From Novosphingobium sp. RL4 (lineage in GTDB: Bacteria > Pseudomonadota > Alphaproteobacteria > Sphingomonadales > Sphingomonadaceae), in the NCBI RefSeq assembly GCF_035658495.1, contig NZ_CP141944.1:1328001-1392000 (forward strand): a DNA stretch of 64,000 bases, in the 5' to 3' direction. The notes beneath the pieces were generated by a model, which saw nothing but the letters and a program-made list of their open reading frames with translations, did not search any database and was not told the DNA's origin. Of the stretch, positions 1 to 64,000 are shown one piece after another. Both the position numbers and the translations under genes were made by a program. The number at the start of each line of letters is the position of its first letter. Positions within the stretch are counted from its first letter, which is position 1.

Positions 1-189
1 CGCGGGCTTGCGCATATGCTGGTCGAGATGCCGTTCGGACCGTTTCCCATGGCACTCGGCGTGATTTACGACGATCCCGCGCCGACTTTCGAAAGCGCCG
101 TGATCGCGGAGCGGGAGGGCCTGATCGCCGGAAAGTCCGCAGACCTTGGCAAATTGCTCGCGCGCGGCCAGACTTGGACGGTTTCCTGA
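1..189 (+). CDS. 2-oxoacid:ferredoxin oxidoreductase, beta subunit (C-terminal end only)
   Basis: Only the last 62 codons are present; the gene enters from the left edge and stops at TGA 187-189. The segment HMLVEMPFGPFPMALGVIYD followed by PTFESAV resembles the tail of thiamine-diphosphate-binding beta subunits (KorB/PorB type), in which a His-Met-Leu stretch leads into a proline-rich 'F-P-x-x-L-G-V' element. The end 'DLGKLLARGQTWTV' is also typical of this family in Proteobacteria. The enzyme oxidatively decarboxylates a 2-oxoacid, usually 2-oxoglutarate, to the acyl-CoA while reducing ferredoxin. The alpha subunit and the catalytic ThDP motif would lie to the left of the window, so substrate specificity cannot be judged. 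The next gene begins about 25 bases downstream on the same strand. Confidence 0.7.
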   Translation, partial: RGLAHMLVEMPFGPFPMALGVIYDDPAPTFESAVIAEREGLIAGKSADLGKLLARGQTWTVS

Positions 190-213
190 TCCACGTTCTC
201 GAGGTCGCGTTTT

Positions 214-1158
214 CTGGACAATATCACTCACAGCCTTGTCGGCTGGGCGCTGGCGGAGACCGGTCTCATGCGGCGGAGCCGCAAGGGGCTGGCGGCCTGC
301 GTGCTGGCGGCGAACATGCCGGATATCGACGTATTCTTCGGCTGGTCTTCCTGGGCACCGCTGGCGATGCACCGGGGCTTCACTCATGGCCTCGTCGGCG
401 GCGTGCTGCTCATGCCGCCTCTGCTCGCGGCGCTGCTCTGGCTGTTCGACCGCTGGCAGGCGAAGCGCGGCAAGGTGTTCGCACGCGGGCCTCGGATGCA
501 CTTCGGCTGGCTGGTGACACTATGCTACCTCGGCGCGCTGACCCATCCCCTGCTGGACCTCCAGAACGTCTATGCGGTCCAGTTGTTCTCGCCGATGAGC
601 GGGGCGTGGTTCCATACCGACGGGCTGTTCATCATCGACCCGTGGGTCTGGATCGTGCTGGGGCTGGGCATCTGGCGCAGAAGGCGATCCGGCAGCGCCG
701 TGCCCGCGATTGCCTCGCTGCTGGTCGTCCTGGCCTATATCGCCGCGAACATCGGCATCGCCCGGCTGGCCTATGAGGCGCCCGGTGTCAGGGCGGATCG
801 GATATTCGCCGGGCCGGAGCCGCTGGCGTTCTGGCGCCGCGAAGTGATCTGGCGGGAGGGCGGCATGATCGGGAAAGGCAGATACGACCTGTTGCGCAAG
901 GCGGACGCCCTGATTTCGCGCGAACCGTTGCGGCCGGACAACATGGCCGATCCGCTGGTTCGCCGCGCTGCCGCGGCGAATCTCGAGGTCGCGCGGTTTC
1001 TGGCATGGTCGAACCTGCCGATGGCCGGGATCGAGCGACGGGGCTGCACCGCCCGCGTGACCTTCCGCGACGCGCGTTTCGAGGGGCCGCGTTTCGAGAA
1101 CAGTTTCTCCGCCTCGGCGGAAGTTCCTACGGACGGTCCCGGTTGTCCGGGTCGGTGA
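214..1158 (+). CDS. Membrane-bound metal-dependent hydrolase (YdjM/DUF457 family)
   Basis: About 314 residues. The N terminus reads (M)DNITHSLVGWAL, then ANMPDIDV near residue 40 and HRGFTHGL near residue 60; these His/Asp motifs are the metal-binding signature of the inner-membrane YdjM-like hydrolases. Four or five hydrophobic segments lie in the first 190 residues and the C-terminal 110 residues are soluble. I place the start at CTG 214 because the conserved DNITHS motif lies immediately after it and a GAGG element sits 9 bases upstream. The first ATG (268) would cut off the motif and its histidine. The 3' end overlaps the convergent PAP2 gene by 32 bases. The physiological substrate of the family is unknown. 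Family assignment is firm; the non-ATG start is an inference. Confidence 0.75.
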   Translation: MDNITHSLVGWALAETGLMRRSRKGLAACVLAANMPDIDVFFGWSSWAPLAMHRGFTHGLVGGVLLMPPLLAALLWLFDRWQAKRGKVFARGPRMHFGWLVTLCYLGALTHPLLDLQNVYAVQLFSPMSGAWFHTDGLFIIDPWVWIVLGLGIWRRRRSGSAVPAIASLLVVLAYIAANIGIARLAYEAPGVRADRIFAGPEPLAFWRREVIWREGGMIGKGRYDLLRKADALISREPLRPDNMADPLVRRAAAANLEVARFLAWSNLPMAGIERRGCTARVTFRDARFEGPRFENSFSASAEVPTDGPGCPGR

Positions 1159-1855
1159 ACTCGTCCGCGGCGTGAACCATGGTCTGCGCGGGATGGTAGA
1201 GCAGGGCGCTGGCAAGGAACGACCAGCCCGCTCCGCCCAGCCAGCCCGCCATGACGTCGCTCGGCCAGTGGACGCCCAGCCAGACGCGGCTCCATGCAAC
1301 GGCAAGGCTGAGCGCCATGGCCGCGGCAACCAGCGTATGGCGAACGCTTGCACGGGGGCTCAGCGCTGCGAAGGCGAGAGCCAGGGCGATGTAGGTGGAG
1401 GCGGCGTTGAAGCTGTGCCCGCTCGGGAAGCTGGCGCCGCCCGCTTCGGTGAGACGAAGCAGGATTTCGGGGCGCGGGCGGCCGAACAGTGCCTTGAACC
1501 CGATGTTGACGAGGCTGGCGCTCAGCACCGTCAGCGCCAGCAGCACCGCCTCGCGGCGGCAGCGCAGCCAGAACAGGGCGACGACCGCGCAGATCGTGTA
1601 GAGCTTGAGCTGGAGAAAGCCGCCCATCGCGGTCAGGTCGCGAACCCATTCCAGCAGCCATGTGGGGCCGAGCGGCCTCAGGTCCTCGGTGCGCCAGAAC
1701 AGCAGGCCGATCCGGTCGAACTGCGCGGTTCGGCCGGTCGGCACGGCCCAGGCGAACAGGGCAAAGGTGGACCAGCAGGCAAGCGCCGCGATCAGCGCCT
1801 TGCGCGGGTCGATCCGGTGACGCGGAGCGATCGTTCTTTCGGAAGACAGGGTCAT
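1127..1855 (-). CDS. PAP2-family membrane phosphatase
   Basis: A 242-residue integral membrane protein carrying the three-part type-2 phosphatidic acid phosphatase signature: K-x6-RP as KALFGRPRP near residue 107, PSGH as SFPSGHSFNA near 126, and SR-x5-H-x3-D as SRVWLGVHWPSD near 182. In this family the two histidines and the aspartate form the phosphoryl-transfer site, which acts on lipid phosphates such as undecaprenyl diphosphate or phosphatidic acid on the periplasmic face. Five to six hydrophobic helices are evident. The start codon lies 17 bases from that of the divergent photolyase gene, so the two promoters must overlap the coding ends. The 3' end overlaps the preceding plus-strand hydrolase. 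The exact lipid substrate cannot be told from sequence. Confidence 0.9.
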   Translation of the reverse strand: MTLSSERTIAPRHRIDPRKALIAALACWSTFALFAWAVPTGRTAQFDRIGLLFWRTEDLRPLGPTWLLEWVRDLTAMGGFLQLKLYTICAVVALFWLRCRREAVLLALTVLSASLVNIGFKALFGRPRPEILLRLTEAGGASFPSGHSFNAASTYIALALAFAALSPRASVRHTLVAAAMALSLAVAWSRVWLGVHWPSDVMAGWLGGAGWSFLASALLYHPAQTMVHAADEFTDPDNRDRP

Positions 1856-1872
1856 TGGCCTAGGGAACGCCC

Positions 1873-3273
1873 ATGAGTGATACGCGTTCCGGCTCCATGA
1901 AATCCCCCGTCATCGTCTGGCTGCGGCGCGACCTGCGCCTCTCGGACCAGCCTGCCATCGCCGAAGCCGCCAGCCAAGGGGCCGTTATCCCGGTCTACGT
2001 TCTCGATGACGAGACCCCCAGGCATCGCCGGATGGGAGCGGCTTCGCGCTGGTGGCTGCATCACTCGCTGGAAAGCCTTGATGCAGCCCTGCGTGAAAAG
2101 GGATCGCGCCTTGTCCTGCGCAAGGGGCGCAGCGAGGATGTGCTGGCCGAAATCGCGCGGGAAACCGGCGCCACCGCGGTTCACGCGCTGCACCATTACG
2201 AGCCCTGGTGGCGCAACGCCGAAAAGGCGGTAGCCAAGGCGATCGACCTCCATCTCCACCACGGCAATTATCTGGTTCCGCCCGGCGCGGTGACGAACGG
2301 TTCCGGGCGGCCTTACAAGATCTACACGCCGTTCTGGCGGGCGCTGCACGAACGCCTGCCGCCGGTGGAGCCGCATCCCCGTCCGCATCGGCTCGAAGCG
2401 CCGGACGAATGGCCCGCGTCGGACCGTCTGGCGGACTGGAACCTGCTGCCGGCGAAGCCCGATTGGGCGGGCGGCATGCGGGACATGTGGGAGCCGGGAG
2501 AGCACGGTGCGCACAAGCGGCTGGATGCCTTCCGGGAAGAAGCCGCAGCTTACGAGGCGCAGCGCAACCTTCCTTCGGTCGAAGGCACCTCCTTCCTTTC
2601 CCCGCACCTCCATTTCGGCGAGATCTCGCCGGGGCAGGTGTGGCACGCGGTCGCCGGAGCGGGCGGTTCCGTGGAAACCTTTCTCGGCGAACTGGGCTGG
2701 CGCGACTATGCGCAGAACGTGATCCTGCAACTGCCCGAATATGGCAGTCGCCCGGCGAAGGAGGACTTCGCCCACTTGCACTGGCGCACCGGCAAGGGGG
2801 CCGAATCGGACCTTCGCGCATGGCAGCGGGGCAGGACCGGCTATCCCATCGTCGATGCCGGAATGCGGCAGCTCTGGCACACCGGCTGGATGCACAACCG
2901 CGTCCGGATGATCGCGGCCAGCTTCCTCATCAAGCACCTCCTGATCGACTGGCGCGAAGGCGAGCAGTGGTTCTGGGATACGCTGGTGGACGCCGATTAC
3001 GGGTCCAATGCGGTGAACTGGCAGTGGTCCGCAGGGTCCGGCGTCGACGCGCAGATGTTCGTGCGGATCATGGCGCCCCTCTCGCAGTCGGAGAAGTTCG
3101 ACGCGGCGGCCTACATTCGGGAATGGGTACCGGAACTCAAGGACCTGTCCGATCAGGATATCCACGATCCGCCCGCCGGCCGGCGCCCGGCAGGCTATCC
3201 CGCAAAGCTGGTCGAGCACCGCGACGGACGGGAGCGTGCGTTGGCCGCTTGGGCCCGTTCGAAAGGCAATTGA
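1873..3273 (+). CDS. phrB: Deoxyribodipyrimidine photolyase
   Basis: 466 residues, full length for a class I CPD photolyase or cryptochrome. The N-terminal Rossmann-like antenna domain starts VIVWLRRDLRLSDQPA. The C-terminal helical FAD domain holds SFLSPHLHFGEISPGQVWHA (about 238-257), GRTGYPIVDAGMRQLWHTGW (about 318-337), HNRVRM and DYGSNAVNWQWSAGSG. These contain the conserved Asn/Arg/Asp residues around flavin and the tryptophans of the electron-transfer chain. The enzyme would repair UV cyclobutane pyrimidine dimers using blue light. ATG 1873 gives MSDTRSGS before the domain; ATG 1909, giving MKSPVIVWL, is a possible shorter start. The gene is divergent from the PAP2 gene and is followed 52 bases later by the CFA synthase-type gene. 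No LexA box precedes it. Confidence 0.93.
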   Translation: MSDTRSGSMKSPVIVWLRRDLRLSDQPAIAEAASQGAVIPVYVLDDETPRHRRMGAASRWWLHHSLESLDAALREKGSRLVLRKGRSEDVLAEIARETGATAVHALHHYEPWWRNAEKAVAKAIDLHLHHGNYLVPPGAVTNGSGRPYKIYTPFWRALHERLPPVEPHPRPHRLEAPDEWPASDRLADWNLLPAKPDWAGGMRDMWEPGEHGAHKRLDAFREEAAAYEAQRNLPSVEGTSFLSPHLHFGEISPGQVWHAVAGAGGSVETFLGELGWRDYAQNVILQLPEYGSRPAKEDFAHLHWRTGKGAESDLRAWQRGRTGYPIVDAGMRQLWHTGWMHNRVRMIAASFLIKHLLIDWREGEQWFWDTLVDADYGSNAVNWQWSAGSGVDAQMFVRIMAPLSQSEKFDAAAYIREWVPELKDLSDQDIHDPPAGRRPAGYPAKLVEHRDGRERALAAWARSKGN

Positions 3274-3325
3274 TGGCACGACCTAAGCAATTGCCCGTGG
3301 CCATTTTCCGGATAATATCGGCAGC

Positions 3326-4633
3326 ATGAACGCACATGCGCCAGGCAGGGGTGAGGAACTGGTCGAGGGCGGCCGGTCCATCGGTGTCGGTCCTCAATGG
3401 CTGGCCAGGCTCTGGTCGGGCGGGGTGGACAAAGTGCTGGACCGGATCGACCGGGGGCTGGAGCGCGGGGCCATCGAGGCCACGCTTCCCGGCGGCGAAA
3501 CGCGTCTGCTCGGCGGCCGGGCCCCGGGATTCGAGGCCGCCGTGGAAATCCGGAGCTGGCGCGCCTTGCTGCGCCTCGCCACGGCAGGTTCGGTCGGCTG
3601 GTACCAGGCCTGGGAGGCGGGTGAATGGGACAGCGCGGACCCGGTGCCGATCTTCGCGCTTTTCATGGACAATGCCACCAGCCTCGGCGACGTGGGACGC
3701 GCCCATGGCCCGTGGCGCGCGGCGGCGCGCTTCGTGCACTGGCTCCACCGCAACACCCGCGCGGGCGCACTGCGCAACATCCACGCCCATTACGACCTCG
3801 GCAACGACTTCTACGAGCAGTGGCTGGGCGAAACGATGCTCTATTCGAGCGGCATCTACCCGAAGCCGGGAAGCGGCCCGAATGCGCTGAGCCAGTTCGT
3901 CAGCGAACTCGACATGGCGCAGTCCAACAAGATCGGCGCGATTGCCCACCGGCTGGCATTGCCGGCGGGCGGCCGGGCGCTGGAAATCGGCTGCGGCTGG
4001 GGCACGCTTTCCGCCTTCCTGGCCGAAACCGAGGGTGCCCATGTCGATGCCATCAGCCTTTCCGAAGAGCAGCTCGCTTACGCGCGCCAGCGTTGGAGCG
4101 GCAGGATCGAGGCAAGCGGCGGCCGGGTGGATTTTCGCAAGCAGGATTACCGGGACGTTGCGGGCAGGTATGACGCGATTGCCTCGGTCGAGATGGTCGA
4201 GGCGGTCGGGCGCCGGTTCTGGCCCGATTTCCTGGACTGCGTGGCCCGAAACCTGAAACCCGGCGGCAGGGCGGCGATCCAGTACATCGTCATTCGGGAC
4301 GATCTCTTCGAGGCTTACGCCCGAAGCGCGGACTTCATCCAGACCTTCATCTTTCCGGGCGGCCTGCTGATCCACGAACCGGAATTCCGCCGCCTGGCCG
4401 AGGAACGGGGGCTGGCGTGGGAAGACCGGCAGGGCTTCGGGCTCGACTATGCCCGCACGCTTTACGAATGGCGTCGTAATTTCGACGCAGCGGTAGAAGA
4501 GGGGCGGTTGCCGGTGGGATTCGACGAACGTTTCGTCCGGCTCTGGCGGTTCTATCTGATGTATTGCGAAGGCGGCTTCATGGGCGGCGGCATCGACGTG
4601 GCGCAAGTGACGCTGGTGAAGACTGCAACCTAG
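3326..4633 (+). CDS. Cyclopropane-fatty-acyl-phospholipid synthase family methyltransferase
   Basis: 435 residues. The N-terminal 130 residues form the lipid-binding region. They are followed by HYDLGNDFYEQWLG and LYSSGIYP, which are hallmark motifs of CFA and mycolic-acid-type methyltransferases. The SAM-binding motif I is LEIGCGWGTLSAFL near residue 218. Further conserved elements are QDYRDV, ASVEMVEAVG and FIFPGGLL. The predicted reaction is transfer of a methylene from S-adenosylmethionine to the double bond of unsaturated membrane phospholipid acyl chains. The length is slightly above the E. coli enzyme (382), as is common for the alphaproteobacterial paralogues. It probably shares a transcript with the photolyase 52 bases upstream. 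A close relative with another lipid methylation role is possible. Confidence 0.87.
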   Translation: MNAHAPGRGEELVEGGRSIGVGPQWLARLWSGGVDKVLDRIDRGLERGAIEATLPGGETRLLGGRAPGFEAAVEIRSWRALLRLATAGSVGWYQAWEAGEWDSADPVPIFALFMDNATSLGDVGRAHGPWRAAARFVHWLHRNTRAGALRNIHAHYDLGNDFYEQWLGETMLYSSGIYPKPGSGPNALSQFVSELDMAQSNKIGAIAHRLALPAGGRALEIGCGWGTLSAFLAETEGAHVDAISLSEEQLAYARQRWSGRIEASGGRVDFRKQDYRDVAGRYDAIASVEMVEAVGRRFWPDFLDCVARNLKPGGRAAIQYIVIRDDLFEAYARSADFIQTFIFPGGLLIHEPEFRRLAEERGLAWEDRQGFGLDYARTLYEWRRNFDAAVEEGRLPVGFDERFVRLWRFYLMYCEGGFMGGGIDVAQVTLVKTAT

Positions 4634-4724
4634 GCCGCCTGGACGAATTCCCAGCCTGAATCGACTTTCGCTATGGGGTAGACACGTAAACTGGCTGAAC
4701 GGCAGGCAAGGGTGGTTAGCTGCC

Positions 4725-5006
4725 TTAGGGCTCGATAGCGAACGAAGCGATCCCCACGAAGACAGAGAGCAGAGACCATGGGACAAGGCAAAGGCCTGTG
4801 ATCACTCGCCTACGAGTATCTCGGTTGAACGCGTAAGAGACGGCGAACGGGATGCCAAGCGCCCATAGCATGTTCCATCGCGACCAGAAGCTAGACTCAT
4901 TCACCAGCAGCAGCGCGGCACAAACCAGCAGGGCCACTGCCGCCAATTGAGCGAAGAGGCGACCGATGAACAAAGCGTCGGTTCTGATGATCGATGTGAC
5001 TTCCAT
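4725..5006 (-). CDS. Small membrane protein of unknown function
   Basis: 93 residues with an ATG start. Hydrophobic stretches at about 15-35 (LFAQLAAVALLVCAALLL), 45-58 and 70-88 suggest three transmembrane helices separated by an Arg-rich loop, NRDTRRR, near residue 62. No family is recognised. Base composition is visibly less GC-rich than the neighbouring CFA and SDR genes, which may mean recent acquisition. There is no convincing Shine-Dalgarno sequence. The gene stands alone between convergent cfa and the PilZ gene. The 181 bases from 5007 to 5187 hold nothing I can identify. Confidence 0.5.
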   Translation of the reverse strand: MEVTSIIRTDALFIGRLFAQLAAVALLVCAALLLVNESSFWSRWNMLWALGIPFAVSYAFNRDTRRRVITGLCLVPWSLLSVFVGIASFAIEP

Positions 5007-5187
5007 CCAGCCATGCTAACTGCAAGGCCGAACGGCTGCAAAGGGGCGTGTCCGGAATGGCGGGTTTCAGACAAATTTTCCAGATAGCCGCCGCTGTGGG
5101 TCCTCGAATTCGTTTACGCCGCCTGGGCTGCGTGAAAAGTCTCCAGGTGCCGTCCGCCTGCTGGATCGCGGGCAGGGCTATCGCCGG

Positions 5188-5526
5188 TCAGTATCCGCTA
5201 CCGCGCCAGCGGTTCATCACGGCTTCGAGAATGATGGGGTTGAGCAATTGCTCGAAGGCGCAGCCGACCAGACCGTCTTCCCACCAGATCACGCGGGCAG
5301 GCAAGGCCTCCATGCCCGGCAGCGTCAGCCAGCAATAGGTACCGGCATGGATACGGCTGATCGCCGTGGCCGAGAACCCGGAAAGCGAAAGGTCGCGGAC
5401 CGCGGTCTGGAAGCCTTTGGTTCCGGATGCGCGGAAGCCGGCAGGAATGGAGATGCGCTGGCGAATGGCACTGCGATCTTCCTGCGCGGCCAGTTCGTAA
5501 ATGTCCTGCGGGGATTTCGTCGTCAT
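5188..5526 (-). CDS. PilZ domain protein (putative c-di-GMP effector)
   Basis: 112 residues from ATG 5526 (MTTKSPQDIY). The PilZ c-di-GMP pattern is recognisable: an arginine-rich RSAIRQRI segment in the N-terminal third, then AVRDLSLSGFSATA, which matches the D-x-S-x-x-G motif. A beta-rich core follows with CWLTLPGMEALPARVIW and GLVGCAFEQLL. Single-domain PilZ proteins bind cyclic di-GMP and modulate motility or surface polysaccharide through partner proteins, but no partner is evident here. An upstream TTG at 5574 would lengthen the protein, but it falls inside a strong stem-loop (5543-5577), so I prefer the ATG. The gene lies downstream of purF and the SDR gene on the same strand, separated from them by that stem-loop. 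Confidence 0.75.
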   Translation of the reverse strand: MTTKSPQDIYELAAQEDRSAIRQRISIPAGFRASGTKGFQTAVRDLSLSGFSATAISRIHAGTYCWLTLPGMEALPARVIWWEDGLVGCAFEQLLNPIILEAVMNRWRGSGY

Positions 5527-5542
5527 GTTCCCGAGACCCGTA

Positions 5543-5577
5543 CCCTTGAATGGCGCAGGAGGTGCGCCGTTCAAGGG
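5543..5577 (-). terminator. Stem-loop between SDR and PilZ genes
   Basis: Inverted repeat with 15-base arms (5543-5557 and 5563-5577, one mismatch) around a 5-base loop. It starts 30 bases after the stop codon of the minus-strand SDR gene and ends 17 bases before the preferred PilZ start. There is no uridine tract on the minus strand, so it may be a processing or stabilising stem rather than an intrinsic terminator. Confidence 0.5.
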
Positions 5578-5606
5578 CAGGAAATCAGGAAAGGGTTACC
5601 GCGCGG

Positions 5607-6338
5607 TTAATTCGCGGCGGCAACGGTTTCGCGGTGGCCGGTTTCGAAGGGTTCGCCAAGAAGCGAAACCACCCGTTCCGCAACGACTTCCGGCGGCTTC
5701 ACCGAAGCCGGTGCCTCGCCGGGGTAGGCGCGGGCGCGCATGGCGGTGCGGGTGGCGCCGGGATTGACCACGGCGACACGCAGCTTCGCGATATTGCGGG
5801 TTTCGTCCGCATAGCAGTCCAGCAGGACCTCGAAAGCGGCCTTGGTCGCGGCATAGGCGCCCCAGAAGGCGCGCGGCGCGGTCGCGACCGTGGAGGTCAT
5901 GCCGATGACGCGGGCGTCGCTGCTCAGGCGCAGGAGCGGATCGAAGTTGGCGATCAGCGCCTGCGTGGCGAGCACGTTGGTGGTGAGCGCCTTGTTGAAG
6001 GCGCGCTGGTCGATATCGGCCACGCTCGTCAGCTCGGGCAGGACCGCGGCATTGACGACGAGTATGTCGAGCTTGCCCCAGCGCTGCGAGACCGCCGTTG
6101 CAAGGCGGGCGATCCCGTCCGATTCGACGAGGTCCACCGGCGCGATCGTGGCCGAGCCGCCGGCCTCGAAGATCTGGTCCTCGATGGCCTCGAGCGCCTT
6201 GGTGTCACGGCCTGTCAGCAGGACATGCGCACCGGCTTCGGCCAGGGCGAGCGCGGTGGCCGCGCCGATCCCCCGGCTGGAGCCGGTGACAAGCGCGACC
6301 TGACCTTCGAAAGGCTTTCCGCCGGTACCGTCGCTCAC
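5607..6338 (-). CDS. Short-chain dehydrogenase/reductase
   Basis: 243 residues with the classical SDR layout: the nucleotide-binding motif TGSSRGIG at about 19-26, NAAVLPE near 95, and the catalytic YAATK near 157 with an upstream serine in MTSTVA. A further family element is VNPGATRTAM. An arginine after the first beta strand suggests NADP(H), which is an inference. The substrate is not predictable. The start codon overlaps the purF stop codon as ATGA (6335-6338), so translation is probably coupled to purF. Distantly similar SDR genes sit beside purF in other sphingomonads. Confidence 0.87.
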   Translation of the reverse strand: MSDGTGGKPFEGQVALVTGSSRGIGAATALALAEAGAHVLLTGRDTKALEAIEDQIFEAGGSATIAPVDLVESDGIARLATAVSQRWGKLDILVVNAAVLPELTSVADIDQRAFNKALTTNVLATQALIANFDPLLRLSSDARVIGMTSTVATAPRAFWGAYAATKAAFEVLLDCYADETRNIAKLRVAVVNPGATRTAMRARAYPGEAPASVKPPEVVAERVVSLLGEPFETGHRETVAAAN

Positions 6339-7783
6339 GCTGCGTTGAGCTCCCCGGCGAACCGGTCGGCGAAGTCCGTCAGCTTGGTGGGGTATTCGCC
6401 CGAGAAGCAGGCGTCACAGAACTGCGGGCGCTTCTTGTTGCGCTTTTCCTCACCCACCGCGCGGTAGAGACCGTCGATCGAGACGAATGCGAGGCTGTCG
6501 GCCTTGATGAAGTCCGCCATGGCCTGGATGTCCATGTTGGCGGCCAGCAGCTTCGAACGCTCCGGCGTATCCACGCCGTAGAAGCACGAATGCTCGGTCG
6601 GCGGGCTGGCGATGCGCATGTGCACTTCGGCGGCGCCTGCGTCGCGCATCATTTCCACGATCTTCATCGAGGTGGTGCCGCGCACGATCGAATCGTCGAT
6701 CAGGATGATCTTCTTGCCTTCGACGATGGCGCGGTTGGCGTTGTGCTTGCGCTTCACGTCCGCATGGCGGGCCGCGTCACCCGGCTGGATGAAGGTGCGG
6801 CCGACATAGTGCGAGCGGATGATCCCCAGTTCGAAGGGAATGCCCGATTGCTGGGCATAGCCGATCGCGGCAGGCACGCCGCTGTCGGGAACCGGGATCA
6901 CGACATCGGCCGGGGCCGGCGCTTCCTTGGCCAGTTCCATGCCGATCTGCTTGCGCACCTGATAGACCGAGCGGCCGTCCATCACCGAATCGGGTCGGCT
7001 GAAATAGACGTGCTCGAAGATGCAGGGGCGCGGAGCCGGATTGCCGAAGGGGCGGTGGCTGGAGATCGTGCCCTTGTGATCGACCTGGACCAGTTCGCCC
7101 GGCTCGATCGAGCGGATGAACTCGGCGCCGATCACGTCGAAGGCCACGGTTTCCGAAGCGAAGACGGTGGCGTCGCCGATACGGCCCATGACCAGCGGGC
7201 GGATGCCCAGCGGATCGCGGCAGGCAATCATGCCCTCTGCGGTCATGCAGATCAGCGAATAGGCGCCTTCCACCATGCGCAGCGCGTCAACGAAACGGTC
7301 GAGCAGGGTGGGGTAGCGGCTGGTCGCGACGAGGTGAATGATGACCTCGGTGTCGGAGGTCGACTGGAAGATCGAACCCTTCGACACGAGATCGCGCTTC
7401 AGCGTCATCGCGTTGGAAATGTTGCCGTTATGCGCAATGGAGAATCCGCCGGCGGCGAGGTCCGCGAAGAGCGGCTGCACGTTGCGCAGGCCCGACCCCC
7501 CGGTCGTCGCATAGCGGACATGGCCGGAAGCCATGGTGCCGGGCAGGGTATCCAGCTCGCGCTGGGAGAAGACCTGGGCGACGTGCCCAAGCCCGCGGTG
7601 GGAATGGAATTCCGCCCCGCTGAAGCTGGTTATGCCCACGGCCTCCTGGCCGCGGTGCTGCAGGGAATGGAGCCCGGCCGCAGCGATGTTCGCTGCGTCC
7701 TTGGAACCGATTACGCCGAAAACGCCGCACTCTTCGCGCAGCTTGTCCCCATCGGCGTCTCGAAAGGGATGTGTCATGTTCAT
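6335..7783 (-). CDS. purF: Amidophosphoribosyltransferase
   Basis: This is the first committed enzyme of purine synthesis, converting PRPP and glutamine to 5-phosphoribosylamine. From ATG 7783 the protein has 482 residues. An 18-residue propeptide precedes Cys19 in REECGVFGVIG, which becomes the N-terminal nucleophile of the glutaminase domain. The glutaminase half contains HNGNISNA and SDTEV. The phosphoribosyltransferase half has VIPVPDSGVPAAIGYA and the PRPP loop IILIDDSIVRGTTS near 340-353. Four cysteines near the C terminus and in GECGVFG-like context could ligate an iron-sulfur cluster, as in the Bacillus-type enzyme. A second in-frame ATG lies at 7777. It overlaps the downstream SDR gene by four bases and is divergent from the LolC/E gene, with about 280 bases between the starts. 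Confidence 0.95.
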   Translation of the reverse strand: MNMTHPFRDADGDKLREECGVFGVIGSKDAANIAAAGLHSLQHRGQEAVGITSFSGAEFHSHRGLGHVAQVFSQRELDTLPGTMASGHVRYATTGGSGLRNVQPLFADLAAGGFSIAHNGNISNAMTLKRDLVSKGSIFQSTSDTEVIIHLVATSRYPTLLDRFVDALRMVEGAYSLICMTAEGMIACRDPLGIRPLVMGRIGDATVFASETVAFDVIGAEFIRSIEPGELVQVDHKGTISSHRPFGNPAPRPCIFEHVYFSRPDSVMDGRSVYQVRKQIGMELAKEAPAPADVVIPVPDSGVPAAIGYAQQSGIPFELGIIRSHYVGRTFIQPGDAARHADVKRKHNANRAIVEGKKIILIDDSIVRGTTSMKIVEMMRDAGAAEVHMRIASPPTEHSCFYGVDTPERSKLLAANMDIQAMADFIKADSLAFVSIDGLYRAVGEEKRNKKRPQFCDACFSGEYPTKLTDFADRFAGELNAA

Positions 7784-8066
7784 GGATGTCGTCCGGGCTG
7801 CTGGCGCGCCAAAATCGCCCGCGCATTTGGAGCGTGTTGGCTTCAAATGCAAGGCCCTCGACAGGATATGGCCAAGGTGGCGGCGTTGCGCGCTTTTCGT
7901 GACTGCATAATGACGGCGGGCAGGGAGCCGAATCGGCCAGCGTTCGTTTCTGCCGGAATGCCGGATCCGTTCATCGCAGCGTCACCGGCATTCGCCGATC
8001 AGCTTGCCAGCTTTCAGACATATGCTTAATGCCGGGCCATCTGCCCGATCACAGACGGACCGTCGC

Positions 8067-9308
8067 TTGATCCTATCCCCTTTCGAATGGACCATCGCCA
8101 AGCGCTACATGCTGCCCGGCAAGGGCGAGCGCTTCATTGCTCTGGTCGCCGGCATCAGCCTGGCAGCAGTCATGCTCGGCGTGGCCGCGCTGGTCATCGT
8201 CATGAGCGTGATGAACGGCTTTCGCGCCGAGCTTTTCGACAAGATCGTCGGCCTCAACGGTCATGCGATCATTCAGGCCTATGGCAGCCGTCTGGATGAC
8301 TGGCAGGGCGTTCTCAGGGACGTTAGGGCCACTCCAGGTGTCGTTCAGGCCTCGCCGCTGATCGAACAGCCGCTGATGACGACGTTCAACGGCCGGGTCG
8401 AGGGTATCCTCGTGCGCGGCAATACGAACGAGGATCTCGGCCGGCTGCGGGACAAGGTGCAGTCCGGCAATCTCTCCGAGTTGAAGACCGGGAGCGACAA
8501 TGTCGCCATCGGCTCGCAACTGGCGCAGAACCTCGGCGCGCAGATCGGCGATACGATCACGATCATCAACCCGCTCGGGCGCTCGACCCCGTTCGGCACG
8601 GTTCCGCGGCAAATCGCATATCGTGTGGCGGCGATCTTCGAGATCGGCGTCTATGACTATGATAAAGCCTATGTGGTCATGCCGATGCAGGACGCGCAGA
8701 CGCTCATGCTCACCGGCGACACCATCGGCATGATCGAGGTGACGACCACCAACCCCGACAAGGTCGGCGAAATCCTCGCCCCGCTCAGCCGGAAGCTGGC
8801 GGGCCGCGCCATCGTCACGGACTGGAAGACGATCAACGCATCGCTCTTCGAGGCGCTTGCCGTGGAGCGGGTGGCGATGTTCGTGGTGCTTTCCATCATC
8901 GTGCTGGTGGCAGTGTTCAATATCCTGTCGTCGCTCATCATGCTGGTGCGCGCCAAGACCCGCGACATCGCGATCCTGCGCACCATGGGCGCGACACGGC
9001 GCTCGTTGCTGAAAGTCTTCGTGACGACCGGCTTCTGCATCGGGGCGCTGGGAACCGTGGCGGGCGTGCTGCTGGGCTTCGTGTTCCTGTATTTTCGCCA
9101 GCCCATCGTCCATCTGGTCGAGATATTGACCGGACAGAACCTCTGGGATCCTTCGATCCGGTTCCTCACCGAACTGCCTTCGCGTCCCGATCCTTTCGAA
9201 ATCGTGGTGATCTGTGTGATGGCGCTGATCTTCAGCTTCCTTGCCACGCTCTATCCGGCCTTCAAGGCGGCGAGCACCGATCCCGTGCAGGTGCTGCGTT
9301 ATGAATGA
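8067..9308 (+). CDS. lolC: Lipoprotein-releasing ABC transporter permease (LolC/LolE family)
   Basis: Predicted 413-residue inner-membrane subunit of the LolCDE complex, which extracts mature outer-membrane lipoproteins from the inner membrane. It has one N-terminal transmembrane helix ([20 protein letters not shown]), then a large periplasmic MacB-like domain. Three C-terminal helices include [20 protein letters not shown] and the conserved [14 protein letters not shown] coupling region. Homologues begin at (M)ILSPFEW, matching the TTG at 8067; an ATG at 8022 would add 15 residues and has no better ribosome site. The stop overlaps the lolD start by 8 bases. Only one permease gene is present, so the complex either uses a homodimer, as in LolF-type systems, or takes a partner from elsewhere. 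Confidence 0.88.
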
Positions 9309-9975
9309 TCCCGTAGTCCGTCTCGACAACCTGACCCGCAGTTTCGAGCAAGGCGGCGTCCGCATCGACGTGCTGCGCGGTGTCGACCTGACCGTTCAGC
9401 CCGGCGAGATCGTGGCGCTGCTCGGCCCTTCGGGTTCGGGCAAGTCGACCATGCTTCAGGCCATCGGCCTTCTCGAGGGCGGTTTCGGCGGCCGCATCGA
9501 GATTGCGGGGATCGACGCGTCCAAGCTCGGCAAGGACCGCCGCGCGGCCGTGCGGCGGGACCATATCGGGTTCGTCTACCAGTTCCACCACCTGCTGCCC
9601 GATTTCAACGCGATCGAGAATGTGGTGCTGCCGCAGCTCATTACCGGCAAGTCGCGGGAAGAGTGCGAGCAGCGGGCCACCGAACTGCTTGCGGCGCTTG
9701 GGCTGGGCCAGCGGCTCGAACACCGGCCAAGCAAGCTTTCGGGCGGGGAGCAGCAGCGCGTGGCCGTTGCCCGTGCGCTTGCCAACCGCCCGCGGCTGGT
9801 GCTGGCCGACGAGCCGACCGGCAATCTTGACGAGAAAACGGCGGACAAGGTCTTTGCGCAGTTCCTGGAACTGGTGCGCGGGCAGGGCAGTGCGGCGCTT
9901 GTGGCTACTCACAACGAGCGTCTCGCGGCGGCGATGGACCGCGTGGTAAGACTTCACGAAGGCGTGCTGACCTGA
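9301..9975 (+). CDS. lolD: Lipoprotein-releasing system ATP-binding protein
   Basis: 224-residue ABC ATPase that powers the adjacent LolC/E permease. Motifs in order: Walker [10 protein letters not shown] near residue 43, Q-loop [16 protein letters not shown] near 96, signature [15 protein letters not shown] near 148, Walker [13 protein letters not shown] near 170 and H-loop ATHNE near 204. The Q-loop with 'FHHLLPDF' and 'NAIENV' is typical of LolD rather than of other small ABC ATPases. The start is the ATG at 9301, embedded in the last codons of the permease gene (ATGAATGA arrangement). This implies translational coupling and balanced production of the two subunits. Confidence 0.93.
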
Positions 9976-10051
9976 CATTCTGACAGGGAACATCGCAGGC
10001 TTTCGGCGCGTTTTACCACCAGAGGCAAAAAGCGCGCGAAAGGAGCGTTGT

Positions 10052-10336
10052 ATGAGCGACTTTCCTACTACCATCCAAGGCCTTCCTGCCGGCGAGAGCC
10101 CGGGCTGGAACGACGGTGCCGAATTGCACAAGACGGCCGACGGTGGCGGTTTGTTCAACGTATTCAAGGGTATCCGCCGGGATACGGTGGCAAACCTGAT
10201 CCGTTATGTCATGCATCTGCCTGAAGCGGATCAGGCTGGCTATGCCGTCCAGAAGGATGGTGACAGGCTATTGGAAATCGGGGACATTCGCCGTCTCTAT
10301 CGAAGGACGGACTTCCCACATGGCATCACCGGCTGA
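10052..10336 (+). CDS. Small conserved protein of unknown function
   Basis: 94 residues with a good ribosome site (AAAGGAG, 10 bases before ATG 10052). It is mostly hydrophilic: PTTIQGLPAGESPGWNDGAE, then a helix-like middle (NVFKGIRRDTVANLIRYVMH) and a tail KDGDRLLEIGDIRRLYRRTD. There is no signal peptide, cysteine pair or known motif. It is sandwiched between lolD (75 bases upstream) and the glutathione peroxidase gene, which it overlaps by 17 bases, so it may be part of the peroxidase transcript. I do not recognise the family; an open frame with a strong ribosome site and the translational overlap support it being real. Confidence 0.65.
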   Translation: MSDFPTTIQGLPAGESPGWNDGAELHKTADGGGLFNVFKGIRRDTVANLIRYVMHLPEADQAGYAVQKDGDRLLEIGDIRRLYRRTDFPHGITG

Positions 10337-10817
10337 TCCTCGAACGATCGCGGATTTTGAAGCGATATTGCCGAATGGCGAGGCGGTCAGTCTTGCTGAA
10401 AAGTTCGGCAAGGTGCTGCTCGTCGTAAACACGGCCAGCAAGTGCGGGTTCACGCCGCAGTATGCGGGCCTTGAAACGCTCTGGAAAAAGTACCGCGAGA
10501 GCGGGTTCGAGGTGATCGCATTTCCCTGCAACCAGTTCGGCTCTCAGGAGCCGGGCTCGGCTGAAGAAATCGCGGAATTCTGCGACATCAACTTTGGCCT
10601 CTCATTTCCCCTGATGGGCAAGGTGGCCGTCAATGGTGATGATGCCTCGCCGCTTTGGAAATGGCTCAAGGCCGAGGCGCCGGGGCTGCTCGGCAGCAAG
10701 TCGGTGAAATGGAACTTCACGAAGTTCCTGATCGGGCGCGACGGCAAGGTCGTGCGCCGCTATGCCCCCACCGATAAGCCGGAATCACTGGAAAAGGACA
10801 TCGAGGCGCTGCTGTAG
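10320..10817 (+). CDS. Glutathione peroxidase family protein
   Basis: 165 residues. The peroxidatic Cys42 lies in NTASKCGFTPQY; the catalytic Gln follows in FPCNQFGSQEPGS and the Trp in KWNFTKFLIGRDG, completing the Cys/Gln/Trp set of this family. The peroxidatic position is cysteine, not selenocysteine. A second cysteine in FPCNQFG and another in EFCDINFG could serve as the resolving residue, so the enzyme may use thioredoxin rather than glutathione, as most bacterial members do. The ATG at 10320 begins MASPADPRTIADFEA. The gene overlaps the upstream small gene by 17 bases. A perfect 12-base inverted repeat spans its stop codon. Confidence 0.9.
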   Translation: MASPADPRTIADFEAILPNGEAVSLAEKFGKVLLVVNTASKCGFTPQYAGLETLWKKYRESGFEVIAFPCNQFGSQEPGSAEEIAEFCDINFGLSFPLMGKVAVNGDDASPLWKWLKAEAPGLLGSKSVKWNFTKFLIGRDGKVVRRYAPTDKPESLEKDIEALL

Positions 10818-10832
10818 TCGGCAGCGCCTCGA
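10801..10832. terminator. Stem-loop spanning the gpx stop codon
   Basis: Perfect 12-base arms (10801-10812 and 10821-10832) enclose an 8-base loop that contains the TAG stop of the peroxidase gene. It sits between two convergent genes and could serve both strands; the plus side is followed by a pyrimidine-rich CCGCTTTCCTC. Confidence 0.55.
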
Positions 10833-10841
10833 CCGCTTTCC

Positions 10842-11474
10842 TCAATAGAATGCGCTATAGATAACGTCCACGACCCGTCGGGTCCGGCGATCCACCAGCA
10901 ACAGGTCAGGGCCGTAGCGAACCCAGTAGTAGCCGGGGGGCGGCGGCCCGACGCCGATCATGGCATAATCCTGGAACAGATAGGTCGAGGACAGGAAGAT
11001 CGCCGGCAGGATCATGTGGATCGACCACCGCCGGTAGCCGTAGCCGCGTGGATAACGATATCCCGGCGCATGCATGGGCCGAAACGTGCTGGGACGGCCG
11101 GCACCCGGTCTATGGGGGTACTTGATGGCCGGCGGGCGGTGGTTCCCGGGGCGATCTGGCCGATTACCGCCGGGTTGCGAGGGCGGCCTCGTCTGGTTTC
11201 CTCCGCCGGGACGAGAGGGCTGAACGTGGTTCCCGCCCGGCCGGGGTGGCTGCGGCTGAGGCCTGTTGCTTCCCGATCCCGGATTCGTCGGGCGGTTCGA
11301 TCCCGCGCCGGGCGGTCTTGTTCCCGGGCCGTGCGAACCGCCGCCGGGCGGCTTAGCGCCCTGCCCATGAGATCCGCCGGGCCGGCTCTGTTGCGCCGTG
11401 GCGGCAAATTCCGTGGGAAGCAGGCTTTCCGGAGCCAGCAGGAACGGGACGAGGGCAAGATAGGCGAATTTCAT
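10842..11474 (-). CDS. Secreted Pro/Gly-rich protein with RcnB-like C-terminal domain
   Basis: 210 residues. Signal peptide at about 1-26 (MKFAYLALVPFLLAPESLLP, then a cleavage region near AATAQ). Residues 28-135 are low complexity, built of repeating Gly, Pro, Ser, Asn and Arg (for example GGGSHGPGTRPPGAGSNRPT), probably disordered in the periplasm. The C-terminal 75 residues contain a hydrophobic stretch followed by GYYWVRYGPDLLLVDRRTRR and VVDVIYSAFY, the pattern of RcnB-type periplasmic domains first linked to nickel/cobalt homeostasis. Many sphingomonad members have no metal link, so function is open. The gene is convergent with the peroxidase gene, with only a stem-loop between. Confidence 0.75.
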   Translation of the reverse strand: MKFAYLALVPFLLAPESLLPTEFAATAQQSRPGGSHGQGAKPPGGGSHGPGTRPPGAGSNRPTNPGSGSNRPQPQPPRPGGNHVQPSRPGGGNQTRPPSQPGGNRPDRPGNHRPPAIKYPHRPGAGRPSTFRPMHAPGYRYPRGYGYRRWSIHMILPAIFLSSTYLFQDYAMIGVGPPPPGYYWVRYGPDLLLVDRRTRRVVDVIYSAFY

Positions 11475-11819
11475 TCACACGTCTCCAGTGCCGCCCGTGA
11501 ACGGGGCAACGACAAATTACGCCGGATCGGCGTGGGTTGTGCATGAATCATCGGGTTCTTGAAGTAACCGGCCGGGAAGAGCCGGTGAGGACAGGAACGG
11601 ATCGAGCATGGCGCGATTTCCTGCTGCTTTCAAGGTAATCCGGCCTGGCGCCAGTCGATGCCCGCGCCTCGGCTGCGTGTGCGATCAACGACATGGGCGC
11701 TTCCGTTCACTCCGGTTCCCCTGTCGGTGCCTGGCGGCCGCATATCGCCTGCTCCTATCCCCCGGCTTATCCCCAGCCCCGCCTTGATTGAGGGGTGGGG
11801 CAATGCCTAAATTCCGCCG
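11475..11819. other. Intergenic region upstream of dnaE
   Basis: 345 bases between the divergent RcnB-like gene and dnaE with no reading frame or RNA gene I can support. The only element I see is a plausible dnaE promoter at its right end. Confidence 0.6.
11784..11812 (+). promoter_or_regulatory. Candidate sigma-70 promoter of dnaE (possibly leaderless)
   Basis: TTGATT at 11784-11789 and CTAAAT at 11807-11812 are separated by 17 bases. Transcription from this promoter would begin at about 11819-11820, on or next to the dnaE ATG. No Shine-Dalgarno sequence precedes that ATG, which fits a leaderless mRNA. Confidence 0.4.
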
Positions 11820-14800
11820 ATGGCTCATGCACCTTTCGTTCCGCTCCGCATCTTCTCGAGTTTCACGATGCTGGACGGTGCGATCGATCCCAAGGCGGCC
11901 GCCAAGCTCGCCAAGGAGCGCAAGTTTCCTGCCGCCGCCATCTGCGATCGCAACGGCCTTTACGGCGCGCCGACTTATGCGCAGGCGTGCAAGGGGGCGG
12001 GGGTTCAGCCGATCGTCGGAACGTTCCTGGCAGTGGCACGGCCGGGTGTGGTGGCGCAGGGGCAGGATCTGCCGATCGACTGGCTTGCCCTTCTTGCCCA
12101 GAGCGAGCAGGGATGGCTCAACTTGTGCGATCTCGTCAGCCGGGCTCACCTCGAACGTCCGCTCGAACTCGATCCCCACGTCCCGCTCGAATCGCTTCGC
12201 GGCCATACCGATGGCCTGATCTGCCTTACCGGCGGCGACGAGGGCGCGCTCGCCCGGCTGTTCGCGGCTGGCAGGTTCGAGGCTGCCGAGAGTTATTGCG
12301 ATACCTTGCAGTCTCTGTTCGGTGACCGCCTCTATATCGAGATCACGCGCACGGGGGAGCAGGTAGAGGACGAAAGCGAGGAAGACCTGATCGCGCTCGC
12401 CTATTCGCGCGACATTCCGCTCGTCGGCACCAATCCGGCGCAATATGCCGAAGCGCAGTTCCATGCCGCGCATGACGCCATGCTCTGTATCGCCAATTCC
12501 ACACAGGTCGATGCGCCCGAGCGCCCTCGGTCCTCGGCCGAGCGTTGGGTCAAGCCGGTCGAGGCGATGCAGGAACTGTTCGCCGACTTGCCCGAGGCGC
12601 TGGCGAATACTCTCGTCGTCGCGCAGCGCTGTGCCTACATGCCTCCGCGCCGCAAGCCGCTGCTGCCCAGCCTTGCAGGCGACCTCGAGGGCGAAGCGCG
12701 GATGCTTGCGGACAACTCGCGCGCCGGCCTGGCGCGGCGGCTTGCACCCTATTGGCCGGATGTGACCGAGGAAGAGCTCGATGCCGCCATGGCCCTTCAG
12801 GGCGAAGAGCGGGAGGCAGCCTATCGCGAACTCGCAGAGCGCGGTGTCACCGAAGACTTCCTCGACTATGCCAAGCGCCTCGACTTCGAAGTGCAGATCA
12901 TCGTCGGTATGGGTTTCCCCGGCTACTTCCTGATCGTTGCCGACTTCATCAAATGGGCCAAGGACAACGACATTCCGGTCGGTCCGGGCCGTGGTTCGGG
13001 CGCGGGTTCGCTGGTCGCCTGGGCATTGACCGTGACCGACCTCGATCCGCTGAAGCTGGGCCTGCTGTTCGAGCGCTTCCTCAATCCCGAACGCGTCTCG
13101 ATGCCTGACTTCGACATCGACTTCTGCGAAACCCGGCGCGGCGAGGTGATCCGCTACGTCCAGCGCAAGTATGGGCACGATCACGTCGCGCAGATCATCA
13201 CGTTCGGCAAGATGAAGGCCCGCGCGGTGCTGCGCGACTGCGGGCGAATCCTGCAGATGGGCTACGGCCGTGTCGACAGTCTCTGCAAGATGGTGCCGAA
13301 CCATCCAACCGATCCCTGGACCCTGACCGAGGCGCTGCATGGAAGGAAGCAGCACGGCGTGACCAAGGATCCGCCGGTCGCCGAATTCCGCCGGGAATAC
13401 GACGTAGACCATGAAGTCAGGCGTCTGGTCGATCTGGCCGTCCAGCTCGAAGGCTTGCCGCGCAACTCTTCGACTCACGCGGCGGGCGTGGTCATCGGGG
13501 ACCGTCCGCTGGCGCAGCTCGTGCCGCTTTACCGCGATCCGCGTTCGGACATGCCGGTGACCCAGTTCGACATGAAGTCGGTGGAAGACACCGGCCTCGT
13601 GAAGTTCGACTTCCTCGGTCTGAAGACGCTTTCCGTGTTGAAGAAGGCCTGCGACCTGCTTGAGCGGCGGGGCATCACGATCAACCTGTCCACGCTCGGC
13701 TGGGACGATCCGGCGGTCTACGAACTGCTCAAGCGCGGCGATACGGTTGGCGTGTTCCAGCTCGAATCGGAAGGGATGCGCCGCACGCTGGCGGCCGTGA
13801 AGCCGACCAATTTCGGCGACATCATCGCGCTCGTCTCGCTCTACCGTCCGGGCCCGATGGACAACATTCCGTTGTTCGGCCGCCGCAAGAACGGGCTGGA
13901 ATCGATCGAATACCCGCACGACAAGCTGGCGGGCATTCTGGGCGAGACTTACGGGATCTTCGTCTATCAGGAGCAGGTCATGCAGGCCGCGCAGATCCTG
14001 GCGGGCTACTCGCTGGGCGACGCCGACCTTCTGCGCCGCGCCATGGGCAAGAAGGTCCAGGCGGAAATGGACAAGCAGCGCCAGCGCTTCGTCGATGGCT
14101 GCAAGGAAGTGTCCGGCATCGATGCGGCCAAGGCCAACGAACTGTTCGACTTGATCGACAAGTTCGCAGGCTACGGCTTCAACAAGTCGCACGCCGCCGC
14201 CTACGCGCTGCTCGCCTACCACACCGCGTGGTTCAAGGCGCATTACCCGCACGAATTCTATGCGGCCTCGATGTGCTTCGACATGCATCAGTCGGAAAAG
14301 CTGGCGATCTTCGTTGACGACGCGCGCCGCAACGGCATCCAGCTCGCCGCGCCCGACATCAACATGTCGGAAGCGGAGTTCTGCGTGGAGGAAACGCCGG
14401 ACAGCCACGCCGTGCGTTATGCGCTCGCCGGTATCCGCAACGTCGGCGAAAAGGCCATGGACGCAATCGTTGCCGAGCGCGAGGCGAACGGCAAGTTCGT
14501 CAGTCTTGACGATGTGTTCCGCCGCGCGCCGGCCGGATCGATGAATCGCCGCCAGCTGGAAAGCCTCGCGGCTGCGGGCGCCTTCGATGGGCTGGAGGCC
14601 AATCGCGCCAAGGTCCTGGCCAACGCCGATACGTTGCTGGCCGAAGCAGACCGTTCTTCCCGTGAGCGAAACAGTGCCCAGCATGGCCTGTTCGGGGGTG
14701 AGGATCACGTCGAGCAGGGCTTGCGCTTCGTCGAGGCGGATCCGTGGAACCGCATGGACCAGATGGCCAAGGAGCGGGAAACGTTCGGCTTCTACTTCGC

Positions 14801-15419
14801 CGCACACCCGGTCGAGCAATTCCGCGCGGTGGCTTCCGCCAACGGCGCGCGCACTTATTCCAGCCTCATGACGGGGGGCGGCGCGGGCCGCACCGGCGCG
14901 GTGATGGCGGCGATGGTCGAGAACGTCCAGAAGCGAAAGACGAAGCGCGGCAAAGATTTCGTCATGGCTGACTTTTCGGACCAGTCCGGCAACTTCTCGG
15001 CCTCCTGCTTCGAGGAGAGCATGGTCGAGAACTTCGTCAAATGGTCGAAGGAGGGGGCATGCGTGCTGCTCAACGTCGAACTGGACAGCCCCAGTCCCGA
15101 CGAGCCGCCGCGCGTCACGGTGCGAAGCGCGCGTCCGTTGAACGAGGTCAAGGCCGATGCCCGGATGCTGCTGTCGCTTGAAATAGACAGTATCGAAGCG
15201 GTTCAGGAACTCGCGATGCTCATGCGTCCGGGGGCGCCCGGCTGCGGCGAGGTTGTCGCCACTTTGCACCTTGGCGAAGGCCGCACCCAGAAAATGCGGC
15301 TAGGCCGCGATTTCGCGCTGGACGGCGACTTTGCCGAGCATCTCTCCAGCATCAAGGGCCTCTCGAATGTCTCGCTTATCGCCAGAAGAGGCCCGGAGGG
15401 CTTGCGCCGGGCGGCTTGA
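11820..15419 (+). CDS. dnaE: DNA polymerase III subunit alpha
   Basis: 1199-residue replicative polymerase. The order is an N-terminal PHP domain (1-270), the polymerase core with GPGRGSGAGSLVAW near 385, catalytic aspartates in MPDFDIDFCETRRGEV near 428, NSSTHAAGVVIGD near 545, and fingers motifs including DLLRRAMGKK near 740. A helix-hairpin-helix and an OB fold follow (TKRGKDFVMADFSDQSGNFS near 1040). The PHP domain lacks the metal-binding histidines: the first motif reads LRIFSSFTMLDGA and the second ICDRNGLYG, so intrinsic PHP nuclease activity is unlikely and proofreading would rest with DnaQ. The length matches alphaproteobacterial DnaE1 and not the error-prone DnaE2. There is no intein. 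ATG 11820 is the only start that keeps the full PHP domain. Confidence 0.95.
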   Translation: MAHAPFVPLRIFSSFTMLDGAIDPKAAAKLAKERKFPAAAICDRNGLYGAPTYAQACKGAGVQPIVGTFLAVARPGVVAQGQDLPIDWLALLAQSEQGWLNLCDLVSRAHLERPLELDPHVPLESLRGHTDGLICLTGGDEGALARLFAAGRFEAAESYCDTLQSLFGDRLYIEITRTGEQVEDESEEDLIALAYSRDIPLVGTNPAQYAEAQFHAAHDAMLCIANSTQVDAPERPRSSAERWVKPVEAMQELFADLPEALANTLVVAQRCAYMPPRRKPLLPSLAGDLEGEARMLADNSRAGLARRLAPYWPDVTEEELDAAMALQGEEREAAYRELAERGVTEDFLDYAKRLDFEVQIIVGMGFPGYFLIVADFIKWAKDNDIPVGPGRGSGAGSLVAWALTVTDLDPLKLGLLFERFLNPERVSMPDFDIDFCETRRGEVIRYVQRKYGHDHVAQIITFGKMKARAVLRDCGRILQMGYGRVDSLCKMVPNHPTDPWTLTEALHGRKQHGVTKDPPVAEFRREYDVDHEVRRLVDLAVQLEGLPRNSSTHAAGVVIGDRPLAQLVPLYRDPRSDMPVTQFDMKSVEDTGLVKFDFLGLKTLSVLKKACDLLERRGITINLSTLGWDDPAVYELLKRGDTVGVFQLESEGMRRTLAAVKPTNFGDIIALVSLYRPGPMDNIPLFGRRKNGLESIEYPHDKLAGILGETYGIFVYQEQVMQAAQILAGYSLGDADLLRRAMGKKVQAEMDKQRQRFVDGCKEVSGIDAAKANELFDLIDKFAGYGFNKSHAAAYALLAYHTAWFKAHYPHEFYAASMCFDMHQSEKLAIFVDDARRNGIQLAAPDINMSEAEFCVEETPDSHAVRYALAGIRNVGEKAMDAIVAEREANGKFVSLDDVFRRAPAGSMNRRQLESLAAAGAFDGLEANRAKVLANADTLLAEADRSSRERNSAQHGLFGGEDHVEQGLRFVEADPWNRMDQMAKERETFGFYFAAHPVEQFRAVASANGARTYSSLMTGGGAGRTGAVMAAMVENVQKRKTKRGKDFVMADFSDQSGNFSASCFEESMVENFVKWSKEGACVLLNVELDSPSPDEPPRVTVRSARPLNEVKADARMLLSLEIDSIEAVQELAMLMRPGAPGCGEVVATLHLGEGRTQKMRLGRDFALDGDFAEHLSSIKGLSNVSLIARRGPEGLRRAA

Positions 15420-15433
15420 CCGCCGGCGCAAGC
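15400..15433. terminator. Stem-loop spanning the dnaE stop codon
   Basis: Long GC-rich inverted repeat (arms about 15400-15414 and 15420-15433, with one bulged base) that includes the dnaE stop at 15417-15419. It lies between dnaE and the convergent small membrane gene. No uridine tract is visible. Confidence 0.45.
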
Positions 15434-15440
15434 GCCAAGC

Positions 15441-15728
15441 TTACCGATTGTTTCGGCTGACGTCCTGAGCGGCGTCCTGGGCGGCGTCGCCAACCTTGTT
15501 GGCGGCCGTGCCGACTTCGTTCGCGGCCTCCGAGATCGCGTTGTCCTTTGCCGTCTCGCTCTCCGTACCCTGGCTGAAGAGATAGATGCCGCCGACTACG
15601 GCGACCAGCAGGATCAGCGCCATCACTATCCCGGTCGCCCCGCCGGACGAGCCGCGCTCGCGAATGATCGTGGTCGTGGTGGTGGGGGCTTCCGGTGCGC
15701 GCTCAGTTGTAACGGTTTCTTCGGTCAT
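15441..15728 (-). CDS. Small single-pass membrane protein
   Basis: 95 residues with a strong ribosome site (AGGAGG, 6 bases before the ATG). The N-terminal 33 residues are Thr/Glu-rich; one transmembrane helix follows (GIVMALILLVAVVGGIYLF, about 34-52). The C-terminal 43 residues are a charged, alanine-rich, probably helical segment with near-repeats (AANEVGTAANKVGDAAQDAA) resembling apolipoprotein- or YtxH-like amphipathic helices. No catalytic motif is present. It may be a stress-related envelope protein, but that is a guess. It is convergent with dnaE and 72 bases upstream of the enoyl-CoA hydratase gene's stop region. Confidence 0.7.
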   Translation of the reverse strand: MTEETVTTERAPEAPTTTTTIIRERGSSGGATGIVMALILLVAVVGGIYLFSQGTESETAKDNAISEAANEVGTAANKVGDAAQDAAQDVSRNNR

Positions 15729-15800
15729 GCAGACCTCCTGTCCTGTCTTATCGTTGGACGGGGAAACGCGTGAAAGCGGCGCAAGGTTTCGTGATCCCGT

Positions 15801-16598
15801 TCAGCGATCCCGGAACTTGGGCGGGCGCTTCTCCCGAAAGGCCGCCAGTCCTTCCGAAAAATCCTCGCTCATCAACATCATGACCTGTTGCCGGTCTTCG
15901 AGCGCCATGGCGTCCGAAAGGGAGCGCGCATCGAGATTGCGGTTTATGCCTTCCTTCGTAAGGCGCAGGCCCATCGGAGAATTGGCCAGCATTTCGCCGG
16001 CCAGCGCCAGCCCACGATCCAGCAGGGAATCCAGCGGAGCGATCTCGCTCAGGAGGCCGCATTGCAGCGCCTTCCCGGCATCCATGAAGCGGCCGGTGAG
16101 CATGTATTCGGTGGCGACGGAAGCGCCCACGATACGGGGCAGGAAGTAGCTGCATCCCAGATCACAGCCGCCAAGGCCGATCTTGATGTAGGCCGCATTC
16201 ATCCTGAGGTCCGGCGCGCCATATCGCACATCGCAGGCCAGCAGGAGCGAAAAACCCGCACCGCAGGCCGCGCCATGGCCGAGGCCGATGATCGGCTGCG
16301 GACAGGCGCGCATCAGTTCCAGCAGCCCTGCGAGGCTCCTTTGCAGGCGCCAGAAGTGCTGAAGTTCGCCCCTAGATGCGTCGTTTTGCCACCCGGAAAG
16401 GTCCAGTCCGGCGCAGAAGTTCCGGCCTGCGCCGCGCAGCAGCACCACCCGCACCTCGGGCCGCTCGGCCAGGCCGGCAAAATAGTCTCGCAGCGCGAAG
16501 GTCATGTTCTCGTCGAGAGCATTGAGGACGTGCGGCCGATCGAGAGTGAGGATCTCCACATCGCCGCGACTATCTACGAGAATGGTGGGTTCCTGCAT
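15801..16598 (-). CDS. Enoyl-CoA hydratase/isomerase family protein
   Basis: 265 residues from ATG 16598 (MQEPTILVD). Crotonase-fold markers: DRPHVLNALDENM near 19, the first oxyanion-hole segment GAGRNFCAGLDLSGW near 60-74 and the second GHGAACGAGFSLLLACDV near 103. NAAYIKIGLGGCDLGCSYFLP near 131 holds the usual position of the catalytic acid, but here it is Gly-Cys-Asp rather than the classical Glu. So whether it is a true hydratase, an isomerase or a hydrolase is uncertain. A close relation to hydratases of unknown substrate in steroid or fatty-acid breakdown clusters is likely. No operon partners are evident. Confidence 0.83.
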   Translation of the reverse strand: MQEPTILVDSRGDVEILTLDRPHVLNALDENMTFALRDYFAGLAERPEVRVVLLRGAGRNFCAGLDLSGWQNDASRGELQHFWRLQRSLAGLLELMRACPQPIIGLGHGAACGAGFSLLLACDVRYGAPDLRMNAAYIKIGLGGCDLGCSYFLPRIVGASVATEYMLTGRFMDAGKALQCGLLSEIAPLDSLLDRGLALAGEMLANSPMGLRLTKEGINRNLDARSLSDAMALEDRQQVMMLMSEDFSEGLAAFREKRPPKFRDR

Positions 16599-16726
16599 GG
16601 CGTCCCCGGTTGGAATGGCACAGGAATCCTCGGGTTCTCCTGATCGGCGATCAAGGTCTGCAATGGCCGGGACAATTGCCTCTCGGGGGCATTCCAAAGG
16701 TGGCTTCAACAGGTGTTGAAACGCCT

Positions 16727-17797
16727 CTAGAGCAGGGAGAGCTGGCCATCGAGCGACGGACGGCGAAATTGCGAACAGTCGAGCGCGATGGACGGCTTCG
16801 CGAAGCCCATCCGCTTCATCGCAACCCTGAACCGATGCCGGAAAAGGTCGGCCCACACGCCGCTCGGCCGCATCCTGGTGAAGAACTGCGGGTCATTGTC
16901 GCGTCCGCCCCGCATCGACTGGATAGTGGCCATGACTTTCCCGGCCCGGTCGGGGAAATGAGCGTCAAGCCATTCGCGGAACAAGGGAGCGACTTCGTGA
17001 GGAAGCCGGACCATGATCCACGTTGCGGCGTGGATTCCCTGCGCGGAGGCTGCTTCCAGAATATCCTCCAGGAACTGATCGGTGATGGAGGGAATGACCG
17101 GCGCGATCGAGACATGGGCCGGCACTCCGGCTCTGGCCAGTTCGCCGAGCGCTGCGATCCGCTTGTGCGGAGTCGCGGCGCGAGGTTCGAGAAGGCGTGA
17201 CAGGTGCGGGTCCGTGCTGGTCACCGAAATGGCCACTGCCACCAGCTTCAGCCGGGCCAGTTCCGCGATCAGGTCGAGATCGTGCAGGACGCGGTCCGAT
17301 TTCGTGGTGATCGTCACGGGGTGGCGTGTTTCGAGGCAGAGCTCAAGAATGGCGCGGGTGATGCGGTAACGCCCCTCGATAGGCTGATAGGGGTCTGTAT
17401 TGGTGCCCATCGCGATCGGTGCGGGCCTATAGCCGGACTTGGCCAGAGTTTCGCGAAGCAGACTGGCTGCCTGGGGTTTCGCGAAGAGCCTGGTTTCGAA
17501 ATCGAGACCGGGCGAGAGGTCGTGATAGGCATGTGTCGGCCGTGCGAAGCAGTAGATGCAGCCGTGCTCACACCCGTTGTACGAATTGATCGAGCGATCG
17601 AACGGAATGTCCGGGGACTTGTTGAATGAGAGGATCGTTTTGGGATGGAGAATGGTGACTGTCGTCGCGCGCTTAGGGCGCGGACCATCGATCTGATCGA
17701 CCTCATCAAGCCAGTCGCCGTCGGCCTCACTACTAGTGAGGTTGAAGCGAGTGCTGCTTTGATTGTTCGTCGCGCCGCGTCCCTTGATCCGTTCCAT
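16727..17797 (-). CDS. PA0069-family radical SAM protein (spore photoproduct lyase-like)
   Basis: 356 residues, full length. Characteristic N terminus KGRGATNNQSSTRFNL, then ILSFNKSPDIPFDRSINSYN and the cluster motif C-x3-C-x2-C in GCEHGCIYCFARPTHAYHD near residue 77. Further markers are MGTNTDPYQPIEG and TKSDRVLHDLDL. The C-terminal Fe-S cluster and SAM would generate a 5'-deoxyadenosyl radical. The family is distantly related to spore photoproduct lyase, but its substrate is unknown. A LexA box (17803-17817) lies 5 bases before the start codon, so the gene should be DNA-damage inducible. The 5' sixth has a lower GC content than the rest. The 5' part of a second copy lies 436 bases away (18234-18463). 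Confidence 0.9.
   Translation of the reverse strand: MERIKGRGATNNQSSTRFNLTSSEADGDWLDEVDQIDGPRPKRATTVTILHPKTILSFNKSPDIPFDRSINSYNGCEHGCIYCFARPTHAYHDLSPGLDFETRLFAKPQAASLLRETLAKSGYRPAPIAMGTNTDPYQPIEGRYRITRAILELCLETRHPVTITTKSDRVLHDLDLIAELARLKLVAVAISVTSTDPHLSRLLEPRAATPHKRIAALGELARAGVPAHVSIAPVIPSITDQFLEDILEAASAQGIHAATWIMVRLPHEVAPLFREWLDAHFPDRAGKVMATIQSMRGGRDNDPQFFTRMRPSGVWADLFRHRFRVAMKRMGFAKPSIALDCSQFRRPSLDGQLSLL
17586..17605. repeat. 20-bp identical direct repeat shared with the truncated radical SAM copy
   Basis: TTGATCGAGCGATCGAACGG is present here and at 18252-18271, 666 bases apart, at the same codons of the two radical SAM copies. It lies close to the point where the truncated copy loses homology (18234-18236), so it marks the best-matched stretch near the likely recombination point. 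Confidence 0.8.
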
Positions 17798-17802
17798 AGA
17801 TC

Positions 17803-17817
17803 GAACATATAGGGAAC
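17803..17817 (-). promoter_or_regulatory. LexA (SOS) box of the complete radical SAM gene
   Basis: On the minus strand GTTC-N7-GTTC (plus strand GAAC at 17803-17806 and 17814-17817), an exact match to the alphaproteobacterial LexA recognition sequence. It ends 5 bases before the start codon of the minus-strand gene, so a bound repressor would cover the promoter start region or ribosome site. Confidence 0.8.
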
Positions 17818-17853
17818 AAATGGGGTGTGCGAGTCATTTTCTCTTCGGCTGCC

Positions 17854-18198
17854 CTAATCCTTAATCGGCGGCTGGGAGCGCAACTCCGAGATATAATGGG
17901 CTATGTCGGCAGCAGTTTTGTTCGCTCTCTGACGAGCGTTAGCTGACGCGCCCAAGCCCATGTAATTAGTTTCTACATCGATCAGGTATGCGGCTACATC
18001 TTCTGTGCTCACGCCCTTCGAGAGGCGTGCAGCTGCCTGCGTCAAGTACGCATCGTATTCGTCATCAGGTCGATCATCAAGATCGTCTATTCCAATTGGA
18101 TCCCACTGAGACCAGCCAATCTCACGTAATCGTGACAAGTTGAATGTGGGCACACAATCCATTCGCAATGGGTAAATAACGAAATCTCGAAAATCCAC
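17854..18198 (-). CDS. Orphan protein on a low-GC islet, resembling the DUF1871-like small proteins
   Basis: 114 residues with a GTG start (an ATG at 18162 would give 102). The motif WDPIGIDDLDDRPDDEYDAY near residue 31 recalls a family of small acidic proteins of unknown function often found in variable loci. The second half is helical (LSKGVSTEDVAAYLIDVETN, RQRANKTAADIAHYISELRS). There is no signal peptide and no membrane segment. GC content here is about 50 percent by eye against well over 60 percent around it, and the gene sits exactly between a complete and a truncated radical SAM copy, so it probably arrived with the rearrangement. The family link is tentative; function unknown. Confidence 0.6.
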   Translation of the reverse strand: MDFRDFVIYPLRMDCVPTFNLSRLREIGWSQWDPIGIDDLDDRPDDEYDAYLTQAAARLSKGVSTEDVAAYLIDVETNYMGLGASANARQRANKTAADIAHYISELRSQPPIKD

Positions 18199-18233
18199 CT
18201 CTTTCTAGGTCTACACAACTGTTAGTGGATTGG

Positions 18234-18463
18234 TCGCAGCCGCGATAGGCGTTGATCGAGCGATCGAACGGGATGTCCGGAGATTTGTTGAAAGACAGGA
18301 TCGAGCGGGGATGCTCTTCTGTTACGGTCGTGGCCGGATGGCGGGCAGGGCCGTCGACATCGTCCCTGCTGTCGAGCCAGTCGCCATCGGCCTCCCGCTG
18401 TGGGAGGTTGAAGCGGGTGCTGGCCTGTCCGCTGACGGCGCCTCTTCCCTTGTGGACCTTCAT
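18234..18463 (-). pseudogene. 5' remnant of a second PA0069-family radical SAM gene
   Basis: The first 76 codons match the complete neighbour at 16727-17797: KGRGAVSGQASTRFNL, then ILSFNKSPDIPFDRSINAYR, ending GC at the first cysteine of the cluster motif. Beyond that point the frame runs into unrelated low-GC sequence and stops at 18122. The two N termini differ at about one residue in three, so this is not a recent tandem duplication of identical DNA. The remnant is GC-rich like the rest of the chromosome and keeps its own LexA box. It lacks the C-x3-C-x2-C cluster site and all catalytic parts, so it cannot make an active enzyme. Confidence 0.85.
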
Positions 18464-18474
18464 GCCGCCTTTTT

Positions 18475-18489
18475 GAACAAACAGGGAAC
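18475..18489 (-). promoter_or_regulatory. LexA (SOS) box of the truncated radical SAM copy
   Basis: GAAC at 18475-18478 and 18486-18489 separated by 7 bases, which is GTTC-N7-GTTC on the minus strand. It lies 11 bases before the ATG of the remnant. The flank AGGGAACAAATGG is shared with the other box. Confidence 0.8.
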
Positions 18490-18562
18490 AAATGGCAAGT
18501 CCCGGCGGTCCGGTTGATCTTCCCGGCCGCAGGCCCTAGGCCAGCGCGGCAAAGGAGATCTG

Positions 18563-19156
18563 ATGGCAGGCGCACCGCGCAGGATCGGAGCCGAGACGTC
18601 CGCGACGCGGGCACGTATCGTCGAGGCGACCGTCCAACTCATTCGGGACGAAGGCTATGCCGCTGCAAGCACGCGGCGCGTGGCGGCGCGGGCAGGGCTC
18701 AAGCCTTCGCTCGTCCATTACTATTTTCCCGCGACCGACGATCTCCTGCTCGAAGTCTCGCGCCAGGGCGCTGCCGAAAGCGATCGCATGATTGAGGAGG
18801 CGCTGACTTCCGACGATCCGGTGCGGGCGCTCTGGTGTTTCTTCGTCGATACCAGCAGGACCGCGATGTCCCTCGAATTCATGGCGCTTTCCAACCATCG
18901 GCCGGCGGTTCGCCAGATGATGGCGGAGCACAGCATGGCCATGCGCAAGCGCCAGGTCGAGATTCTCGAACATATTCTGGGCGATCGCCTCAAGGTGCTT
19001 GAAGGTTTCGACGCCGCCGGCCTCACCGTGGTTCTGGCCGGGATCGGCCGGGCCATCGTGATGGAATCGGCGCTGGGCGTGACGGACGGCCATGAGGCCG
19101 CCATGGCCATCGTGGAAACCTGGCTGTCCCGGCTGGAGCCGATCGGGGCCGACTGA
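18563..19156 (+). CDS. TetR-family transcriptional regulator
   Basis: 197 residues with a strong ribosome site (AAAGGAG before ATG 18563). The N-terminal helix-turn-helix DNA-binding domain reads ARIVEATVQLIRDEGYAAAS, then RRVAARAGLKPSLVHYYFPA at about 35-55, the recognition helix of the family. The C-terminal 130 residues form the ligand and dimer domain, with no named subfamily. The dioxygenase gene lies 154 bases downstream on the same strand. Between them is a TGAACG-N2-CGTTCA palindrome that is the obvious operator candidate, so this protein probably represses the dioxygenase. Ligand unknown. Confidence 0.88.
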   Translation: MAGAPRRIGAETSATRARIVEATVQLIRDEGYAAASTRRVAARAGLKPSLVHYYFPATDDLLLEVSRQGAAESDRMIEEALTSDDPVRALWCFFVDTSRTAMSLEFMALSNHRPAVRQMMAEHSMAMRKRQVEILEHILGDRLKVLEGFDAAGLTVVLAGIGRAIVMESALGVTDGHEAAMAIVETWLSRLEPIGAD

Positions 19157-19180
19157 TCGCCGCGCCGCTGCACGCCTGTT

Positions 19181-19194
19181 TGAACGGGCGTTCA
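19181..19194. promoter_or_regulatory. Candidate TetR operator
   Basis: Perfect palindrome TGAACGGGCGTTCA (6-base arms, 2-base spacer), 25 bases after the regulator gene and 117 bases before the dioxygenase start. Its size and symmetry are typical of TetR-family operators. Confidence 0.5.
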
Positions 19195-19310
19195 GTACGT
19201 GATAACACAATACCGATCGCAACTATCGCCATGGGCGGATTGATGCAGGCCTCGTTCTTCGCGCATCGCAGGAACGACGTTCTCGTCAGTGAATTGGGAG
19301 AGTTCGGAAA

Positions 19311-20156
19311 ATGTCGGTCGCAACCCAGACCAAACTCAACGCGGAAGATATCAAGCCGAAAATCGGCGGTCGTGTGCTCAACACGAAGGAAGAGCTCCTG
19401 TCCGGCGAAATCGCCAGGGAAATCCGGGAGCTGCTGGAAGCGCGCGGCGTGCTGGTGTTCCCGCAGGTCAACTTCACCGATGAAGAGCAGATCGCCTTCA
19501 CGAAGACGCTGGGCACTTTTGCGCCGGAGCGGAAGGGCGGCGAGGAAGTGATCTCGAAGATCACGCTCGACGCCAAGGAAAACCCCATGGCGGCGGAGTA
19601 CCTCAAGGGCTCTCTCTACTGGCACATCGATGGCACCCGCAATGACGTGCCGATCCTGGCCTCGCTGCTTTCCTGCCGCGTGCCGAGCCCGCGCGGCACC
19701 GGCAACACCGGCTTCGCCAATACTTATGCGGCGTTCGAGGGCCTGCCTGCCGAAAAGCAGGAAGAGTACGAGCAGTACCGCGTCGTTCATGGTCCCTGGG
19801 CAAGCCTGTTCTATTACGAGCCGGAACCGAGCCTGGCCAAGCTCCAGGGCTATGCCCAGATCGGCGAACAGGAACTGCCGCTGGTCTGGAAGCACCAGTC
19901 GGGCCGCAAGAGCCTCGTGATCGGCTGCACTTCCGCGCAGGTCGTTGGCAAGTCGGCTCTGGAAAGCGCGATGATCATTCACGGCCTGCGCGAATGGGCG
20001 ACCGGCCCGGAATTCACGTATAGCCACGAATGGGAAGTCGGCGATCTCGTGATGTGGGATAACACCGGCACCATGCACCGGGCAGAAGCCTATGATCCGA
20101 CTTGCGGGCGCATGATGCACCGTACCAAGCTCGAAGGTGAAGAGCCCTTCGAATAA
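19311..20156 (+). CDS. TauD/TfdA-family 2-oxoglutarate-dependent dioxygenase
   Basis: 281 residues. The iron-binding facial triad is visible as His105 and Asp107 in LYWHIDGT and the distal His at about 256 in NTGTMHRAEAYDP. The 2-oxoglutarate-binding arginine follows in CGRMMHRTKL. GNTGFANTYAAFEGLP is a usual family segment. The enzyme would hydroxylate an organic substrate with decarboxylation of 2-oxoglutarate. The TauD, TfdA and related groups cannot be separated by eye, so the substrate is open. It is preceded by a TetR gene and a palindromic operator, and followed by a clear intrinsic terminator, so it appears to be a self-contained regulated unit. Confidence 0.87.
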   Translation: MSVATQTKLNAEDIKPKIGGRVLNTKEELLSGEIAREIRELLEARGVLVFPQVNFTDEEQIAFTKTLGTFAPERKGGEEVISKITLDAKENPMAAEYLKGSLYWHIDGTRNDVPILASLLSCRVPSPRGTGNTGFANTYAAFEGLPAEKQEEYEQYRVVHGPWASLFYYEPEPSLAKLQGYAQIGEQELPLVWKHQSGRKSLVIGCTSAQVVGKSALESAMIIHGLREWATGPEFTYSHEWEVGDLVMWDNTGTMHRAEAYDPTCGRMMHRTKLEGEEPFE

Positions 20157-20187
20157 GCTTTCGCCGAAGCCGATTTCAAATTCCATA

Positions 20188-20220
20188 AGCCCGCCGGATG
20201 TGTCCGGCGGGCTTTCTTCT
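20188..20220 (+). terminator. Intrinsic terminator of the dioxygenase gene
   Basis: Perfect 11-base arms AGCCCGCCGGA (20188-20198) and TCCGGCGGGCT (20203-20213), a TGTG loop, and a pyrimidine-rich TTCTTCT tail. Confidence 0.85.
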
Positions 20221-20270
20221 GCCGGGATCGCCTGCGCCGGATCGTACGGCGGTCGGAGCGCTTGCAGGCA

Positions 20271-20310
20271 AAGAAAAACCCTCCGCCCTTGAAGGCGGAG
20301 GGTTTTTCTT
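20271..20310. terminator. Bidirectional intrinsic terminator between the dioxygenase and icd
   Basis: Perfect 17-base arms (20271-20287 and 20294-20310) with an A-rich start and T-rich end, giving a uridine tract on either strand. It lies 27 bases from the icd stop codon and mainly serves icd on the minus strand. Confidence 0.9.
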
Positions 20311-20337
20311 CGAATTCAGATCCGAAAGGCCGGGCGC

Positions 20338-21561
20338 TTAGGCCCAGTTGGCCATTTCGGCTTCGAGGTTCTGGACGATGGCCTCGAAGAACTGTTCGGT
20401 GGTCATCCAGTTCTGGTCCGGACCGATCAGCAGCGCGAGATCCTTGGTCATCTTGCCGCTTTCGACGGTCTCGATGCAGATACGCTCAAGCGTTTCGGCG
20501 AACTTCACCACTTCCGGCGTTTCGTCGAACTTGCCGCGATAGGCGATGCCGCGGGTCCAGGCGAAGATCGAGGCGATCGGGTTGGTCGAGGTCGCCTTGC
20601 CCTGCTGGTGCTGGCGGTAGTGACGGGTCACGGTGCCGTGGGCGGCTTCCGCTTCCACGGTCTTGCCGTCGGGCGAGAGGAGAACCGAGGTCATCAGGCC
20701 CAGCGAGCCGAAGCCCTGCGCAACGGTGTCCGACTGCACGTCGCCGTCGTAGTTCTTGCAGGCCCAGACGAACTTGCCCGACCACTTGAGCGCCGAGGCG
20801 ACCATGTCGTCGATCAGGCGGTGTTCGTAGACGATGCCGGCATCCTTGAACTTCTCGGCGAAGCCTTCGGTGTCGAACACTTCCTGGAACAGATCCTTGA
20901 AGCGGCCGTCATAGGCCTTGAGGATGGTGTTCTTGGTCGAGAGGTACACCGGCCACTTGAGGTTCAGGCCGTAGTTGAACGAAGCGCGTGCGAAGTCGCG
21001 GATCGATTCGTCGAGGTTGTACATCGCCATGGCGACGCCCGGAGCCGGGAAGTCGAACACGTCGAGGTCGATCTTCTCGCCGCTTTCGCCGTCCCACACC
21101 AGGCGCAGCTTGCCCGGGCCGGGGATCAGGGTGTCGGTGGCCTTGTACTGGTCGCCGAAGGCGTGACGGCCGACGACGATCGGATCGGTCCAGCCCGGAA
21201 CCAGGCGGGGAACGTTCGAGATCACGATCGGCTCGCGGAAGACGACGCCGCCCAGGATGTTGCGGATCGTGCCGTTGGGCGACTTCCACATCTTCTTGAG
21301 GTCGAATTCGGTGACGCGCGCTTCGTCGGGCGTGATGGTCGCGCACTTGACGGCAACGCCGTGTTCCTTGGTGGCGTTGGCGGCGTCGACGGTGATCTGG
21401 TCGTTCGTCTCGTCGCGCTTCTGGACCGAGAGGTCGTAGTACTTGAGATCGATGTCGAGGTAGGGGAGGATCAGTCGTTCACGGATCCATTCCCAGATGA
21501 TCCGCGTCATTTCATCGCCGTCCATCTCGACGATGGGATTCTTGACCTTGATTTTCGCCAT
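20338..21561 (-). CDS. icd: NADP-dependent isocitrate dehydrogenase
   Basis: 407 residues. The TCA-cycle enzyme oxidises isocitrate to 2-oxoglutarate with NADP. N terminus [19 protein letters not shown] and the substrate loop [19 protein letters not shown] near residue 95 are those of the homodimeric eukaryote-like class found in Alphaproteobacteria rather than the E. coli type. Metal-binding aspartates lie in [10 protein letters not shown], and the C-terminal half has [20 protein letters not shown], the NADP-binding segment. The gene stands alone, ends in a strong bidirectional terminator and is divergent from the tRNA-side region. Confidence 0.96.
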
Positions 21562-21810
21562 TCCTGAATACTCCCCAGAGGTGAGAAATTGGGCGTCTCT
21601 TAGGCAGGCGGGGGAGCGCTGGCAAGGCAGGTTGCGGGCCGGCCGGCCGCTTTGCGCGGTGGCGGAGTTGCAACGCGTGCACGGTCGATGTCGAAGGGGA
21701 GTGAAGGATGCGCAATCGATGGCGACTTGCGCTTCTGTCGGCGTGCTTCTTTACGAAGCCGGCTCAACGATGTTCGGGAGGGCCGGCTCAGCTCTGGCCG
21801 GCGGTCCGAA

Positions 21811-21885
21811 TGGTGGGCGTAGCAAGGATTGAACTTGCGACCCCTACGATGTCAACATAGTGCTCTACCACTGAGCTATACGCCC
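21811..21885 (-). tRNA. tRNA-Val (anticodon GAC)
   Basis: The minus strand folds as a complete tRNA: acceptor GGGCGTA/TACGCCC, D arm with AGCTCAGTGGTAGAGC, anticodon stem CTATG/CATAG around TTGACAT (GAC, valine), and the T arm with GGTTCAATCC-like GTTCAATC. The CCA end is encoded (21811-21813). Flanks: 21806-21814 and 21888-21896 are complementary 9-base sequences, so the precursor can extend the acceptor stem. Confidence 0.95.
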
Positions 21886-22021
21886 ACACCATTCGGTCGG
21901 TCCGGAGCGGCGTGGTGTGCCGCTCGGTGGATTGGCCCTCTAACGGTGGTGTCAGAGGTTGGCAACCCGTTTTTTCCAAAAATCTCGAACTGCCTGTGGA
22001 CGGTTCTGTGGATAGCCGGAA

Positions 22022-22396
22022 TCAGAGGCGAGCGTGCTCGGAAAGCCCGAAGACGCGCTGAACTTCCATAACGATATCACGCAGATGGAAGGGCTTCGAG
22101 AGCACTTTGGCGTGCGGTGCCTCGCGGCTGGCGCGCAAGGTGACGGCCGCGAAGCCGGTGATGAACATGACCTTGGTCATCGGTGAAACTTCGGCGCAGC
22201 GCTGGGCAAGCTCGATGCCGTCCATCTCCGGCATGACGATGTCGGAGAGCAGCAGATCGAAATGTTCGCTTTCCAGGTGGGGGAGAGCTTCGGTACCGCG
22301 ATCGACGGCCAGTACGTCGTAGCCGGCGTTTTCCAGCGCACGTGCAAGGTAAGTGCGCATGGCCTGGTCGTCTTCGGCAAGCAGGATGCGGATCAT
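22022..22396 (-). CDS. cpdR: CpdR-type single-domain response regulator
   Basis: 124 residues consisting only of a receiver domain. The phosphoacceptor is Asp52 in LLLSDIVMPEMDG, with acidic residues in LLAEDDQAM, Thr/Ser in MFITGFAAVT and Lys in KVLSKPFHLRD. The sequence RILLAEDDQAMRTYLARALE and the C-terminal KPFHLRDIVMEVQRVF match CpdR, which in Caulobacter controls polar ClpXP-dependent proteolysis. It links the CckA-ChpT phosphorelay to degradation of cell-cycle regulators. The gene is divergent from the N-formylglutamate amidohydrolase gene, a neighbourhood seen in other sphingomonads. Confidence 0.9.
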   Translation of the reverse strand: MIRILLAEDDQAMRTYLARALENAGYDVLAVDRGTEALPHLESEHFDLLLSDIVMPEMDGIELAQRCAEVSPMTKVMFITGFAAVTLRASREAPHAKVLSKPFHLRDIVMEVQRVFGLSEHARL

Positions 22397-22548
22397 CGGG
22401 TTTCTATCCAGATTTGTTCTGACGCATGGGTGCGACGGTCTATGCTTCGAGCCATAGCGCCTATTCCGTTAAAATTCTCGCCCGGTTTCCCCACTGACCG
22501 GGAACGGGACGCTTTGACTTGAGTGGTCGAAAAGGCCAGTTTCCGAAC

Positions 22549-23502
22549 ATGGCAAAACCTTCGGGCGAGAATGATTCGCAACAACGGGTCGGGGGCTGGA
22601 TACCGGGCTTGCCGGAGATTCCGGCCTATGTGATCGATGGATCGGAGCCTTCCGCGATCCCCGTGCTGATCGCGGTTCCTCATGCGGGCCGGGCCTATCC
22701 GGCGTCGCTCCTGCGTGAGATGCGTCAGCCTGAAATTGCCGCAGTCCGGCTTGAAGATCGCTATGTCGATCGAATCGCGAGAAGCGTTGCACGGTCAACG
22801 GGGGCGGGGCTGCTCGTCGCTCAGGCTCCGCGCGCCATGATTGATCTCAACCGGGCGCCAGACGATGTGGATTGGGAAATGGTCCCGCGCGGTTCGCGGC
22901 CGGAAGGTGCGAGCCTCTTGCCGAGTCGCCGGGCGCGCAGCGGGCTGGGACTCGTCCCGCGCCGCCTTCCCGGTCTGGGGGAGATCTGGCGCGGGAGGCT
23001 TGAGCGCGCTGCGCTCGTCGATCGGCTGGAGGGGGTTCACCGGCCTTACCATTCCGCCTTGTCGCAGGCGCTGACGGCTCTGCGCGACCGCTGGGGTGCG
23101 GCCTTGCTGCTCGATTTCCATTCGATGCCGCCGCTGCCCGTGCGGCTGGGAAGCGAGCCGGCCCGTTTCGTTATCGGAGACCGCTTCGGTGCCGCCTGTC
23201 ACGGCAGTCTGGTCGCTTCGGCATTTTCGTGGTTTTCAGCGCAGGGGCAGGAGGCAACTCATAACCGGCCCTATGCGGGCGGATATGTCCTCGACCGTCA
23301 TGGCGCGCCGTCCGAGGGTGTCCATGCGATGCAGATCGAGATCGACCGGAGCAGCTATCTCGATTCGCGGCTGCTCGAGCCGGGTGACGGGATGAATGCG
23401 GTGACCGAACTGCTGGAAGGACTGGTGCGCCGCCTGGCGGCCTCGGTCTGCGATCTGGTGCAGGATTCGGGCGGCAAGGGCTGGGCGCAGGCCGCGGAAT
23501 AG
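22549..23502 (+). CDS. N-formylglutamate amidohydrolase family protein
   Basis: 317 residues from ATG 22549; a TTG at 22519 would add 10. The metal-binding and catalytic elements of the FGase fold are visible: PHAGRAYPASL near residue 44, LEDRYVDRIA near 66, LDFHSMPP near 188 and GVHAMQIEIDRSSYL near 257. Members hydrolyse N-formylglutamate to glutamate and formate in the Hut pathway, but no histidine-degradation genes are nearby. A general amidohydrolase role is therefore possible. The gene is divergent from cpdR. The ribosome site is weak for both candidate starts. Confidence 0.85.
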   Translation: MAKPSGENDSQQRVGGWIPGLPEIPAYVIDGSEPSAIPVLIAVPHAGRAYPASLLREMRQPEIAAVRLEDRYVDRIARSVARSTGAGLLVAQAPRAMIDLNRAPDDVDWEMVPRGSRPEGASLLPSRRARSGLGLVPRRLPGLGEIWRGRLERAALVDRLEGVHRPYHSALSQALTALRDRWGAALLLDFHSMPPLPVRLGSEPARFVIGDRFGAACHGSLVASAFSWFSAQGQEATHNRPYAGGYVLDRHGAPSEGVHAMQIEIDRSSYLDSRLLEPGDGMNAVTELLEGLVRRLAASVCDLVQDSGGKGWAQAAE

Positions 23503-23576
23503 CGCAGGTTTTGCGGCAGGTCGCCCGCAGCTAAGTTCGATTGTCGGATAAAGTCCGGCGCTTTGCTCAGGACATT

Positions 23577-23677
23577 AAAAAACCACCTCGCGCAATGCGC
23601 GAGGTGGCCAAGGTTCAGGGAGGAGGTGCACGATGTGCACCAACCCGACCGGGCCATGAGGGTAGCGCCGATCAGGT
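23577..23677 (-). ncRNA. Candidate small RNA with a CCUCCUCCC anti-Shine-Dalgarno motif
   Basis: On the minus strand a promoter (23684-23711) precedes a roughly 100-nt transcript. It contains hairpin GGTGCAC-N3-GTGCACC (23625-23641), immediately followed by CCTCCTCCC (23618-23626) in a largely unpaired stretch. The transcript ends in a classical intrinsic terminator: perfect 11-base arms 23583-23593 and 23597-23607, then six uridines (23577-23582). No protein gene uses this terminator. A CCUCCUCCC motif between hairpins is a hallmark of the stress-induced CcsR or cuckoo RNAs of Rhodobacterales, so this may be a sphingomonad analogue. Confidence 0.65.
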
Positions 23678-23683
23678 AGCCCT

Positions 23684-23711
23684 AACATAGCAAGCCTGAT
23701 CGCACATTCAA
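23684..23711 (-). promoter_or_regulatory. Candidate promoter of the small RNA
   Basis: On the minus strand TTGAAT (23706-23711) and TATGTT (23684-23689) are 16 bases apart, close to the sigma-70 consensus. They direct transcription toward the terminator at 23577-23607. Confidence 0.45.
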
Positions 23712-23773
23712 CCCCTAGAATGGGGCATGCAACATACCTTTTGCAAGTGCGCGTTGGGATGGTGCTGCATAAT

Positions 23774-23812
23774 GGGGCGGGGGTGTGACAAAATTGTCAT
23801 AAACCCCGCCCC
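23774..23812. terminator. Long stem-loop downstream of sapC
   Basis: Two stacked stems, GGGGCGGGG/CCCCGCCCC (23774-23782 and 23804-23812) and TGACAA/TTGTCA (23786-23791 and 23794-23799), with a small internal loop. It begins 23 bases beyond the sapC stop on the minus strand. No uridine tract follows. Confidence 0.5.
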
Positions 23813-23834
23813 GAAAGTTCACGAAATCAGAGTG

Positions 23835-24605
23835 TCAGGCGGCGGGGAGGATCTGCGGACCCTTGCCCTGGGAAACCTGACGACCGAAAATGTCCCGCAC
23901 CAGATCGAGCGAGAAGAGGTGTGCGTAAATCAGCGGCAGCATGCCGTTCTGGTTCCACTGGCGCAGCACGTCGCCGCGCATTTCACGCAGCTTGTTTTCG
24001 TCGACCATCTGGAAGCCGCGATAGGTGAAGGGCTGGCCGGTGCCGATGTCGATGTTCAGCTCGCCGTCCATCAGCAGGTTGTGCTTCGTCAGCTCCGCCA
24101 TGAAATTGGCGGTCTTGGTGCCGGCGATCTCGAAGTTCTCGCAGAACTTGAGCATGTTCTTGGTCGCTTCGGTCGGCTCGGCCTCGTTGAAGAGGGCTTC
24201 ACCGTCCTCGCCTTCACCGACGAGATCGCTGGTGGGGTCGACGCAGAGCGAGAGTTCTTCGGCATCCGGGCGCAGACGGGCCAGCATGAACGGATAGCGG
24301 CGTGCGTAAGCGGGGATGTAGACCGGCGTATTCACGGTGCCGTCTTCGTCGACGTAGACGTTCACGCCTTCGTTCATGCCCATCAGGATCAGCGGCACCG
24401 GATTTTCGCCAGCGGTGAAGATGATCGGGAAGTGGCGCTGCGCCTGCGGGAATTCCTCGACGGTCAGCGGGATCGAGTTCACGCCGACCAGCCAGGTGGC
24501 CTTGTCGGTGGAACGCGTCTTCCAGGTGGCGTGCTGCTGCGAGTTGAGCGGCACGAGGTCCTTGTAGAACAGGGGCAGGGCAGGATTCTGCGGCGCGGTG
24601 GCCAT
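23835..24605 (-). CDS. sapC: SapC family protein
   Basis: 256 residues from ATG 24605. The start LPLFYKDLVPLNSQQHATWK, the segment EFPQAQRHFPIIFTAGENPV and the C-terminal GFQMVDENKLREM are characteristic of SapC. This family of unknown biochemistry was first described next to surface-layer and TonB-receptor genes and is abundant in sphingomonads and Caulobacter. There is no signal peptide. The ATG at 24605 aligns with the conserved start; longer frames are not supported. Here it has no TonB receptor or tryptophan halogenase-like neighbour, which is the more usual context. A strong stem-loop follows the stop. Confidence 0.85.
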   Translation of the reverse strand: MATAPQNPALPLFYKDLVPLNSQQHATWKTRSTDKATWLVGVNSIPLTVEEFPQAQRHFPIIFTAGENPVPLILMGMNEGVNVYVDEDGTVNTPVYIPAYARRYPFMLARLRPDAEELSLCVDPTSDLVGEGEDGEALFNEAEPTEATKNMLKFCENFEIAGTKTANFMAELTKHNLLMDGELNIDIGTGQPFTYRGFQMVDENKLREMRGDVLRQWNQNGMLPLIYAHLFSLDLVRDIFGRQVSQGKGPQILPAA

Positions 24606-24779
24606 TGCGTTACTCTCCGCAAGACTGGGAAATTTCGAAGGCGACGCTTTAGGGGCTGCATGGGGCGGGCGCAAGCGCGCAGCCCGCCGAAACGGGGATA
24701 TTGGGCGAGTCGTGGGTCCTCGCCCGATTGATCCCGGTAAGTGCCACTGCCGAAGCGCAGGCGCGCTTGTCGTTCGGGG

Positions 24780-26201
24780 TCAGATCAGCTTGCCGGGATT
24801 GAGGATTCCGGCGGGATCAAGGGCATGCTTCACCGCGCGCAGCATGGACAGCGCGGCAGGGTCTCCGAGGCGGGCCAGTTCGTCGCGCTTGAGCTGGCCG
24901 ATGCCGTGCTCGGCCGAGATCGAGCCGCCCCATTCGGTGACGAGATCATGGATGTAGCGGCTGATCGTCTTGCCCTGGTCGGCTTGCCAGGCGGGGCCGT
25001 CGGTCACATCCGGCGCGATCACATGGTAATGGACGTTGCCATCGCCAAGGTGGCCGAAAGCGATGGCTTCCGTGCCGGGCCACCTGGCCTCGATCATCGG
25101 GGCGGTGGTTTCCACGAAGTCCGGCATTTTCTCGACGGGAACGGAGATATCGTGCTGCACCGCCGGACCGCGAGCGCGCTCGGCCGGGGAAATCGATTCG
25201 CGCAGCAGCCACATGGCCTCGGCCTGGGACTCGTTGCTGGACATGGCTGCGTCTTCCAGAAGCTCGGCTTCGAATGCGTCCGCCATCATCGATTCGCAGC
25301 GATCGCGCAGCGTCGCGGCAGCGTTGCGATCCGCCACGACCTCGATCAGGACATGCCATGCGTGGCGATCCGAAAGCGGTACGCGGCTGTCGGGCAGATA
25401 ATCGAGCACGGCGTCGAGGCAGGCTTGCGGCAGAACCTCGAAGCCTTCCAGTGCCTCTCCCGCAGAGCGCTCGCAGTGGAGCAGGAGCTTGCGCGCCGCA
25501 CCGAGCGAGGGCACGCCGGCCCAGATCACGACGCGTTCGGCAATGGCGGGCAGCAGGCGCAGCGTTGCCGCGGTCACGATGCCCATCGTTCCTTCGGAGC
25601 CGATCAGCAATTGCTTGAGATCGAACCCGCGATTGTCCTTCTTGAGCGGCGTAAGCATCGAGAAGACCTGGCCGTCGGCCAGTACGGCTTCGAGGCCCAG
25701 CACAAGCGCGCGCATCGATCCGTGCCGCAGAACCTGCGTGCCGCCGGCGTTCGTGGAAATCAGTCCGCCCACCGTGGCCGAGCCCTTGCCGCCGAGCGAG
25801 AGGGGGAAGCGCAGGTCCCGCGCTTCGGCCGCTTCATGAAGGGTCTGGAGCACGACACCGGCTTCGCACGTGGCCTGCCGCGCTTCGACGTCCAGCGTGC
25901 GAATCGCATTCATCCGGCGCAGCGAAAGAAGCAGGGCAGTTCCGCTGCCGTCAGGCGTTGCCCCTCCGGACATGCCGCTGTTGCCGCCTTGCGGAACGAT
26001 CGGAACGCCGAACCTGGCGCAGATATTCACAAGCTCGGCCAGTTCCGGGACGTTTGCGGGAGAGGCCATTGCCACGGCGCTCCCGGTATATCGTCCGCGC
26101 CAGTCGGTGAGCCAGGGGGCAAGCAGGTCCGCGTCAGTGGTCAGGCCGCGAGGGCCAAGCAGGGCGGTGGCTTCGGCAAGAAAGCTGTCGGTATTCGTCA
26201 T
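24780..26201 (-). CDS. FAD-binding oxidoreductase of the GlcD/D-lactate dehydrogenase type
   Basis: 473 residues. The N-terminal FAD-binding PCMH domain has VPIVPQGGNSGMSGGATPDG near 64 and NAGGTQVLRHGSM near 140. The C-terminal oxidase domain has IAFGHLGDGNVHYHVI near 384, with metal-ligand histidines, and the closing SAEHGIGQLKRDEL and DPAGILNPGK signatures. This pattern covers D-lactate, glycolate and D-2-hydroxyglutarate dehydrogenases, which are hard to separate by eye. Absence of GlcE/GlcF partners argues against glycolate oxidase. The product probably feeds electrons to an electron-transfer flavoprotein or quinone. Confidence 0.87.
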   Translation of the reverse strand: MTNTDSFLAEATALLGPRGLTTDADLLAPWLTDWRGRYTGSAVAMASPANVPELAELVNICARFGVPIVPQGGNSGMSGGATPDGSGTALLLSLRRMNAIRTLDVEARQATCEAGVVLQTLHEAAEARDLRFPLSLGGKGSATVGGLISTNAGGTQVLRHGSMRALVLGLEAVLADGQVFSMLTPLKKDNRGFDLKQLLIGSEGTMGIVTAATLRLLPAIAERVVIWAGVPSLGAARKLLLHCERSAGEALEGFEVLPQACLDAVLDYLPDSRVPLSDRHAWHVLIEVVADRNAAATLRDRCESMMADAFEAELLEDAAMSSNESQAEAMWLLRESISPAERARGPAVQHDISVPVEKMPDFVETTAPMIEARWPGTEAIAFGHLGDGNVHYHVIAPDVTDGPAWQADQGKTISRYIHDLVTEWGGSISAEHGIGQLKRDELARLGDPAALSMLRAVKHALDPAGILNPGKLI

Positions 26202-26346
26202 GAAGGCGATATGGCACAGGCTTCACCGGGTTTCATCCGTGGTCTTGCCTCGCTATCGACATGGAACGTGCATCGTATCGGGTTAAGCGCTGGTTCAAGC
26301 TCTTGCTCTAAGGCGACAGCACTGTGCCCGGGGACCAACTCTTTCG

Positions 26347-26958
26347 ATGAATCTCGCCTCCGTCCTGCTCTATCCGTTTGCGCTGCTGCTACCCGTGGTG
26401 GGCGCGACGGAGGCTGGCCGCACGGCCCGAAGCGAGCGGGCGGAGACCGGGACCGTCTCCGTGGAACCGGAAGCCGGCAGTTATGCGTGGCCGGATGAGC
26501 TGCCCGATTCGCCGGGCGGCTGGCCGTTTTCCGCATCGGCGTTCGATCATGTCGAGCCGGGCGATGCCTGGCAGGTGCGAATCGAGCAGCGCATGACGAT
26601 TCGCGTCACCCCGCGCGCGCAGATGCCCAGCCCGCCAGACATGTTCGTGGGCATGCCCGGGCGGGATGACGACGGCCCGCGCTTTTCCGAACGCAAGATC
26701 GGCAAATGCCTGCCGATGTCCGGCATCGCCGGGGTGCAGCCCGACGGGCAGAGCCGGCTCCTGCTGTTCATGCGCGATCGGCGGGTGATCGGTGCCGAAC
26801 TGGAAAGGGGTTGCCGGGCAGGGGCTTTCTATTCCGGATTCCTGCTGTCACGGACATCCGATGGCCAGCTCTGCGTCGATCGCGACGAATTGCTTTCCCG
26901 CAGCGGCACCACCTGCAAGTTGACGCGCATTCGCCAACTGGTTGCCGTGGGTCGTTGA
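26347..26958 (+). CDS. Secreted protein of unknown function
   Basis: 203 residues. A likely signal peptide is visible at 1-20 (MNLASVLLYPFALLLPVVGA). The mature part holds a positively charged linker, then VRIEQRMTIRVTPRAQM and ERKIGKCLPMSGIAGVQPDG near 125, MRDRRVIGAELERGC and DGQLCVDRDELLSRSGTTC. Four cysteines in the second half could form two disulfides in the periplasm. I do not recognise the family. The gene is divergent from the FAD oxidoreductase gene, 145 bases away. The frame is open, GC-typical and starts with an ATG, but no ribosome site is clear. Confidence 0.6.
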   Translation: MNLASVLLYPFALLLPVVGATEAGRTARSERAETGTVSVEPEAGSYAWPDELPDSPGGWPFSASAFDHVEPGDAWQVRIEQRMTIRVTPRAQMPSPPDMFVGMPGRDDDGPRFSERKIGKCLPMSGIAGVQPDGQSRLLLFMRDRRVIGAELERGCRAGAFYSGFLLSRTSDGQLCVDRDELLSRSGTTCKLTRIRQLVAVGR

Positions 26959-27149
26959 GCGATTGGCCGCGGTTGGCGCGCGAATCCTGATTTGGAGCAT
27001 TGTCGGCCTGGTCGAATCGCGGCCTTTGCGCGGATTTCCTTGACGTTGGGGGCATTTCCCGCATAGGGCCCGGCCAGATATACGATCGGCTTCGTGCTGA
27101 CCGATTGATTCGGTCGTTGCCGTAGCGCCGCGAATATCCTTAGCGTCCT

Positions 27150-27206
27150 TGATTCTCGCTAACCTGCCTGATTCTCGCTAACTTGCCTGATTTTCGCTAA
27201 CCTGTT
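27150..27206. repeat. Three tandem 19-bp repeats upstream of the DEAD-box gene
   Basis: The unit TGATTCTCGCTAACCTGCC occurs at 27150-27168, 27169-27187 and 27188-27206, with one base change in the second and three in the third copy. It ends 22 bases before the helicase start codon, so it lies in the promoter or 5' leader. Adjacent sequence shows a further partial match. Confidence 0.85.
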
Positions 27207-27228
27207 TGCCTATGAGCCCTGTCTGTCT

Positions 27229-28656
27229 ATGAACTTTGCCGATCTCGGCCTGTCTGACGAATTGCTGCAAGCGGTTGAAACCGCTGGCTATAGCGAACCG
27301 ACTCCGATCCAGGCCCAAGCCATTCCGCCGGTCCTGATGATGAAGGACCTGATCGGCATCGCCCAGACAGGCACCGGCAAGACGGCCAGCTTCGTGCTCC
27401 CGATGATCGACGTTCTCGCGCATGGCCGTCGCCGTGCGCTGATGCCGCGCTCGCTGATCCTCGAACCGACCCGCGAACTCGCGGCCCAGGTTGCCGAGAA
27501 CTTCGAGAAGTACGGCAAGAACCACGATCTGCGCATGGCGCTGCTGATCGGCGGCGTTCAGATGGGCGACCAGATCAAGGCGCTGCAGGAAGGTGTCGAC
27601 GTCCTGATCGCGACGCCGGGCCGCCTGATGGACCTGTTCGAGCGCGGCAAGATCCTGCTGACCGGCTGCGAACTGCTCGTCATCGACGAAGCGGACCGCA
27701 TGCTCGACATGGGCTTCATTCCCGACATCGAGAGCATCTGTTCCAAGCTGCCGACCAATCGGCAGACGCTGCTCTTCTCGGCAACGATGCCGCCGCCGAT
27801 CAAGAAGCTGGCGGATCGCTTCCTGTCGAATCCGAAGTACATCGAGGTTGCCCGCCCGGCGACCGCGAACACGAATATCGTCCAGCACAAGGTGGCGGTG
27901 CCGGCCCGCAAGAAGCGCGAGGCCCTGCGCCAGCTCCTGCGCACCGACAACGTCTCGACCGCGATCATCTTCGCCAACCGCAAGACGACCGTGCGTGAAC
28001 TGGCCAAGAGCCTGAAGGGTCATGGCTTTGCAGCCGGCGAGATCCACGGCGACATGGAACAGCCGGCGCGCCTTGCCGAACTCCAGCGTTTCAAGGATGG
28101 CTCGATCAACATCCTCGTCGCGTCCGACGTGGCTGCGCGCGGGCTTGACGTGAAGGGCGTGAGCCACGTCTTCAACTTCGACACGCCCTGGCATCCGGAC
28201 GATTACGTCCACCGTATCGGCCGCACTGGCCGTGGCGGCGCAACCGGTCGTGCTTTCACTTTCGTGGCGCCCGAAGATGCCGAAGCGATCGAGAACGTCG
28301 AGAAGCTGACCGGCGGCAAGATTCCGGTCTATCATCTCGGCGGCGAGGAAACGGCTGCGGAAGCGCCCGAAGCTGCTGCTCGTGCGGAAAAGCCCCGCCG
28401 TGAGAAGCGTGAGCGTGCAGAGCCGCGCACGGAGGCGAAAGCCCCGCGCGAAGAACGTGCCGCGCCGCGTGAAGAACGCGCAGCTCCTCGCGAGGAACGC
28501 GCTGAGCGTGCCCCGCGCCGCGAAAGCCGGGGTGACGAACAGCGCCGCGAACGCCGTGCCGATGGCAATCGTTCGCGTCGCCGCGATGCAGAGCCCGCCG
28601 ATGACGGCTGGAACGGTCCGATCCCCGAATTCCTGAGCGTTTCCGCTCTCACCTGA
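27229..28656 (+). CDS. DEAD-box ATP-dependent RNA helicase (RhlE/CsdA-like)
   Basis: 475 residues. The helicase core has the Q motif (YSEPTPIQAQAIPPVL), motif I AQTGTGKT near 46, Ia PTRELAAQ, II VIDEADRMLDMGF near 150, III LFSATMPPP, then the C-terminal motifs IIFANRKT and HRIGRTGRGG near 330. Residues 375-465 form an Arg/Glu-rich tail with threefold APREERA repeats, probably disordered and RNA-binding. It would unwind RNA duplexes in ribosome assembly or mRNA decay; a cold-shock role is common for such enzymes. The start is uncertain between two closely spaced frames, and a triple 19-bp repeat precedes it. Confidence 0.93.
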   Translation: MNFADLGLSDELLQAVETAGYSEPTPIQAQAIPPVLMMKDLIGIAQTGTGKTASFVLPMIDVLAHGRRRALMPRSLILEPTRELAAQVAENFEKYGKNHDLRMALLIGGVQMGDQIKALQEGVDVLIATPGRLMDLFERGKILLTGCELLVIDEADRMLDMGFIPDIESICSKLPTNRQTLLFSATMPPPIKKLADRFLSNPKYIEVARPATANTNIVQHKVAVPARKKREALRQLLRTDNVSTAIIFANRKTTVRELAKSLKGHGFAAGEIHGDMEQPARLAELQRFKDGSINILVASDVAARGLDVKGVSHVFNFDTPWHPDDYVHRIGRTGRGGATGRAFTFVAPEDAEAIENVEKLTGGKIPVYHLGGEETAAEAPEAAARAEKPRREKRERAEPRTEAKAPREERAAPREERAAPREERAERAPRRESRGDEQRRERRADGNRSRRRDAEPADDGWNGPIPEFLSVSALT

Positions 28657-28672
28657 TCCTACTTCAAGCCAG

Positions 28673-28708
28673 GCACCATCGCCGCGCCTCAGGGTGCGGC
28701 AATGGTGC
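28673..28708 (+). terminator. Stem-loop downstream of the DEAD-box gene
   Basis: Arms of 13 bases (28673-28685 and 28696-28708, one mismatch) around a 10-base loop, 16 bases after the stop codon and followed by TTGCCTGTCCTT. The tail is only weakly T-rich. Confidence 0.55.
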
Positions 28709-28772
28709 TTGCCTGTCCTTGCCGCCCTGTGCAGACTGCCTCCTATCGAGAGGCAGGCGAGGCGGATTATCC

Positions 28773-30206
28773 ATGAAATTCAGGTATTCTCTGGCGTTCG
28801 GCGCTGCGCTCGTCTCCTCGTGCGCGGCGCTGGCCGAACCGCAGGCGGTGGTCCAGGTGGACAGCGGCAGGCTTGCCGGCAGCGTCGAGGACGAGGTGGT
28901 GAGCTGGAAGGGAATTCCCTTCGCGGCGCCGCCGGTCGGCGCGCTGCGCTGGCGTGCACCGCAGCCTGTTGCGGCATGGAAGGATGTCCGTTCGGCGGAA
29001 AGCTACGGGCATGATTGCATGCAGAAGCCCTTCGCCGGAGATGCGGCGCCGCTGGGCACGCCCCCCGCCGAGGACTGTCTCTACGCCAATGTCTGGCGCC
29101 CGGCGCAGGCCAAGGCGAAACTCCCCGTGATCGTCTGGATCTACGGTGGCGGCTTCGTGAACGGCGGCGCATCGCCGCCGACTTATGCAGGTGCAGAACT
29201 CGCGAAGCAGGGCGTGCTGTTCTTCAGCTTCAATTACCGGGTCGGCCGTTTCGGCACTTTCGCCCATCCTGCGCTGACCCGCGCGGCGCAGGACAAGGGG
29301 CTTGTCGGCAACTATGGCTTCATGGACCAGATCGCCGCGCTTGCCTGGGTGCAGCGGAACATCGCGGCGTTCGGCGGCGACCCCGAGAATGTGACGATCA
29401 TAGGCGAAAGCGCGGGCGGCATGTCCGTCAACAACCTGGTGACCTCGCCCATGGCCGAAGGGCTGTTCGACAAGGCAGTCGTCATGTCGGGCGGGAATGG
29501 CACGAGCCTTGCCAATCCCGATCTCGCCGCCACGGAAGCGATCGGCGTGCGCTTTGCCGAAGCGAAGGGCATTTCCCGCGATGATCCGCAGGCCCTTGCA
29601 AAATTGCGCGGCCTTTCTGCCGATGCGGTGACGGATGGGCTCAACCTGATGGCTCTCTTCAGTCCGAGCGGCGCGCCGCGCACATTCGCCAGCCCGTTCA
29701 GCGACGGCAGGCTGGCGGTGGATCAGCGCCATGCCTACGAGGCGAAAACGTTCCATCGCGTGCCGATGATGATCGGTGCCACAAGTGACGATATCGGCGG
29801 GATTTCGGGCAGCATGGTTGCGGGGGCGCGGCAGATATCGGCCTTGGCGGCGGCCGGCGGCGCACCTGTCTACGAATACCGCTTTTCCTATGTTGCCACA
29901 TCGATTGAAGGCGGCGGCAAAGGGGCCGGCCATGCTACGGACATACCGTTCTTCCTCGATACGCAGGACGTGAAATACGGCGGCAAGACCAGCGCGCGGG
30001 ATCGGGAAATGGGCCGCACCATCAGCAGCTATCTCGTGAATTTCGCGAAGACCGGCAATCCTAACGGCGCAGGCCTGCCGGAATGGAAATCACGTGCCGG
30101 AGACGGCTCCGCGCTGATGGACTTTTCGCCCGGCGGAACCGCTCAATTCGGCGCTGACCCGTGGCTCCGGCAGATCGAGGCAGCCTCCGCCAAAAGCGGG
30201 ATCTAG
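28773..30206 (+). CDS. Type-B carboxylesterase, secreted
   Basis: 477 residues from ATG 28773. Signal peptide MKFRYSLAFGAALVSSCAAL with likely cleavage after ALAEP. Alpha/beta hydrolase markers are VSWKGIPFAAPPVGALRWRA near 40, AEDCLYANVWRP near 95, the oxyanion hole VWIYGGGFVNGG near 125, the nucleophile elbow IIGESAGGMSV near 211, and the catalytic His region GAGHATDIPFFLD near 390. It would hydrolyse carboxylic esters in the periplasm. The protein is a little shorter than typical bacterial para-nitrobenzyl esterases (about 490-510) but has all core elements. A CCTATCGAG-AGGCAGGCGAGGC region precedes it without a clear Shine-Dalgarno. Confidence 0.88.
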   Translation: MKFRYSLAFGAALVSSCAALAEPQAVVQVDSGRLAGSVEDEVVSWKGIPFAAPPVGALRWRAPQPVAAWKDVRSAESYGHDCMQKPFAGDAAPLGTPPAEDCLYANVWRPAQAKAKLPVIVWIYGGGFVNGGASPPTYAGAELAKQGVLFFSFNYRVGRFGTFAHPALTRAAQDKGLVGNYGFMDQIAALAWVQRNIAAFGGDPENVTIIGESAGGMSVNNLVTSPMAEGLFDKAVVMSGGNGTSLANPDLAATEAIGVRFAEAKGISRDDPQALAKLRGLSADAVTDGLNLMALFSPSGAPRTFASPFSDGRLAVDQRHAYEAKTFHRVPMMIGATSDDIGGISGSMVAGARQISALAAAGGAPVYEYRFSYVATSIEGGGKGAGHATDIPFFLDTQDVKYGGKTSARDREMGRTISSYLVNFAKTGNPNGAGLPEWKSRAGDGSALMDFSPGGTAQFGADPWLRQIEAASAKSGI

Positions 30207-30243
30207 GCGCCGCCAAGCCAGCGCGTTCAGCCGGCCGGGAGGT

Positions 30244-32529
30244 TCATTCGCTTCCGGCTGGCTTGACGAAGCTGTCGATCACCCGCTTGTGGCCGGCCTG
30301 CTCGAAGTCGATCTCCAGCTTGTTGCCTTCCTGCGCGGCGACAGTGCCGTATCCGAACTTCTCATGAAAGACGCGGGCGCCGATCTCGATGTCGGTGCGA
30401 GGCTTGGCGGCGAAGCTGGCGGCGCTACGGGTGGTTTCGGCAATGCGGCGCGGTGCGGGATCGAACTCGCGGGCAGCGGCGCGCTGCCAACCGGGGCCGC
30501 GTGTCATCGTGCGCGCGGGCTGCGCCCGGGCGACGTCGGCGAAAGGATCGCCATGTTCCGACCATTGCGCGCGCCAGAGGGAAGCACCGCCTGACAATGT
30601 CGTTTCGCTCTCGACGTGATCGTCAGGCAGTTCGGCGATGAACCGGGAAGGGATCGAGCTTGTCCACTGGCCGTAGATTCGGCGGTTGGCGGCGTGGAGG
30701 ATCGTGCACTTTCGCCGCGCGCGCGTGATGGCAACGTAGGCGAGGCGGCGTTCCTCCTCGAGACTGGCGAGCCCGCCTTCGTCCATCGCCCGCTGCGAGG
30801 GGAACACGCCTTCTTCCCAGCCCGGCAGGAACACGTTGTCGAATTCCAGGCCCTTGGCGCCGTGCATGGTCATGATCGTGACCTTTTCCTCGTCCGAGGC
30901 GGCATCGTTGTCCATGACGAGGCTGACGTGTTCGAGAAAGTCGCCCAGGCTCTCGTACTCTTCCATGGCCCGGGCGAGTTCGGTGAGGTTTTCGAGGCGT
31001 CCGGCCGATTCGGGCGTCTTTTCCGCCTGAAGGGCATCGGTATATCCGCTCTCGTCGAGCACGGTGCGCATGAGGTCGGCAGGGTTCTCGGTTCCGGCGA
31101 GTTCGCGCCAGCGGGCGAAGTCACGCATCAGCGAGAGGAAGGTATTGCGCGGGCGAGCGGGGAGTTCGTCGGTATCGACGATCTCGATCGCGGCCATGGC
31201 GAGCGGAATGTTCCGGCGGCGCGCCAGGACATGCAGCGCTTCCAGCGCCTTTGCGCCCAGCCCGCGCTTGGGGGCGTTGTAGATACGTTCGAACGCCAAA
31301 TCGTCGGCGGGCTGGGCGATGACGCGAAGATAGGCGAGAGCGTCGCGAATCTCGGCGCGTTCGTAGAACCGGAAACCGCCGATGATGCGGTATTTGAGGC
31401 CGATCGAGATGAAGCGGTCTTCGAATTCGCGGGTCTGGTACTGGGCGCGCACGAGGATCGCGATCTGTTCCAGCGGAGCGCCTTCGCGTTCGAGGCGCTC
31501 GATCTCGTCACCGACCCGGCGCGCTTCTTCGGGGGCATCCCATACGCCGATCACCCGCACCTTGTCGCCCGAGTGCCGCTCGGTCCACAGCGTCTTGCCG
31601 AGCCGCTGGCTGTTCTCGTTGATGAGGCCGGAGGCGGCAGCGAGAATCTGCGGCGTGGAGCGGTAGTTCTGCTCAAGCCGGATGACCTTGGCTCCGGGGA
31701 AATCCTTTTCGAATCGCAGGATGTTAGCCACTTCGGCGCCGCGCCAGGAATAGATCGACTGGTCGTCGTCGCCCACCACGCAGATGTTGCGATGACCCTG
31801 TGCGATCAGGCGGAGCCAGAGGTACTGGACCTGGTTGGTGTCCTGATACTCGTCCACCATGACGTATTTGAAGCGCTGCTGGTACTGTTCCAACACCTCG
31901 CGGTTGGTGCGCAGGATGTTGAGCATGTGGAGCAGAAGGTCGCCGAAATCGCAGGCGTTCAGCGCTTTCAGGCGGTCCTGGTAAAGCTGATAGAACTTCT
32001 GGCCGCGCCCGTTCGCATAAGTCTCGTTCTCGGCAGCGTCGAGGTCGGCGGGATTGAGGCCCCGGTTCTTCCAGCGATCGATGCAACCGGCGAGCTGGCG
32101 CGCTGGCCAGCGCTTCTCGTCCAGCCCTTCGGACTGGATCAGCTGCTTGAGCAGCCGCAACTGATCGTCGGTATCGATGATCGTGTAGTTTGGCTGCAGC
32201 CCTACCAGTTCGGCGTGGCGACGCAGCATCTTCGCCGCAATCGCGTGGAACGTGCCGAGCCATGGCATCCCTTCCACGGCAGGGCCGATGAGATGGCCCA
32301 CGCGTTCGCGCATCTCGCGCGCAGCCTTGTTCGTGAACGTGACGCAGAGGATTTCGCTGGGCCATGCGAGCCGGTTGCGGATCAGGTTGGCAAGCCTGCG
32401 AGTGAGCGCTGCGGTTTTCCCTGTTCCCGCGCCTGCCAGCATCAGCACTGGTCCGTCAGTGGTCAGGACGGCTTCGCGCTGGGGCGGATTCAGGCCTTCG
32501 AGCAGAGGGTCCGACGAGGCTTCGGGCAT
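30244..32529 (-). CDS. uvrD: ATP-dependent DNA helicase UvrD/PcrA
   Basis: 761 residues from ATG 32529 (MPEASSDPLLEG). Superfamily 1A helicase: Walker A AGAGTGKTAAL at 32-42, motif II YVMVDEYQDTN near 228, SWRGAE near 263, QNYRST near 290, YRIIGGFRFYERAEIRDA near 360, MTMHGAKGLEF near 545 and VAITRARRK near 593. The C-terminal GYGTVAAQEGNKLEIDFEQA is the Tudor-like module found in PcrA. Functions are nucleotide excision repair, mismatch repair and removal of RecA or RNA polymerase. A LexA box 26 bases upstream indicates SOS induction. An upstream ATG (32613) would include the LexA box in the coding region and is not favoured. Confidence 0.93.
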   Translation of the reverse strand: MPEASSDPLLEGLNPPQREAVLTTDGPVLMLAGAGTGKTAALTRRLANLIRNRLAWPSEILCVTFTNKAAREMRERVGHLIGPAVEGMPWLGTFHAIAAKMLRRHAELVGLQPNYTIIDTDDQLRLLKQLIQSEGLDEKRWPARQLAGCIDRWKNRGLNPADLDAAENETYANGRGQKFYQLYQDRLKALNACDFGDLLLHMLNILRTNREVLEQYQQRFKYVMVDEYQDTNQVQYLWLRLIAQGHRNICVVGDDDQSIYSWRGAEVANILRFEKDFPGAKVIRLEQNYRSTPQILAAASGLINENSQRLGKTLWTERHSGDKVRVIGVWDAPEEARRVGDEIERLEREGAPLEQIAILVRAQYQTREFEDRFISIGLKYRIIGGFRFYERAEIRDALAYLRVIAQPADDLAFERIYNAPKRGLGAKALEALHVLARRRNIPLAMAAIEIVDTDELPARPRNTFLSLMRDFARWRELAGTENPADLMRTVLDESGYTDALQAEKTPESAGRLENLTELARAMEEYESLGDFLEHVSLVMDNDAASDEEKVTIMTMHGAKGLEFDNVFLPGWEEGVFPSQRAMDEGGLASLEEERRLAYVAITRARRKCTILHAANRRIYGQWTSSIPSRFIAELPDDHVESETTLSGGASLWRAQWSEHGDPFADVARAQPARTMTRGPGWQRAAAREFDPAPRRIAETTRSAASFAAKPRTDIEIGARVFHEKFGYGTVAAQEGNKLEIDFEQAGHKRVIDSFVKPAGSE

Positions 32530-32554
32530 GGAGGATTGCAGATCGTTCACCCGT

Positions 32555-32569
32555 GAACATCTAGGGAAC
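32555..32569 (-). promoter_or_regulatory. LexA (SOS) box of uvrD
   Basis: GAAC (32555-32558), 7 bases, GAAC (32566-32569): GTTC-N7-GTTC on the minus strand, 26 bases before the uvrD start, the distance expected of a promoter operator. Confidence 0.8.
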
Positions 32570-32664
32570 GGGGTGTCGCGGCGCAAGGCCGCTTCGTCGC
32601 ACCGGGGGAACAATCCCAGGGACGGGGCGTCGGTTGTTCACGAACAAGAACATGGAGAGCGATC

Positions 32665-33303
32665 ATGCGAAAATATCTCCTTGCCGGAGCCGCCGCGCTT
32701 TCGTTCCTGGGAATGTCGGGAGCGATCGGGGCGCAGGATACCAATGGCGAAATGCCCGCCGCGCCAGAAGCCCCTCCGCCGCCGGCAGCACCTTCGGATT
32801 CCGGGACGCCGCCGGCCAGGCCGATCTCTCCGGCATCAATGTCTGCCGAACAGAAGGCTATGTACGATTCGTGGCCGGCAGCCCAGCGTGCCGATTACGA
32901 TTCCTGGTCGCCGGAGTATCAGGCCTATTACTGGAGCCTGACGGACCCGCAGCAGAAAGGCTACTGGGCGCTCACGCCGGACCAGCGCGGACAGATCTAC
33001 AAGATGACGCCCGAGCAGCAGGCAATCGCCTGGAATTCCATATCGCAGCAGCTTGCCGGGCAGACCCCGACCACGCCGCCCACTCAGGCCAATCCTCCGG
33101 GTGAGGGGATGCCCACGACCGGCGTCCCCGACCCGCAGTTTGCGCAGCAGGCGGTGCGCCCCGCGATGCCCGCCGATCAGGGATATCAGGGCGGCCCGTA
33201 CAAGGGCGCGCTGACGCCCCCTCCGGCGACCGCGATGGACAAGCCGTATCCGGTATGCAGCAAGAAGGTGACGGACAATTGCCGCAATCGCGGCGGCGTC
33301 TGA
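32665..33303 (+). CDS. Secreted protein with Tyr/Trp-rich repeats
   Basis: 212 residues; signal peptide MRKYLLAGAAALSFLGMSGA with cleavage near AIGAQ. Residues 30-60 are Pro/Ala-rich. Residues 60-125 hold repeating 12-residue motifs: MSAEQKAMYDSWPAAQRADY, DSWSPEYQAYYWSLTDPQQK, GYWALTPDQRGQIYKMTPEQ, each with aromatic residues separated by Gln/Glu-rich turns. A Pro-rich linker leads to a short tail with CSKKVTDNC. I know similar proteins only from sphingomonads and know no function; a peptidoglycan or exopolysaccharide interaction is conceivable. Divergent from uvrD. A long stem-loop follows. Confidence 0.7.
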   Translation: MRKYLLAGAAALSFLGMSGAIGAQDTNGEMPAAPEAPPPPAAPSDSGTPPARPISPASMSAEQKAMYDSWPAAQRADYDSWSPEYQAYYWSLTDPQQKGYWALTPDQRGQIYKMTPEQQAIAWNSISQQLAGQTPTTPPTQANPPGEGMPTTGVPDPQFAQQAVRPAMPADQGYQGGPYKGALTPPPATAMDKPYPVCSKKVTDNCRNRGGV

Positions 33304-33317
33304 GGAAGGCAAGACTT

Positions 33318-33361
33318 CCGGCCTGAAGCGGCGCGCTTCAACGCGCACTGCTTCAGGCCGG
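33318..33361. terminator. Stem-loop between convergent secreted-protein and rsmD genes
   Basis: Perfect 12-base arms CCGGCCTGAAGC (33318-33329) and GCTTCAGGCCGG (33350-33361) with a smaller GCGCG/CGCGC stem inside. No uridine tract on either side; positioned to block both convergent transcripts. Confidence 0.6.
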
Positions 33362-33366
33362 CGAAT

Positions 33367-33966
33367 TCAGGATTCGGTCTTGCGAAGGAAGTGCAGGCGC
33401 GCCTTGCCGACGTCGCGTGCCGATTCCACCTCGAAGCCCCGAATGGACACGGCCTCGGTGCGGGAGGTTTCAAGGCATATCCAGGTCTGCTCGCCAATCC
33501 AGCCCAGCCGCGCGAGCTTGTCGATCGCGACGACCCCGGCCCCGGTCTCGTAAGGCGGATCGAGCAGGACGAGGTCGAGGACGTCCTTCGCAGGCCCGAG
33601 CGCCATTACCGAACCTGCCCGGACATCGCTTTTGCCCTGTGCCTGCAGGTTGGCAATGTTGGAGCGGATCGCGCGGATGGCTGCCGGATCCTGGTCCACG
33701 AACAGGCAGTGCGCCCCGCCGCGTGAAAGCGCCTCGAACCCCAGCGCGCCCGATCCCGCGAAGAGATCGGCCACTTTCAAGCCCTCGAAAGTGCCCAGAC
33801 GGCTGGCCAGCATCGAGAACAGCGTCTCGCGCGTGCGGTCTGCGGTGGGGCGGGTATTTTCCCCCTCCGGCGTGGCCAGCTTCCGGCCGCGCCATTCACC
33901 GGCAACGATGCGCAGGCCGGTCTTGATCGGACCGCCTTTCATCGGGGCCTTCGCTCCCACTTTCAT
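33367..33966 (-). CDS. rsmD: 16S rRNA (guanine(966)-N2)-methyltransferase
   Basis: 199 residues. The N-terminal segment LRIVAGEWRGRKLATPEG and RPTADRTRETLFSML are RsmD hallmarks; the SAM-binding motif is DLFAGSGALGFEALSRG near 68 and the catalytic DPPY motif is LVLLDPPYETGAG near 132. The enzyme methylates G966 of 16S rRNA during 30S assembly. The start codon overlaps the rluB stop as ATGA (33963-33966), so the two rRNA-modification genes are translationally coupled. The first 15 residues form a basic extension (MKVGAKAPMKGGPIK) that may be dispensable; a second ATG lies 24 bases further on. Confidence 0.93.
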   Translation of the reverse strand: MKVGAKAPMKGGPIKTGLRIVAGEWRGRKLATPEGENTRPTADRTRETLFSMLASRLGTFEGLKVADLFAGSGALGFEALSRGGAHCLFVDQDPAAIRAIRSNIANLQAQGKSDVRAGSVMALGPAKDVLDLVLLDPPYETGAGVVAIDKLARLGWIGEQTWICLETSRTEAVSIRGFEVESARDVGKARLHFLRKTES

Positions 33967-35432
33967 GCGGCGTTGCCCGGCAGCGTGCGGCGGAAGTTAT
34001 CGAGATCGCGCGGAGCCACCTCGAACGCCATTCCCTTGGGCAGGTCCAGTAGACGGAACGGCCCGTAGGAGGTGCGGATCAGGCGGCTGACCTGCAGACC
34101 GAGATGTTCGAGAACGCGGCGGACTTCGCGGTTCTTGCCTTCGGTAAGGGTCATCTCGATCCACTGGTTACGCCCCGTGCGGCGCTCCATGTTGGCGTCG
34201 ATCTTGCCGTAGACCACGCCCTCGATCTCGATGCCTTCGATCAGATCCTCGAGTTGGTCCTGCGAAATGTCACCGAATGTGCGGGCACGATACGTGCGCG
34301 GCACGCCGGTGGCGGGCAGTTCAAGCTGGCGCTTGAATTCGCCGTCATTGGTCAACAGGAGCAGGCCCTCGGTGTTGAGGTCGAGGCGGCCGATCGGCAT
34401 CACGCGGCCGCTGCCCTCGGGCAGGGCGTTGCGCAGCGCGGTGTAGATCGTGGGGCGGCCGATCGGATCGCGTTCGGCAGTAAGGAGGCCTGCGGGCTTG
34501 TGGAAGACGAAGAGGCGGGTTTCCTCCGCCTCCCGGACGGCATTGCCGTCAACCGTCACGCCGCGAAGATCGTGCAGCACGGTAGACGGCGTTTCGATCA
34601 CGTCCTCGCCCAGCTTGACGCGGCCTTCGATGATCATCCGTTCCGCCTCGCGGCGGCTGGCGATTCCGGCGCGTGCGAGAAGCTTGGCGATGCGTTCGCC
34701 TTCGCGCACGGGCATTCCCGGCGTTTTGGGCGTAGGAGCGGCAGCCTGCGGGGCCGAGCGGGGCGGTTTCCTGCGAGGGCGATCGCCGTCGAACGGCCGG
34801 GAGTCCTGTCGCCGCGAATCCGACTGGCGCGAGCCGCGCGAAACATATGCGCCGCCGGAAGGTGTAAACTCGCCGGAACGCGAGCCGGGGCTCCGGCGCG
34901 GCGCGCCGTCCCGCGGGCCACTGGCCGAACGTGCGGGGCGTTCACCGCGCGCCGGAGCGTCGTCCCGGTGGGGCCGGTCGCCGCGTGCCGGGCGTTCGGA
35001 GCGGACGGGCCGGTCGTCGCGCGCGCGGCGCTCGTCGCGTACCGGGCGTTCGTTGCGGCCAAAGAGTTCGCCGCGATCGCCGCGTCCACCGCGTGCCGGG
35101 CGGTCGTCGCGGCCGGAGCGCTCTGCACGAGCCGGACGATCATCCCGCGACGGGCGCGTATCGCGCGACAGGCCGTCGCGGGGGCCGCGGCCACGTCCGG
35201 TGCTTTCCTCCCGTCGGCCTTCTTCGCGGCGGCCGTCGCTGCGGGGGGCGCCATCGCGTCCGGTTCTATCGGCGCCGCGCCGACCTCCGTTGCCTGAGCT
35301 GTTGCCAGAGCCGGTGCGGAAGGGGCCGCGAGAAGATCCGCCATCGCGGGAAGAGCCGCCACGCTTCGGGCCGCCGGATTTGAAAGGAGGTTTGGACATT
35401 CGCCCGCCCATACCTGTTGATCGCCGCTTCAT
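33963..35432 (-). CDS. rluB: Pseudouridine synthase RluB/RsuA family with a long Arg-rich N-terminal extension
   Basis: 489 residues, about twice the usual length. Residues 1-245 form a low-complexity Arg/Asp/Ser/Gly-rich extension with repeats such as RDDRPARAERSGRDDRPARG, probably disordered. The enzyme proper follows: S4 RNA-binding domain (GERIAKLLARAGIASRREAE near 252-271) and the catalytic domain with FVFHKPAGLLTAERD and the catalytic Asp in MPIGRLDLNTEGLLLLTNDG. The product would modify 23S rRNA (U2605 region) if RluB. ATG 35432 has the best ribosome site (GAAGGGAAGG). The stop overlaps the downstream rsmD start. Arg-rich tails of this kind are frequent in alphaproteobacterial RluB. 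Confidence 0.88.
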   Translation of the reverse strand: MKRRSTGMGGRMSKPPFKSGGPKRGGSSRDGGSSRGPFRTGSGNSSGNGGRRGADRTGRDGAPRSDGRREEGRREESTGRGRGPRDGLSRDTRPSRDDRPARAERSGRDDRPARGGRGDRGELFGRNERPVRDERRARDDRPVRSERPARGDRPHRDDAPARGERPARSASGPRDGAPRRSPGSRSGEFTPSGGAYVSRGSRQSDSRRQDSRPFDGDRPRRKPPRSAPQAAAPTPKTPGMPVREGERIAKLLARAGIASRREAERMIIEGRVKLGEDVIETPSTVLHDLRGVTVDGNAVREAEETRLFVFHKPAGLLTAERDPIGRPTIYTALRNALPEGSGRVMPIGRLDLNTEGLLLLTNDGEFKRQLELPATGVPRTYRARTFGDISQDQLEDLIEGIEIEGVVYGKIDANMERRTGRNQWIEMTLTEGKNREVRRVLEHLGLQVSRLIRTSYGPFRLLDLPKGMAFEVAPRDLDNFRRTLPGNAA

Positions 35433-35497
35433 CCAGCCTTCCCTTCGAGCATTGCGGCGTTAGGTTGGCGCGGGATCGCAATTTCAGGGAGTAAGGC

Positions 35498-36820
35498 GTG
35501 GACGCCCAAAGCATCGAACAGCGTCGCGGCGTCTGGGATTCAATCAAGCCCTATCTCGAAAAGGAATCGCTGGCGGCATTCCTGCTCGGCCTGTCATCGG
35601 GTTTTCCTTATGCGATGATCGGCGCGACGCTGACGACGCGCCTGGCGCAGGACGGGATCGACAAGAAGACCGTTACCGCTTTCACGCTTGCCTTCCTTGT
35701 CTATAATCTCAAGATTTTCTGGGCCTGGATCATCGATGGCGTACGCCTTCCGGTGATCGGCCGGCTTGGCCAGCGCGTCTCGTGGATGCTGGTTTGCGGC
35801 GTGTTTGTGATCGCCGCGGTGCTCAATCTGGCGCTGGTCGATCCGGCTGCCAGTATCCGGGCGACGGTCATCGCCGCCGTGCTGGTGGGCGCTGCCGGCG
35901 CCAGCTTCGACATCGTTATCGACGCCTACCGTATCGAGACGCTGAAGCCCTACCAGCTCGGCACCGGCTCGGGCATGAGCCAATATGGCTGGCGCATCGG
36001 CTCTGCCGGTGCGGGCGCGCTGGCGCTGATTCTGGCGGCGCGTTACGGCTGGAGTGCGGGCTATGCGGCCTGTGCGGTCTTCGCGCTGCCCGCAATGCTC
36101 ACCGCGCTGTTCCTCGGCGAGCCGGAACGCCGCAAGGTGGTGGTGGAAAAGCGCGGTGTCGTGGAGGTCTGGAATTCGATTGCCGGGCCGTTTGGCGAGT
36201 TTTTCCGCCGCAACGGCGCGTTTCTCGTCCTGCTGTTCATCCTCGTCCACAAGATCGGCGACACGCTGGCCAATCTCACGTTCCGCCTGCTGTTCGACGA
36301 TCTTGGCTTCAGCAATGACGAAATCGCCATCTACGACGTGGGGCTGGGCTTCTGGGCCTATCTGATCGGTGTGTTCATCGGCGGGGTGGCATTCGCAAAG
36401 ATGGGCCTGAAGCGCTCTGTCATGGTTTCGCTGGTGCTGATGGGGATTTCCAATCTCAGCTTCGCGGCGCTGGCTGCCGCCGGGCACAGCAACTGGGGAA
36501 TGGCCGGCGCAATCGGGTTCGAGAACATCGCTTCGGGTTATGGCGGGGTCGTCGTCATCGCCTATTTCTCGGCGCTCTGCGACTTGCGCTATACGGCCTC
36601 GCAATATGCCCTGATTTCGGCGAGTGCCAGTGTCGTCGGCCGTTTCCTGACCGGTACGACGGCAGGCGCTCTGATCGAGGCCTTGGGCTACGTGAACTTC
36701 TACCTCGTCACCACCGTCGCTTCGCTGCCCGGCATCGTCCTGTTCTGGTGGATGTGCCGGACCGGCCTTGTCGATCAGGCGATGGGGACCGCGGGTGAGG
36801 ACAATCCTGGGGAGTTCTAG
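35498..36820 (+). CDS. ampG: AmpG-like muropeptide/MFS transporter
   Basis: 440 residues, GTG start with a GGGAG site. About twelve hydrophobic segments typical of an MFS permease: AAFLLGLSSGFPYAMIGATL near residue 25, then the AmpG-type segments DIVIDAYRIETL near 143 and GSGMSQYGWRIGSAGAGALA near 158. AmpG imports anhydro-muropeptides from the periplasm for recycling of the cell wall; beta-lactamase induction is a secondary link. The assignment rests on the AmpG/Acetyl-CoA-transporter-like pattern, and substrate is inferred. Its last four bases overlap the convergent folC stop (36817-36820). Confidence 0.83.
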   Translation: MDAQSIEQRRGVWDSIKPYLEKESLAAFLLGLSSGFPYAMIGATLTTRLAQDGIDKKTVTAFTLAFLVYNLKIFWAWIIDGVRLPVIGRLGQRVSWMLVCGVFVIAAVLNLALVDPAASIRATVIAAVLVGAAGASFDIVIDAYRIETLKPYQLGTGSGMSQYGWRIGSAGAGALALILAARYGWSAGYAACAVFALPAMLTALFLGEPERRKVVVEKRGVVEVWNSIAGPFGEFFRRNGAFLVLLFILVHKIGDTLANLTFRLLFDDLGFSNDEIAIYDVGLGFWAYLIGVFIGGVAFAKMGLKRSVMVSLVLMGISNLSFAALAAAGHSNWGMAGAIGFENIASGYGGVVVIAYFSALCDLRYTASQYALISASASVVGRFLTGTTAGALIEALGYVNFYLVTTVASLPGIVLFWWMCRTGLVDQAMGTAGEDNPGEF

Positions 36821-38112
36821 TCGGGAATCTCCTCGTTGGCGCGCAGGACCTCGCCCGAGAGGTAGAGCGAGCCGGCGATCAGCACGGGCAGTCCGTCGTC
36901 GGGCAGGGCTGCCAGTGCTTCCTCCACGGTGCGCGCTGCCAGGGCTTTGGAGCCAAAGCTTGCAGGGCCATGGCATTCGTGGCCAGGCACCGGAACCGCG
37001 CGGATGCTCGCGAGATTCGCGGCGAGCGGATCGGTGATGGCGCCAGGGTCCTTGTTCGCGAGCATTCCGATCACGAGATGCAGGCGCTGCCCTGTGAAGT
37101 GGCGGCCGATCGCGAGCCCGGCATCGGGATTGTGACCGCCGTCGAGCCACACTTCGCGTGCTCCTGCGAATTGGGTGAGCGGGCCGGCTGACAGGCGTTG
37201 CAGTCGCGCTGGCCAGCGTGCCGCCTCGATGCCCCGCGCCATCGCTTCGGGCGAGACGGAAACACGGTCCTGATGGCGCAGGATGGCGACGGCCAGTGCC
37301 GCATTCTCGGCCTGGTGGGAGCCCGGCAGGCTGGGCAGCGGCAGCACGAGTTCGCCGTGCCGGTCCGAATACTCGATCCTTTCGCCCACGCTGGCGTCCC
37401 AGTCCCGCCCGCGCATGTGCAGCGGCGCACCGGCGGTCATGGCGGCACGTTCGATTTCGAGTTCGGCTGATTCCGGATAGGCGAGGGTGCAAGCCGGAGC
37501 GCCGGGACGGACGATGCCGGCCTTTTCGAAGGCGATGCGGGCGAGCGGTTCCTGGGGAACTCCCGGCTCCGGCCGAAGCAGGAAGGCCTCATGGTCGATG
37601 CCCAGCGTGACGATGCCGACCGCGGCCGGATGTTCGATCACGTTGGTGGCATCGAAGCGCCCGCCAAGCCCGACTTCGATCACGCAGGCATCCGCAGGAA
37701 CCCGCGCGAAGGCGAGGAAGATCGCTGCCGTCGTCACTTCGAAGAAACTGGGAGCAAGGTCTTCGCCGGTATCGAGCACTTCCGCCAGCAAGGTGGCCAG
37801 CATGCCGTCGTCGATAAGCTTGCCGGCCAGACGGATACGCTCGTTGTAGCGCACGAGGTGCGGCTTGGTGGCGGTGTGGACCGTCAGCCCCTGCGCTTCC
37901 AGCATGGCGCGCAGGTAAGTGCAGGTCGAACCCTTGCCGTTGGTTCCGGCCACATGGAAGGTCGGCGGCAGGTGCTTTTGCGGGTCGCCGAGACGCGCAA
38001 GGAGCGTGCGGATCGTTTCGAGGCCGAGGCGACCCTGCGGCACGGCGAGCGCGCCGAGCCGGTCGAGCTGGGCCTGAACCTCGGGCGAATCCGAAACCGC
38101 GAAGTCGCGCAT
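36817..38112 (-). CDS. folC: Folylpolyglutamate synthase/dihydrofolate synthase
   Basis: 431 residues. ATP-binding loop HVAGTNGKGSTCTYLRAML near 53, TKPHLVRYNERIRL near 83, and the family signature ATNVIEHPAAVGIVTLGIDH near 155 identify FolC. The bifunctional enzyme adds glutamate to dihydropteroate and then to folates. The C-terminal domain has WLDGGHNPDAGLAIG near 325. In many Alphaproteobacteria the order is trpF-trpB-trpA-accD-folC; here folC starts only 16 bases after trpA stops, so accD is absent from this position. The stop overlaps the convergent ampG gene. Confidence 0.93.
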   Translation of the reverse strand: MRDFAVSDSPEVQAQLDRLGALAVPQGRLGLETIRTLLARLGDPQKHLPPTFHVAGTNGKGSTCTYLRAMLEAQGLTVHTATKPHLVRYNERIRLAGKLIDDGMLATLLAEVLDTGEDLAPSFFEVTTAAIFLAFARVPADACVIEVGLGGRFDATNVIEHPAAVGIVTLGIDHEAFLLRPEPGVPQEPLARIAFEKAGIVRPGAPACTLAYPESAELEIERAAMTAGAPLHMRGRDWDASVGERIEYSDRHGELVLPLPSLPGSHQAENAALAVAILRHQDRVSVSPEAMARGIEAARWPARLQRLSAGPLTQFAGAREVWLDGGHNPDAGLAIGRHFTGQRLHLVIGMLANKDPGAITDPLAANLASIRAVPVPGHECHGPASFGSKALAARTVEEALAALPDDGLPVLIAGSLYLSGEVLRANEEIPD

Positions 38113-38128
38113 CGGCGGAATTCCGTGC

Positions 38129-38923
38129 TTATCGGGCGGCGTGGACAGCCTCGGCCAGGGCCGAGGTCAGTTCGCGCAAATGTGCCGGGGCTTCGGTTCC
38201 GTGCTGCTTGACCAGATCGACCAGAGCCGAACCGACCACGACACCATCCGCGACTTTGGCGATCTGCGCTGCCTGTTCGGGGGTACGGACGCCGAAACCG
38301 ACCGCAACCGGGATCGTGCTGGCCGCCTTGAGCTTTGCCACGGCGTCCTCGATCGAGCCCTGAGCGGCCTGCTGCATGCCGGTCACACCGGCGACAGAGA
38401 CGTAGTAGAGGAAGCCCGAGGAGCCACTGAGAACGGCAGGAAGGCGCGCGGCGTCGGTCGTCGGCGTCGCGAGGCGGATCAGCGAGACGCTCCTGGCGCG
38501 CAAGGCCGGACCGAGCTCGGCATCTTCCTCGGGCGGGATGTCGACGCAGATCACGCCGTCGACACCGGCCTTGGCGCATTCGTCCGCGAACCAGTCCGCG
38601 CCGCGCGCGATCATCGGGTTGGCATAGCCCATCAGCACCAGCGGAACCTGCGGATGACGGGCGCGGAATTCGCTCGCCATGCGGAAGATGTCGGCGGTCT
38701 TGGTGCCGGCGTCGAGGCTGCGGATGTTCGCTTCCTGGATCGCCGGGCCGTCGGCCATCGGATCGGTGAAGGGCATGCCGAGTTCGATCACGTCGGCGCC
38801 GCCTGCGACCAGCGCGTCGAGATTGGCGGCAGTGTCGCCATCACCGCCGGTGATGAAGCAGACGAGCGCCGCCCGGCTTTTCCCGTTAATTTCCTTGGCG
38901 AATGCGGTTTCGAAGCGGGTCAT
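38129..38923 (-). CDS. trpA: Tryptophan synthase alpha chain
   Basis: 264 residues. TrpA converts indole-3-glycerol phosphate to indole and glyceraldehyde 3-phosphate. Conserved: ALVCFITGGDGDTAANLDAL near residue 20, ELGMPFTDPMADGPAIQEAN near 46 with the catalytic Glu and Asp, VLMGYANPMIARG near 95 and FLYYVSVAGVTGMQ near 171. The phosphate-binding GFGVRTPEQAAQI element follows near 209. The start lies three bases after the trpB stop, so the alpha and beta chains share a transcript; folC follows 16 bases on. Confidence 0.97.
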   Translation of the reverse strand: MTRFETAFAKEINGKSRAALVCFITGGDGDTAANLDALVAGGADVIELGMPFTDPMADGPAIQEANIRSLDAGTKTADIFRMASEFRARHPQVPLVLMGYANPMIARGADWFADECAKAGVDGVICVDIPPEEDAELGPALRARSVSLIRLATPTTDAARLPAVLSGSSGFLYYVSVAGVTGMQQAAQGSIEDAVAKLKAASTIPVAVGFGVRTPEQAAQIAKVADGVVVGSALVDLVKQHGTEAPAHLRELTSALAEAVHAAR

Positions 38924-38926
38924 CGA

Positions 38927-40168
38927 TTAAAGCTCCACGCCCAGCGCTTCGGCGACGGTGAAGATGTCCTTGTCGCCGCGGCCCGAGACGTTGACGACGA
39001 GCAGCTTGTCCTCGTCCATCTGAGCCGTCAGCTGCGGCAGCGCGGCCAGCGCGTGCGAGCTTTCGAGCGCCGGGATGATGCCTTCGAGTTCGCAGCAGAG
39101 CTGGAACGCTTCGAGCGCCTGCGTATCGGTGATCGGCACGTAGTTCACGCGGCCGCTTTCATGCAGCCACGAGTGCTCCGGCCCAAGCCCCGGATAGTCG
39201 AGCCCGGCCGAGATCGAGTGAGCCTCGGTGATCTGGCCGTCCTCGTCCTGCAGCAGGTATGTCTTGTTGCCGTGGAGGATGCCGGGCTTGCCGCCGGTGA
39301 GCGAGGCGGCGTGCTTGTCGGTGTCGATGCCGTGGCCCGCTGCCTCGATGCCGGTCATTGCGACTTCGGGATCGTCGAGGAAGGGGTGGAACAGGCCGAT
39401 CGCGTTCGATCCGCCGCCCACGGCTGCCACCAGCATGTCGGGCAGGCGGCCTTCCTTCTCCAGCATCTGCTCGCGCGTTTCCTTGCCGATGATCGACTGG
39501 AAATCGCGCACCAGTTCAGGATAGGGGTGCGGGCCTGCGGCAGTGCCGATGATGTAGAAAGTGTCGTGGACGTTCGCGACCCAGTAGCGCAGCGCGTCGT
39601 TCATCGAGTCCTTGAGGGACTGCGATCCGCTTTCGCAGGAGATCACTTCCGCGCCCAGCAGCTTCATGCGGAACACGTTGGGCTTCTGGCGCTCGATGTC
39701 CTTGGCGCCCATGAAGATCTTGCAGGGCAGGCCGAAGCGCGCGGCGACGGTGGCCGTGGCTACGCCGTGCTGGCCGGCACCGGTTTCGGCGATGATCTTC
39801 TTCTTGCCCATGCGGATGGCGAGCAGGATCTGGCCGATGCAGTTGTTGATCTTGTGCGCGCCGGTGTGGTTCAGCTCTTCGCGCTTGAAATACACCTTCG
39901 GGCCTTTGCCTTCCGGGGCAAGGGCGCGGAAATACTCGGTGATGCGCGGCGCATAGTAGAGCGGGCTGGGACGGCCCACGAAATCCTTCATCAGCGCGTC
40001 GAATTCCGCCCAGAATGCCGGGTCCGCCTGTGCCTTGCGGTATTCCGTCTCGAGATCGAGGATCAGCGGCATCAGGGTCTCGGCGACGTAGCGACCACCG
40101 AACTGGCCGAAGTGGCCGGTATCGTCGGGCAGGCTGCGGAGACTGTTCACGGGCGTCTGTGCGGTCAT
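38927..40168 (-). CDS. trpB: Tryptophan synthase beta chain
   Basis: 413 residues from ATG 40168 ([13 protein letters not shown]); an ATG at 40231 would add 21 non-conserved residues. TrpB condenses indole with serine using pyridoxal phosphate. The PLP lysine is Lys106 in [16 protein letters not shown]; the phosphate-binding GGGSNAIG loop lies near 240. The N-terminal [20 protein letters not shown] is diagnostic. Genes follow as trpB-trpA-folC, but trpF is separated by a divergent outer-membrane protein gene and about 790 bases. Confidence 0.97.
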
Positions 40169-40424
40169 GATCGGGCCGATTGGCAGAGCGGCGCGGCCAA
40201 GTCCAGCGCCTTCGCCTCTATTAGACTGCATGGGGACGAGTTGCCCGATTTCAATTGCAAATCATGCAACACCACTGGATGCATTGGCAATATAATGTCT
40301 GTAAGCGGCAGTTTCATGACGGTTTCGGGTAATTATGAATAATTTTGTTCATCTGGGCGAAAGGTAAGGGGGAGCAGCGGGGCCTCCCCCGGTGAGGGCC
40401 GGGGACACACTGGAGTTAAAAAAT

Positions 40425-40892
40425 ATGCGTATTGCACTCGTTTCGCTCGCCGCGGTTGCTGCCGTGGCTGCTGCTACTCCCGCCCTGGCCAACGAAGCAC
40501 GCGTTGAAGCGCGCACCGGCGTGATCTGGGACGGTAGCGACAGCGAAGCAGTTGCTGGCGTCGCTGTCGGTTACGATTACGACCTGGGTGACAAGTTCTT
40601 CGTGGGCGTCGAAGGTTCGGCGGACAAGATCCTGACCGACAACACCCGCGTTTCGTGGGGCGTCGGCGGCCGCGCCGGCTTCAAGGTCCTTCCGGCCACC
40701 AAGCTTTATGCCGCTTCGACCTGGCAGTCGAAGTTCAGCAAGTACGGCAACAGCGCCGTTGCTGTTGGTGGCGGTGTCGAGCAGGGCCTCGGCAGCCAGT
40801 TCTACGCCAAGGCTGAATACAAGCACCTGCTGGTTGGCGACAACACCCCCGACGCAGACGTCGGCCTGGTTGGCGTCGGCTACAAGTTCTGA
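40425..40892 (+). CDS. Outer-membrane beta-barrel protein
   Basis: 155 residues. Signal peptide MRIALVSLAAVAAVAAATPA, cleaved near ALA-NEA. The mature part alternates polar and hydrophobic residues in beta strands (ARVEARTGVIWDGSDSEAVA, DKFFVGVEGSADKIL, LYAASTWQSKFSKYG) and ends with an aromatic residue (GVGYKF), the C-terminal BamA-recognition signature. An 8-strand barrel of the OmpA-like/Opa type is likely. The ribosome site (GGAG) and an A/T-rich upstream stretch suggest strong expression. It interrupts the trpF-trpB block in the opposite direction. Exact function unknown. Confidence 0.8.
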   Translation: MRIALVSLAAVAAVAAATPALANEARVEARTGVIWDGSDSEAVAGVAVGYDYDLGDKFFVGVEGSADKILTDNTRVSWGVGGRAGFKVLPATKLYAASTWQSKFSKYGNSAVAVGGGVEQGLGSQFYAKAEYKHLLVGDNTPDADVGLVGVGYKF

Positions 40893-40980
40893 TCGAACGC
40901 TTCGGCCTGGCGCAGCTACCGAGTTCGCCAGGCCGGGGCCGGACGATGGGAATCCGCTCTGCAAGGAGCGTAAGCCAGGG

Positions 40981-41014
40981 AAGGGCGGTCTATGAGGGGC
41001 CGCCCTTTCTCTTT
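40981..41014 (+). terminator. Terminator of the outer-membrane protein gene
   Basis: Arms AAGGGCGG (40981-40988) and CCGCCCTT (41000-41007) followed by a T-rich TCTCTTT. A second 9-base stem-loop (40904-40912 with 40926-40934) lies just after the stop codon. Confidence 0.6.
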
Positions 41015-41032
41015 GGCGCAGGCCGCGGCTGC

Positions 41033-41674
41033 TCAGGCGCCGCGCACGGCGCGGGCGAAGGCATCGATCCGGTCGAGGTCCTTTACGCCCGGCGCGCTTT
41101 CCACGCCCGAGGACGTATCGACCAGCGGCGTGCGGGTCATCCTGATGGCCTGAGCGACGTTGTCCGGCGTAAGGCCGCCGGCGAGGCCCCAGGGGACCGG
41201 CCCCTTCCAGTCCGCCACCAGGCTCCAGTCGAAGCTGAGGCCCATTCCGCCCGGCAGCGAGCCCTTGGGCGTCTTGGCGTCGAACAGCACGAGATCCACG
41301 GCACCGGCATAGGCTGCGGCCCTGGCGGCATCTTCGGCGGTGGCCACGGACAGGGCTTTCCACACCGCTATCCCGAAGCGATCACGCAATGCCGCGGCGC
41401 GTTCGGGGCTTTCACTGCCATGAAGCTGGAGCGCATCGAGGCGGGCGCCGGCCACGGCTTCGGCGATCGCCGCGTCATCGGCATCGACGAACAGCCCGAC
41501 CTTGCCGATGCGGCTTCCGGCCTGCTGCGAAAGCAGGGCAGCCTGCGCGGGCGTGACGTTCCGGGGGCTTCTGGGAAAGAACACGAAGCCGGCGTGGGCC
41601 GCCCGCGCGCGGATCGCCGCTTCGAGCGCTTCGGGCGTGCTTATCCCGCAGATCTTGATCGCCGCAGTTGGCAT
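41033..41674 (-). CDS. trpF: Phosphoribosylanthranilate isomerase
   Basis: 213 residues. The step is the Amadori rearrangement of N-(5'-phosphoribosyl)anthranilate in tryptophan synthesis. The catalytic cysteine is in IKICGIST near residue 8; HAGFVFFPRSPRNVTP near 28, GLFVDADDA near 62, LQLHGSES near 82 and VDLVLFDAK near 131, with the catalytic Asp, are all typical. Phosphate-binding GLAGGLTPDNVAQAI near 168 closes the barrel. It is on the same strand as trpB but separated from it by the outer-membrane protein gene and about 860 bases, so it needs its own promoter. Confidence 0.95.
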   Translation of the reverse strand: MPTAAIKICGISTPEALEAAIRARAAHAGFVFFPRSPRNVTPAQAALLSQQAGSRIGKVGLFVDADDAAIAEAVAGARLDALQLHGSESPERAAALRDRFGIAVWKALSVATAEDAARAAAYAGAVDLVLFDAKTPKGSLPGGMGLSFDWSLVADWKGPVPWGLAGGLTPDNVAQAIRMTRTPLVDTSSGVESAPGVKDLDRIDAFARAVRGA

Positions 41675-41720
41675 GTCGCTTTTCTGGCCTAGATTGTGTC
41701 CCCGATGTGAAGGGGGACCG

Positions 41721-42146
41721 ATGATGAACCGACTGGGCCGCTATCTAATGCCATTTGCCGCCGCTGCAATGCTGGGAGGCTGCGGGGTGAAGGAGTCGTT
41801 CAAGGATGCCGAGATCGAAGTCGGCAAGTTCCATCAGGCGCTCGATGCCGGGCAGTGGCAGCAGGTCTGGACCAAGGCCGATCCGCAATTGCGCGAGACG
41901 ACTCAGCGCCCGCAGTTCGAGAAGTTCCTCGATGCCGTGCACCGCAAGCTGGGCAAGGTTCGCGAAGCGAAGCAGGTCGGCTGGAATGCCAATGCCACCA
42001 CCGGCGGCAGCTTCGTCACCCTCACGTACCAGACGACCTTCGAGCATGGCTCCGGGGTCGAGCAGTTTGTCTATCGCAAGGGTGACGGAGGCGGAATGAC
42101 CCTGGTGGGCTACAACATCGATTCGCAGGATATGATGCTGAACTGA
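41721..42146 (+). CDS. Small lipoprotein with DUF4019-like domain
   Basis: 141 residues with a GGGGG-type ribosome site and a second ATG three bases on. The N terminus is a lipoprotein signal (MPFAAAAMLGGCGV: lipobox L-G-G-C), so the mature protein is anchored by an acylated cysteine. The rest, AEIEVGKFHQALDAGQWQQV, WTKADPQLRETTQRP and a beta-rich C-terminal half ending TLVGYNIDSQDMML, resembles the DUF4019 fold of unknown function. The gene is divergent from trpF and convergent with the SIMPL gene. Confidence 0.7.
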   Translation: MMNRLGRYLMPFAAAAMLGGCGVKESFKDAEIEVGKFHQALDAGQWQQVWTKADPQLRETTQRPQFEKFLDAVHRKLGKVREAKQVGWNANATTGGSFVTLTYQTTFEHGSGVEQFVYRKGDGGGMTLVGYNIDSQDMMLN

Positions 42147-42168
42147 CCGGGGGCAGTCAGAGGGGGGA

Positions 42169-42927
42169 TCAGGGGGCGAGTTCGAACTGCACCGTGACGT
42201 TCACGTTGGTTTCCAGTTCGCCTGCGGCGACCGGGGGAGCGGCGGCCACGGAATCCATGGCAGCCTTGGCACGGTACATGATCGGTGACGGCGAATAACC
42301 GCCGCTCTCGCTGATGGAAATGATGCGGGCCACCCGCAGGCCGGTGGCGCCGGCATAGAGATCGGCCCGTGCGCGCGCGTCCTTGATCGCGGCGACTCGC
42401 GCCTCGTTCTGCGCGGCGTCGGGCTGGGAGAGCATGAAGTTGGGGCCGTTGACCTGATTCGCGCCCGCCTTGACCAGCGCGTCGATCACCTTGCCCATAT
42501 CGTCGAGCTTGCGCTGGCGAACGCTGACGGTGTTGCCGGCCTCGTAACCGACGATCTCGCGCGGGCCGTCGACATAGGATCCGTCAGGCTGGCGCTTGGG
42601 CTGCGCATAGACCGGGTTGACGCTGAGACTGCTGGTCTGGATGTCCTTGTCGGCAACGCCTGCACGCTTGAGCGAGGCGATGACCTGGCCCATCCGCGTC
42701 GAATTGCTGTTCAGCGCTTCGCTGGCGGTGGCGCCCTGCGTGGTGACGCCCGCCGAGAAGCCCGCCATGTCAGGCGTGCGGGTGGAAGAGCCTTGGGCGT
42801 TGATCGTCAGCAGCGTGTGGCCCGCCGCAATCGCGGGGATCATGCCGGAGTCCTGGGCAAGGGCGGGAACCGCCATCGTCGATGCCAGGGCGGCGGTGGT
42901 AACGGCAAGCAGGTTCAGGGATTTCAT
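42169..42927 (-). CDS. SIMPL-domain periplasmic protein
   Basis: 252 residues from ATG 42927. Signal peptide LNLLAVTTAALASTMAVPAL and cleavage near ALAQD. The SIMPL (DUF541) domain is seen in TINAQGSSTRTPDMAGFSAG, LKRAGVADKDIQTSSLSVNP, SVRQRKLDDMGKVIDALVKA, and VAAIKDARARADLYAGATGL near 190. The family takes its name from a mammalian signalling protein, but in bacteria its periplasmic role is unknown, possibly linked to oxidative stress. A longer start at 43014 is unlikely because the signal peptide begins at residue 31 of it. It is near pyrF but transcriptionally independent. Confidence 0.85.
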   Translation of the reverse strand: MKSLNLLAVTTAALASTMAVPALAQDSGMIPAIAAGHTLLTINAQGSSTRTPDMAGFSAGVTTQGATASEALNSNSTRMGQVIASLKRAGVADKDIQTSSLSVNPVYAQPKRQPDGSYVDGPREIVGYEAGNTVSVRQRKLDDMGKVIDALVKAGANQVNGPNFMLSQPDAAQNEARVAAIKDARARADLYAGATGLRVARIISISESGGYSPSPIMYRAKAAMDSVAAAPPVAAGELETNVNVTVQFELAP

Positions 42928-43104
42928 GAGGTCGCACTCTCTATCCATTTGGCCATTCATTGGCCGGATCAACGATCTGGCTGGCGAGAGGTTGCCCGGC
43001 GCTGAACCGTGCATTTTGCGCTATGAAAGGTTTGTGTTCCACGCGGCGTCGCACCGGCCCGAACGGGCCGGTGACGCGAACAACCGCCGGCAGCGGATTT
43101 CAGT

Positions 43105-43782
43105 TCAGAGCGTGGCCTCGATCGCGCGCGCGGCGGCGAGGGGGTCTTCGGCGCGGCTGATCGGGCGGCCGACGACAAGTACGCTGGCGCCGGCATCGCG
43201 CGCGGCGCGCGGGGTCATGGTGCGCTTCTGGTCGCCATTGCGGCCATCGTCCGGGCGCAGGCCGGGGACGACGAAGTAGCCGTCCTTCCACTGCTGATGG
43301 ACGGCGGCGACTTCGTGGCCAGAGCAGACGATGCCGTCGAGCCCGGCAGAATGGGCAAGATCCGCCAGGCGCAGGGCCTGTTCGTGCGGTTCGGCGTTGA
43401 CGCCGATGGCGTTCAGGTCGCCGCCGTCGAGGCTGGTCAGCACGGTGACCGCCACGACCTTGCAGTTCTCTCCGGCAGCGGCCTTGGCGTCTTCCATCAT
43501 GGCGCGGCCACCGGCGGCGTGGATGGTGACGATCGACGGTTCGAGCACGTGGATCGCCTGCATGGCGCCGGCCACGGTGTTCGGAATGTCGTGCAGCTTG
43601 AGGTCGAGAAAGATCGGCAGGCCGAGCTTGTGCAGTTCGTGCACGCCGTGATGGCCGTGGGCGCAGAAGAATTCGAGACCGAGCTTGATCCCGCCGATGT
43701 GCCCGGAAACCTTTCGCGCCAGCGCCTCTGCGGCGTCTAGGCGGGGCAGGTCGAGGGCGAGATAGACGGGATTGCTGTTCAT
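43105..43782 (-). CDS. pyrF: Orotidine 5'-phosphate decarboxylase
   Basis: 225 residues. The final step of UMP synthesis. Motifs are LALDLPRLDAAEAL near residue 8, IKLGLEFFCAHG near 32, the catalytic Lys/Asp tetrad in FLDLKLHDIPNTVAGAM near 57, the T-barrel element VVAVTVLTSLDG near 105 and GIVCSGHE near 148. PGLRPDDGRNGDQKRTMTP and VVGRPISRAEDP bind the phosphate. The ATG at 43782 lies 4 bases after the stop of the upstream lapA gene, so the two are co-transcribed. Confidence 0.96.
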   Translation of the reverse strand: MNSNPVYLALDLPRLDAAEALARKVSGHIGGIKLGLEFFCAHGHHGVHELHKLGLPIFLDLKLHDIPNTVAGAMQAIHVLEPSIVTIHAAGGRAMMEDAKAAAGENCKVVAVTVLTSLDGGDLNAIGVNAEPHEQALRLADLAHSAGLDGIVCSGHEVAAVHQQWKDGYFVVPGLRPDDGRNGDQKRTMTPRAARDAGASVLVVGRPISRAEDPLAAARAIEATL

Positions 43783-43786
43783 GTTC

Positions 43787-44122
43787 TCAAGGTTCCGGCG
43801 AGGGTTCTGGGGTGGAGAGGGGGGTTTCGACGGTGGTCGGGGAAGCGACGGCCGACGGCACGCTGTTGGCGCGCAGCGAGTTTTCCAGGCTGGCGATGCG
43901 GCGCTGGAGCCGCCAGCGCATCGCGCGCAGGTAGAGCCACACCGGGGCCATGCCGAGGCCGAAGAAGACCAGCGCCACGACGCCGACCGGCCATTCGAAA
44001 TGAACGTAATTGGCATCGTCGAGCGGCCAGAAGTTCACCGGGACCTTCGTCCAGTTCATGGCTATGAAAGCGACCAGGATCGCGGTGATCGCAATCCACA
44101 GCACCGTGCGGACTATCTGCAT
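43787..44122 (-). CDS. lapA: LapA-domain (DUF1049) membrane protein
   Basis: 111 residues, a small inner-membrane protein with two hydrophobic helices (VLWIAITAILVAFIAMNW near 8 and VGVVALVFFGLGMAPVWLYL near 46) and a cytoplasmic helix (RAMRWRLQRRIASLENSLRA near 67). The tail is Pro/Thr/Ser-rich. LapA homologues with LapB regulate lipopolysaccharide assembly in E. coli; no LapB lies here, so the role is tentative. It immediately precedes pyrF, as in other sphingomonads where an ihfB gene is often upstream; ihfB is not here. Confidence 0.85.
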   Translation of the reverse strand: MQIVRTVLWIAITAILVAFIAMNWTKVPVNFWPLDDANYVHFEWPVGVVALVFFGLGMAPVWLYLRAMRWRLQRRIASLENSLRANSVPSAVASPTTVETPLSTPEPSPEP

Positions 44123-44212
44123 GTTCCCTCCGGCAATTCGTGTACCAAGACCTTCGCAATCGCGCTCGATGCTAAGCGCGATTGCGAGGCATGGGAAGTG
44201 TCGGCTGGAAGC

Positions 44213-45526
<1,314 letters not shown>

Positions 45527-45851
45527 GTTCGACTCCTTGAGTGACCTGACTCGACCGGGGCTGCGCTGGCAGGCTGACCGGGCCTCTTGCGCCAGAGCCG
45601 CTAGGGCGGGCTTGCGATAAAGGCAAGGGCGCGTGGGCCCGCTTCTCGCAATCCTGAGGCCGGATCGCGGCCGTTCCGGCGCGGGCGTGCAAGGTTTGCA
45701 CGGCCTGGGCGGTGTTCGGGACGGTTATCGAAGCGCTCCGCAACCTTTGCGGGGAAACGATTTTTCCGGCTTCAAGGAGCCATGTTCCACGAGATGCGCT
45801 ATCGAGAGGACAGCTTTTCGCGGCTCCTCGTCACAACAGGAAGAACAAGCG
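45527..45851. other. Intergenic region upstream of purB and the hydrolase gene
   Basis: 325 bases between divergent start codons. No gene or RNA is supported. It holds a perfect 7-base inverted repeat with a 3-base spacer, CGTGCAAGGTTTGCACG (45686-45702), which could be an operator for a LacI-like or other regulator of either gene. Confidence 0.4.
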
Positions 45852-46871
45852 ATGCGACGTGCGCTTTCGATTTTTCTCGCCACTGCCTTCATTCTGGGTG
45901 CGCCCGCGGCCCAGGCGGAGGAAACGAAGCTGGAGGAATTCGGCACCGATCTCGAACGCTTCCCCTATCCCTGGAAGGTCGAGCGCATGGACCTGAAGGT
46001 CGGCGCCGAAAGCGCCTCGATGGCCTATATGGACGTGCAGCCGGACCAGCCCAACGGGCAGGCCGTCGTCCTGCTCCACGGCAAGAACTTCTGCGGTGCG
46101 ACGTGGGAGGATACCGCCCGCACCCTGCTCGGCGCGGGCTACCGGGTGTTGATTCCCGACCAGCTCGGCTTCTGCAAATCGTCCAAACCCGCCTCCGCGC
46201 AGTACAGTTTCGCGATGATGGCCGATGCGACGCACCGGCTGATGGAGAAAGTCGGGCTGGAGAAGGCGATCATCCTTGGCCATTCGACCGGTGGCATGCT
46301 CGGCCTGCGTTTCGCGCTGATGTATCCCGGCGCGGTGCAGCGGCTCGTGCTGGTGAACCCGCTTGGCCTTGTCGATCGCATGGAGGAGGGCGTGCCCTAT
46401 GTCCCGCTCGACAAGCTGCTCGCTGCCGAGAAGGCCAAGGGCTATGCCGAAATGCGGCAGTACCAGCTCGATACCTACTATCACGGTGAGTGGAAGCCAG
46501 CCTACGACCGCTGGGTCGCGATGCTGGCGGGCCAATATGCGACGCCGGACAACGATGCCGCCGAACTGGCACAGGCTAAGACCGCCGAGATGATCCTGAC
46601 CCAGCCGGTTTCGCACGAGTTCGGCCGCCTCGCCGTTCCCGTCACGCTGATGATCGGGATGAAGGACACCACGGTGTTCGGCAAGGGGCAGGCGCCGGCC
46701 GAGGTGCGCGCGAAGCTGAAGCCCATTCCGGCGATTGCCCCTCAGGCGGCTGCGGCGATGCCGTCCGCGCGCATCGTCGAACTGCCGGACTTCGGCCATT
46801 CGCCGCAAGTGGAAGCGCCGGAGGTGTTCGGCGCGAAATTACTGGACGTGCTGGGCGCCCCGGCGCCGTGA
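45852..46871 (+). CDS. Alpha/beta hydrolase, secreted
   Basis: 339 residues, with a ribosome site AGGAAGA. A signal peptide covers 1-24 (LSIFLATAFILGAPAAQAEE). Hydrolase motifs: VVLLHGKNFCGATWEDTART near 76, IPDQLGFCKSSKP near 103, nucleophile GHSTGGMLGLRFALMYPG near 141, acid in MIGMKDTTVFG and His in DFGHSPQVEAPEVF near 315. This corresponds to the catalytic Ser-Asp-His triad. The substrate is unknown; similarity to carbon-carbon bond hydrolases, chloroperoxidases and epoxide hydrolases cannot be resolved by eye. Confidence 0.85.
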   Translation: MRRALSIFLATAFILGAPAAQAEETKLEEFGTDLERFPYPWKVERMDLKVGAESASMAYMDVQPDQPNGQAVVLLHGKNFCGATWEDTARTLLGAGYRVLIPDQLGFCKSSKPASAQYSFAMMADATHRLMEKVGLEKAIILGHSTGGMLGLRFALMYPGAVQRLVLVNPLGLVDRMEEGVPYVPLDKLLAAEKAKGYAEMRQYQLDTYYHGEWKPAYDRWVAMLAGQYATPDNDAAELAQAKTAEMILTQPVSHEFGRLAVPVTLMIGMKDTTVFGKGQAPAEVRAKLKPIPAIAPQAAAAMPSARIVELPDFGHSPQVEAPEVFGAKLLDVLGAPAP

Positions 46872-46910
46872 AGGCCGGATATCGACCGGCGAGGAAAGCC
46901 GCGTGGGCTG

Positions 46911-48038
46911 TTACGGGCTCGGCGGCAGGGCGCCGGGGTTCCGGCGGCACGCCGGAGCAGGGGTGGCCGAGGCCTTCCAGCGCAGTTCGTAAGTGACGAG
47001 AAAACCGTCATGGTCCGATAGCTTCGGGCTTTCCGGGCGTCCGTCAAACAGGGCCTCCACCCGGATCGGGCGGATCCGGACGCTGTCTCCGCTCCACAGG
47101 AACTGCAGGTCCTGCGTGTCCATCCACGGTTCATCGCCATCCCATGACATGCGCACGTCGCATCCCGAGGCAGGCTCGGCGCAGATGCGATGGACGAGAT
47201 CGAGCGACTGATAGCGGGAGAAGTTCTCCCAGCGCTGTTCCGAATGGCGCATGTTGAAATCGCCCCCGAAGATCAGCGGCGTTGCGTCATCGTGAGTCCG
47301 GTCGATGAACTCGGAGGCTTCGAGCGCCTGCCGGTCATGCGCTGCGAGATTCCGCGCGGCCGGGGCCCGGGAGGCCCCGCGCGAATTCATGTGCGTATCG
47401 TAGATGTCGATCAGCGTGGGCACGCCGGGAATCTCGATTCGCGCCAGTGCGATGCCCTTGTTGGCAAGGCAGTCGAACCCGGCGCAGGATTTGCGCCCAT
47501 AGGCGCGCCGCGCGGTATCGACGATCGCGTAGCGCGAGGCGATGGCAAGGCCGCTGCCGAAGAAATGAATGCCGATCTCGCCGCGCTGGAGATTGGAGTT
47601 GCCCGGCAGCTTCTGCCTGGTGGAGCCGCGGGCGCGGGTGGTGCGGTGCGGGCCGGAGTGGATTGCGGGGTAGCCGGTGGATGCGACCGCCCGCTTGGCG
47701 GCATCGCTGAACATTTCCTGGAACAGCACCACGTCGGGCGCGGTTCCGGCAGCGCGCATGGCGGAAAGGCGTTGGCCGATCTGCGAGAGGGACGGCCCCC
47801 GGCCGCTGCGCGCGGGCCAGGAGAGGCCTTCCATATTGTAAGTCAGCACCGAAAGTGTCGCGGTGGCCGTTTGCCCGTCGTCGAGCAGCGTGATCGGGGG
47901 CGGCTGGACGGCGCTGCATGGCACTTGCGCCGAAGGGGGCGCCACCGTGTTGCAGCCGGCGACCAGCAGCATGAGGCCGATTCCCGCAGCGCTTCGGGAA
48001 AGAGCAGGTCCACCATTCATCCGTTTGCGGAAATACAT
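46911..48038 (-). CDS. Endonuclease/exonuclease/phosphatase family lipoprotein
   Basis: 375 residues. A lipobox (LMLLVAGCN, Cys at about 29) suggests a lipid-anchored periplasmic protein. The EEP fold is visible: VLTYNMEGLSW near 64, VVLFQEMFSD near 102, IDIYDTHMNSRG near 209, IFGGDFNMRHSE near 255 and LSDHDGFLVTYEL near 341, the last holding the catalytic Asp-His pair. Members act on sphingomyelin, inositol phosphates, nucleic acids or phospholipids; the target here is unknown. The C-terminal tail is short and Pro-rich. Convergent with the alpha/beta hydrolase, 39 bases away. Confidence 0.83.
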   Translation of the reverse strand: MYFRKRMNGGPALSRSAAGIGLMLLVAGCNTVAPPSAQVPCSAVQPPPITLLDDGQTATATLSVLTYNMEGLSWPARSGRGPSLSQIGQRLSAMRAAGTAPDVVLFQEMFSDAAKRAVASTGYPAIHSGPHRTTRARGSTRQKLPGNSNLQRGEIGIHFFGSGLAIASRYAIVDTARRAYGRKSCAGFDCLANKGIALARIEIPGVPTLIDIYDTHMNSRGASRAPAARNLAAHDRQALEASEFIDRTHDDATPLIFGGDFNMRHSEQRWENFSRYQSLDLVHRICAEPASGCDVRMSWDGDEPWMDTQDLQFLWSGDSVRIRPIRVEALFDGRPESPKLSDHDGFLVTYELRWKASATPAPACRRNPGALPPSP

Positions 48039-48084
48039 GCCAGCGACCTAAGTCCTGCGAGATCGCAAGTCCATGGCGGCGCGG

Positions 48085-48834
48085 TCAGGCGGTGGACCAC
48101 TGGAATTCCATGCACACTTCACCGAAGGTGGTGCCGTCCGGGGCGAAGCTGCGCTCCACGATCATGCCCTTGCCGCCGCGCTGTACGGCCAGCACCGTGC
48201 TGCACCGCGTGCCATAGAGGGGATCGCGAATGAAGACCGGGGCGAAGCGCGGCTCCGGGCCGTCTTCGGGACTGGCGAGCCGTGGGTCCGGGGTTTCGGC
48301 GCGCAGTGCGGCGAGCAGGTCTGCAGGGTTAGCATCGCCTTGGGCCAGCCAGGTGGCAATCGACTGCTCGACCTGGAGCGTCTTGGGCCAGGGCACGTCG
48401 AACCCGCCGTTCGAAAGGCCATGGATGCCCGGCAAGAGCGGGCGTGATTCGGGGGCGGGGTGGTTGGTCAGGAAACGCGCCTCGCCCGCCGCCACTTCGA
48501 CGAGGTTGAAGGGGTTCATCGATTCGACCGGTTCGGACCGGCGGCCTTCGAGCAGATCGGTGACAAGCTTTCCGCGTGAAGGCCTGCCGGGCACGGAGCC
48601 TTCCGGCACCCGGTAATTGGTCACGAGAACGAATCGGTTCGTCCTTGCCGTTTCGCCTTCGGTGAGGCCCAGCCAGGTGCCCCCGCCCAGCAGGTCCCGT
48701 CCGGCGATGATGCCGCTTCCGTCACCCCAGCGCGCGAGCGGGGCGGTGGGGCGGGTGTGGAACTCGTCCCGGTTGCCGGCAACCACGAGCGGCCATTCCG
48801 GGTGGGCCTGCCATGCCACGGCGGCAACGCACAT
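48085..48834 (-). CDS. NRDE family protein (TANGO2-like)
   Basis: 249 residues. The defining NRDE motif occurs in VVAGNRDEFHTRPTAPLARW near residue 18-37, preceded by MCVAAVAWQAHPEWPL with Cys2 as the presumed N-terminal nucleophile of the Ntn-like fold. Other conserved elements are GTWLGLTEGETARTNRFVLV near 52, HGLSNGGFD, and GTRCSTVLAV near 206. The human relative TANGO2 influences lipid and heme metabolism; the bacterial role is unknown. It follows radC by 2 bases and likely shares its transcript. Confidence 0.87.
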   Translation of the reverse strand: MCVAAVAWQAHPEWPLVVAGNRDEFHTRPTAPLARWGDGSGIIAGRDLLGGGTWLGLTEGETARTNRFVLVTNYRVPEGSVPGRPSRGKLVTDLLEGRRSEPVESMNPFNLVEVAAGEARFLTNHPAPESRPLLPGIHGLSNGGFDVPWPKTLQVEQSIATWLAQGDANPADLLAALRAETPDPRLASPEDGPEPRFAPVFIRDPLYGTRCSTVLAVQRGGKGMIVERSFAPDGTTFGEVCMEFQWSTA

Positions 48835-48836
48835 CG

Positions 48837-49607
48837 TCAGATCAGTCCCTTGGCCCTGAGGCTCGTATGGCCTTCCCGGCCGATGATGACATGGTCGTGC
48901 ACCGAGATGCCGAGCAGTCGTCCGGCCTCGGCGATGCGGTTGGTGACCTCGATGTCGGCGCGGCTGGGCTGGGGCGAGCCGGAAGGGTGGTTGTGAACGA
49001 GAATCAGCGCCGTTGCCCCAATGTCCAGCGCACGGCGAATCACCTCCCGCGGATGGATGGCAGCTTCGTCGATCGAACCGTCGCCCACGAGGTCGTCGAG
49101 GATCAGCATGTTCTTCGAATTGAGATAGAGCACGCGCACGCGCTCACGCGTGAGGTGCGCCATGTCGATCGTCAGATAGTCTATCAAAGCCTGCCACGAG
49201 CCGATCACCGGTGCTTCGCGCACTTTCTGGCGGGCGAGGCGGGTCGCCGCGACAGTGACCACCCGCAGCGCGGCCACGGCAGCCTCGCCCATGCCGGGGT
49301 GGCCGGCCAGCGCGCGCGGATCCGCCTGCAGCACGCCCGCCAGCGAGCCGAAGCGATGGATCAGGCTGCGGGCGAGGGGTTTCATGTCGCGCCGGGGAAC
49401 GGCCTGCATCAGCAGGAGTTCTATGACCTCGTGATCCCCCAGAGCTTCCGCCCCACCTTCGACCAGCCGCTTGCGCAACCGGGCCCGGTGGCCGCTGGGA
49501 TCGTTCCCCGTCTGCGCGGCGCGCCCATCCCGGGCACCCGAAACCCCACCGGCATCCGGGCCGGAGTTTTCGGCGGGTTCATCGAAGAGACTGTCGTGAT
49601 CGGGCAT
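48837..49607 (-). CDS. radC: RadC family protein (MPN/JAMM domain)
   Basis: 256 residues from ATG 49607. The N-terminal 90 residues are low complexity then helix-hairpin-helix (GSLAGVLQADPRALAGHPGM). The C-terminal JAMM domain has the metal-binding LVHNHPSGSPQPSRADIEVT near 207 and the LYLNSKNMLILDDLVGDGSI and IHPREVIRRAL elements. The gene was named for DNA repair, but the link is doubtful; RadC is more often associated with natural competence and accessory genes. A longer upstream start (49781) is not supported. Shares an overlap-like arrangement with the NRDE gene (2 bases between). Confidence 0.87.
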   Translation of the reverse strand: MPDHDSLFDEPAENSGPDAGGVSGARDGRAAQTGNDPSGHRARLRKRLVEGGAEALGDHEVIELLLMQAVPRRDMKPLARSLIHRFGSLAGVLQADPRALAGHPGMGEAAVAALRVVTVAATRLARQKVREAPVIGSWQALIDYLTIDMAHLTRERVRVLYLNSKNMLILDDLVGDGSIDEAAIHPREVIRRALDIGATALILVHNHPSGSPQPSRADIEVTNRIAEAGRLLGISVHDHVIIGREGHTSLRAKGLI

Positions 49608-49660
49608 AACGTGCACAGACAATTGCCTTTCCCGGACGCCAAGCGCAAGTGAAGGACCGG

Positions 49661-52600
49661 ATGCCTCAGGAGCATGACCCAGCCACCGCTCCGGCGGAAA
49701 CGCCCCCGCCGCGCCGCAAGCGCCGGAGGGCGTTTGCACTCGTCCTGCTGACGGGCGCCGCGCTCGGGCTGGCCGGCACATGGTTCTGGCGCGAGGACAT
49801 CGCCGAAAACCTGATCTCCGGCGAGCTTGCCAAGCTGGGGCTCCCTGCCACTTACGAGATCGTCAACATCGGTCCTTCCGAACAGGTCGTGCGCAATCTC
49901 GTGATCGGCGATCCCCGCCGGCCGGACCTCACTGTCGAGGAAATCCGCGTCGCCACGCGGCTGAACTGGGGTTGGCCGGGCATCGGGCGAATCACCGTGG
50001 TTCGCCCGCGCCTTTTCGGCACCCTTCACGGCGGCAGGTTCAGCCTGGGCTCGCTCGACAAAGTGCTGCACGCGGGTGAGCCGAGCAAGGACTACGCCTT
50101 GCCCGACCTCGACGTGGCGGTGGAGGACGGGCGCGCCCTGATCGAGAGCGACTATGGCCGCATCGCCGCCAGGCTTGCCGGAAAAGGCGGGCTGCGCGGC
50201 GGGTTCGACGGCGAACTCGCGGCCCTTTCTCCGCATCTTGCCGCGCAAGGCTGCGAGGCGGGGCGGACCACGCTCTATGGCAGGGTCCGCATCTCCGGCG
50301 GCAAGCCCCGCTTCACCGGCCCGCTGCGGTTCGACGGTCTGGCCTGCCCGAAGCAGTCGCTTCGGGTGGCAAAGAGCGGCGCGCAGCTCGACGTGACGCT
50401 CGACCGGTTGCTCGACGGCGGCGAGGGCAGGATCGGTCTAGACGCCGGCGAGACAGGCTTCGCGGCCAACCGGCTGGAGGGCCTGACCGGCTCGGGACGT
50501 TTCACCTATCGCAGGCAGGCGCTCACCGCTCAGTTCCGCGTGGAGGCGAAAGGCCTCGCCACGCCGCAGGCGCGGCTGGGGCAACTGGCGTTCGATGGAA
50601 GCCTGCGCTCCGCAAACGGTCTTGCGCGATTCGATCTCGACGGAGACGTGACGGGCAAGGGCGTCTCCATCGGCGAATCGGTTGATGCCATGCTGGTCGA
50701 GGCGGCGCGCGCCGGGGAGGGCACGCTCGCCGCGCCGGTCGCCACGCAGGTCCGCTCTGCGCTGGCCCGCGAGACGCGGGGCAGTACGCTTGACGCGAAT
50801 CTCATCCTGAGACGCGGCGAGGACGGGTTCAGCCTGGTGGTGCCGCGCGGCCATTGGCGCGGGGCCAGCGGTGCCTCGTTGCTGGCGCTGTCCCGCCTGC
50901 AGGCGAAATTCGGGGCGAACGACCGCCGCCCCGTGGTCACCGGCAATTTCGCAAGTGGCGGGCAGGGGTTGCCGCAAGTTTCCGGGCGGATGGAAAGCGA
51001 TGCACGCGGCCATCTCGCGCTGCAGGTCGAGATGCCGGAATACCGCGCCGGCGATTCCCGCGTGGCCCTGCCGCATTTCGCGCTGAGCCAGACGCCTGAC
51101 GGCACGATGAGCTTCACCGGCGAAACGCGCCTTTCCGGTGCCTTGCCCGGCGGCGCGGCGCAGGATCTGGTCCTGCCGATCGACGGGCGCTGGGGCGCGG
51201 ACGGCACGCTTGCGGTCTGGCCGCGATGCACGACGATCGGCTTCGGGCGGCTCGCTTTTGCAAATCTCACGCTCGACAGGCGCAGCCTGCAAGTCTGCCC
51301 GGCGCGCGGCGGTTCGATCCTGCGCAGCCATGCAGGCGGGTTCGACATCGCCGCAGGCGTTCCGGCGCTCGACGTGTCCGGGCACCTTGGCGAAACCCCG
51401 ATTCGCGTCGCCAGCGGCCCGCTCGGCTACGCGCAGTTCGCCGGCAGGCCCGGCGCGCTGACCGCGAAGGCGGTCGATGTCAGCCTCGGTCCGCGGGAGG
51501 CGCCATCGCGGTTCCGCCTCGCCACGCTGGATGCGCAAGTGGGCAAGGATATCGGCGGGGCGTTCGATGAAGCGGACATTTCGCTCGCCGCCGTCCCGCT
51601 CGACCTCAAGCAGACCGCGGGCAACTGGCGCTATTCGGGGGGCGTGCTCGCCATCGACAAGGCCCGCTTCACCCTGGTCGATCGCCAGCAGGCGCCGCGT
51701 TTCCAGCCTCTCGTCGCCCGCGACGGAACGCTGAGGCTGGAAAACAACGTCATTACCGCCCAGGCCGTGCTGCGGGAGCCCACCAGCGACCGTGAAATGG
51801 TCCGCGCCGACGTGGTCCACGATCTCGGCAAGGCGAGCGGCCATGCCGACCTCGCGGTCTCCGGGATCACGTTCGACAAGCAGGTCCAGGCCGAAACGCT
51901 CTCGCCTTTGCTGCTGGGCATCGTCTCGAACCTGGAAGGCAGCGTCCACGGCACCGGACGGATCGACTGGAACGGGCAGGGCGTGACCAGCCACGGGCGC
52001 TTCGCCACCGACGGCCTCGATTTTGCGGCGGCGTTCGGTCCGGTGAAGGGATTGAGCGGGGATATCGCGTTCACGGACCTGCTCGGCTTCGTCACTGCGC
52101 CGGACCAGAAGCTGAAGATCGCCTCGATCAATCCCGGCGTGGAAGTGACCGATGGGGAGCTGTCGTTCCAGATGGAGCCCGGCTACCTGCTGCGCCTGAA
52201 CGGAGCACGCTGGCCGTTCATGTCAGGCACGCTGACGCTGGACCCGGCGACGATGCGCATCGGCGCCTCGGAAACACGGCACTACAAGCTCAACGTCAGC
52301 GGGCTCGACGCGGCGACCTTTGTTCAGCACCTCGAACTCACCAACATCAATGCCACCGGCGTCTTCGATGGCGAAGTGCCGCTGGTGTTCGATGAGCAGG
52401 GCGGGCGCATCGTCGATGGCTACCTCGCCTCGCGCGATCCGGGCGGCAATGTCAGTTATCTGGGCGCGCTGACCTACAAGGACCTTTCGGCGATGGGCAA
52501 TTTCGCCTTCGGTGCGCTCAAGTCGGTGGACTACAGGCACATGGAGATCGGGCTGGGCGGCTCGATCTCGGGCGAACTTCTCACGCGCATCAGTTTCGAC

Positions 52601-52867
52601 GGGCTCAGCCAGGGAACCAGTGCGCAGCGAAACTTCATCACCAAGCAGATCGCGAAGCTGCCGATCCGCTTCGTCGTCAAGATCAAGGCGCCGTTCTTCA
52701 AGCTCTTCGGCTCGATGCGTTCGCTTTACGATCCCACTTACGTCACCGATCCGCGTGCGGTCGGCATATTCAGCACGGTGCCGGGGCAGGTCCCGACGGG
52801 CGATCCCGGTTCAACTCGTCCCGCCCCAGCCACCATTCAGCCTCCAGTCAGCGAGAATAATCCATGA
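49661..52867 (+). CDS. ydbH: YdbH-like AsmA/TamB-superfamily intermembrane lipid-transport protein
   Basis: 1068 residues from ATG 49661 (ribosome site GAAGGA); GTG 49649 is possible. An N-terminal transmembrane helix (ALVLLTGAALGLAGTWFW) anchors a very long periplasmic beta-rich protein of the repeating beta-groove type. The C-terminal ending SYLGALTYKDLSAMGNFAFG, SVDYRHMEIGLGGSISGEL, and KIKAPFFKLFGSMRSLYDP identifies YdbH. In E. coli YdbH, TamB and YhdP jointly move phospholipids to the outer membrane, and YdbH needs YnbE and YdbL. All three partners are encoded consecutively here, with 4-base overlap to ynbE. Divergent from radC. Confidence 0.88.
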   Translation: MPQEHDPATAPAETPPPRRKRRRAFALVLLTGAALGLAGTWFWREDIAENLISGELAKLGLPATYEIVNIGPSEQVVRNLVIGDPRRPDLTVEEIRVATRLNWGWPGIGRITVVRPRLFGTLHGGRFSLGSLDKVLHAGEPSKDYALPDLDVAVEDGRALIESDYGRIAARLAGKGGLRGGFDGELAALSPHLAAQGCEAGRTTLYGRVRISGGKPRFTGPLRFDGLACPKQSLRVAKSGAQLDVTLDRLLDGGEGRIGLDAGETGFAANRLEGLTGSGRFTYRRQALTAQFRVEAKGLATPQARLGQLAFDGSLRSANGLARFDLDGDVTGKGVSIGESVDAMLVEAARAGEGTLAAPVATQVRSALARETRGSTLDANLILRRGEDGFSLVVPRGHWRGASGASLLALSRLQAKFGANDRRPVVTGNFASGGQGLPQVSGRMESDARGHLALQVEMPEYRAGDSRVALPHFALSQTPDGTMSFTGETRLSGALPGGAAQDLVLPIDGRWGADGTLAVWPRCTTIGFGRLAFANLTLDRRSLQVCPARGGSILRSHAGGFDIAAGVPALDVSGHLGETPIRVASGPLGYAQFAGRPGALTAKAVDVSLGPREAPSRFRLATLDAQVGKDIGGAFDEADISLAAVPLDLKQTAGNWRYSGGVLAIDKARFTLVDRQQAPRFQPLVARDGTLRLENNVITAQAVLREPTSDREMVRADVVHDLGKASGHADLAVSGITFDKQVQAETLSPLLLGIVSNLEGSVHGTGRIDWNGQGVTSHGRFATDGLDFAAAFGPVKGLSGDIAFTDLLGFVTAPDQKLKIASINPGVEVTDGELSFQMEPGYLLRLNGARWPFMSGTLTLDPATMRIGASETRHYKLNVSGLDAATFVQHLELTNINATGVFDGEVPLVFDEQGGRIVDGYLASRDPGGNVSYLGALTYKDLSAMGNFAFGALKSVDYRHMEIGLGGSISGELLTRISFDGLSQGTSAQRNFITKQIAKLPIRFVVKIKAPFFKLFGSMRSLYDPTYVTDPRAVGIFSTVPGQVPTGDPGSTRPAPATIQPPVSENNP

Positions 52868-53151
52868 AGGCCCTGGAATTGACCGGAAGCACTCCGGCTG
52901 CGACAAGTCCGGCGATGATGAGCCAGGCACTCCACAACCCGCAGCAGGTTCCCTTTCGGTCCGGCAGGCGCGCCGTTCGCGCCCTGATGGTGGTGATGGG
53001 TCTGGGATCGATGCTGGGCGGATGCGTGAATGTGAGCGCGCCCGACAAGCCGATAGTGATCGAACTCAACATCAACATCAGGCAGGAAGTTATCTATCGT
53101 CTCTCCCAGGACGCGGAGAACACGATCAAGGAAAACGAAGGCGTATTCTGA
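52864..53151 (+). CDS. ynbE: YnbE-like outer-membrane lipoprotein
   Basis: 95 residues from ATG 52864, which overlaps the ydbH stop as ATGA. A lipobox LGGC near 55 follows a hydrophobic stretch (ALMVVMGLGSML). The C-terminal NINIRQEVIYRLSQDAENTI is the conserved YnbE core. In E. coli YnbE extends the beta-groove of YdbH to the outer membrane. The first 40 residues are longer than the usual YnbE (about 60), so a later start such as ATG 52915 is possible; the lipobox location then gives a conventional signal peptide. The stop overlaps the ydbL start by one base. Confidence 0.85.
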   Translation: MKALELTGSTPAATSPAMMSQALHNPQQVPFRSGRRAVRALMVVMGLGSMLGGCVNVSAPDKPIVIELNINIRQEVIYRLSQDAENTIKENEGVF

Positions 53152-53546
53152 TGAGCAAGATCCGTTTCAGCAGTCCCGTCGCCTATCTGGGTGCGATTGC
53201 GCTGGCACTTGGTGCCGGTAGCGGCGCGCTGGCGCAGGAAGGGCGCGACCCGGCCTATGCCGCAGCCCGTGCCGCAGGGCAGGTGGGCGAACAGAAGGAC
53301 GGTTATCTCGGCGTGATCGGAGCGCCTTCCGCCGATATTCGCGCCATGGTTCGTGACCTCAACAACAAGCGGCGCGCGATCTACACCGAAAAGGCCGCGG
53401 GCAAGAGCACGATCGAGGAATATGCCTTTGCCACGGCATGCCGCCTGATCTCGCAGACCCAGCCGGGCGAAAAGTATCAGGCCCCCGATGGTTCATGGAA
53501 GGTTCGCGGTGCCGGAGCGCCGGAGCGCGATGCACGCTGCCCCTGA
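53151..53546 (+). CDS. ydbL: YdbL-family periplasmic protein (DUF1318)
   Basis: 131 residues. A signal peptide MSKIRFSSPVAYLGAIALAL with cleavage near ALA-QEG. The remaining part carries ARAAGQVGEQKDGYLGVIG and LNNKRRAIYTEKAAGKSTIE, with a terminal GSWKVRG, the DUF1318/YdbL pattern. YdbL acts with YnbE and YdbH in E. coli as a periplasmic assembly factor that prevents improper YnbE polymerisation. Start overlaps the ynbE stop (TGATG). The transcript ends at an intrinsic terminator 43 bases downstream. Confidence 0.87.
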   Translation: MSKIRFSSPVAYLGAIALALGAGSGALAQEGRDPAYAAARAAGQVGEQKDGYLGVIGAPSADIRAMVRDLNNKRRAIYTEKAAGKSTIEEYAFATACRLISQTQPGEKYQAPDGSWKVRGAGAPERDARCP

Positions 53547-53588
53547 TATCGGGCTGGCGCTGATATCGACAGCGTCTAATGAACATTG

Positions 53589-53621
53589 AAAGGGCGGCCG
53601 GTTTTCCGGTCGCCCTTTTTC
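53589..53621 (+). terminator. Intrinsic terminator of the ydbH operon
   Basis: Arms AAAGGGCGGCCGG (53589-53601) and CCGGTCGCCCTTT (53606-53618), one G-U pair, TTTT loop, then a T run. Located 43 bases after ydbL. Confidence 0.85.
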
Positions 53622-53931
53622 GTATGTCGAAGAGCGCCGCGTTCGCGAAGGCGAGCGGCCGGGCTTCCTCCCGAGCTGAATATCCCGGCGGACGTTCGGC
53701 GCGTTCTTGAGGATTTTCTTCGGCATCGTCCTTGCGGTATTGTCCGCAAGGCACCACTTCCGCAGCCTGATCGACACTTGGACACACGCCGTCGCGTGTG
53801 AACAACTGTTGCCGCGCGCCTCGTGCCATGGTTGACTCAAGAATAGCCCCACCCTAAGGGGGCGGCGCCCTCGGCGGGCAGCCGTTGAACGCGTCATTAC
53901 GTTCCTATTCGTTTGAGAGGAGGAGCCTGAC
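53622..53931. other. Intergenic region with inverted repeats upstream of the ATP synthase operon
   Basis: 310 bases with no gene I can support. It holds two perfect inverted repeats: CCTTGCGG with CCGCAAGG (53730-53751) and a CACACGC-N4-GCGTGTG hairpin near 53782-53800. A weak atp promoter follows (TTGACT 53832-53837, TAAGGG 53855-53860, 17-base spacer). I cannot say whether the repeats are a small RNA or regulatory sites. Confidence 0.4.
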
Positions 53932-54252
53932 ATGAACGACGAGCCGTCCGCACGGGAACCTGTCGGCGAGGATGCGCGCCTCGATTCGCTGGACGATCGG
54001 CTGAAAGCCCTTCGTGAGCGGGAGGCGAAGCGTCAGAAGCCGGTCGCGGGCGCGGAAACGGACGATGCCTATCGTGCCGGAAACCGCGTCCTGGCCGACT
54101 TGCTCGGTGGGGTTGCCGGTGGTCTGTTTCTTGGCTGGGTGATTGATCACTTTGCCGGAACATCGCCCTGGGGTCTGATGGTAATGATGTTCCTCGGAAT
54201 ATTCGTTGCCTTCAGGAATATTATCAGGAATTCGAACCGGCGCCCGGATTGA
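53932..54252 (+). CDS. atpI: AtpZ/AtpI family protein
   Basis: 106 residues with a strong ribosome site (GAGAGGAGGAG). The N terminus is charged (DSLDDRLKALREREAKRQKP). Two hydrophobic helices follow (NRVLADLLGGVAGGLFLGWV near 52 and LMVMMFLGIFVAFRNII near 82). AtpI or AtpZ helps assemble the c-ring and may bind Mg2+ for the F-ATPase. First gene of the F0 operon, and its stop at 54252 overlaps the frame upstream of atpB. Confidence 0.9.
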   Translation: MNDEPSAREPVGEDARLDSLDDRLKALREREAKRQKPVAGAETDDAYRAGNRVLADLLGGVAGGLFLGWVIDHFAGTSPWGLMVMMFLGIFVAFRNIIRNSNRRPD

Positions 54253-54305
54253 CCCAAGGGGGGTGGATTAGGGCGCTGTCGTTCATTGGCGACAGGGATA
54301 TTCGC

Positions 54306-55091
54306 GTGGCAGCCGAAGCGAAGGTCGATCCGATGCACCAGTTCAGCATCCAGCCGTTGTTCGGCTCGGAAGGCTGGAGCATCGCCGGTTACAACATCGC
54401 CTTCACCAACAGCACGCTGTGGATGGCGATTGCCGCCGTCACGCTGGCGTTCTTCGTTGCGGGCGGCATGAAGCGCCAGCTCGTGCCCGGTCGTTGGCAG
54501 ATGGCGGTGGAAACCTTCACCGGCTTCATCGACGGCATGCTGGCTGCGAACGTCGGCCCCGGCGGCAAGAAGTACGTTCCGTACATCTTCTCGCTGTTCA
54601 TGTTCATTCTCTTCGCGAACTTCCTCGGCCTGCTGCCGCTGGGCGTGATCGGTCTCCATGCCTTCACGTTCACCAGCCACTTCTCGGCCACGGGCGTTCT
54701 TGCGGTGCTTTCCTTCGCGATCGTCATCATCGTCGGTTTCGCGAAGCACAAGCTGCACTTCTTCTCGCTGTTCGTGCCGCACGGCACTCCGGTGATCATG
54801 ATCCCGCTGATCTTCTGCGTGGAACTGATCTCCTTCCTGGTGCGCCCGTTCAGCCTCGGCCTGCGTCTTTTCGTCGCAATGATGGCCGGCCACGTCCTTC
54901 TTGAGGTTCTTTCGAGCTTCGTCATCAGCTCGGGCAATGCCGGTATCGGCCTCTTCGCCATCGCCGGGCTGCCCAGCTTCATCCTGATGGTCGGCATCTG
55001 CGCTCTCGAGCTGCTGGTTGCCGGTATCCAGGCCTATGTTTTCGCTCTTCTCACTTGCGTCTATCTCAACGACGCCGAGAATCTTCACTGA
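54306..55091 (+). CDS. atpB: ATP synthase F0 subunit a
   Basis: 261 residues from GTG 54306 (VAAEAKVDPMHQFSIQPLF); a TTG at 54249 would add 19 unlike residues. The proton channel subunit has five or six helices. The conserved arginine lies in FLVRPFSLGLRLFVAMMAGH near 200 with the essential Arg in LGLRLF. Also typical are HTFTFT-like HAFTFTSHF and NFLGLLPLG. Together with the c-ring it forms the half-channels. Part of atpI-atpB-atpE-atpF'-atpF; 42 bases precede atpE. Confidence 0.95.
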   Translation: MAAEAKVDPMHQFSIQPLFGSEGWSIAGYNIAFTNSTLWMAIAAVTLAFFVAGGMKRQLVPGRWQMAVETFTGFIDGMLAANVGPGGKKYVPYIFSLFMFILFANFLGLLPLGVIGLHAFTFTSHFSATGVLAVLSFAIVIIVGFAKHKLHFFSLFVPHGTPVIMIPLIFCVELISFLVRPFSLGLRLFVAMMAGHVLLEVLSSFVISSGNAGIGLFAIAGLPSFILMVGICALELLVAGIQAYVFALLTCVYLNDAENLH

Positions 55092-55132
55092 TTTTTCAGT
55101 CTCACTCGAGTTTTCCAAAGGGAGTTTTTGAA

Positions 55133-55357
55133 ATGGACGCAGAAGCTGCAAAGCTGCTTGGTGCTGGTTTCGCCGCAATCGGTTGCGGCCTCGCCTCGAT
55201 CGGCGTGGGTAGCGTTTTCGCGAAGTTCCTCGAAGGCGCGCTGCGCAATCCGGGCGCCGCTGATGCCCAGCAGGGCCGTCTCTTCATCGGCTTCGCCGGT
55301 GCCGAACTTCTCGGTCTGCTGTCGTTCGTCGTTGCCGCGCTGCTGATCTTCGCCTGA
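55133..55357 (+). CDS. atpE: ATP synthase F0 subunit c
   Basis: 74 residues, two helices with a polar loop (ALRNPGAADAQQGRLF). The proton-carrying acid is Glu58 in FAGAELLGLLSF. The first helix has GAGFAAIGCGLASIGVGSVF. The subunit assembles as the rotating c-ring. Ribosome site AAAGGGAG precedes ATG 55133, consistent with high expression. The gene begins 42 bases after atpB and ends 102 bases before the b' subunit gene. Confidence 0.96.
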   Translation: MDAEAAKLLGAGFAAIGCGLASIGVGSVFAKFLEGALRNPGAADAQQGRLFIGFAGAELLGLLSFVVAALLIFA

Positions 55358-55459
55358 TCGCGCGCCACTGATCCGGTCCGGCTGCCCGAACCCTTTGGTG
55401 AGGCGGCCGGATCACCGGATGCAAGAATTCTATCGGCCACTTCGAGACAGGGCGGACCC

Positions 55460-55954
55460 ATGCCTCAGATCGCACAGCTAGCCGCGACTTATTCCAGCCA
55501 GATCTTCTGGATGCTGATCTTCTTCGGCTTCACGTTCTTCGTCGTTGGACGGGGAATGGTTCCCAAGGTCATGGATACGGTCGCGCAGCGCGACAAGCAG
55601 ATTGCCGACGACCTCGCCGCCGCCGAGCGCTTCCGCGCATCGGCCGATGCGGAAGAGGAAGCCTGGCGCACGCGTGAGAACGCTAACCGCGCCGAGGCGC
55701 AGGCCCTTATCGCGGAAGCCCGCGCCAAGGCCGCTGCCGTCACGACCGAGCGCCTCGCGACCGCGCAGGTGGCAATCGACGCCACGCTCGCCGAAGCCGA
55801 AACCCGTATCTCGCAGGCACGCCGTTCGGCCGCCGCCGAGATCGAGGACGTCGCCGCCGACGCCGCGCGCGAGATCGTCAGCCGCATTGCCGGCCTGACT
55901 CTTGACGACGGTGCGGTTCGTTCCGCCGTTAAGGAGAACCTGGTCCATGGCTGA
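55460..55954 (+). CDS. atpF': ATP synthase F0 subunit b'
   Basis: 164 residues. A short N-terminal periplasmic part and a transmembrane helix (SSQIFWMLIFFGFTFFVVG near 12-30) precede a long, mostly alpha-helical coiled-coil stalk rich in Ala, Glu and Arg (AAERFRASADAEEEAWRTRE). Alphaproteobacteria and phototrophs have two different b chains, b' and b, forming a heterodimeric stator. Being first, this is the b' chain by convention. The last eight bases overlap the next gene (ATGGCTGA). Confidence 0.9.
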   Translation: MPQIAQLAATYSSQIFWMLIFFGFTFFVVGRGMVPKVMDTVAQRDKQIADDLAAAERFRASADAEEEAWRTRENANRAEAQALIAEARAKAAAVTTERLATAQVAIDATLAEAETRISQARRSAAAEIEDVAADAAREIVSRIAGLTLDDGAVRSAVKENLVHG

Positions 55955-56540
55955 GAACACTGAGCTGTCCACCACGGACACCGTCGTCGCCGAGGGTACG
56001 TCCCACGAAGGCGCCGAGATGGCAGGAACCCAGGCCGGCGTGGAGCATCATGCCGAACCGCTGCTGCTGGGCGTCGCCCCGCCGGTTGCGGTCGTCAGCG
56101 CCTCGATGCTGGTGCTCATCGCGATCATGCTCTGGAAGGGGCTGCCGAAGATGATCTCCGGCGGTCTCGACAGCAAGATTGCCGAGATCAAGGCGCAGCT
56201 TGCCGAAGCCACGACTCTGCGCGCCGAAGCGGAAGCGCTGCGCAAGGAATATGCCGACAAGATCGCGAGCGCCGAAAAGGACGCCGCGGCCATGCTCGAC
56301 CATGCCCGTCACGAAGCGGAAACCATCGTCGCCAAGGCTCAGGCCGATACGACCGATGTCATCGCCCGCCGCGAGAAGATGGCCCAGGACAAGATCGGCG
56401 CCGTCGAACGTGCCGCCGTCACCGAACTGCGCCAGCAAGCCGCTGCCGCCGCTGCCGCGGCAGCGCGGGGCCTTATCAAGACCAACCATTCGGCGGATGC
56501 CGACAAGGCGCTGGTCGATCAGGCAATCGCCGGAATCTGA
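55947..56540 (+). CDS. atpF: ATP synthase F0 subunit b
   Basis: 197 residues from ATG 55947. The N-terminal 45 residues are a hydrophilic extension (TTDTVVAEGTSHEGAEMAGT), followed by a transmembrane helix (VVSASMLVLIAIMLWKGLP) and a long charged coiled coil (IAEIKAQLAEATTLRAEAEA) that forms the peripheral stalk with b'. It overlaps atpF' by 8 bases. The F0 block ends here: no F1 genes (atpHAGDC) follow, matching the split F0/F1 arrangement of most Alphaproteobacteria. A strong terminator lies 30 bases downstream. Confidence 0.92.
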   Translation: MAENTELSTTDTVVAEGTSHEGAEMAGTQAGVEHHAEPLLLGVAPPVAVVSASMLVLIAIMLWKGLPKMISGGLDSKIAEIKAQLAEATTLRAEAEALRKEYADKIASAEKDAAAMLDHARHEAETIVAKAQADTTDVIARREKMAQDKIGAVERAAVTELRQQAAAAAAAAARGLIKTNHSADADKALVDQAIAGI

Positions 56541-56569
56541 TCTTTTCCGGATCGGCTGCGAAGCAAAAG

Positions 56570-56598
56570 GCCTCCGTGCGCTGCACGGGGGCTTTTTT
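56570..56598 (+). terminator. Intrinsic terminator of the F0 operon
   Basis: Arms GCCTCCGTGC (56570-56579) and GCACGGGGGC (56583-56592) with a GCT loop and six T residues (56593-56598). Confidence 0.9.
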
Positions 56599-56814
56599 GT
56601 GTCCCGCGTCCGGTCATGTCCGGCGGGAGCGTGATCGGGAGTTGACGGGCGCTGCGTTTGGGATCAGAGCGACGCCCGCGCAGCCCATGTTGCTGCGGTG
56701 TTTCAGGAAGCGAGGACATGTCAAGCGACAGTTCCAGTAGGACCGCACGCCCGGAGGTCGTCCGCTAGTTCTCGCTGGCCGTCGTCCGCCCGGGTCGTGC
56801 GGACGAAAGGTGTG

Positions 56815-58176
56815 ATGATGGTGAACGACCTCTTCGCCGGCGTGACCGCCGGTGCCCGTCCCGCCAAGAGCGGGCTCTATATTGCAGATATCGTCGAGAT
56901 GCTTCAGGCGCTGGCGCCGCAGGCCGCTGCCGCCAAGCTCGGCCGCATGGCCGACGTGCGCGCCGTGGCTGTGCTTGACCGGCCCGAATTCTCGGCGGCT
57001 CCCGATGTCCTGGCCTTGCTGCCGCAGCCGCGCGCCGTCCAGCTTCTTGCGCAGATGGCGGAAGACCGGGCTGCCGACGTGCTTGCCGAAATGGACGAAG
57101 CCGTGGCTGGCCAGCTCCTCGGCGCCCTTGCTCCCGAAGTGCGCACTTCGCTGCGCAGCCTGCTGGCATGGCCGGAAGACAGCGCCGGCGGCATGATGAC
57201 GACGGAGTTCGTCGCCGCACGGATTTCGGCCAGCGTGGCTGAAGTTCTCGATCTCATCCGTACGGTGGAGCGCAGCCGCGAGACGGTCTATTCGGTGTTC
57301 CTTCTCGACGAGCGGGGCCGCCTCGATGCCACGATCTCGCTGCGCCGCCTGATCGCCGCACAGCCCGATTCGCCGGCGATCGACCTTGCCCGGGACCGGG
57401 AGCCGGTAACGGTGACGCCCGGCACCGACCGCGAGGAGGTGGCTCACCTCATCCGGCGGCACGATCTTCTTGCGCTGCCGGTGGTGGACGACGAGGGGCG
57501 GCCCCTCGGGATCGTCACCGTGGATGACGTGCTTGACGCGCTGGTGGCCGAGCATACCGAGGACGTCCAGAAGTTCGGCGGACTGGAGGCGTTCGACCGC
57601 CCCTATCTCGAAACCGGCTTCTTCGAGATGATCCGCAAACGCGCGGGCTGGCTCAGCGTGCTGTTCGTTTCGGAAATGCTCACCGCCAGCGCCATGCAGC
57701 ATTTCGAGAACGAACTGGCCCGTGCAGTGGTGCTGACGCTGTTCATCCCGCTGATCATGAGTTCGGGCGGCAACAGCGGCAGCCAGGCGACCTCGCTCAT
57801 CATCCGGGCGCTTGCGGTCGGCCAGGTGCGCCTGCGCGACTGGTGGCGCGTGGCGCTGCGCGAACTGCCGGCGGGCATGGTGCTGGGCGCCATCCTCGGT
57901 ACGGTGGGCTTCGTGCGCATCGCCGCGTGGCAGGCGCTGGGCTTCTATGATTACGGCAGCCACTGGATCCTGATCGCGACCACTGTTTCGGCCGGTCTTG
58001 TAGGGATCGTGACGTTCGGTTCGCTGGCGGGCTCGATGCTGCCGTTCCTGCTCCAGAAGCTGGGCTTCGATCCGGCCAGTGCATCGGCCCCGTTCGTCGC
58101 GACGCTCGTGGATGTCACGGGGCTGGTGATCTATTTCACCATCGCGCTTGCCATTCTATCCGGTACGCTGCTCTAG
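56815..58176 (+). CDS. mgtE: Magnesium transporter MgtE
   Basis: 453 residues from ATG 56815 (or 56818, three bases on). MgtE layout: N-terminal helical domain (about 1-125), CBS domains (about 130-260, e.g. VVDDEGRPLGIVTVDDVLDA), and five transmembrane helices with the ion-selectivity region FIPLIMSSGGNSGSQATSLI near 318-337. The protein would gate Mg2+ entry according to intracellular Mg2+ bound to the CBS domains. The 216-base 5' leader after the atp terminator shows several GC-rich self-complementary stretches, but I do not recognise a known Mg2+ riboswitch (M-box) in it. Confidence 0.93.
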   Translation: MMVNDLFAGVTAGARPAKSGLYIADIVEMLQALAPQAAAAKLGRMADVRAVAVLDRPEFSAAPDVLALLPQPRAVQLLAQMAEDRAADVLAEMDEAVAGQLLGALAPEVRTSLRSLLAWPEDSAGGMMTTEFVAARISASVAEVLDLIRTVERSRETVYSVFLLDERGRLDATISLRRLIAAQPDSPAIDLARDREPVTVTPGTDREEVAHLIRRHDLLALPVVDDEGRPLGIVTVDDVLDALVAEHTEDVQKFGGLEAFDRPYLETGFFEMIRKRAGWLSVLFVSEMLTASAMQHFENELARAVVLTLFIPLIMSSGGNSGSQATSLIIRALAVGQVRLRDWWRVALRELPAGMVLGAILGTVGFVRIAAWQALGFYDYGSHWILIATTVSAGLVGIVTFGSLAGSMLPFLLQKLGFDPASASAPFVATLVDVTGLVIYFTIALAILSGTLL

Positions 58177-58239
58177 GCCCGGATGATCGAATTGGCGACC
58201 CATCCCTTGTCGCCGGATACCAGACGAAAGGACGGCCCC

Positions 58240-59406
58240 ATGGCATTCACCGCGAAGATCCTGTTGCTCGGCTCGGGCGAACTGGGCCGCGAATTCGTGA
58301 TCTCGGCCAAGCGGCTCGGCTGTCAGGTTGTGGCCTGCGACGCTTATGAGGGCGCGCCTGCCATGCAGGTGGCGGACCAGTTCGAGGTGTTCTCCATGCT
58401 CGATGGCGAGCGCCTGCGTGCCGCCATCGAGAAGCACCGGCCCGATTTCATCGTCCCCGAGGTTGAGGCGATCCGCACCGAGGTGCTGGCGGAAGTGGAG
58501 GCCGAGGGTTTCTGCGTCGTGCCGTCCGCGCGCGCGACCCAGATGACGATGAACCGCGACCGTATCCGCGAAGTGGCGGCGACGGAACTCGGCCTGCGGA
58601 CTTCGCGCTATCGCTATGCCGAGAACCTGGATGAGGTCATGGCCGGCGCCGCGCACACGGGGCTGCCTTGCGTCATCAAGCCGGTCATGTCGTCATCGGG
58701 CAAGGGCCAGAGCACGGTGCGCGATGCCGCCGATCTGGAGAAGGCGTGGGACTACGCCGTGTCCAACATGCGCGGTGACCGTGCGCGCGTGATCGTGGAG
58801 GAGTTCGTCGATTTCGATTACGAGATCACCCTCCTGACCGTGCGCAGCCGCGAGGGCGTGTCGTTCTGCCCGCCGATCGGCCACCGACAGGAGCGCGGCG
58901 ATTACCAGGAATCCTGGCAGCCGACGCCGATGGCGCCCTCCGCCATCGCCGATGCGCAGGACATGGCGCGCAAGGTCGTGGACGATCTTGGCGGTTACGG
59001 CATTTTCGGCGTGGAGTTCTTCGTGAAGGGCGAGGATGTGATCTTCTCCGAGCTCTCGCCGCGCCCGCACGATACCGGGATGGTCACGCTCATCTCGCAG
59101 AACCTTTCCGAGTTCGACCTCCACGCGCGCGCGATTCTCGGCCTGCCGATCCCGGAAATCACCCTGCATGGGCCCAGCGCCTCGGCGGTGATCCTGGCTG
59201 ACCGGGTGTCCGATTCCTTCGCTTACGAAGGCCAGGCAGATGCGCTGGCGACGCCGGGCGGCCAAGTGGACCTGCGCCTTTTCGCCAAGCCCACGACGCG
59301 GCCCTATCGCCGGATGGGCGCGACGCTGGCGCTCGCCGGAGATACAGACAGCGCACGCCGGATCGCGGCGGAAGCCGCCGCGAAAGTGCGCATCGTTTAC
59401 GAATAA
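58240..59406 (+). CDS. purT: Formate-dependent phosphoribosylglycinamide formyltransferase
   Basis: 388 residues from ATG 58240 (AAAGGA, 9 bases upstream). PurT uses formate and ATP for step three of purine synthesis, in place of or besides folate-dependent PurN. The ATP-grasp fold has ILLLGSGELGREFVISAKRL near 7, IVPEVEAIRTEVLAEVEAEG near 69, PVMSSSGKGQSTVRDA near 148 and the C-terminal FSELSPRPHDTGMVTLISQN near 269. An ATG at 58183 would add 19 residues; it sits only six bases after the mgtE stop. The gene is convergent with gloB, with a perfect stem between. Confidence 0.93.
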   Translation: MAFTAKILLLGSGELGREFVISAKRLGCQVVACDAYEGAPAMQVADQFEVFSMLDGERLRAAIEKHRPDFIVPEVEAIRTEVLAEVEAEGFCVVPSARATQMTMNRDRIREVAATELGLRTSRYRYAENLDEVMAGAAHTGLPCVIKPVMSSSGKGQSTVRDAADLEKAWDYAVSNMRGDRARVIVEEFVDFDYEITLLTVRSREGVSFCPPIGHRQERGDYQESWQPTPMAPSAIADAQDMARKVVDDLGGYGIFGVEFFVKGEDVIFSELSPRPHDTGMVTLISQNLSEFDLHARAILGLPIPEITLHGPSASAVILADRVSDSFAYEGQADALATPGGQVDLRLFAKPTTRPYRRMGATLALAGDTDSARRIAAEAAAKVRIVYE

Positions 59407-59412
59407 GGGGAG

Positions 59413-59435
59413 GGCAGGGGAGCCGCTCCCCTGCC
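59413..59435. terminator. Stem-loop between purT and gloB
   Basis: Perfect 10-base arms GGCAGGGGAG (59413-59422) and CTCCCCTGCC (59426-59435) with a 3-base loop, between convergent stop codons. No T-run. Confidence 0.55.
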
Positions 59436-59438
59436 GCC

Positions 59439-60209
59439 TCAGAAGCTGTTCTTGGCTTCCCGCAGGGCCGCGAATGTAGCCACCGCGTCTCCATGTGACC
59501 CTTCCGGCGCCCAGCGCGCCTGCAGCGCCGGATCGTCCGCGCGCAGGAACGGGTTGGTGAGCAGTTCGCGGCCCAGCTTGGCCGGAACAGTGGGCAGCCC
59601 GGCCGCCCGGGCGCGGACGATATCGTCGGCATAGGCTGCCAGCTCGGCATTGTCGGGGTCGGCGTGAAGCGCGAACCTGGCGTTCGATGCGGTATATTCG
59701 TGCGCGCAGTAGAGCATCGTGCCCGCAGGAAGCGCCTTGATCCGCTGGAGGCTCGCCCAGAACTGGGCCGGATCGCCTTCGAACATGCGCCCGCAGCCCA
59801 GCGCAAAGACCGAATCGCCGACGAAAGCCATTTGAGCGCCGGGAATGTAGTAGGCGCAGTGGCCCAGCGTATGGCCGCCCACGTCGATAACCTGGGCTTT
59901 CCAGTCACCCAGCGAAACCACGTCGCCTTGCATCACCGTGCGGTCCACGCCGTCGATCCTTGCGGCATCGCCCTGCGGCGCGGTGATCGTGCAGTTGGTG
60001 ACGGCCTTGATGGCCGCATTCCCGCCAGCGTGATCGGGGTGCCAGTGGGTGTTCCAGATCTGGGTGATCTGCCAGCCCCTGTGTGCGGCCTCGCGCAGAT
60101 ATTCGTCGGCATCCGGGGTATCGATGCAAGCGGTTTCGCCGCTCGCCGGATCGTGCAGCAGGTAGCCGTAATTGTCGCTGAGACAGGGAAACTGGTGGAC
60201 TTCGAGCAT
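59439..60209 (-). CDS. gloB: Hydroxyacylglutathione hydrolase (glyoxalase II)
   Basis: 256 residues. The second glyoxalase step hydrolyses S-lactoylglutathione to lactate and glutathione. The metallo-beta-lactamase motif THWHPDHAGGN near residue 54 holds the dinuclear metal site; further ligands are in GHTLGHCAYY near 112, VGDSVFALGCGRMFEG near 130 and the C-terminal HEYTASN near 169 with the glutathione-binding elements. Ribosome site GAGGAGAG 5 bases before the start. An amber-interrupted small frame (60241-60399) lies just upstream on the same strand. Confidence 0.95.
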   Translation of the reverse strand: MLEVHQFPCLSDNYGYLLHDPASGETACIDTPDADEYLREAAHRGWQITQIWNTHWHPDHAGGNAAIKAVTNCTITAPQGDAARIDGVDRTVMQGDVVSLGDWKAQVIDVGGHTLGHCAYYIPGAQMAFVGDSVFALGCGRMFEGDPAQFWASLQRIKALPAGTMLYCAHEYTASNARFALHADPDNAELAAYADDIVRARAAGLPTVPAKLGRELLTNPFLRADDPALQARWAPEGSHGDAVATFAALREAKNSF

Positions 60210-60240
60210 GGGGTCTCTCCTCAGGGAGAGATTTAGGAGC

Positions 60241-60399
60241 TCAATCGGCGATCGGGAAGCCGCCTTCGCATTGCGAAGTATCGCATGTGCCGGCTGAGCC
60301 GGCGAAATCCAGGATCGAGGTGGCCGCCAACAGAAAGGCCTAGGCGATCGGTACGCCCCAACGTTCGAGGACTGTTTTCAGCAGGTCTCGTATCGCCAT
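60241..60399 (-). pseudogene. Small membrane-protein-like frame interrupted by an amber codon
   Basis: A frame starting ATG 60399 reads MAIRDLLKTVLERWGVPIA, then TAG at 60342-60340, then in the same frame AFLLAATSILDFAGSAGTCD, followed by TSQCEGGFPIAD and TGA (60243-60241). Taken together the 52 codons look like a single small protein: a positively charged start, one hydrophobic helix across the amber position and a Cys-containing tail. It is 31 bases upstream of gloB. It could be a decayed gene, a sequencing error or chance, since stop codons are rare in GC-rich DNA. No homologue is known to me. Confidence 0.3.
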
Positions 60400-60433
60400 G
60401 CGCGGAGCCTATCACGTTCCCGCAAAAGCAAAA

Positions 60434-60459
60434 GCCCGCCCGGATTTCTCCGGACGGGC
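60434..60459 (-). terminator. Intrinsic terminator of rpsA
   Basis: On the minus strand a stem with arms 60449-60459 and 60434-60444 (one mismatch) is followed by a T-rich tract (TTTTGCTTTTGC). It lies 38 bases past the rpsA stop codon. Confidence 0.85.
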
Positions 60460-60497
60460 CTTTACTGATTCACCTCGCGGTGAAACCCGGAACGTTC

Positions 60498-62213
60498 TTA
60501 CGAACGGTTCTTGAGGGCTTCGCCGAGGATGTCGCCGAGCGAAGCGCCCGAGTCCGACGAACCGTACTGTTCCACGGCTTCCTTCTCTTCGGCCAGCTGG
60601 CGGGCCTTGACCGAGAAGTTGGGCTTCTTGGAACGGTCGAAACCGGTGACCATGGCGTCGAGCTTCTGGCCGACCTGGAAGCGGTCGGGGCGCTGCTCGT
60701 CGCGGTCGCGGCCGAGGTCCGAACGCTTGATGAAGCCGGTGGCGCCATCGTCGCCAGCCTGGACTTCCAGACCGCCGTCGCGAACTTCGAGGACGGTCAC
60801 GGTGGTGACCTGGCCACGACGCAGGCCGCCTTCGCCGCCGGCTGCGGCAACGCCGCCAGCTGCCGGAGCACCGCGCTCAAGCTGCTTCATGCCGAGGCTG
60901 ATGCGTTCCTTCTCGACGTCGACGTCGAGAACCACGGCCGAAACCTGCTCGCCCTTGCGGTGCAGAGCCAGCGCGTCTTCGCCCGAGATGCCCCAGGCGA
61001 TGTCCGACATGTGAACCATGCCGTCGACGTCGCCGTCGAGACCGATGAACAGGCCGAATTCAGTGGCGTTCTTGACTTCGCCTTCAACCTGCGAACCGAC
61101 GGGGTGCTTCTCGGCGAAGGCTTCCCAGGGGTTCTGCTGAGCCTGCTTGAGGCCGAGCGAGATGCGGCGCTTGTCCGAATCGACTTCGAGAACGACCACT
61201 TCGACTTCCTGCGAGGTCGAGACGATCTTGCCGGGGTGGACGTTCTTCTTGGTCCAGGACATTTCCGAAACGTGGACGAGGCCCTCGATGCCGGCTTCCA
61301 GTTCCACGAAGGCACCGTATTCGGTGATGTTCGTGACAGTGCCCGACAGCTTGGCGCCGACCGGGTACTTGACGGCTGCGCCTTCCCACGGATCGCTTTC
61401 CAGCTGCTTCATGCCGAGGCTGATGCGCTGGGTGTCCTGGTTGATGCGGATGATCTGGACCTTCACGGTGTCGCCGATGGCGATCACTTCGCTCGGGTGG
61501 TTGACGCGCTTGTAGCTCATGTCGGTGACATGGAGCAGGCCGTCGATGCCGCCGAGGTCAACGAACGCACCGTAGTCGGTGATGTTCTTGACGACGCCTT
61601 CGATGACCTGGCCTTCGCTCAGCTTGTCGATCAGCTCGCTGCGCTGTTCGGCGCGCGTTTCTTCGAGGACGGCGCGGCGCGACACGACGATGTTGCCACG
61701 GCGACGGTCCATCTTGAGGATCTGGAAGGGCTGCGGCACGTCCATGAGCGGGGTGACGTCGCGCACGGGGCGGATGTCGACCTGCGAGCCGGGAAGGAAG
61801 GCAACGGCGCCGTCGAGGTCGACGGTGAAGCCGCCCTTGACGCGGCCGAAGATCACGCCTTCGACGCGCTTGCCTTCACCGAATTCGTTTTCGAGCTTGT
61901 CCCAGGCGGCTTCGCGGCGTGCGCGGTCGCGCGACAGCATCGCTTCACCGTCGGCGTTTTCGACGCGGTCGACGTAAACTTCGACTTCGTCACCGACCTT
62001 GAGGCCGTGGTCGTCTTCACCGCGGGCGAATTCGCGCAGGGCAACGCGGCCCTCGCTCTTCAGGCCCACGTCGATGACGGCCTTGTCGTTTTCGATGGCG
62101 GTGACGGTACCCTTGACGACGCGGCCTTCGAAGCCGTCATCGGCGACGCCGCCGAGCTGATCGTCAAGCATCTTCGCGAAATCATCGCGAGTGGGATTGG
62201 CAGAAGTAGCCAT
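60498..62213 (-). CDS. rpsA: 30S ribosomal protein S1
   Basis: 571 residues from ATG 62213. Six S1 (OB-fold) repeats: the first two bind the ribosome, the rest mRNA. Repeats are recognised as GTVTAIENDKAVIDVGLKSE near 45, GVIFGRVKGGFTVDLDGAVA, GVVKNITDYGAFVDLGGIDG, GTVTNITEYGAFVELEAGIE, GEVKNATEFGLFIGLDGDVD, and a final shorter one ending VTGFDRSKKPNFSVKARQ. It would unfold structured mRNA at initiation. It lies downstream of cmk in the aroA-cmk-rpsA block, 213 bases further on, with its own long leader and a clear terminator. Confidence 0.97.
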   Translation of the reverse strand: MATSANPTRDDFAKMLDDQLGGVADDGFEGRVVKGTVTAIENDKAVIDVGLKSEGRVALREFARGEDDHGLKVGDEVEVYVDRVENADGEAMLSRDRARREAAWDKLENEFGEGKRVEGVIFGRVKGGFTVDLDGAVAFLPGSQVDIRPVRDVTPLMDVPQPFQILKMDRRRGNIVVSRRAVLEETRAEQRSELIDKLSEGQVIEGVVKNITDYGAFVDLGGIDGLLHVTDMSYKRVNHPSEVIAIGDTVKVQIIRINQDTQRISLGMKQLESDPWEGAAVKYPVGAKLSGTVTNITEYGAFVELEAGIEGLVHVSEMSWTKKNVHPGKIVSTSQEVEVVVLEVDSDKRRISLGLKQAQQNPWEAFAEKHPVGSQVEGEVKNATEFGLFIGLDGDVDGMVHMSDIAWGISGEDALALHRKGEQVSAVVLDVDVEKERISLGMKQLERGAPAAGGVAAAGGEGGLRRGQVTTVTVLEVRDGGLEVQAGDDGATGFIKRSDLGRDRDEQRPDRFQVGQKLDAMVTGFDRSKKPNFSVKARQLAEEKEAVEQYGSSDSGASLGDILGEALKNRS

Positions 62214-62320
62214 TAAAGGTCTTTCCTGTTCAACATTTTCCCGGCCAGGCGGTTGTTTCCGCCGGTCTTTCCTCCGCTTTGCCGCACCATGCAGGCGAAA
62301 CGGGCCAAAAGGGCCGAACT

Positions 62321-62348
62321 GCCACGGTGGCCGGATGCCGGCCGTGGC
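62321..62348 (-). promoter_or_regulatory. Stem-loop in the rpsA leader
   Basis: In the cmk-rpsA spacer the sequence GCCACGG (62321-62327) pairs with CCGTGGC (62342-62348), with an inner CCGG/CCGG stem. A nearby GGCCAAAAGGGCC-like element follows at 62303-62315. S1 represses its own translation in E. coli, so a structured leader would fit autoregulation, but this is inferred. Confidence 0.35.
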
Positions 62349-62426
62349 GTCCTTCGAGCCGCATGGCTCTCCAGACCGGCGGCCACTACGCCGTTGGCCG
62401 CCGAAATGCAAGGAGAATGGGGCCGT

Positions 62427-63068
62427 TCAGGGAAGGACCGCAGCGGCCTTCCCGGCGATGGCCACGGCAGCGGCGATCGCCTCGTCACGGCCCAGTTCCG
62501 AGGTGTCGAGAACGACGGCGTCGTCGGCGGCGACAAGCGGGGCGTCCTTGCGGTTGCGGTCGCGTTCGTCGCGGGCGGCGAGATCGGCCTCGATCTCTTC
62601 AAGGGAGACCGTGCGGCCCTGCGCCTGCATCTCCAGGAAGCGGCGCTGGGCGCGGGCGGTGACGGATGCGACGACGAAGAGTTTCACCCCCGCTTCCGGC
62701 GCGATCACGGTGCCGATGTCGCGGCCGTCAAGCACGGCGCCGCCGGCCTGCGTGGCGAAGCTGCGCTGGCGTTCGAAAAGGGCCTGGCGCACGGCGGGAT
62801 GCACCGAGGCGCGGCTTGCCAGCCCGCCGGTGGCTTCGGAGCGCAGTTCGGGGTCTTCGAGCAGCCCGTCGGCGAATGTGCAGGCGGCAAGCGCGGCGGC
62901 CGGGTCGTCAGGATTGCCGCCATCGAGGAAGCACTGCCGCCCCACCGCGCGATAAAGCAGCCCGGTATCGAGGTGAGGCAGCCCGAAATGGCGGGAAAGG
63001 GCTTTGGCGATAGTGCCTTTGCCCGAGGCGGTGGGTCCGTCTACGGCGATGATCATGGCTGGCTTCAT
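62427..63068 (-). CDS. cmk: Cytidylate kinase
   Basis: 213 residues. P-loop VDGPTASGKGTIAKALS near residue 9, then HLDTGLLYRAVGRQ near 32 and GRDIGTVIAPEAGVKLFVVA near 119, with the C-terminal RDERDRNRKDAPLVAA near 168. CMP and dCMP are phosphorylated to diphosphates for nucleic acid and phospholipid synthesis. The aroA-cmk-rpsA order is an old, conserved arrangement in Alphaproteobacteria. Its start is 15 bases from the stop of the membrane-protein gene upstream. Confidence 0.95.
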   Translation of the reverse strand: MKPAMIIAVDGPTASGKGTIAKALSRHFGLPHLDTGLLYRAVGRQCFLDGGNPDDPAAALAACTFADGLLEDPELRSEATGGLASRASVHPAVRQALFERQRSFATQAGGAVLDGRDIGTVIAPEAGVKLFVVASVTARAQRRFLEMQAQGRTVSLEEIEADLAARDERDRNRKDAPLVAADDAVVLDTSELGRDEAIAAAVAIAGKAAAVLP

Positions 63069-63083
63069 GGCCGCTGGCAGGGA

Positions 63084-63377
63084 TCAGTGCAAGGTCGTGT
63101 CGTCCGACGGGCGCAACCGCTTGCGGCGTGACAGCAGAGCCTTCAGGAGGCCGCATCCGGCGATCACCGCCCAGAGCGATTCCATCGCGATCGAGGGCAG
63201 GTTCACGTTCACCATCAGCGAGATCAGCAGCAGCACCGCGCCGGCAAGGTTGAGCCCGTGCTGGAGGTAGCGGTTCGGCCTGTCCTCATAAGTGACGTAG
63301 GCATAGGCGAGAATGCAGCAGGCCGTTCCCAGGAAGCCGAGGACGTTGCTGAGCGTTTCCGGCAGTTCGAGGATCAT
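63084..63377 (-). CDS. Small membrane protein (CBU_0592-like)
   Basis: 97 residues from ATG 63377. Three hydrophobic helices (LSNVLGFLGTACCILAYAYV near 8, YLQHGLNLAGAVLLLISLMV near 36 and MESLWAVIAGCGLLKALLS near 64) alternate with a short YVTYEDRPNR turn, matching the CBU_0592 family of unknown function. The tail is basic (SRRKRLRPSDDTTLH). The gene sits between aroA and cmk, whose reading it separates by about 60 and 15 bases, so it likely belongs to that operon. A start at 63431 would add an unconserved stretch. Confidence 0.8.
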   Translation of the reverse strand: MILELPETLSNVLGFLGTACCILAYAYVTYEDRPNRYLQHGLNLAGAVLLLISLMVNVNLPSIAMESLWAVIAGCGLLKALLSRRKRLRPSDDTTLH

Positions 63378-63437
63378 GCAGGCTCCCGGCCGAATGGCGG
63401 AAGGCGGCATCGCGCCGCCTCCTTTAGCCAAATGCGC

Positions 63438-64000
63438 CTATCCGGCGAGCGTTGCCAGAAGTTCCTCGAAATTGGGGAAGCTGGTGGCGATCGGGCGGGT
63501 GTCGTCGACTTCGACGCCGTCCCGGCTGCCGAGGCCCGCGATCGCCATGGACATGGCGATGCGATGGTCGAGATGCGTCGTGACCCGGGCATCGCCCGGC
63601 GTGCCGGGCAGGGGCGCGCCGCCGGTGCCGGTGATGACGAGGCCGTCCTCGCGCTCCTCGATCCCGGCGCCGGCCAGCGTGAGCGCGGCGGCCATGGCGG
63701 AGAGCCGGTCCGATTCCTTCACGCGCAGTTCGTCGAGTCCGCTCGTCACGGTAACACCCTCGGCCAGCGCGGCGGCTACGAAGAGGACCGGGAACTCGTC
63801 GATCATGGCGGGGGCGACGGCGGGATCCACTTCGATGCCCTTGAGGGCCGAGTGCTTCACCAGCAGGTCCGCGACCGGTTCGCCGCCCACTTCGCGCTCG
63901 TCCAGGAATTCGATCTGGCCCCCCATCTGGCGCAGCACTTCGACAAGGCCGGCGCGGGTGGGGTTGAGGCCGACGTTCTCGATCACGACCTCGCTGCCCG
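63438..64000 (-). CDS. aroA: 3-phosphoshikimate 1-carboxyvinyltransferase (EPSP synthase), C-terminal part
   Basis: The gene runs off the right edge; the visible 187 codons are the C-terminal part, ending at TGA/TAG-side position 63438. Conserved EPSP synthase segments are IENVGLNPTRAGLVEVLRQM, ALKGIEVDPAVAPAMIDEFP with the catalytic Asp and Glu, ELRVKESDRLSAMAAAL with the RVKESDR motif and DHRIAMSMAIAGLG. The enzyme joins shikimate 3-phosphate and phosphoenolpyruvate on the path to chorismate, the precursor of the tryptophan made by the trp genes in this window. Class I versus II glyphosate sensitivity cannot be judged from the missing N terminus. Confidence 0.93.
   Translation of the reverse strand, partial: GSEVVIENVGLNPTRAGLVEVLRQMGGQIEFLDEREVGGEPVADLLVKHSALKGIEVDPAVAPAMIDEFPVLFVAAALAEGVTVTSGLDELRVKESDRLSAMAAALTLAGAGIEEREDGLVITGTGGAPLPGTPGDARVTTHLDHRIAMSMAIAGLGSRDGVEVDDTRPIATSFPNFEELLATLAG

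Follow-up and report, generated by a model that had tools for sequence, protein, structure and literature searches.

On the minus strand of the window, by which we mean the whole stretch of 64,000 nucleotides analysed here, we identified a conserved element that is very probably a real sRNA gene. It is situated between sapC and a convergent gene for N-formylglutamate amidohydrolase (FGase), which ends at 23502. On comparative grounds, the predicted sRNA is a diverged positional ortholog, in the Sphingomonadaceae, of the alpha-r8 sRNA SuhB/MmgR/SisA (Rfam family RF00519). Taken as a whole, the data are best explained by a trans-acting sRNA of about 100 nt that would form its own transcription unit, be driven by an RpoH promoter and act through Shine-Dalgarno pairing, an explanation that we consider probable. 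The RpoH-type promoter is the new point about the sphingomonad alpha-r8 RNA. The features are given below by their positions in the window.

23577..23711, minus strand: predicted sRNA gene with promoter, two hairpins, CCTCCTCCC linker and intrinsic terminator, read from the sequence
23577..23677, minus strand: predicted sRNA of about 100 nt, with a presumed start about 7 nt past the -10 element
23706-23711, minus strand: hexamer TTGAAT, with a spacer of 16 to TATGTT
23684-23689, minus strand: hexamer TATGTT, located in the sequence
23707..23712, minus strand: -35 element GTTGAA (RpoH consensus CTTGAA)
23685..23691, minus strand: -10 element GCTATGT (RpoH consensus CCTATNT), 15 nt past the -35 element
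23644..23676, minus strand: hairpin 1, 9 pairs, C-rich loop CCCUCAUGG (CCCCCUUUCG-like loop in other clades)
23625..23641, minus strand: hairpin 2, GGUGCACAUCGUGCACC, 7 pairs
23618-23626, minus strand: linker 9-mer CCTCCTCCC, the first two C of which sit in the hairpin-2 stem
23608..23624, minus strand: single-stranded core UCCUCCCUGAACCUUGG with anti-Shine-Dalgarno CCUCC
23577..23609, minus strand: intrinsic terminator, 13-bp stem and U-run
22519..23502, plus strand: FGase gene, convergent neighbour (PF05013, E 4.8e-60)
23835..24674, minus strand: SapC-family gene, upstream on the same strand (PF07277, E 2.2e-70), with its stop at 23835

The initial annotation had described a promoter pair, two hairpins, an anti-Shine-Dalgarno linker and a terminator that belongs to no flanking gene, and we located all of these at 23577-23711, with CCUCC inside the single-stranded core. 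The terminator lacks a T-run on the plus strand, which indicates that it is not the terminator of FGase; SapC has already stopped at 23835. Its 13-pair stem was the longest among the 8 terminator-like sites in 20000-27000, where shuffles gave 5.3. The 108-nt RNA folded at -58.1 kcal/mol (z = -6.7), a value that none of 200 shuffles equalled. The 9-mer CCTCCTCCC was found once in the window against 0.80 copies expected, and 51 of 100 shuffles contained at least one, which indicates that the motif alone is not significant and is not the evidence; the element stands above chance because of its conservation and covariation. A sigma-70 consensus scan of 20000-27000 found no promoter, and an Rfam scan of the window at the gathering cut-off called a tRNA and no sRNA.

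We found DNA matches to the element in 155 of 199 Sphingomonadaceae genomes (E up to 0.01), many of them spanning only the core and terminator, which supports conservation in sphingomonads. We then aligned 50 homologs, comprising 30 loci from the DNA search, the window's own included, and 20 picked from its list. A 29-pair structure accounted for 92.4% of cells as paired, compared with 38-48% when slid, and two-sided changes occurred at 22 of the 29 pairs, compared with 15.1 +/- 1.5 in shuffles and 9-12 when slid. The covariation score was 0.346, versus 0.176 in shuffles. Pairs with two-sided changes were present in all three hairpins, including every pair of hairpin 1 (9/9, with 81.8% of cells paired) and of hairpin 2 (7/7), and 6 of 13 in the terminator, where 99.8% of cells were paired. 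Relatives thus carry the compensatory base changes on which the initial annotation had staked its proposal. RNAalifold, unaided, recovered hairpin 2 and the terminator; hairpin 1 was missing from its prediction and was drawn from the sequences. A covariance search across the order, as had been suggested, matched 154 of 196 genomes with model R1, which we built from the 50 homologs; the window's copy, itself in the training set, scored 111.9 bits (G000:C1:1351577-1351680, G000 being the window's genome).

The string CUCCCUGAACCUUG was invariant across the 50 aligned homologs. Further loci (L066-L185, from at least 120 genome stretches) were retrieved via the exact core CTCCCTGAACCTTGGCCNCC, and the homolog counts for promoter, synteny, loop and 10-mer reported here (160, 177, 179 or 181) are restricted to loci that carry CTCCCTGAACCTTG(A/G)CC as their core. 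Because these loci were chosen by their core, its invariance is partly by construction, except in the 50 BLAST-chosen loci, all of which had it. The four counts of distinct loci differ because of different de-duplication and the later addition of loci. Among the matches listed for the exact core (80 of at least 120 genome stretches), the names point to Sphingomonadales in every case except one contig labelled as Actinobacteria and two MAGs of Alphaproteobacteria. Two main forms of the hairpin-1 loop occur, one CCCCUCAUGG-like and the other CCCCCUUUCG-like; both are C-rich, and the loop possibly provides a second anti-Shine-Dalgarno contact.

The best cmscan match of the element was to RF00519 (suhB/MmgR), which it matched over the full length at 30.5 bits against a cut-off of 41 (E 1.2e-4 for 301 bases). 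None of 20 other Sphingomonadaceae homologs given to Rfam reached the RF00519 gathering cut-off. Searching the class with R1 gave matches in 55 of 385 genomes, 4 of them Sphingomonadaceae. Outside that family (26 loci in all), RF00519 scored over its cut-off at the same place in 18 of the 20 matches tested, as it did in 17 of 20 matched loci from sister families. R1 matches elsewhere are therefore mostly RF00519, which indicates that the two models form a continuum. The element also has the alpha-r8 plan of a weak hairpin, a single-stranded stretch and then a Rho-independent terminator. Of 181 members, 10 carry the 10-mer of the alpha-r8 single-stranded stretch, UUUCCUCCCU, unaltered, and 160 match it at 8 or more of its 10 letters; the window's version, CCUCCUCCCU, matches at 8. 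We regard a score below the cut-off as a matter of detection threshold rather than a biological feature, and we therefore file the element as a diverged ortholog and not as a plain RF00519 member.

The available part of PMC12559287 reports alpha-r8 in all Alphaproteobacteria except Rickettsiales and an FGase gene adjoining most single-copy alpha-r8 genes. We found FGase downstream of the element in 166 of 179 distinct sphingomonad loci; in the undeduplicated set it was present in 190 of 203 loci and was convergent and downstream in all 190. The 13 loci in which FGase was not found comprise 6 with less than 600 nt of downstream sequence and 7 with more than 1.3 kb; these 7 are real exceptions and probably represent a rearranged locus. 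SapC precedes the element on the same strand in 164 of the 179 distinct loci. Beyond the family, FGase was convergent downstream in 19 of 26 weak-match loci of the class (strands taken from coordinates) and in 15 of 20 sister-family loci, all 15 of which are RF00519 over the cut-off. Because the FGase locus is common to alpha-r8 elsewhere, the element qualifies as the positional ortholog of MmgR/SisA, and common architecture together with common locus supports its assignment to alpha-r8. The proposal of a separate, undescribed family accordingly gives way, on the full-length RF00519 match and the FGase synteny, to a diverged branch of the known alpha-r8 family.

Several loci depart from this arrangement. 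The FGase-less loci with more than 1.3 kb of downstream sequence are L079, L114, L131, L140, L157, L160 and L175, and the first four, which are the four named among the matches listed, are Sphingobium. Loci L303, L304 and L305 are diverged homologs; in L304 and L305, from genus g78, the element lies between SapC and FGase with the core CUCCCUGAACUCCGG or CUCCCUGACUUCCGG, and an R1 match was missing in 9 of the 13 listed genomes of that genus. The window's genome also encodes four canonical RF00519 SuhB copies that score over the cut-off, two of them in tandem.

C1:2966384-2966822: canonical SuhB copies (L039, L040)
C1:596452-596529: canonical SuhB copy (L038)
C2:731876-731952: canonical SuhB copy (L041)

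These four copies have cores of the form CCUCUCCC-A(4-5)-CUUU, and their 3-kb loci contain no FGase.

We also investigated the promoter. According to the available part of PMC4843759, RpoH1 of S. meliloti has the consensus CTTGAA-N15-16-CCTATAT, and rpoH1 is the only rpoH in Sphingomonadales. Across 160 distinct homolog upstreams, the -35 element showed C in 82%, TTG in 99%, A in 71% and A in 85%, and this sixth position was C in only 6%, in a fit that favoured A. The -10 element showed CC in 74% and 72%, which lie outside the fit, followed by T in 86%, A in 98%, T in 74%, any base, and T in 95%. The hexamers were spaced by 16-17 in 153 of the 160. The fit was made to TTGAA and TAT, which leaves only the flanking C positions unbiased. 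When upstreams were scored against CTTGAA-N15/16-CCTATNT (12 scored positions, spacer N15-17), 142 of 177 reached at least 10/12 and 31 reached 12/12, compared with 7 of 885 shuffled upstreams. The threshold of 10/12 was reached in 3 of 22 alpha-r8 loci outside Sphingomonadaceae. By eye, the window's own promoter has 10 of the 12 positions; for the four canonical SuhB genes found elsewhere in this genome the scores are 7, 8, 8 and 9.

As a reference we used heat-shock genes. Of 30 HSP20 loci from the same family, 23 had the motif (9-12/12) at one and the same distance before the gene, 22 of them with exact CTTGAA. In 29 genomes, the exact RpoH pattern occurred at 12 sites, which belong to seven HSP20 genes, dnaK, rpoH, one MamQ/LemA-like gene and, at two sites, the sphingomonad sRNA. 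Six of these HSP20 genes coincide with PF00011 places and the seventh (L405) was read from the sequence, dnaK and rpoH were identified by NCBIfam over the cut-off, and the remaining gene, whose MamQ match is below its cut-off, we presume to be LemA-like. A reversed control pattern gave 6 sites, which indicates that the number of sites is weak and that the identity of the genes bears the argument. The exact site precedes the sRNA in only 2 of the 29 genomes, and a search of the window's genome for the exact pattern returned none. HSP90 served poorly for this purpose (7 of 21 genomes). The groES promoters (L245-L265) follow CTTGAC-N15/16-(C/A)CCATNT at 11-12/12 in 18 of 21 loci, unlike those of HSP20 and the sRNA; 13 of the 21 nevertheless reach 10/12 against the RpoH consensus, which indicates that a score of 10 alone is not proof of RpoH and weakens the promoter argument somewhat. 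In sister families, several alpha-r8 promoters (L409-L428) read by eye as CTTGAT or CTTGAA with CCTAAATAT, which suggests that RpoH-like control may predate Sphingomonadaceae. We conclude that control of the sphingomonad alpha-r8 ortholog has probably switched to the heat-shock sigma factor.

In alphaproteobacteria the RpoH and housekeeping consensus sequences are close and differ at few positions, the S. meliloti sigma-70 consensus being CTTGAC-N17-CTATAT. The same alpha-r8 ortholog could thus be transcribed by the housekeeping sigma factor, with CTTGAA/CCTATNT as a sphingomonad flavour of sigma-70 and with a response to growth or nutrients like that of MmgR and SisA. The groES scores are compatible with this alternative, as are the CTTGAC-type sequences of several alpha-r8 promoters outside the family, and tRNA upstreams provided only 4 usable control promoters out of 99. 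SisA, moreover, is nearly constitutive according to the available part of PMC12559287. Against it stand the preference for A over C at the sixth -35 position, tempered by the fit, the unfitted CC before TAT, and the identities of the genes at the 12 exact sites, and we consider housekeeping control unlikely.

Two further alternatives concern the nature of the element itself. It might be no sRNA gene at all and instead belong to sapC as a 3' UTR or terminator element, or represent a leader or a small ORF, as could be suggested by an AUG in the hairpin-1 loop and by SapC, which ends on the same strand about 160 nt before the element. However, a conserved promoter separates SapC from the element, and the stems change by compensation. 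Of 181 homologs, 85 lack the loop AUG, and among the 96 with it, 66 reach the end of the U-run without a stop, which led us to reject a coding role. This alternative is therefore highly improbable. CcsR RNAs bear a C/U-rich motif, and the initial annotation saw in the element a possible counterpart of CcsR/cuckoo RNAs in a separate sRNA family. On this alternative the C/U-rich motif would be convergent. The linker CCUCCUCCC recalls these RNAs, as does the RpoH-type promoter, which the CcsR operon also has in the form of an RpoHI/RpoHII promoter (figure legend in PMC10253847). The FGase synteny and the full-length RF00519 match argue against such an origin, the window holds one motif copy, and the five nearby proteins scanned, with FGase and SapC as neighbours, include no DUF1127. 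Already disfavoured on these grounds, a CcsR/cuckoo-type family is scarcely credible.

The preferred reading, an alpha-r8 ortholog under RpoH, predicts both when the RNA is made and what it does. It most likely is a sigma-32-driven, Hfq-assisted sRNA that would block ribosome binding on selected mRNAs. Because the promoter is of the RpoH type, the sRNA should be made when RpoH (sigma-32) is active, as in heat, with misfolded protein, or under oxidative or membrane stress. The single-stranded CCUCCCUGAACCUUGG is then predicted to bind, probably on Hfq, to Shine-Dalgarno regions that extend upstream to read UUCAGGGAG, and this pairing would block ribosome binding and lower the translation and stability of those mRNAs. 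A plausible target class is that of TonB-dependent receptors, whose mRNAs SisA targets via its 10-mer with the aid of Hfq (PMC12559287, available part).

We searched 21 genomes for TTCAGGGAG-N4/11-ATG and found 72 sites, against 7 when the pattern was reversed; the 72 include at least 4 that are simply the sRNA gene in reverse orientation. The sites were as frequent in sister families (30 in 8 genomes) as in the genus (42 in 13 genomes), and the pattern reflects Shine-Dalgarno sequences in general. The genes at 34 of the 72 sites were inspected. A TonB-receptor-like gene in the window's genome and two congeners (G725 and G727; loci L365, L372 and L378) carries UUCAGGGAG (TTCAGGGAG) by the start codon, although the three differ in their DNA farther upstream; a Plug domain scored only below the Pfam cut-off (90 residues scanned). 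This candidate fits the precedent of SisA but emerged from a search for the motif itself, which means that it is not a test. Other recurrent genes encode a protein of 131-139 aa (in the same three genomes), TauE-like (2) and EF-hand-like (2) proteins and, by reading alone, enolase (2 sites).

A more far-reaching proposal, which we put forward tentatively and at somewhat below even chances, is that the FGase-linked alpha-r8 RNA is a core RNA of the RpoH regulon. Upon heat or oxidative shock, its near-invariant CUCCCUGAACCUUGG would silence mRNAs with UUCAGGGAG-extended sites, among them those of TonB receptors, and the canonical SuhB paralogs would keep an older, growth-related role. Should RpoH drive the sRNA, a conserved RNA arm would be added to the heat-shock regulon of a large environmental family, and the case would show a known sRNA gene that has come under different control with its locus and pairing core retained. 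The sphingomonad ortholog is invisible to Rfam and hence to standard annotation. A literature search, conducted mostly outside subscription papers, found no RpoH-driven or FGase-linked sphingomonad sRNA; the alpha-r8 phylogeny of Lagares 2016 and the MmgR paper may already list these loci.

We compared the predicted RNA with known systems. CcsR1-4 of Rhodobacter (cuckoo RNAs) resemble it in a C/U-rich motif and an RpoH-type promoter, the latter likeness going unnamed in the initial annotation, but CcsR1-4 are co-transcribed in an operon with a DUF1127 gene at the CIN1 locus (PMC10253847, available part), whereas the element is a single RNA between SapC and FGase. Two candidates besides CcsR/cuckoo were rejected on score: the model of SorX, also from Rhodobacter, gave 12.1 bits against a cut-off of 46.6, and that of alpha-r14/NfeR1 (RF02344) gave 22.2 bits against 58.8. 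The latter shares the literal anti-Shine-Dalgarno motif CCUCCUCCC, which alpha-r14 carries three times, once in the unpaired part of each of its three hairpins (PMC10746234, available part), whereas the element has one copy, in the linker. SuhB of Sphingopyxis granuli TFA, a 61-nt RNA that represses thnR with Hfq (PMC6563040, available part), shares the name and the order, and its Hfq-aided repression at a 5' UTR matches the mechanism modelled here; compared by description rather than by sequence, it appears to be a canonical copy (CCUCUCCCA-rich cores, no FGase) and not the FGase-linked one. The closest relatives are the alpha-r8 RNAs, MmgR of S. meliloti and SisA-D of Caulobacter, from which the sphingomonad RNA differs in several respects: the UUU before CCUCCCU is exact in only the 10 of 181 homologs noted above, GAACCUUGGCC stands where other alpha-r8 RNAs by eye mostly show AACUUGGGCC, and the promoter is of the RpoH type, whereas those of SisA-D are described in the available part of PMC12559287 as unrelated, with no common motif. 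It shares with them the hairpin, the CCUCCCU anti-Shine-Dalgarno core, the terminator and the FGase neighbour, and sister families of the same order have RF00519 at the same place.
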